DNA of 11,528 nt from Alistipes sp. Its GTDB lineage: Bacteria > Bacteroidota > Bacteroidia > Bacteroidales > Rikenellaceae. This document shows positions 1-11,528 of this stretch, one piece after another. The stretch's first letter is position 1. Each line of letters opens with the position of its first letter. The stretch lies in NCBI GenBank assembly GCA_017391435.1, contig JAFOYS010000328.1, positions 1 to 11,528 on the forward strand. Direction: 5' to 3'. A program made the translations under genes and the position numbers. The notes beneath the pieces were generated by a model. That model saw only the letters and a list, made by a program, of their open reading frames with translations, had not been told where the DNA came from and did no database searches.

Positions 1-235
1 GGGTCTTGAGGCTGTAACGGCTGAAGATGGAAGCTTTGTAACAAACCAGGTGCACGAGTTCGGTATTTTTGGTAAATTGCTCTTTACCGATGTAGACGGA
101 GCAGAGAATGGTGGCGAATTTGCTACTAAGACTGTCGATCTGAATGCTCTACCAAAGAACCAGGTTACAGAGGGAGATAGCTGGTATAGTGGCGAGTATG
201 AGGTTACGGCAGATGTAGAGCTTAGAAAAAAGTAG
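1..235 (+). CDS. 3' end of putative lipoprotein of a radical SAM/lipoprotein system (5' truncated)
   Basis: The reading frame is open from base 2 to the TAG at 233-235 and shows the last 77 residues; the start and any signal peptide or lipobox lie outside the window. The first residues (GLEAVTAEDGSFVT) resemble the start of a carboxypeptidase-regulatory-like beta-sandwich strand. The middle carries an acidic, glycine-rich stretch, TDVDGAENGGEF (visible residues 29-40), followed by ATKTVDL; the end is YEVTADVELRKK. There is no cysteine in the visible part. From memory, the DVDG..NGG.F stretch and the gene directly downstream match the putative lipoprotein family named for pairing with a radical SAM enzyme (TIGR04134-type). 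The next gene begins 18 nt after the stop, so the two are probably co-transcribed. Lipidation and surface or periplasmic location are inferred from the family, not seen. If the family call is wrong, it is simply an exported beta-sandwich protein of unknown role. Confidence 0.7.
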   Translation, partial: GLEAVTAEDGSFVTNQVHEFGIFGKLLFTDVDGAENGGEFATKTVDLNALPKNQVTEGDSWYSGEYEVTADVELRKK

Positions 236-253
236 TCAGAACCTTAGGTCGCT

Positions 254-1330
254 ATGAGGGATGTAAGTAAGTTGGGGCTTCGTCGTCGTTTAGCCCTTGA
301 ACTATGGCGCAAACTTGAGAATGAAAAGGTGGAGAGTCATCCGCTGCGTCAGCTCTTCTGGGAGTGTACTCTGAGGTGTAATCTTAATTGTCGTCACTGT
401 GGTAGCGACTGTAAAAATGTTGCTACACAACCTGATATGCCCCTTGATGATTTCCTTGCAGTCCTTGACAATATTGCTCAAAACACCGACCCACACAAGG
501 TCTTTGTGGTTGTTACGGGCGGAGAGCCTCTTATGCGCGCTGACCTTGAGAAGTGTGGCCGCGCAATATATGATAGAGGTTTTCCGTGGGGTATGGTCAC
601 AAATGGGCTTGCAATGACCCGCAGACGCTTTGATTCTCTGCTTGCGGCTGGACTACACACGGCAACAGTCTCATTAGATGGTCTTGAGAGTGACCATAAC
701 TTTATGAGGGGTAATGCTAAGAGCTTTATGGCAGCCTCTGAGGCTATCCGTATGATGGCTCAGACCGAGGATTTTGTCTTTGATGTGGTCACCTGTGTGA
801 ATAGGCGAAATATTGATAAACTTGACGATATTAAACACCATCTGCTCAGCTTGGGTTGCAAACAGTGGCGACTCTTTACGGTCTTCCCTGTAGGTCGTGC
901 AGCAGAGGATCCAGAGTTGCAACTTGACCGAGAGCAGTTCCATAAAATGTTGCAATATATTGCCGACACTCGCAAAGAGGGTAAAATAGCGGTTCAGTAT
1001 GGCTGTGAGGGCTTCTTGGGCGCCTATGAAGGCGATGTTAGAGACAACTTCTACGCTTGTCAGGCGGGTATAACAGTAGGCTCTGTGCTTTCTGACGGAG
1101 CGATATCGGCCTGCGCGAGTATTCGTGCAAATTACAATCAGGGCAATATCTACAAAGATAAATTCTGGGATGTCTGGACAACTCGCTTTGCCCCTTACCG
1201 CAACCGCGAGTGGATGCGTAGTGGTCAGTGTGCCGACTGCTCATATTTCCGCTACTGCAAAGGCAACGGAATGCACCTACGCAATGAGAAGGGCGAGCTT
1301 CTGTTCTGCCACCTAAAGCGATTATTGTAG
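254..1330 (+). CDS. Radical SAM/SPASM enzyme of the rSAM/lipoprotein pair
   Basis: 358 residues. The N-terminal radical SAM core has the cluster motif C42-x3-C46-x2-C49 (CNLNCRHC) and the SAM-binding GGEP at 89-92. A SPASM-type C-terminus holds C269, the G282-x4-C287 pair, C326-x2-C329-x5-C335 and C352. Such enzymes bind one SAM-cleaving [4Fe-4S] cluster plus auxiliary clusters and usually modify a peptide or protein in the cytoplasm. The canonical cysteine four residues after C335 is replaced by Gly339, so one auxiliary site may be incomplete. The basic N-terminal segment MRDVSKLGLRRRLALELWRK precedes the core. The ATG at 254 is the first good start after the upstream stop and leaves 18 nt between the genes; no strong ribosome site is visible. 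The partner gene upstream makes this the TIGR04133-like 'rSAM/lipoprotein' enzyme. The reaction is unknown; modification of the lipoprotein precursor is the natural inference but nothing here proves it. The TAG stop is also the first three bases of the repeat that follows. Confidence 0.9.
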   Translation: MRDVSKLGLRRRLALELWRKLENEKVESHPLRQLFWECTLRCNLNCRHCGSDCKNVATQPDMPLDDFLAVLDNIAQNTDPHKVFVVVTGGEPLMRADLEKCGRAIYDRGFPWGMVTNGLAMTRRRFDSLLAAGLHTATVSLDGLESDHNFMRGNAKSFMAASEAIRMMAQTEDFVFDVVTCVNRRNIDKLDDIKHHLLSLGCKQWRLFTVFPVGRAAEDPELQLDREQFHKMLQYIADTRKEGKIAVQYGCEGFLGAYEGDVRDNFYACQAGITVGSVLSDGAISACASIRANYNQGNIYKDKFWDVWTTRFAPYRNREWMRSGQCADCSYFRYCKGNGMHLRNEKGELLFCHLKRLL

Positions 1331-1443
1331 CTGTTAGCCATTAGCCATTGACAGGCTAACGCAGATTAGATAATTTAGAAAAGTTAAGGAGTTTAGGGAA
1401 AATTATCATTATATTCTCTAAACTCCTTAAACTCACTAATAGC
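1328..1443. repeat. Composite intergenic repeat element, copy A
   Basis: Fills the gap between the convergent radical SAM gene and thiL. Left part: 7-bp units TAGCTGT, TAGCCAT, TAGCCAT from 1328, starting on the stop codon. Middle: GGCTAACGCAGA (1354-1365), then the hairpin at 1384-1430. Right part: degenerate 9-bp units TCTAAACTC, CTTAAACTC, ACTAATAGC (1417-1443). The same order of blocks recurs at 10226-10380: CTGTTAGCCATTAGCCATT is identical over 19 bp (1331-1349 and 10236-10254), GGCTAaCGCAGA differs by one base of length, and TTAAGGAGTTTAGGGA is identical. Copy A lacks the right-hand array of AATAGCC units seen in copy B. There is no coding potential. It could be a REP- or MITE-like element, or a structured bidirectional terminator. 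Confidence 0.75.
1384..1430. terminator. Hairpin in repeat copy A, candidate bidirectional terminator
   Basis: The left arm TTAAGGAGTTTAGGGAA (1384-1400) pairs with 1414-1430 over 17 positions, with one G-U pair in plus-strand RNA, around a 13-nt loop. It lies between two convergent genes. Neither side has a clean U tract (minus strand continues CTTTTC), so intrinsic termination is plausible but not shown. Confidence 0.4.
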
Positions 1444-1451
1444 TACTCTCA

Positions 1452-2492
1452 CTATGCCTGCTTAACAAAGCCCTGAGCGCGTAGCTCTATCTCGCCGCCA
1501 TCTGGGGTTACAAGGAAACAACCTGTTTGAGGCTCTGTAATATGACCGATAATATCTATGCAACCAAGTGCTGCAACCTTCTCGCGCATAGATAGTGGTA
1601 GGGTAAAGAGCAACTCGTAGTCCTCTCCGCCATTTAGTGCTGCCATAACCGGATCGATATTCATCTGCTCGCCCAACTGAGAACATTGGCGTGCTATAGG
1701 CATACGCTCAAGATAGATTCTCGCTCCGCAGAGTGATGAACGGCATATCTGCATCAGGTCTGATGAGAGTCCGTCGCTAATATCTATCATTGATGTAGGC
1801 ACTACACCCTCAGAGGCAAGAGAGCGGATAATATCGTATCGTGCGCGAGGCTTCAGATATCGCTCAAGTAGGTACTCAAAACCATCAAACTGAGGTTTTT
1901 CTCCCACAACACCCTCAAGAACACGACTCTCGCGCTGAAGAAGCTTAAGTCCAAGATATGGAGCACCGAGGCTGCCTGTAATGCAGATAAGGTCGTTAAC
2001 CTGTGCGCCACTGCGGTAGACAATCTTCTCCTTCTTTGCGCGACCTACGGCTGTGATAGATATTATAAGACCATTTATAGAGGCGCTTGTATCTCCACCA
2101 ACAAGGTCTACCTCCGCCTCGCGGCAGGCAAACTCAATGCCGGCATAGAGATCCTTAAGAAACTCAACAGATATCTTTGAAGATACTGCTACAGAGACTG
2201 TTATCTGCTCTGGCAGGGCGTTCATAGCAACAATGTCGCTAATGCCCTTAGTTACAGCCTTGTAGCCCAAGTGCTTTGGCGGGAAATATGTCAGGTCAAA
2301 GTCTACACCCTCAACCATCATATCTGTTGTTACTACCATTGCGGTGCTCTTAGAGGCCTCAATAACTGCGGCATCGTCGCCAACACCCTTAATAGTTGTT
2401 TTGCCTGTGGCCTTAAATGGCTCTGTAAGAGTGTCGATAAGTCCAAACTCGCCAAGCTCGGCAATCTCTGTTCTGCCCTTAATCTTTCCCAT
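1452..2492 (-). CDS. thiL: Thiamine-monophosphate kinase
   Basis: 346 residues, slightly longer than the roughly 325 of the E. coli enzyme. It phosphorylates thiamine monophosphate with ATP to give thiamine diphosphate, the cofactor used by, for example, the KorAB enzyme in this window. It belongs to the PurM/AIR-synthase ATPase superfamily. Visible motifs: GVGDDAAV (36-43), TDMMVEGVDF (56-65), the magnesium-binding GGDTS (132-136), DISDGLSSDL (237-246) and GGEDYELLF (288-296), all in family order. The ATG at 2492 starts MGKIKGRTEIAELGEFGLI, the usual N-terminus with ELGEF..I. It is the last gene of the minus-strand run; the esterase gene ends 58 nt upstream. A TAnnTTTG box 44 nt before the start suggests its own promoter. 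No other thiamine genes are near. Its TAG stop lies next to repeat copy A. Confidence 0.96.
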   Translation of the reverse strand: MGKIKGRTEIAELGEFGLIDTLTEPFKATGKTTIKGVGDDAAVIEASKSTAMVVTTDMMVEGVDFDLTYFPPKHLGYKAVTKGISDIVAMNALPEQITVSVAVSSKISVEFLKDLYAGIEFACREAEVDLVGGDTSASINGLIISITAVGRAKKEKIVYRSGAQVNDLICITGSLGAPYLGLKLLQRESRVLEGVVGEKPQFDGFEYLLERYLKPRARYDIIRSLASEGVVPTSMIDISDGLSSDLMQICRSSLCGARIYLERMPIARQCSQLGEQMNIDPVMAALNGGEDYELLFTLPLSMREKVAALGCIDIIGHITEPQTGCFLVTPDGGEIELRAQGFVKQA

Positions 2493-2536
2493 AGTTTATC
2501 TCTGTTTAGTCGTCAGATTAGATGCTTAATTTTATG

Positions 2537-2544
2537 CAAAGATA
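2537..2544 (-). promoter_or_regulatory. Bacteroidota -7 box for thiL (TATCTTTG)
   Basis: The minus strand reads TATCTTTG, an exact match to the phylum's TAnnTTTG -7 consensus. It lies 44 nt upstream of the thiL start, in the short gap after the esterase gene. No clear -33 TTTG box is seen at the expected distance. Confidence 0.55.
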
Positions 2545-2550
2545 GTAATT

Positions 2551-3426
2551 TTACTTGATATATAGTTTAAAGAACTTCCATATCTCATCGGCAGTATCCA
2601 TATCGCTATCTGCCCACGAGTGTTTGCCTGCCACAACTTCGTAAAACCACACTTGGTTACCCTCTGTTCCGCCAAGATATCTGTGTGCGATAACTCTATT
2701 GCGACGCAGAGGTAGGGTGTCTCTCTTCTCGTATGTGCAGCGGTTTGCACTTGCCCAGAGGCCTATAGCTCGTGGTGTTGCTATATCTGCACCCCAGCCG
2801 TCAGCGTTGTACGGATCGCCATTCCAGCGCGAGAGAGGGTCCTCTGTTCCGTGTACCTCCATCACGGGGATGGCATTTACAGGCTTAAGTGTGCGATACA
2901 TACACTCCATAATGTGGCCTGATACGGAGGCAACGGCGCGGAAACTATCCGAGGCTTTGTATGCCAACATATAGCTCATTGCTCCACCATTTGAGTGCCC
3001 TGTAGCAAAGAGGTTCTGTTTTGAAAGTCTGTACTCTTTCTGTAGATATTTTGCCAAACGCACTGCAAAGCCCACATCGTCCCTCACTCCGCCATTCTCA
3101 ATATGAAACTGGTAGCCTACATACCAGTAGGGTTTACCCTTGTAGTCCTTTGGCCCTCGTGGGTAGCAGATTGCAAAGCCCTCGCGGTCTGCAACGGGCT
3201 GGAAACCGTAAGGGGTAGATGGAATATTCTTTGAATTATAGCCGTGAAAGACCATTAACAATGGTGCATCGGCTGCAAGGTCTTTCGGTAGGTATAGATA
3301 GTAGGTATACTCTACCCCCTTATGACGAAAAGTGTGCTCTGTAAGGCTACCTGTGCCATTAATATCTGCGGCTGTTGTAATGCCACAGAGTAGTGTTGCA
3401 CAAAAAAATATCAGTAATCTTTTCAT
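2551..3426 (-). CDS. Secreted alpha/beta-hydrolase of the PHB depolymerase/LpqC esterase family
   Basis: 291 residues from the ATG at 3426. This start is chosen over an upstream in-frame ATG at 3456 because it gives a proper signal peptide, MKRLLIFFCATLLCGITTAA, with likely cleavage after Ala20 before DINGTG. The residue before Cys14 is Leu, which is a poor lipobox, so signal peptidase I is more likely than lipidation. Catalytic features in 291-residue numbering: oxyanion-hole HGY (61-63), nucleophile Ser145 in GHSNGG, acid Asp196 in HGTEDP, and His269 in GKHSW. The fold suits the family that includes PHB depolymerases, feruloyl and acetyl-xylan esterases. The substrate cannot be read from sequence; in a gut Bacteroidales member, a plant-polysaccharide ester is more likely than PHB (inference). 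It stands alone between adk and thiL without carbohydrate-active neighbours. A terminator-like hairpin separates it from adk, and I see no full -7 box for it. Confidence 0.85.
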   Translation of the reverse strand: MKRLLIFFCATLLCGITTAADINGTGSLTEHTFRHKGVEYTYYLYLPKDLAADAPLLMVFHGYNSKNIPSTPYGFQPVADREGFAICYPRGPKDYKGKPYWYVGYQFHIENGGVRDDVGFAVRLAKYLQKEYRLSKQNLFATGHSNGGAMSYMLAYKASDSFRAVASVSGHIMECMYRTLKPVNAIPVMEVHGTEDPLSRWNGDPYNADGWGADIATPRAIGLWASANRCTYEKRDTLPLRRNRVIAHRYLGGTEGNQVWFYEVVAGKHSWADSDMDTADEIWKFFKLYIK

Positions 3427-3442
3427 CTCTGTTTTACTATGA

Positions 3443-3476
3443 AAATAGAGCCCCACATTGTGTGCAGGCTCTATTT
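3443..3476 (-). terminator. Intrinsic terminator after adk
   Basis: Perfect 10-bp inverted repeat: AAATAGAGCC (3443-3452) and GGCTCTATTT (3467-3476) with a 14-nt loop, starting 20 nt after the adk stop on the minus strand. The 3' side on that strand reads CTATTTTCAT, a short U-rich tail. It also lies within 50 nt upstream of the esterase start, so it could instead act as an attenuator or 5' leader structure. Confidence 0.6.
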
Positions 3477-3496
3477 AGTTTGTCTGTAAAGATTGA

Positions 3497-4072
3497 CTAT
3501 GCCAGCTTCTCAATCTCAGTAGCAATGCGCTCAAAGACCTCATCGATAGTTCCGAGGCTTGGTACTGCAATATACTTGCCCTGTGCGCGGTAGTACTCTG
3601 CCACTACGGCTGTCTGCTGGTTGTAGATCTCAATGCGGTTGCGGATAATCTCCTCTGAAGCGTCGTCCGCTCTGCCAGAGTCCTTGCCACGAAGCAGAAT
3701 GCGCTGAACTAACTCCTGTTCAGGTACATCCATATAGATCATAACATCTACAGAGTCGCCCATCTTCTCAAGCATCTTGTCAAAAGCCTCTGCCTGAGCC
3801 GTTGTGCGTGGGAAACCGTCAAAAATTGTACCCTTAATGCCCTTGTTCTCGTTCAGGTAGTTCTCTACCATAGAGATAACTACGCTATCTGGAGCAAGCT
3901 CACCACGCGAGATATACTCCTGCATCTGAATGCCGAGCTCGGTCTGCGCCTTAATCTGTGAACGGATAATTTCGCCGGTGGAGATATGCGAGAGTCCAAA
4001 TTTCTTCTCTAAAAGCTCTGACTGTGTACCCTTGCCACAACCAGGAGCACCAAATAATACTACATTAAGCAT
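3497..4072 (-). CDS. adk: Adenylate kinase, short-LID form
   Basis: 191 residues. It catalyses ATP + AMP = 2 ADP in the cytoplasm. The P-loop GAPGCGKGT is at 8-16, the AMP-binding region STGEIIRSQI at 31-40, and DGFPRT at 85-90. The LID is short (LLRGKDSGRADDASEEIIRNRI, about 126-147), without the four-cysteine zinc site or the roughly 27-residue insertion of long-form enzymes. The length fits the short bacterial form. The ATG at 4072 begins MLNVVLFGAPG, the standard N-terminus. It is preceded by its own TAnnTTTG box and followed by a hairpin terminator, so it is probably transcribed alone. Upstream on the same strand, lpxA ends with a strong terminator. In many Bacteroides genomes adk sits beside hpt and obgE, as I recall; neither is here. 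Confidence 0.97.
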   Translation of the reverse strand: MLNVVLFGAPGCGKGTQSELLEKKFGLSHISTGEIIRSQIKAQTELGIQMQEYISRGELAPDSVVISMVENYLNENKGIKGTIFDGFPRTTAQAEAFDKMLEKMGDSVDVMIYMDVPEQELVQRILLRGKDSGRADDASEEIIRNRIEIYNQQTAVVAEYYRAQGKYIAVPSLGTIDEVFERIATEIEKLA

Positions 4073-4099
4073 AACCTAAATCGTTGTAATAATATGCCA

Positions 4100-4107
4100 C
4101 AAAGTTA
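4100..4107 (-). promoter_or_regulatory. Bacteroidota -7 box for adk (TAACTTTG)
   Basis: The minus strand reads TAACTTTG, matching TAnnTTTG, 27 nt upstream of the adk start and downstream of the lpxA terminator. The upstream sequence is very A+T rich. A -33 box is not obvious. Confidence 0.6.
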
Positions 4108-4139
4108 ATCAAAAATTTTAATATTTTGATTATAAAGAG

Positions 4140-4178
4140 AAAAAAATAGGGTGTCGCAACATTGCAACCCCCTATTTT
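4140..4178 (-). terminator. Strong intrinsic terminator after lpxA
   Basis: On the minus strand AAAATAGGG (from 4178) pairs with CCCTATTTT (ending at 4143) in a 9-bp stem, with partial further pairing through the TGCAA/TTGCG region. It is followed by a seven-U run (4146-4140) and then CUCUUU. It begins 6 nt after the lpxA stop, ending the lpxC/fabZ-lpxA transcript. Confidence 0.8.
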
Positions 4179-4184
4179 GAAGCT

Positions 4185-4967
4185 TTACTTTGAGGTATAT
4201 GGTTTAATAACACCGCGCTCTGATTTGCGGATGAACTCTATCAGTGCATCGCGCTCAACAGACTGTGGCACCTGAGCCTCGGCCTCGTTGCAGGCGTTGT
4301 TGTAGTTCAGACCGCTCTGGAAGAGTATGCGGCAGGTCTTTGTCAGACTCTCAAGCTGCTCGTCGGTAAAACCGCGACGCTGCAGACCAATACGGTTGAG
4401 TCCAGCATAGCTTGAGGTGTCGCTTCTTACGGTGATATATGGAGGAACATCCTTTGAGAGTAGCGTTCCGCCCTGAAGCATCACGTGGTCGCCAATCTTA
4501 ACCCACTGGTGGATAGCGCAGTGGCCGCCGATAACTACCCAGTCACCAACCTCAACCTCGCCAGCAAATGAGCAACGGTTTGCTACAACACAGTGGCTAC
4601 CGATAACATCGTCGTGAGCAACGTGAACATAGGCCATAAGTAGGTTTCCGTTGCCGATAACTGTCTTGCCTCGCGATGCAGTACCGCGGCTGATAGTTAC
4701 GCACTCACGGATATCGTTGTCATCGCCAATCTCGGCAGTGGTCTTCTCACCACGGAACTTAAGGTCCTGAGGAAGACAAGAGATAGAGGCTGCAGTGTGA
4801 ATCTTACAACGCTTACCAATGCGAGCTCCGTCGTGAATAACAGCGCCTGGGCCAATCCAGCAGTCGTCGCCAATAACAACATCGCCAGCAATATATGCAA
4901 ATGGCTCTACTGTAACATTATTACCAATCTGTGCATCTGGATGCACATATGCAAGTGGGCTAATCAT
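4185..4967 (-). CDS. lpxA: UDP-N-acetylglucosamine acyltransferase
   Basis: 260 residues, close to the family's usual 255-265. It transfers a 3-hydroxyacyl chain from acyl carrier protein to the 3-OH of UDP-GlcNAc, the first step of lipid A synthesis. The N-terminal two-thirds is a left-handed beta-helix of imperfect hexapeptides (for example VHPDAQIGNNVTVEPFAYI, then GDDCWIGPGAVIHDGARIG). The active-site segment MAYVHVAHD places the catalytic base at His118 (E. coli His125), with the partner histidine at 115. IHQWVKIGDHVMLQGG follows (152-167), and the C-terminal helical domain starts near SYAGLNRIGLQRRGF. The ATG at 4967 begins MISPLAYVHPDA, typical for the family. It lies 34 nt downstream of lpxC/fabZ in the same direction and without an intervening terminator, so the two form an operon. 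Chain-length preference cannot be read reliably. Confidence 0.97.
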   Translation of the reverse strand: MISPLAYVHPDAQIGNNVTVEPFAYIAGDVVIGDDCWIGPGAVIHDGARIGKRCKIHTAASISCLPQDLKFRGEKTTAEIGDDNDIRECVTISRGTASRGKTVIGNGNLLMAYVHVAHDDVIGSHCVVANRCSFAGEVEVGDWVVIGGHCAIHQWVKIGDHVMLQGGTLLSKDVPPYITVRSDTSSYAGLNRIGLQRRGFTDEQLESLTKTCRILFQSGLNYNNACNEAEAQVPQSVERDALIEFIRKSERGVIKPYTSK

Positions 4968-5001
4968 AGTTTGGTTATTATAGTTTAAAATTTGTTTTTA
5001 C

Positions 5002-6402
5002 TTATTTAGCGACAATCTGCGCCATCAGCTCAGCCTCGCAGACAAGCGTTCCTGCAACAAAGGCCTTGCAGACCATAACAGCAATACCGCGGCGTACAGG
5101 GTTAGCAAGTTCGCACTCAATATGCAGTGTATCGCCCGGAGTGACCTTGTGCTTAAAGCGGACATTGTCAATGCGAAGGAAGTATGTAGAGTAGCTCTTA
5201 CTCTTGTCCTCAATCTGGTTGATAACAAGCAGTCCGCCACACTGTGCCATAGCCTCAACAATAAGCACACCTGGCATTACAGGCTCCTCAGGGAAGTGAC
5301 CCTGGAAGAATGGCTCATTGGCAGTAATGTTCTTGATACCAGCTATAGAGGTTCCGTCAATGTGGAACACACGGTCAACAAGCAAGAATGGGTAACGGTG
5401 TGGCAACATCTCACGAATCTGGTTGATGTCGTAGACAGGTGTTGTGCGAGGGTTGTACTTGAAGCGAGGCTTAACACCTTCACGGCGGATAGATGCGCGA
5501 ATCTGCTTCATAAACTCTGTATTTGCAAAGTGACCTGGACGGGTTGCCCATACACGACCCTTGATGCGGATGCCAAGAAGGGCGAAATCTCCAAGCAGGT
5601 CAAGGAGCTTGTGGCGAGCTAACTCGTTATTCGCACGAAGCTCAAGGTTGTTGAGATAACCGCCAGTTACGCGAATATCCTTCTTGCCGAAGATAGCCTT
5701 CAGATGCTCTAACTGCTCGTCAGACACAGGGTTCTCAACAACCACAATAGCGTTGTCAAGATCACCACCCTTGATAAGGTTCATCTTAAAGAGTGGCTCA
5801 AGCTCGTGAAGGAATACAAATGTGCGGCAAGGGGCGATTTTTGATGCGTAGTCGTCCTCAGGAACAAGTACTGCATACTGATTACCGACAACCTTTGAGT
5901 TGTAGTCTACGTGTACAGATACGCTGAACTCCTCGTCTGGGTAGAGTACAATAGCCACACCCTTCTCAGGAATGGTGTATACTTGCTTCTCGCGAACCTC
6001 GTAGTATCTGCGCTCGGCACTCTGCTCAACCATACCCACGCGAGCAATACCCTCGGCATATGCCTTTGCAGAGCCATCCATAATAGGGGTCTCGGTGTTG
6101 TCAATATCAATCAGAGCATTGTCGCAACCCATAGTCCACAGAGCCGACATAATGTGCTCAATAGTGCTGATTCTAACTCCGTTAATCTCTATAGTTGTTC
6201 CGCGTGAGGTATCTGTTACATATTCGCAAAGTGCAGGAATTGTTGGCTGTCCCTCAAGGTCTACACGGCGGAAGACAATGCCGTGGTCCTCTGGTGCTGG
6301 GTTTACAGTCATAGTGACCTGTACGCCAGTGTGCAAACCCTTGCCAGAAAAGGTTAGTGGAGCGGCAATTGTCTGCTGTTTTGTAGATGATGTTGTTGTC
6401 AT
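5002..6402 (-). CDS. lpxC/fabZ: Bifunctional UDP-3-O-acyl-GlcNAc deacetylase / 3-hydroxyacyl-ACP dehydratase (LpxC-FabZ fusion)
   Basis: 466 residues, the length expected for the fused enzyme of Bacteroidota. Residues 1 to about 315 are LpxC, the zinc deacetylase that commits UDP-3-O-acyl-GlcNAc to lipid A: zinc ligands His83 (STIEHIMSAL), His264 and Asp268 (ARHKLLDLLGDF), general base Glu82, and His291 in GHFANTEF. Residues about 322-466 are FabZ, a hot-dog-fold dehydratase of fatty-acid synthesis: LPHRYPFLLVDRV (333-345), catalytic His369 in FFQGHFPEEP and Glu383 in MPGVLIVEAMAQ. The fusion couples two enzymes that draw on the same 3-hydroxyacyl-ACP pool. The ATG at 6402 gives a short Thr/Ser-rich lead before TIAAPLTFSGKGLHTG. 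It heads the operon with lpxA; a TAnnTTTG box lies 29 nt upstream. The lpxD gene that often precedes this pair in Bacteroidales is absent, and the neighbour is a divergent TonB-like gene. Confidence 0.98.
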   Translation of the reverse strand: MTTTSSTKQQTIAAPLTFSGKGLHTGVQVTMTVNPAPEDHGIVFRRVDLEGQPTIPALCEYVTDTSRGTTIEINGVRISTIEHIMSALWTMGCDNALIDIDNTETPIMDGSAKAYAEGIARVGMVEQSAERRYYEVREKQVYTIPEKGVAIVLYPDEEFSVSVHVDYNSKVVGNQYAVLVPEDDYASKIAPCRTFVFLHELEPLFKMNLIKGGDLDNAIVVVENPVSDEQLEHLKAIFGKKDIRVTGGYLNNLELRANNELARHKLLDLLGDFALLGIRIKGRVWATRPGHFANTEFMKQIRASIRREGVKPRFKYNPRTTPVYDINQIREMLPHRYPFLLVDRVFHIDGTSIAGIKNITANEPFFQGHFPEEPVMPGVLIVEAMAQCGGLLVINQIEDKSKSYSTYFLRIDNVRFKHKVTPGDTLHIECELANPVRRGIAVMVCKAFVAGTLVCEAELMAQIVAK

Positions 6403-6431
6403 ATCTCTTGTTATAAAAATATTTATCGCGA

Positions 6432-6439
6432 CAAATATA
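6432..6439 (-). promoter_or_regulatory. Bacteroidota -7 box for lpxC/fabZ-lpxA (TATATTTG)
   Basis: The minus strand reads TATATTTG, an exact TAnnTTTG match, 29 nt upstream of the lpxC/fabZ start. It is back to back with the plus-strand box at 6461-6468, only 21 bp between them. Confidence 0.65.
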
Positions 6440-6460
6440 GTAATTTTTCGGAAATTCTAC

Positions 6461-6468
6461 TACATTTG
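6461..6468 (+). promoter_or_regulatory. Bacteroidota -7 box for the TonB-like gene and korAB (TACATTTG)
   Basis: TACATTTG matches TAnnTTTG and ends 26 nt before the ATG at 6495. Because it overlaps the upstream in-frame GTG at 6468, transcription would begin downstream of that GTG. This decides the start of the following gene in favour of the ATG. Confidence 0.6.
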
Positions 6469-6494
6469 TGGTGACAAAACCGAGAATAGATTTA

Positions 6495-7334
6495 ATGGAT
6501 CAGAGAGAGGATAATAAAATAGCGACAAATAGAACATCTAATGGTGGTCAGAATCCACCTCGCCCACGCCCTAATCGTCTTAAACTGCCTTTTGATAATC
6601 GTAGTCAGGATATTGGTACTTGGGCTTATGATCATCGCATAGGACTTTGCGTTACGATAATCATCTATCTGCTGCTTGGTATAGGATTTTTTGCCTCAAA
6701 GATAGTTATTGGTCGTAAGGTCTCTCAGCAGGGAATGTATATTGATCTTCAGGAGCTTGCCGCTCTTGAGCAGGAGCGTGATAGACTTGCAGAGGAGGTT
6801 CGTCGTGCCAATCAGAATATTGATTGGAGCAAGATTCGCAATACCTCTTCAAACGAAAATGCGCTTAATGAAAATCTTGCCGATGACCGCGGAACAAACA
6901 CCTCTTCTCTTAATGAGGATGCCGAGGCTGTAGAGCAGCGTATGAGGGCAAATCGTGAGGCCTATGAGAAGGGTCTTAGGGATGCCAAGCGTGCTGGTGA
7001 GCGAAGTGATGAAAGTAAGGCAGAAGATAGTAGCCAGAATAGCGATAAAAGGGTTAAGGGAAGCGTTACAGTGAGCTTCTCCTTTAACAATCCTGTGCGC
7101 TACTCGCGTAAACTTATTAAGCCGGCCTATCGTTGTGAGGGTGGTGGCGAGGTTGTCGTAAAGGTGGCTATTGATCGCGCTGGAAAGGTACTCTATGCAT
7201 ATGTCGAGAGTGGTGGCGATGAGTGTATGCGTACTATTGCTGTCTCGGCTGCAAAGGGCTCCAGATTTGACCATAATGACTCTGCTCCTGCAAAGCAGGA
7301 GGGTGTTATAACCTATATCTTTATACCGCAATAA
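6495..7334 (+). CDS. Membrane-anchored TonB-like protein with C-terminal TonB-type domain
   Basis: 279 residues from the ATG at 6495; an in-frame GTG at 6468 lies inside the promoter box and is not used as the start. Layout: a polar, basic cytoplasmic N-terminus with a PPRPRP patch (21-26); one membrane segment around 49-71 (IGLCVTIIIYLLLGIGFFAS); a charged coiled-coil-like stretch (about 84-106, LQELAALEQERDRLAEEVRR); a low-complexity Asn/Ser/Glu linker with a second charged helix (about 142-172); and a compact C-terminal domain from about 190. That domain reads CEGGGEVVVKVAIDRAGKV (214-232) and ends GVITYIFIPQ, a pattern of TonB C-terminal-like folds. Cys214 and Cys244 could form a periplasmic disulfide. 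It lacks the long Pro/Lys-rich span of classical TonB. Its role is not known to me: energy transduction to an outer-membrane receptor or an envelope scaffold are both possible. It is followed after 24 nt by korA, so it is likely co-transcribed. Confidence 0.8.
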   Translation: MDQREDNKIATNRTSNGGQNPPRPRPNRLKLPFDNRSQDIGTWAYDHRIGLCVTIIIYLLLGIGFFASKIVIGRKVSQQGMYIDLQELAALEQERDRLAEEVRRANQNIDWSKIRNTSSNENALNENLADDRGTNTSSLNEDAEAVEQRMRANREAYEKGLRDAKRAGERSDESKAEDSSQNSDKRVKGSVTVSFSFNNPVRYSRKLIKPAYRCEGGGEVVVKVAIDRAGKVLYAYVESGGDECMRTIAVSAAKGSRFDHNDSAPAKQEGVITYIFIPQ

Positions 7335-7358
7335 AACAACATCTAACTACATAACAAA

Positions 7359-9197
7359 ATGGAACAAAAGACCTCACTGCTTAAAGATGTCGTGATTCGC
7401 TTTTCAGGCGATTCGGGCGACGGTATGCAGCTTACAGGAACGCTATTTTCTGAGACATTGGCTCTCTCGGGAAATGCGATTTCTACCTTTCCCGATTATC
7501 CTGCCGAGATTCGTGCTCCGCAGGGAACAGTGGCTGGAGTATCTGGTTTTCAGGTACACTTCGGCTCTACAGTAGTCAATAATCCTGGCGACAAGTGCGA
7601 TTTGCTGGTGGCGATGAACCCCGCTGCGCTGAAGGCTAATGCTGCCTTTTTGAAGGCCGATGCTACGATTATTGTTGACGCCGACTCTCTGACTGCTGAT
7701 AATATTGCAAAAGCGAGTTTTACGACAGATGACCCTATTTCTGAGTTAAATCTCTCTGGTCGTAATGTTATTGTTGCTCGTATTACTACAATGACAAAAG
7801 AGGCGCTAGCTGATAGCACTTTGGACAACAAGGCTAAGGTCAAGTGTAAGAATATGTTCGCCCTTGGTATCTGCCTCTACATTACTGACAGAAGTACAGC
7901 TCACGCGCACGACTATATCAATAATAAGTTTGGTCGTAAGAATCCAGATGTGGCTGCTGCAAATAATCTGGTTATTGAGGCTGGATACAACTATGCGGCA
8001 AATAATCACCTTTCGCACAACGCATATGCTGTTGAGCCACAGGGTCTGCCAAAGGGTAAGTATCGCACAATAAATGGTAATGTCGCTACGGCGTGGGGAT
8101 TTATTGCAGCCTCTGAAAAGAGTGGTCGTCCGCTCTTCTGTGGTTCATATCCAATCACTCCAGCAACAGTGATTCTTGAGGAGCTTGCAAAGCATAAGAG
8201 TCTGGGTGTTAAGACTGTACAGGCTGAGGATGAGATTGCGGGTATCTGTACTGCTGTAGGTGCTGCCTATGCGGGAAACTTTGCCGTTACAACAACCTCT
8301 GGCCCAGGTTTGTCGCTCAAGAGTGAGGCTTTGGGTCTTGCGGTTATGGCTGAGTTGCCACTTGTTGTTGTCGATGTGCAGCGCGGTGGCCCATCTACGG
8401 GTCTGCCAACAAAGACCGAGCAGAGCGATCTGCTGCAGGCCCTCTATGGTAGAAATGGTGAGTGTCCAGTGCCGGTTATTGCAGCCTCATCGCCAAGCGA
8501 CTGCTTCCACTACGCCTTTGTTGCTTCAAAGATTGCAATGGAGCATATGACACCGGTGTTGTTGCTTACAGATGGATTTATTGCTAACTCATCTGAGGCG
8601 TGGGCAATACCTCAAATGGCTGATATGCCGACAATTACTCCACCTATTGCTGTGGCTGGTGAGGGCGACTTTATGCCATATAAGAGAGATGAGCGTTTGG
8701 TTCGTAGCTGGGCTTTCCCTGGAATGGCAAACCTTGAGCACCGTATCGGTGGACTTGAGAAGAATGCTGCTACTGGAAATATCTCGTATGACCCTGCAAA
8801 CCACGCTGTTATGGTTGCAACACGAGCTGCAAAGGTGGCAGCTGTTGTTGCAGACATTCCAGAGCAGAGTGTAGATGGCGATAGTACTGGTGAGCTGCTT
8901 GTAGTTGGTTGGGGCGGTACTCGTGGACATATTGCTTCGGCAGTAGCTAAGCTCCGTGAGGAGGGCAAGAGCGTTGCTCATTGCCATCTTAACTACATTA
9001 ATCCGCTACCGGCAAACCTTGCTCAGATCTTTGCAGGATATAAGCGAATTGTTGTCTGCGAGCTCAATGCTGGTCAGGCGGCAGCATATCTGCAGGGCCA
9101 GTTCCCTCAGTTTGTCTTTGAGAGGTATAATAAGGTTGAGGGTCAGCCATTTACTGTGGCAGAATTGGTAAATATGTTTAACGAAAAATTGAACTAA
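7359..9197 (+). CDS. korA: 2-oxoacid:ferredoxin oxidoreductase, fused gamma-alpha subunit (2-oxoglutarate type)
   Basis: 612 residues. With KorB it catalyses 2-oxoacid + CoA + oxidised ferredoxin to acyl-CoA + CO2 + reduced ferredoxin. Residues 1 to about 190 are the gamma domain, beginning VVIRFSGDSGDGMQLTG (11-27); from about 240 comes the alpha (pyrimidine-binding) domain with YPITPAT (264-270), QAEDEIA (288-294), SGPG (314-317) and QRGGPSTGLPTKTEQSD (341-357). A transketolase-C-like domain lies near the end (TGELLVVGWGGTRGHI onward). The gamma-alpha fusion with a separate beta subunit and no fused ferredoxin domain is the KorAB arrangement. 2-Oxoglutarate is the likely substrate, giving succinyl-CoA, but another 2-oxoacid is not excluded. 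korB follows after 5 nt. An imperfect -7-like TATCTTTA at 7316-7323, inside the end of the preceding gene, might give extra transcription (weak). Confidence 0.93.
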   Translation: MEQKTSLLKDVVIRFSGDSGDGMQLTGTLFSETLALSGNAISTFPDYPAEIRAPQGTVAGVSGFQVHFGSTVVNNPGDKCDLLVAMNPAALKANAAFLKADATIIVDADSLTADNIAKASFTTDDPISELNLSGRNVIVARITTMTKEALADSTLDNKAKVKCKNMFALGICLYITDRSTAHAHDYINNKFGRKNPDVAAANNLVIEAGYNYAANNHLSHNAYAVEPQGLPKGKYRTINGNVATAWGFIAASEKSGRPLFCGSYPITPATVILEELAKHKSLGVKTVQAEDEIAGICTAVGAAYAGNFAVTTTSGPGLSLKSEALGLAVMAELPLVVVDVQRGGPSTGLPTKTEQSDLLQALYGRNGECPVPVIAASSPSDCFHYAFVASKIAMEHMTPVLLLTDGFIANSSEAWAIPQMADMPTITPPIAVAGEGDFMPYKRDERLVRSWAFPGMANLEHRIGGLEKNAATGNISYDPANHAVMVATRAAKVAAVVADIPEQSVDGDSTGELLVVGWGGTRGHIASAVAKLREEGKSVAHCHLNYINPLPANLAQIFAGYKRIVVCELNAGQAAAYLQGQFPQFVFERYNKVEGQPFTVAELVNMFNEKLN

Positions 9198-9202
9198 AGA
9201 CT

Positions 9203-10228
9203 ATGGCAGAATATAGATATACACCAGAGAATTTTAAGTCTGACCAGCAGGTAAAATGGTGTGCCGGTTGTGGTGACCACGCGGTGTTAAATGCTGTTCA
9301 GCGCGCACTGCCAGAGGTTGCCGATGCGCTTGATAAGCCACACGAGAAGTTTGTCTTTGTGTCAGGTATCGGTTGCTCGTCTCGCTTTATATACTATATG
9401 AAGACCTTTGGCTTCCATACTATCCACGGTCGTGCTGCGGCTGTTGCTACGGGAGTAAAGGTTGCAAATCCAGACCTCTCTGTGTGGGTTTGTACAGGCG
9501 ATGGTGATAGCCTTGCTATTGGTGGTAACCACTTTATCCACGCGCTAAGAAGAAATATTGACCTTAATATTGTACTGTTTAACAACGAGATTTATGGCCT
9601 TACAAAGGGTCAGTACTCGCCAACAACAAAACTCGGTACTGTCACTAAGACATCTCCTTATGGAACTGTTGAGCATCCGTTCAATCCTGGTGAACTTGCT
9701 ATCGGCGCAAAGGGTACATTCTTTGCTCGTACTGTAGATGCTGAGGTTATGCTTACAAAGGAGCTGTTAATTGAGGCTGCAAAGCATCGCGGAACATCTG
9801 TTGTTGAGGCTCTTGTTAACTGTATGATTTTCAACAATAAGACCCACGCATCTTTTGCTGCAGATAAGGCTACACGCGCCGAGAATACTATCACTCTGCG
9901 CCACGGAGAGAAGATGCTCTTTGGTAAGGATATGAATAGAGGTCTTGTGCTTGATGGTCTGAAACTTAAGGTTGTCACTGTGGGTGAGGACGGTTATACT
10001 CTTGATGATATTCTTACTCACGATGCACACGCCGAGGATACAACACTGCACTGTATGCTGGCCGCTATGAAGTATCCAGAGTACCCTGTTGCACTGGGTG
10101 TTATCCGCTCTGTGGATGCTCCTTGCTACGATACTGAGGTTGAGGCTCAGGTTCAGAGCGTTAAGGCAGCGTCAAAGATTCAGTGTGTGGATGACTTGCT
10201 CAACTCTGGCGAGACCTTTGTTTTATAG
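9203..10228 (+). CDS. korB: 2-oxoacid:ferredoxin oxidoreductase, beta subunit (2-oxoglutarate type)
   Basis: 341 residues. This subunit binds thiamine diphosphate and one [4Fe-4S] cluster. Likely cluster ligands are C20 and C23 (KWCAGCGDH), C58 (GIGCSSR) and C207 (EALVNCMIF), matching the four-cysteine pattern of oxidoreductase beta chains. The thiamine diphosphate/magnesium motif is GDGDSLAIGGNHF (99-111), followed by FNNEIYGLTKGQYSPTT (126-142), the usual GLTKGQ.SPT signature. The C-terminal extension after about residue 215 is the KorB-type tail. The ATG at 9203 lies 5 nt after the korA stop, so the two are translationally close and form one complex. Electrons would go to a separate ferredoxin, not encoded here. 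The TAG stop forms the first bases of repeat copy B. The substrate call rests on the KorAB architecture, as for korA. Confidence 0.94.
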   Translation: MAEYRYTPENFKSDQQVKWCAGCGDHAVLNAVQRALPEVADALDKPHEKFVFVSGIGCSSRFIYYMKTFGFHTIHGRAAAVATGVKVANPDLSVWVCTGDGDSLAIGGNHFIHALRRNIDLNIVLFNNEIYGLTKGQYSPTTKLGTVTKTSPYGTVEHPFNPGELAIGAKGTFFARTVDAEVMLTKELLIEAAKHRGTSVVEALVNCMIFNNKTHASFAADKATRAENTITLRHGEKMLFGKDMNRGLVLDGLKLKVVTVGEDGYTLDDILTHDAHAEDTTLHCMLAAMKYPEYPVALGVIRSVDAPCYDTEVEAQVQSVKAASKIQCVDDLLNSGETFVL

Positions 10229-10380
10229 CTATTGGCTGTTAGCCATTAGCCATTAGCTGGCTACGCAGAACAAAAATTTAAGGAGTTTAGGGAAGTAAAA
10301 ATATCCTTAAACTCCTTAATTTCATTAATTTCCCTAATTAGCCAATGGCCAATAGCCAATAGCTAACGGCCAACAGCCAA
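10226..10380. repeat. Composite intergenic repeat element, copy B (full-length form)
   Basis: Fills the gap between convergent korB and tsaD. Left array of 7-bp units from the korB stop: TAGCTAT, TGGCTGT, TAGCCAT, TAGCCAT, TAGCTGG (10226-10260). Then CTACGCAGA, the hairpin at 10278-10319, a run of 9-bp units (CTTAAACTC, CTTAATTTC, ATTAATTTC, CCTAATTAG; 10306-10341), and a right array of six 7-bp units (ATTAGCC, AATGGCC, AATAGCC, AATAGCT, AACGGCC, AACAGCC; 10337-10378). The outer arms 10232-10258 and 10354-10380 are inverted copies, 23 of 27 positions matching, so the whole 150-bp block can fold into a long stem with an inner hairpin. It shares its left array, GGCTAcGCAGA and hairpin arm with copy A. 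No coding potential and no obvious target-site duplication. Confidence 0.8.
10278..10319. terminator. Hairpin in repeat copy B, candidate bidirectional terminator
   Basis: TTAAGGAGTTTAGGGA (10278-10293) pairs with 10304-10319 over 16 positions with one G-U in plus-strand RNA; loop of 10 nt. The left arm is identical to that of copy A while the loops differ. Plus-strand RNA continues UUUCAUUAAUUUCCC, only weakly U-rich. Confidence 0.4.
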
Positions 10381-10381
10381 A

Positions 10382-11410
10382 CTACACCATCTCCTCGTAG
10401 CGGGCAATAGGGGCGAGGTCAAGTGTCGCTAACTCGCCACGCAGGTAGCGGTAGTAACCCGCTACGGCAATCATAGCTGCATTGTCTGTGGTAAACTTCA
10501 GCTCTGGGAGGAATGTGCGCCAGTGATAACGCTTGCCCTCTGCCTCAATGCGGGCGCGGAGAGCAGAGTTTGCAGATACTCCACCACCAAGGGCTATATC
10601 CTTGATACCAAACTGCTTAGAGGCCTTGATAAGCTTGTCTACAAGGATGTCTACAACAGTGTGTAGCAGTGAGGCACAGAGGTCGGCCTTGTTCTTCTCA
10701 ATAAACTCTGGGTCTACTGCAATCTGGTCGCGCAGGGTGTAAAGAAAAGATGTTTTAAGACCTGAGAAAGAGTAGTTTAACTCCTCTACACGAGGCTTTG
10801 CAAACTTAAAGGCATCTCTGTTGCCCTCCTTAGCAAGACGGTCAATAACTGGACCACCAGGATATGGCAGACCCATAACCTTAGCGCACTTGTCAAGAGC
10901 CTCGCCAGCAGCGTCGTCTATAGTTGTGCCGACAATCTCCATCTTATCTGGCGCATCAACCTTTACAATCTGTGTATGTCCGCCGCTGACAAGTAGACAG
11001 AGGAATGGGTAGTTCGGATGTGGTAACTCCCTGTCTGGCAAGTCCACAAAGTGGGAGAGAATATGGCCGTGAAGGTGGTTTACCTCAACCATTGGAATGT
11101 TGTTAGAGATAGAGAGTCCCTTGGCAAAAGATGTGCCGACCATAAGCGAGCCGAGTAGACCCGGGCCTCGTGTAAATGCTATGGCGTCGACCTTGTCAAT
11201 TGTAAGACCCGCATCCTTTAGTGCGGTGTCAACTACAGGAACGATATTCTGCTGGTGAGCTCGAGATGCGAGCTCTGGAATAACGCCACCATACTTCTCG
11301 TGCACAGCCTGTGAGGCTATGACGCTTGATAGCAGTGTTGTGTTGCGCAGCACAGCTGCAGAGGTGTCGTCACAAGAGGACTCAATGCCTAAAATTATTA
11401 TATCATCCAT
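10382..11410 (-). CDS. tsaD: tRNA N6-adenosine threonylcarbamoyltransferase
   Basis: 342 residues, normal for bacterial TsaD. It transfers the threonylcarbamoyl group from TC-AMP to A37 of tRNAs that read ANN codons, acting with TsaB and TsaE, in the cytoplasm. ASKHA-fold motifs: LGIESSCDDTSAAVL (7-21), the metal-binding NHLHGH with His112 and His116, VSGGHTQIV (141-149), the loop TTIDDAAGEALDKCAKVMGL (162-181), SFSGLKTSF, GGGVSANS, and a C-terminal FTTDNAAMIA carrying the metal-binding Asp. The ATG at 11410 starts MDDIIILGIESSCDDT, the usual N-terminus, with little room for an earlier start. It is convergent with korB across repeat copy B and divergent from the gene at the right edge. A possible variant -7 box lies 25 nt upstream. 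Confidence 0.97.
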   Translation of the reverse strand: MDDIIILGIESSCDDTSAAVLRNTTLLSSVIASQAVHEKYGGVIPELASRAHQQNIVPVVDTALKDAGLTIDKVDAIAFTRGPGLLGSLMVGTSFAKGLSISNNIPMVEVNHLHGHILSHFVDLPDRELPHPNYPFLCLLVSGGHTQIVKVDAPDKMEIVGTTIDDAAGEALDKCAKVMGLPYPGGPVIDRLAKEGNRDAFKFAKPRVEELNYSFSGLKTSFLYTLRDQIAVDPEFIEKNKADLCASLLHTVVDILVDKLIKASKQFGIKDIALGGGVSANSALRARIEAEGKRYHWRTFLPELKFTTDNAAMIAVAGYYRYLRGELATLDLAPIARYEEMV

Positions 11411-11435
11411 TTTTGCAAAAATCTGCGAGTTTTTT

Positions 11436-11444
11436 CAAAAAATA
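11436..11444 (-). promoter_or_regulatory. Possible variant -7 box for tsaD (TATTTTTTG)
   Basis: The minus strand reads TATTTTTTG, which is TAnnTTTG with one extra base in the spacer, 25 nt before the tsaD start. The distance fits the other boxes in this window, but the mismatch and A+T-rich context make it weak. Confidence 0.3.
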
Positions 11445-11448
11445 GTAC

Positions 11449-11456
11449 TATCTTTG
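11449..11456 (+). promoter_or_regulatory. Bacteroidota -7 box for the right-edge gene (TATCTTTG)
   Basis: TATCTTTG matches TAnnTTTG exactly and ends 31 nt before the proposed GTG at 11488. The distance agrees with the boxes before adk, lpxC/fabZ and the TonB-like gene. Confidence 0.6.
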
Positions 11457-11487
11457 TAAGTTATAAGATATAACTTAAGGATATTCC

Positions 11488-11528
11488 GTGCGCAAAGTTA
11501 CAAAAATATTTACAATGATAGTATCAAC
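11488..11528 (+). CDS. N-terminal fragment of an exported or membrane protein, possibly TamB-like
   Basis: The frame opens after a TAA at 11476-11478 and runs off the window. The proposed GTG start at 11488 is preceded by AAGGA (11477-11481) with 6 nt between, one of the few ribosome-site-like sequences here; an ATG at 11515 is the alternative. Visible residues are MRKVTKIFTMIVST: a basic start followed by a hydrophobic run, as in a signal anchor or signal peptide. In Bacteroidales a large translocation/assembly module (TamB/DUF490) gene is often divergent from tsaD, as I recall, and such an N-terminus would fit. Only 13-14 residues are seen, so the identity is a guess from context. Confidence 0.45.
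   Translation, partial: MRKVTKIFTMIVS

Follow-up and report, generated by a model that had tools for sequence, protein, structure and literature searches.

The described systems closest to the locus reported here include the spliceases of the PlpXY type. According to the report on PlpXY, splicing occurs naturally at MYG and LYG and does not depend on the leader; tags derived from PlpA2 read LYGLP or GYGLP, and other proteins can be spliced by way of tags of ten residues taken from the PlpA2 core, although this worked for only two of the FtsZ variants that were tried (PMC10533398). The same report mentions 27 other characterised and 939 predicted splicing systems (PMC10533398). PlpX is placed in IPR026482 and has the RRE protein PlpY as its partner (PMC11002830), and spliceotide products are described as protease inhibitors in a further report (PMC11117315). 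For the TIGR04133/TIGR04134 pair of NCBIfam, no paper turned up and no reaction is named in the literature searched; TIGR04133 may already have been reported among the 939 predicted systems (Scott 2022).

The stretch of DNA analysed here (the window) is 11,528 bases long and is the whole of contig C321 of a MAG that is 73% complete. The gene pair at its start has the following parts.

2..235 (+): TIGR04134-type lipoprotein, truncated at the contig start to its C-terminal half (77 aa), from its TIGR04134 match
89..121 (+): loop DVDGAENGGEF in the beta-sandwich domain that only long partners have, from the sequence and the partner comparison
236..253 (+): intergenic gap of 18 nt, from the ORF coordinates
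254..1330 (+): TIGR04133 radical SAM/SPASM enzyme, 358 aa, ATG start, proposed lipoprotein splicease, from NCBIfam, Pfam and tree
377..406 (+): CX3CX2C for the SAM cluster (C42, C46, C49), then G50-S51, within the CNLxCxHCGS signature, from the alignment
1010..1042 (+): linker signature G253, G256, Y258-E259 and R263 ahead of the SPASM cysteines, from the alignment
1058..1309 (+): SPASM region with the invariant C269, C287, C326, C329, C335 and C352, from Pfam and the alignment

A sequence-only reading had recognised this pair as TIGR04133/TIGR04134-like, with the enzyme 18 nt downstream of a small ORF, and both statements hold. ORF 254-1330 follows the stop of ORF 2-235 on the same (+) strand, and the 18-nt gap between them is consistent with a single transcript. 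An HMM check against NCBIfam gave the enzyme 586.3 bits to TIGR04133 (cut-off 425; positions 1-349 of 350) and the partner 42.7 bits to TIGR04134 (cut-off 39.8; profile positions 80-150 of 150 only). Radical_SAM (59.4 bits) and SPASM (26.2 bits) of Pfam also match the enzyme above their cut-offs, and it has the radical SAM CX3CX2C and the SPASM cysteines of the PlpX type. The visible part of the partner contains, as described, the DVDGAENGGEF stretch and no Cys. The partner's N-terminal half is missing from the window; its lipobox and the expected Xaa-Tyr-Gly-Xaa-Pro (XYGxP) motif would lie further upstream. In the nearest relatives (L029-L031), whose enzymes are 86-87% identical, the long partner begins with a signal peptide and a lipobox, followed by CEYGTP; the partner had been called a lipoprotein, and this is borne out on the same gene in these relatives, outside the window itself. 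In L029 and L030 it is followed by another gene, whose product of 59 residues has a lipobox and LMYGTP and lacks the domain. Of the loci fetched (the best 80 of 418), the nearest to the window come from MAGs of Alistipes and Rikenellaceae, several of which are ruminant-derived by title. A short dispersed intergenic repeat lies at window 1323-1400; seven further sites in the genome hold copies with 76-83% identity, window 10230-10294 among them.

The motif was counted in a pooled set of 142 loci, comprising 80 (best 80 of 418), two plasmid loci and 60 from other genomes; L001-L028 stand outside the pooled counts, most of them being the same places as loci already included. Loci whose enzyme scored at least 225 bits to the window enzyme were treated as TIGR04133-like (131/142), the remaining 11 having more distant SPASM enzymes. 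For the strict motif, Y(G/A)xP had to stand no more than 75 residues past the lipobox Cys of a lipoprotein within 2 kb. Such a lipoprotein was found at 116 of the 131 TIGR04133-like loci, which are related by descent and thus not independent events, vs 0 of the 11 distant SPASM loci. Among lipoprotein-like ORFs more than 2 kb from the enzyme, the motif was seen in 1 of 335, and this one is itself a family member (L069). Seven of the 15 loci without a strict match still have a YG lipoprotein: five of these (L129, L132, L143, L156, L167) have no Pro at +3, and two (L151 and L153, VYGSP) were missed because the filter picked the wrong Cys. At 8 of the 131 loci (L076, L096, L099, L107, L150, L158, L166, L168) no XYG lipoprotein was found nearby; L168 begins close to a contig end. 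L096, L099 and L107 are Prevotella-type loci, each with a MATE-like transporter ORF upstream.

Hits of the search pattern contain Y, G/A and P by design, and motif-blind checks were therefore made. When same-strand lipoprotein-like ORFs ending within 60 nt of an enzyme start were collected (n=100), 89 had the strict motif and six more had YG. The other five are L033 (short, no YG), L172 (CYASQ), L107 (transporter) and wrong frames in L139 and L167. The L033 protein is a genuine short lipoprotein in which the YG has been lost, and another such protein, at L044, reads YSAP. Furthermore, YGxP occurs in 30 of the 30 loci of the genus that were fetched by the TIGR04134 model alone, a set in which the motif was one of seven cues for frame choice and some loci overlap earlier ones. 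Among 198 sampled genomes of the order, TIGR04134 is above cut-off in 28 and TIGR04133 in 47, the window genome being in both lists (compared by hand). All 28 fall among the 47, so the gene pair is conserved, as the sequence-only reading had supposed. For the 19 genomes with TIGR04133 and without TIGR04134 above cut-off, 19 loci from 16 of them were available, and an XYG lipoprotein is present in 16 of these loci. The family scores, the conserved pairing and the frequency of XYGxP partners support the earlier suggestion that the lipoprotein is the candidate substrate.

After two wrong frames (L046 4120-4368 and an antisense frame in L128) were removed from 165, the comparison comprised 163 partners in 116 loci. 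By length from the Cys on, 27 of the 163 are short (<80 residues) and 136 are long. LGF or LGY occurs within the signal peptide of 116 of the 163, and 13 have two motifs, one of which (L063) is inside the domain. The residue before Tyr in 178 motifs, the two wrong frames included, is E (74), M (48), C (26), L (10), A (9), V (5), K (4), S (1) or I (1), and the residue after it is G (173) or A (5); position +2 is occupied by T, V, S, A, C, M, P, G, Y, N or I. The lipobox Cys serves as X in 22 partners, and 20 of the 22 adjoin enzymes at 239-358 bits to the window enzyme. Seven columns are invariant in an alignment of 24 hand-picked long partners, most of which came from a pattern already requiring YGxP, and the motif's Y, G and P account for three of these columns. 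Some variants were observed at single loci. The partners at L131 3088-3477 (-) and L142 3565-3963 (-) have CYACP and CYAMP, not CYGxP; at L187 3584-5244 (-), five different XYG lipoproteins stand in a row ahead of one enzyme gene; and in P0084 (526 aa) and P0088 (508 aa) enzyme and lipoprotein are fused in one ORF, which may be natural or due to a lost stop or a sequencing error.

The window pair belongs to TIGR04133/TIGR04134 by score, and the TIGR04134 model describes the long partner. When it was tested on five other partners, the short ones of L029 and L155 and the long CYG partner of L162 fell below cut-off, and those of L135 and L148 gave no match. The predicted structure of the L029 long partner has a mean pLDDT of 84, with residues 18-29 below 50, and in this model Y33-G34 lies at the end of the low-confidence tether, directly ahead of the first strand (37-47). 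This placement would put the site on the tether between anchor and domain. The domain model bears a weak likeness to carboxypeptidase-regulatory and transthyretin-like sandwiches (Pfam CarboxypepD_reg below cut-off), and its fold matches, likewise weak, are to intradiol dioxygenases, the SusC NTE domain, a Parabacteroides DUF3823 protein and Teneurins, with a best E of 1.6e-4. A catalytic role for the beta-domain was rejected on account of these weak matches, and the domain is read as a carrier. The Asp/Asn/Gly, Trp and Tyr residues that had been singled out in the visible part of the window's partner are probably not the modification site: D.D(G/W/S) is found in 124 of the 136 long partners, and the DVDGAENGGEF domain is missing from all 27 short ones, none of which has DxDG. 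The stretch was thus ruled out as a common modification site; with the short partners lacking it, lipobox plus XYGxP is kept as the common denominator.

The kinship of the enzymes was examined in three trees, all with few outgroup families and long branches and with L027 left out, and in each of them TIGR04133 clusters with TIGR04103, TIGR03913 and an Agathobacter enzyme (92/89, 88/61 and 97/92). The last of these trees had AhbD-like rows added and no NirJ2 row. In it the L190 enzyme joins the clade, and the AhbD-like row L188 is placed with NirJ and TIGR04347 (91/82), apart from TIGR04133; no obvious XYG peptide was seen in the neighbouring stretch read for L190. In the same tree TIGR03913 is the sister of TIGR04103. 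The CNLxCxHCGS signature of the window enzyme is also found in TIGR04103 and TIGR03913, and residues G50, G253, G256, E259 and I299 are present in 12/12 TIGR04133 rows, 8/8 TIGR04103/TIGR03913 rows and 0/9 other SPASM rows (PqqE, NirJ, MftC, TIGR04053 and TIGR04347). Residue L40 follows nearly the same distribution (11/12, 8/8 and 0/9), and Y258 and R263 occur in 1/9 and 3/9 of the other SPASM rows. These comparisons point to a common ancestry of TIGR04133 with the PlpX-type families. The HMM scores of the window enzyme (AhbD 128, TIGR04053 126, NirJ2 122 and TIGR04103 115 bits) do not single out TIGR04103, and with 115 bits vs a cut-off of 725 the enzyme is not filed as a TIGR04103 member. 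Its structure model (mean pLDDT 73.5, the SPASM part weaker) is too uncertain for the active site.

TIGR04103, which we take to be the same family as IPR026482, and TIGR04133 have in common a SPASM enzyme with CNLxCxHCGS and an adjoining gene-encoded substrate (for TIGR04133, a candidate one) with Xaa-Tyr-Gly, followed by Xaa-Pro in the cases seen. A candidate substrate with an Xaa-Tyr-Gly site beside the enzyme, as expected of a splicease, is found for the TIGR04133 family, the site being out of view in the window itself. The two differ in their substrates, which would be lipoproteins for TIGR04133 and are Nif11 or NHLP leader peptides for the PlpX type, and Glu and the lipobox Cys are frequent at X in TIGR04133 partners, unlike the PlpX type. 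The window enzyme, with 358 residues, has no C-terminal extension, vs 412-420 residues for the PlpX type. PlpX acts together with the RRE protein PlpY; in the window enzyme itself no RRE-like domain was found, by Pfam match or in the 41 residues that precede C42, where the model has one helix (9-28).

Members of the neighbouring families were seen beside peptides with similar motifs. A Nostoc plasmid enzyme (TIGR04103 at 853 bits) adjoins a Nif11 peptide ending ALYGLPPELF, and the Agathobacter enzyme, which is closest to TIGR04103 (235 bits, below cut-off), has upstream of it a peptide ORF ending VMYGTGVRM. The latter ORF (L114 2701-2916, +) is unannotated and lies on an Agathobacter rectalis plasmid, followed by the SPASM enzyme and an MFS transporter gene; this locus, from a human gut Lachnospiraceae, is a candidate spliceotide cluster. 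TIGR03913, the GDL motif peptide maturase, stands beside short DUF1843 peptides that carry a Tyr motif near their N-terminus, in some of them YG (L113, L115), and is similar to TIGR04133 in having a Tyr motif there. These peptides are, unlike TIGR04133 partners, small, leaderless and not lipoproteins, with YA and YM besides YG. The DUF1843 peptides at L113 2147-2860 and L115 2037-2737, which stand by TIGR03913-type enzymes and have YG, YA or YM near the N-terminus, may likewise be splicease substrates. The haem enzymes AhbD and NirJ2 share the SPASM architecture and have comparable HMM scores; they differ from TIGR04133 in that their substrates are tetrapyrroles and in the position of the AhbD-like row elsewhere in the tree.

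Taken with moderate confidence, and drawn from comparison of sequences, our preferred reading is that the TIGR04133 enzyme is a splicease whose substrates are lipoproteins, without a classical RiPP leader. The same motif could instead undergo another reaction, such as crosslinking of the Tyr ring, through a C-C or ether bond, with a neighbouring residue (e.g., +2 or the aromatic at +7) or an epimerisation. Many crosslinks are formed by SPASM enzymes; an aromatic residue is frequent at +7 (21/27 short and 105/136 long partners), and the solved folds nearest to the enzyme model (SkfB, SuiB, BlsE, DesII and PqqE) include three, SkfB, SuiB and PqqE, that form other bonds. However, the aromatic at +7 is not invariant, +2 varies widely and may be Gly or Pro, a poor crosslink acceptor, and an invariant YG with a variable X agrees with the published splice rule, so that a different reaction at the motif seems unlikely, if quite conceivable.

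It is still less probable that XYGxP and the signal peptide are only a recognition tag for chemistry elsewhere, e.g., at the DxDG loop, which most long partners keep, or at the lipobox Cys, which the motif touches in 22 partners; the short partners share little else and have no such loop, and the lipobox Cys is required for lipidation. We also considered a small molecule or another protein as the substrate, with the lipoprotein as a co-expressed sensor or carrier. The best outside NCBIfam models for the window enzyme do include AhbD and NirJ2, which act on tetrapyrroles, but XYGxP persists while the partner scaffolds differ widely, the five partners of L187 stand in a row as precursor genes do, and the two fused ORFs (with the reservation of a lost stop or error) join enzyme and lipoprotein directly; this explanation is therefore judged very improbable.

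Under the splicease reading, we infer the reaction, the sequence of events and the function as follows. The enzyme would act in the cytoplasm on pre-lipoproteins at Xaa-Tyr-Gly-Xaa-Pro, the target site being 1-70 (mostly 1-16) residues past the lipobox Cys. Through excision of tyramine (-C8H9NO), part of the Tyr would leave the backbone and a reactive beta-amino acid would stay near the anchor. The edited protein would then be exported, lipidated and anchored, and an electrophilic ketoamide would be displayed on a flexible tether beside the membrane. Its likely use would be the covalent capture or inhibition of proteases, or else the shielding of the anchor region; the protease-trap role draws on one statement that spliceotide products inhibit proteases (PMC11117315). 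The motif yields one sharp prediction, namely a loss of 135.068 Da at the named Tyr. If the proposal is true, ketoamide backbone editing without a classical RiPP leader would be common in the membrane lipoproteins of gut bacteria, the family being present in 47/198 sampled genomes of the order, and new splice tags as well as a possible surface protease-inhibition system would be at hand.

The window genome (G000) has one TIGR04133 match, and a second lipoprotein with TACYGTP was found on another of its contigs (C143), beside recA.

L192 2411-2797, G000 contig C143 (-): orphan CYGTP lipoprotein by recA, with no enzyme gene in the stretch read

Three sister genomes (G028, G029 and G446) contain the same orphan, and each of them has a single TIGR04133 match, located elsewhere. 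The lipoprotein that corresponds to it in G003, also situated behind a large lipoprotein gene of this kind, is accompanied by an enzyme gene of its own. A search of the recA locus in the window genome turned up no remnant of an enzyme gene. Among the four orphans, pairwise dN/dS ranges from 0.06 to 0.10, indicating purifying selection. These observations fit modification of the orphan in trans by the window's enzyme, as judged from the genes at hand; a second enzyme copy may have been missed, since completeness is 73% for the window genome and 87-89% for the three others.

The pair is also carried by plasmid pTS1 of Treponema saccharophilum, with a lipoprotein that has TSCYGMP and an adjoining serine recombinase gene; its presence outside the Bacteroidota suggests horizontal transfer. 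Tentatively, and with considerable doubt, we propose that gut Bacteroidales and this Treponema plasmid display ribosomal beta-amino acids on their membranes, that one splicease may edit several lipoproteins at XYGxP, in trans too, and that the ketoamides might be tethered protease traps. In a protein search, at least 7,972 of 7,998 scored clusters, possibly including other SPASM families, matched the window enzyme at E 0.001 or better, and the 120 relatives among the matches listed are all at least 63% identical.
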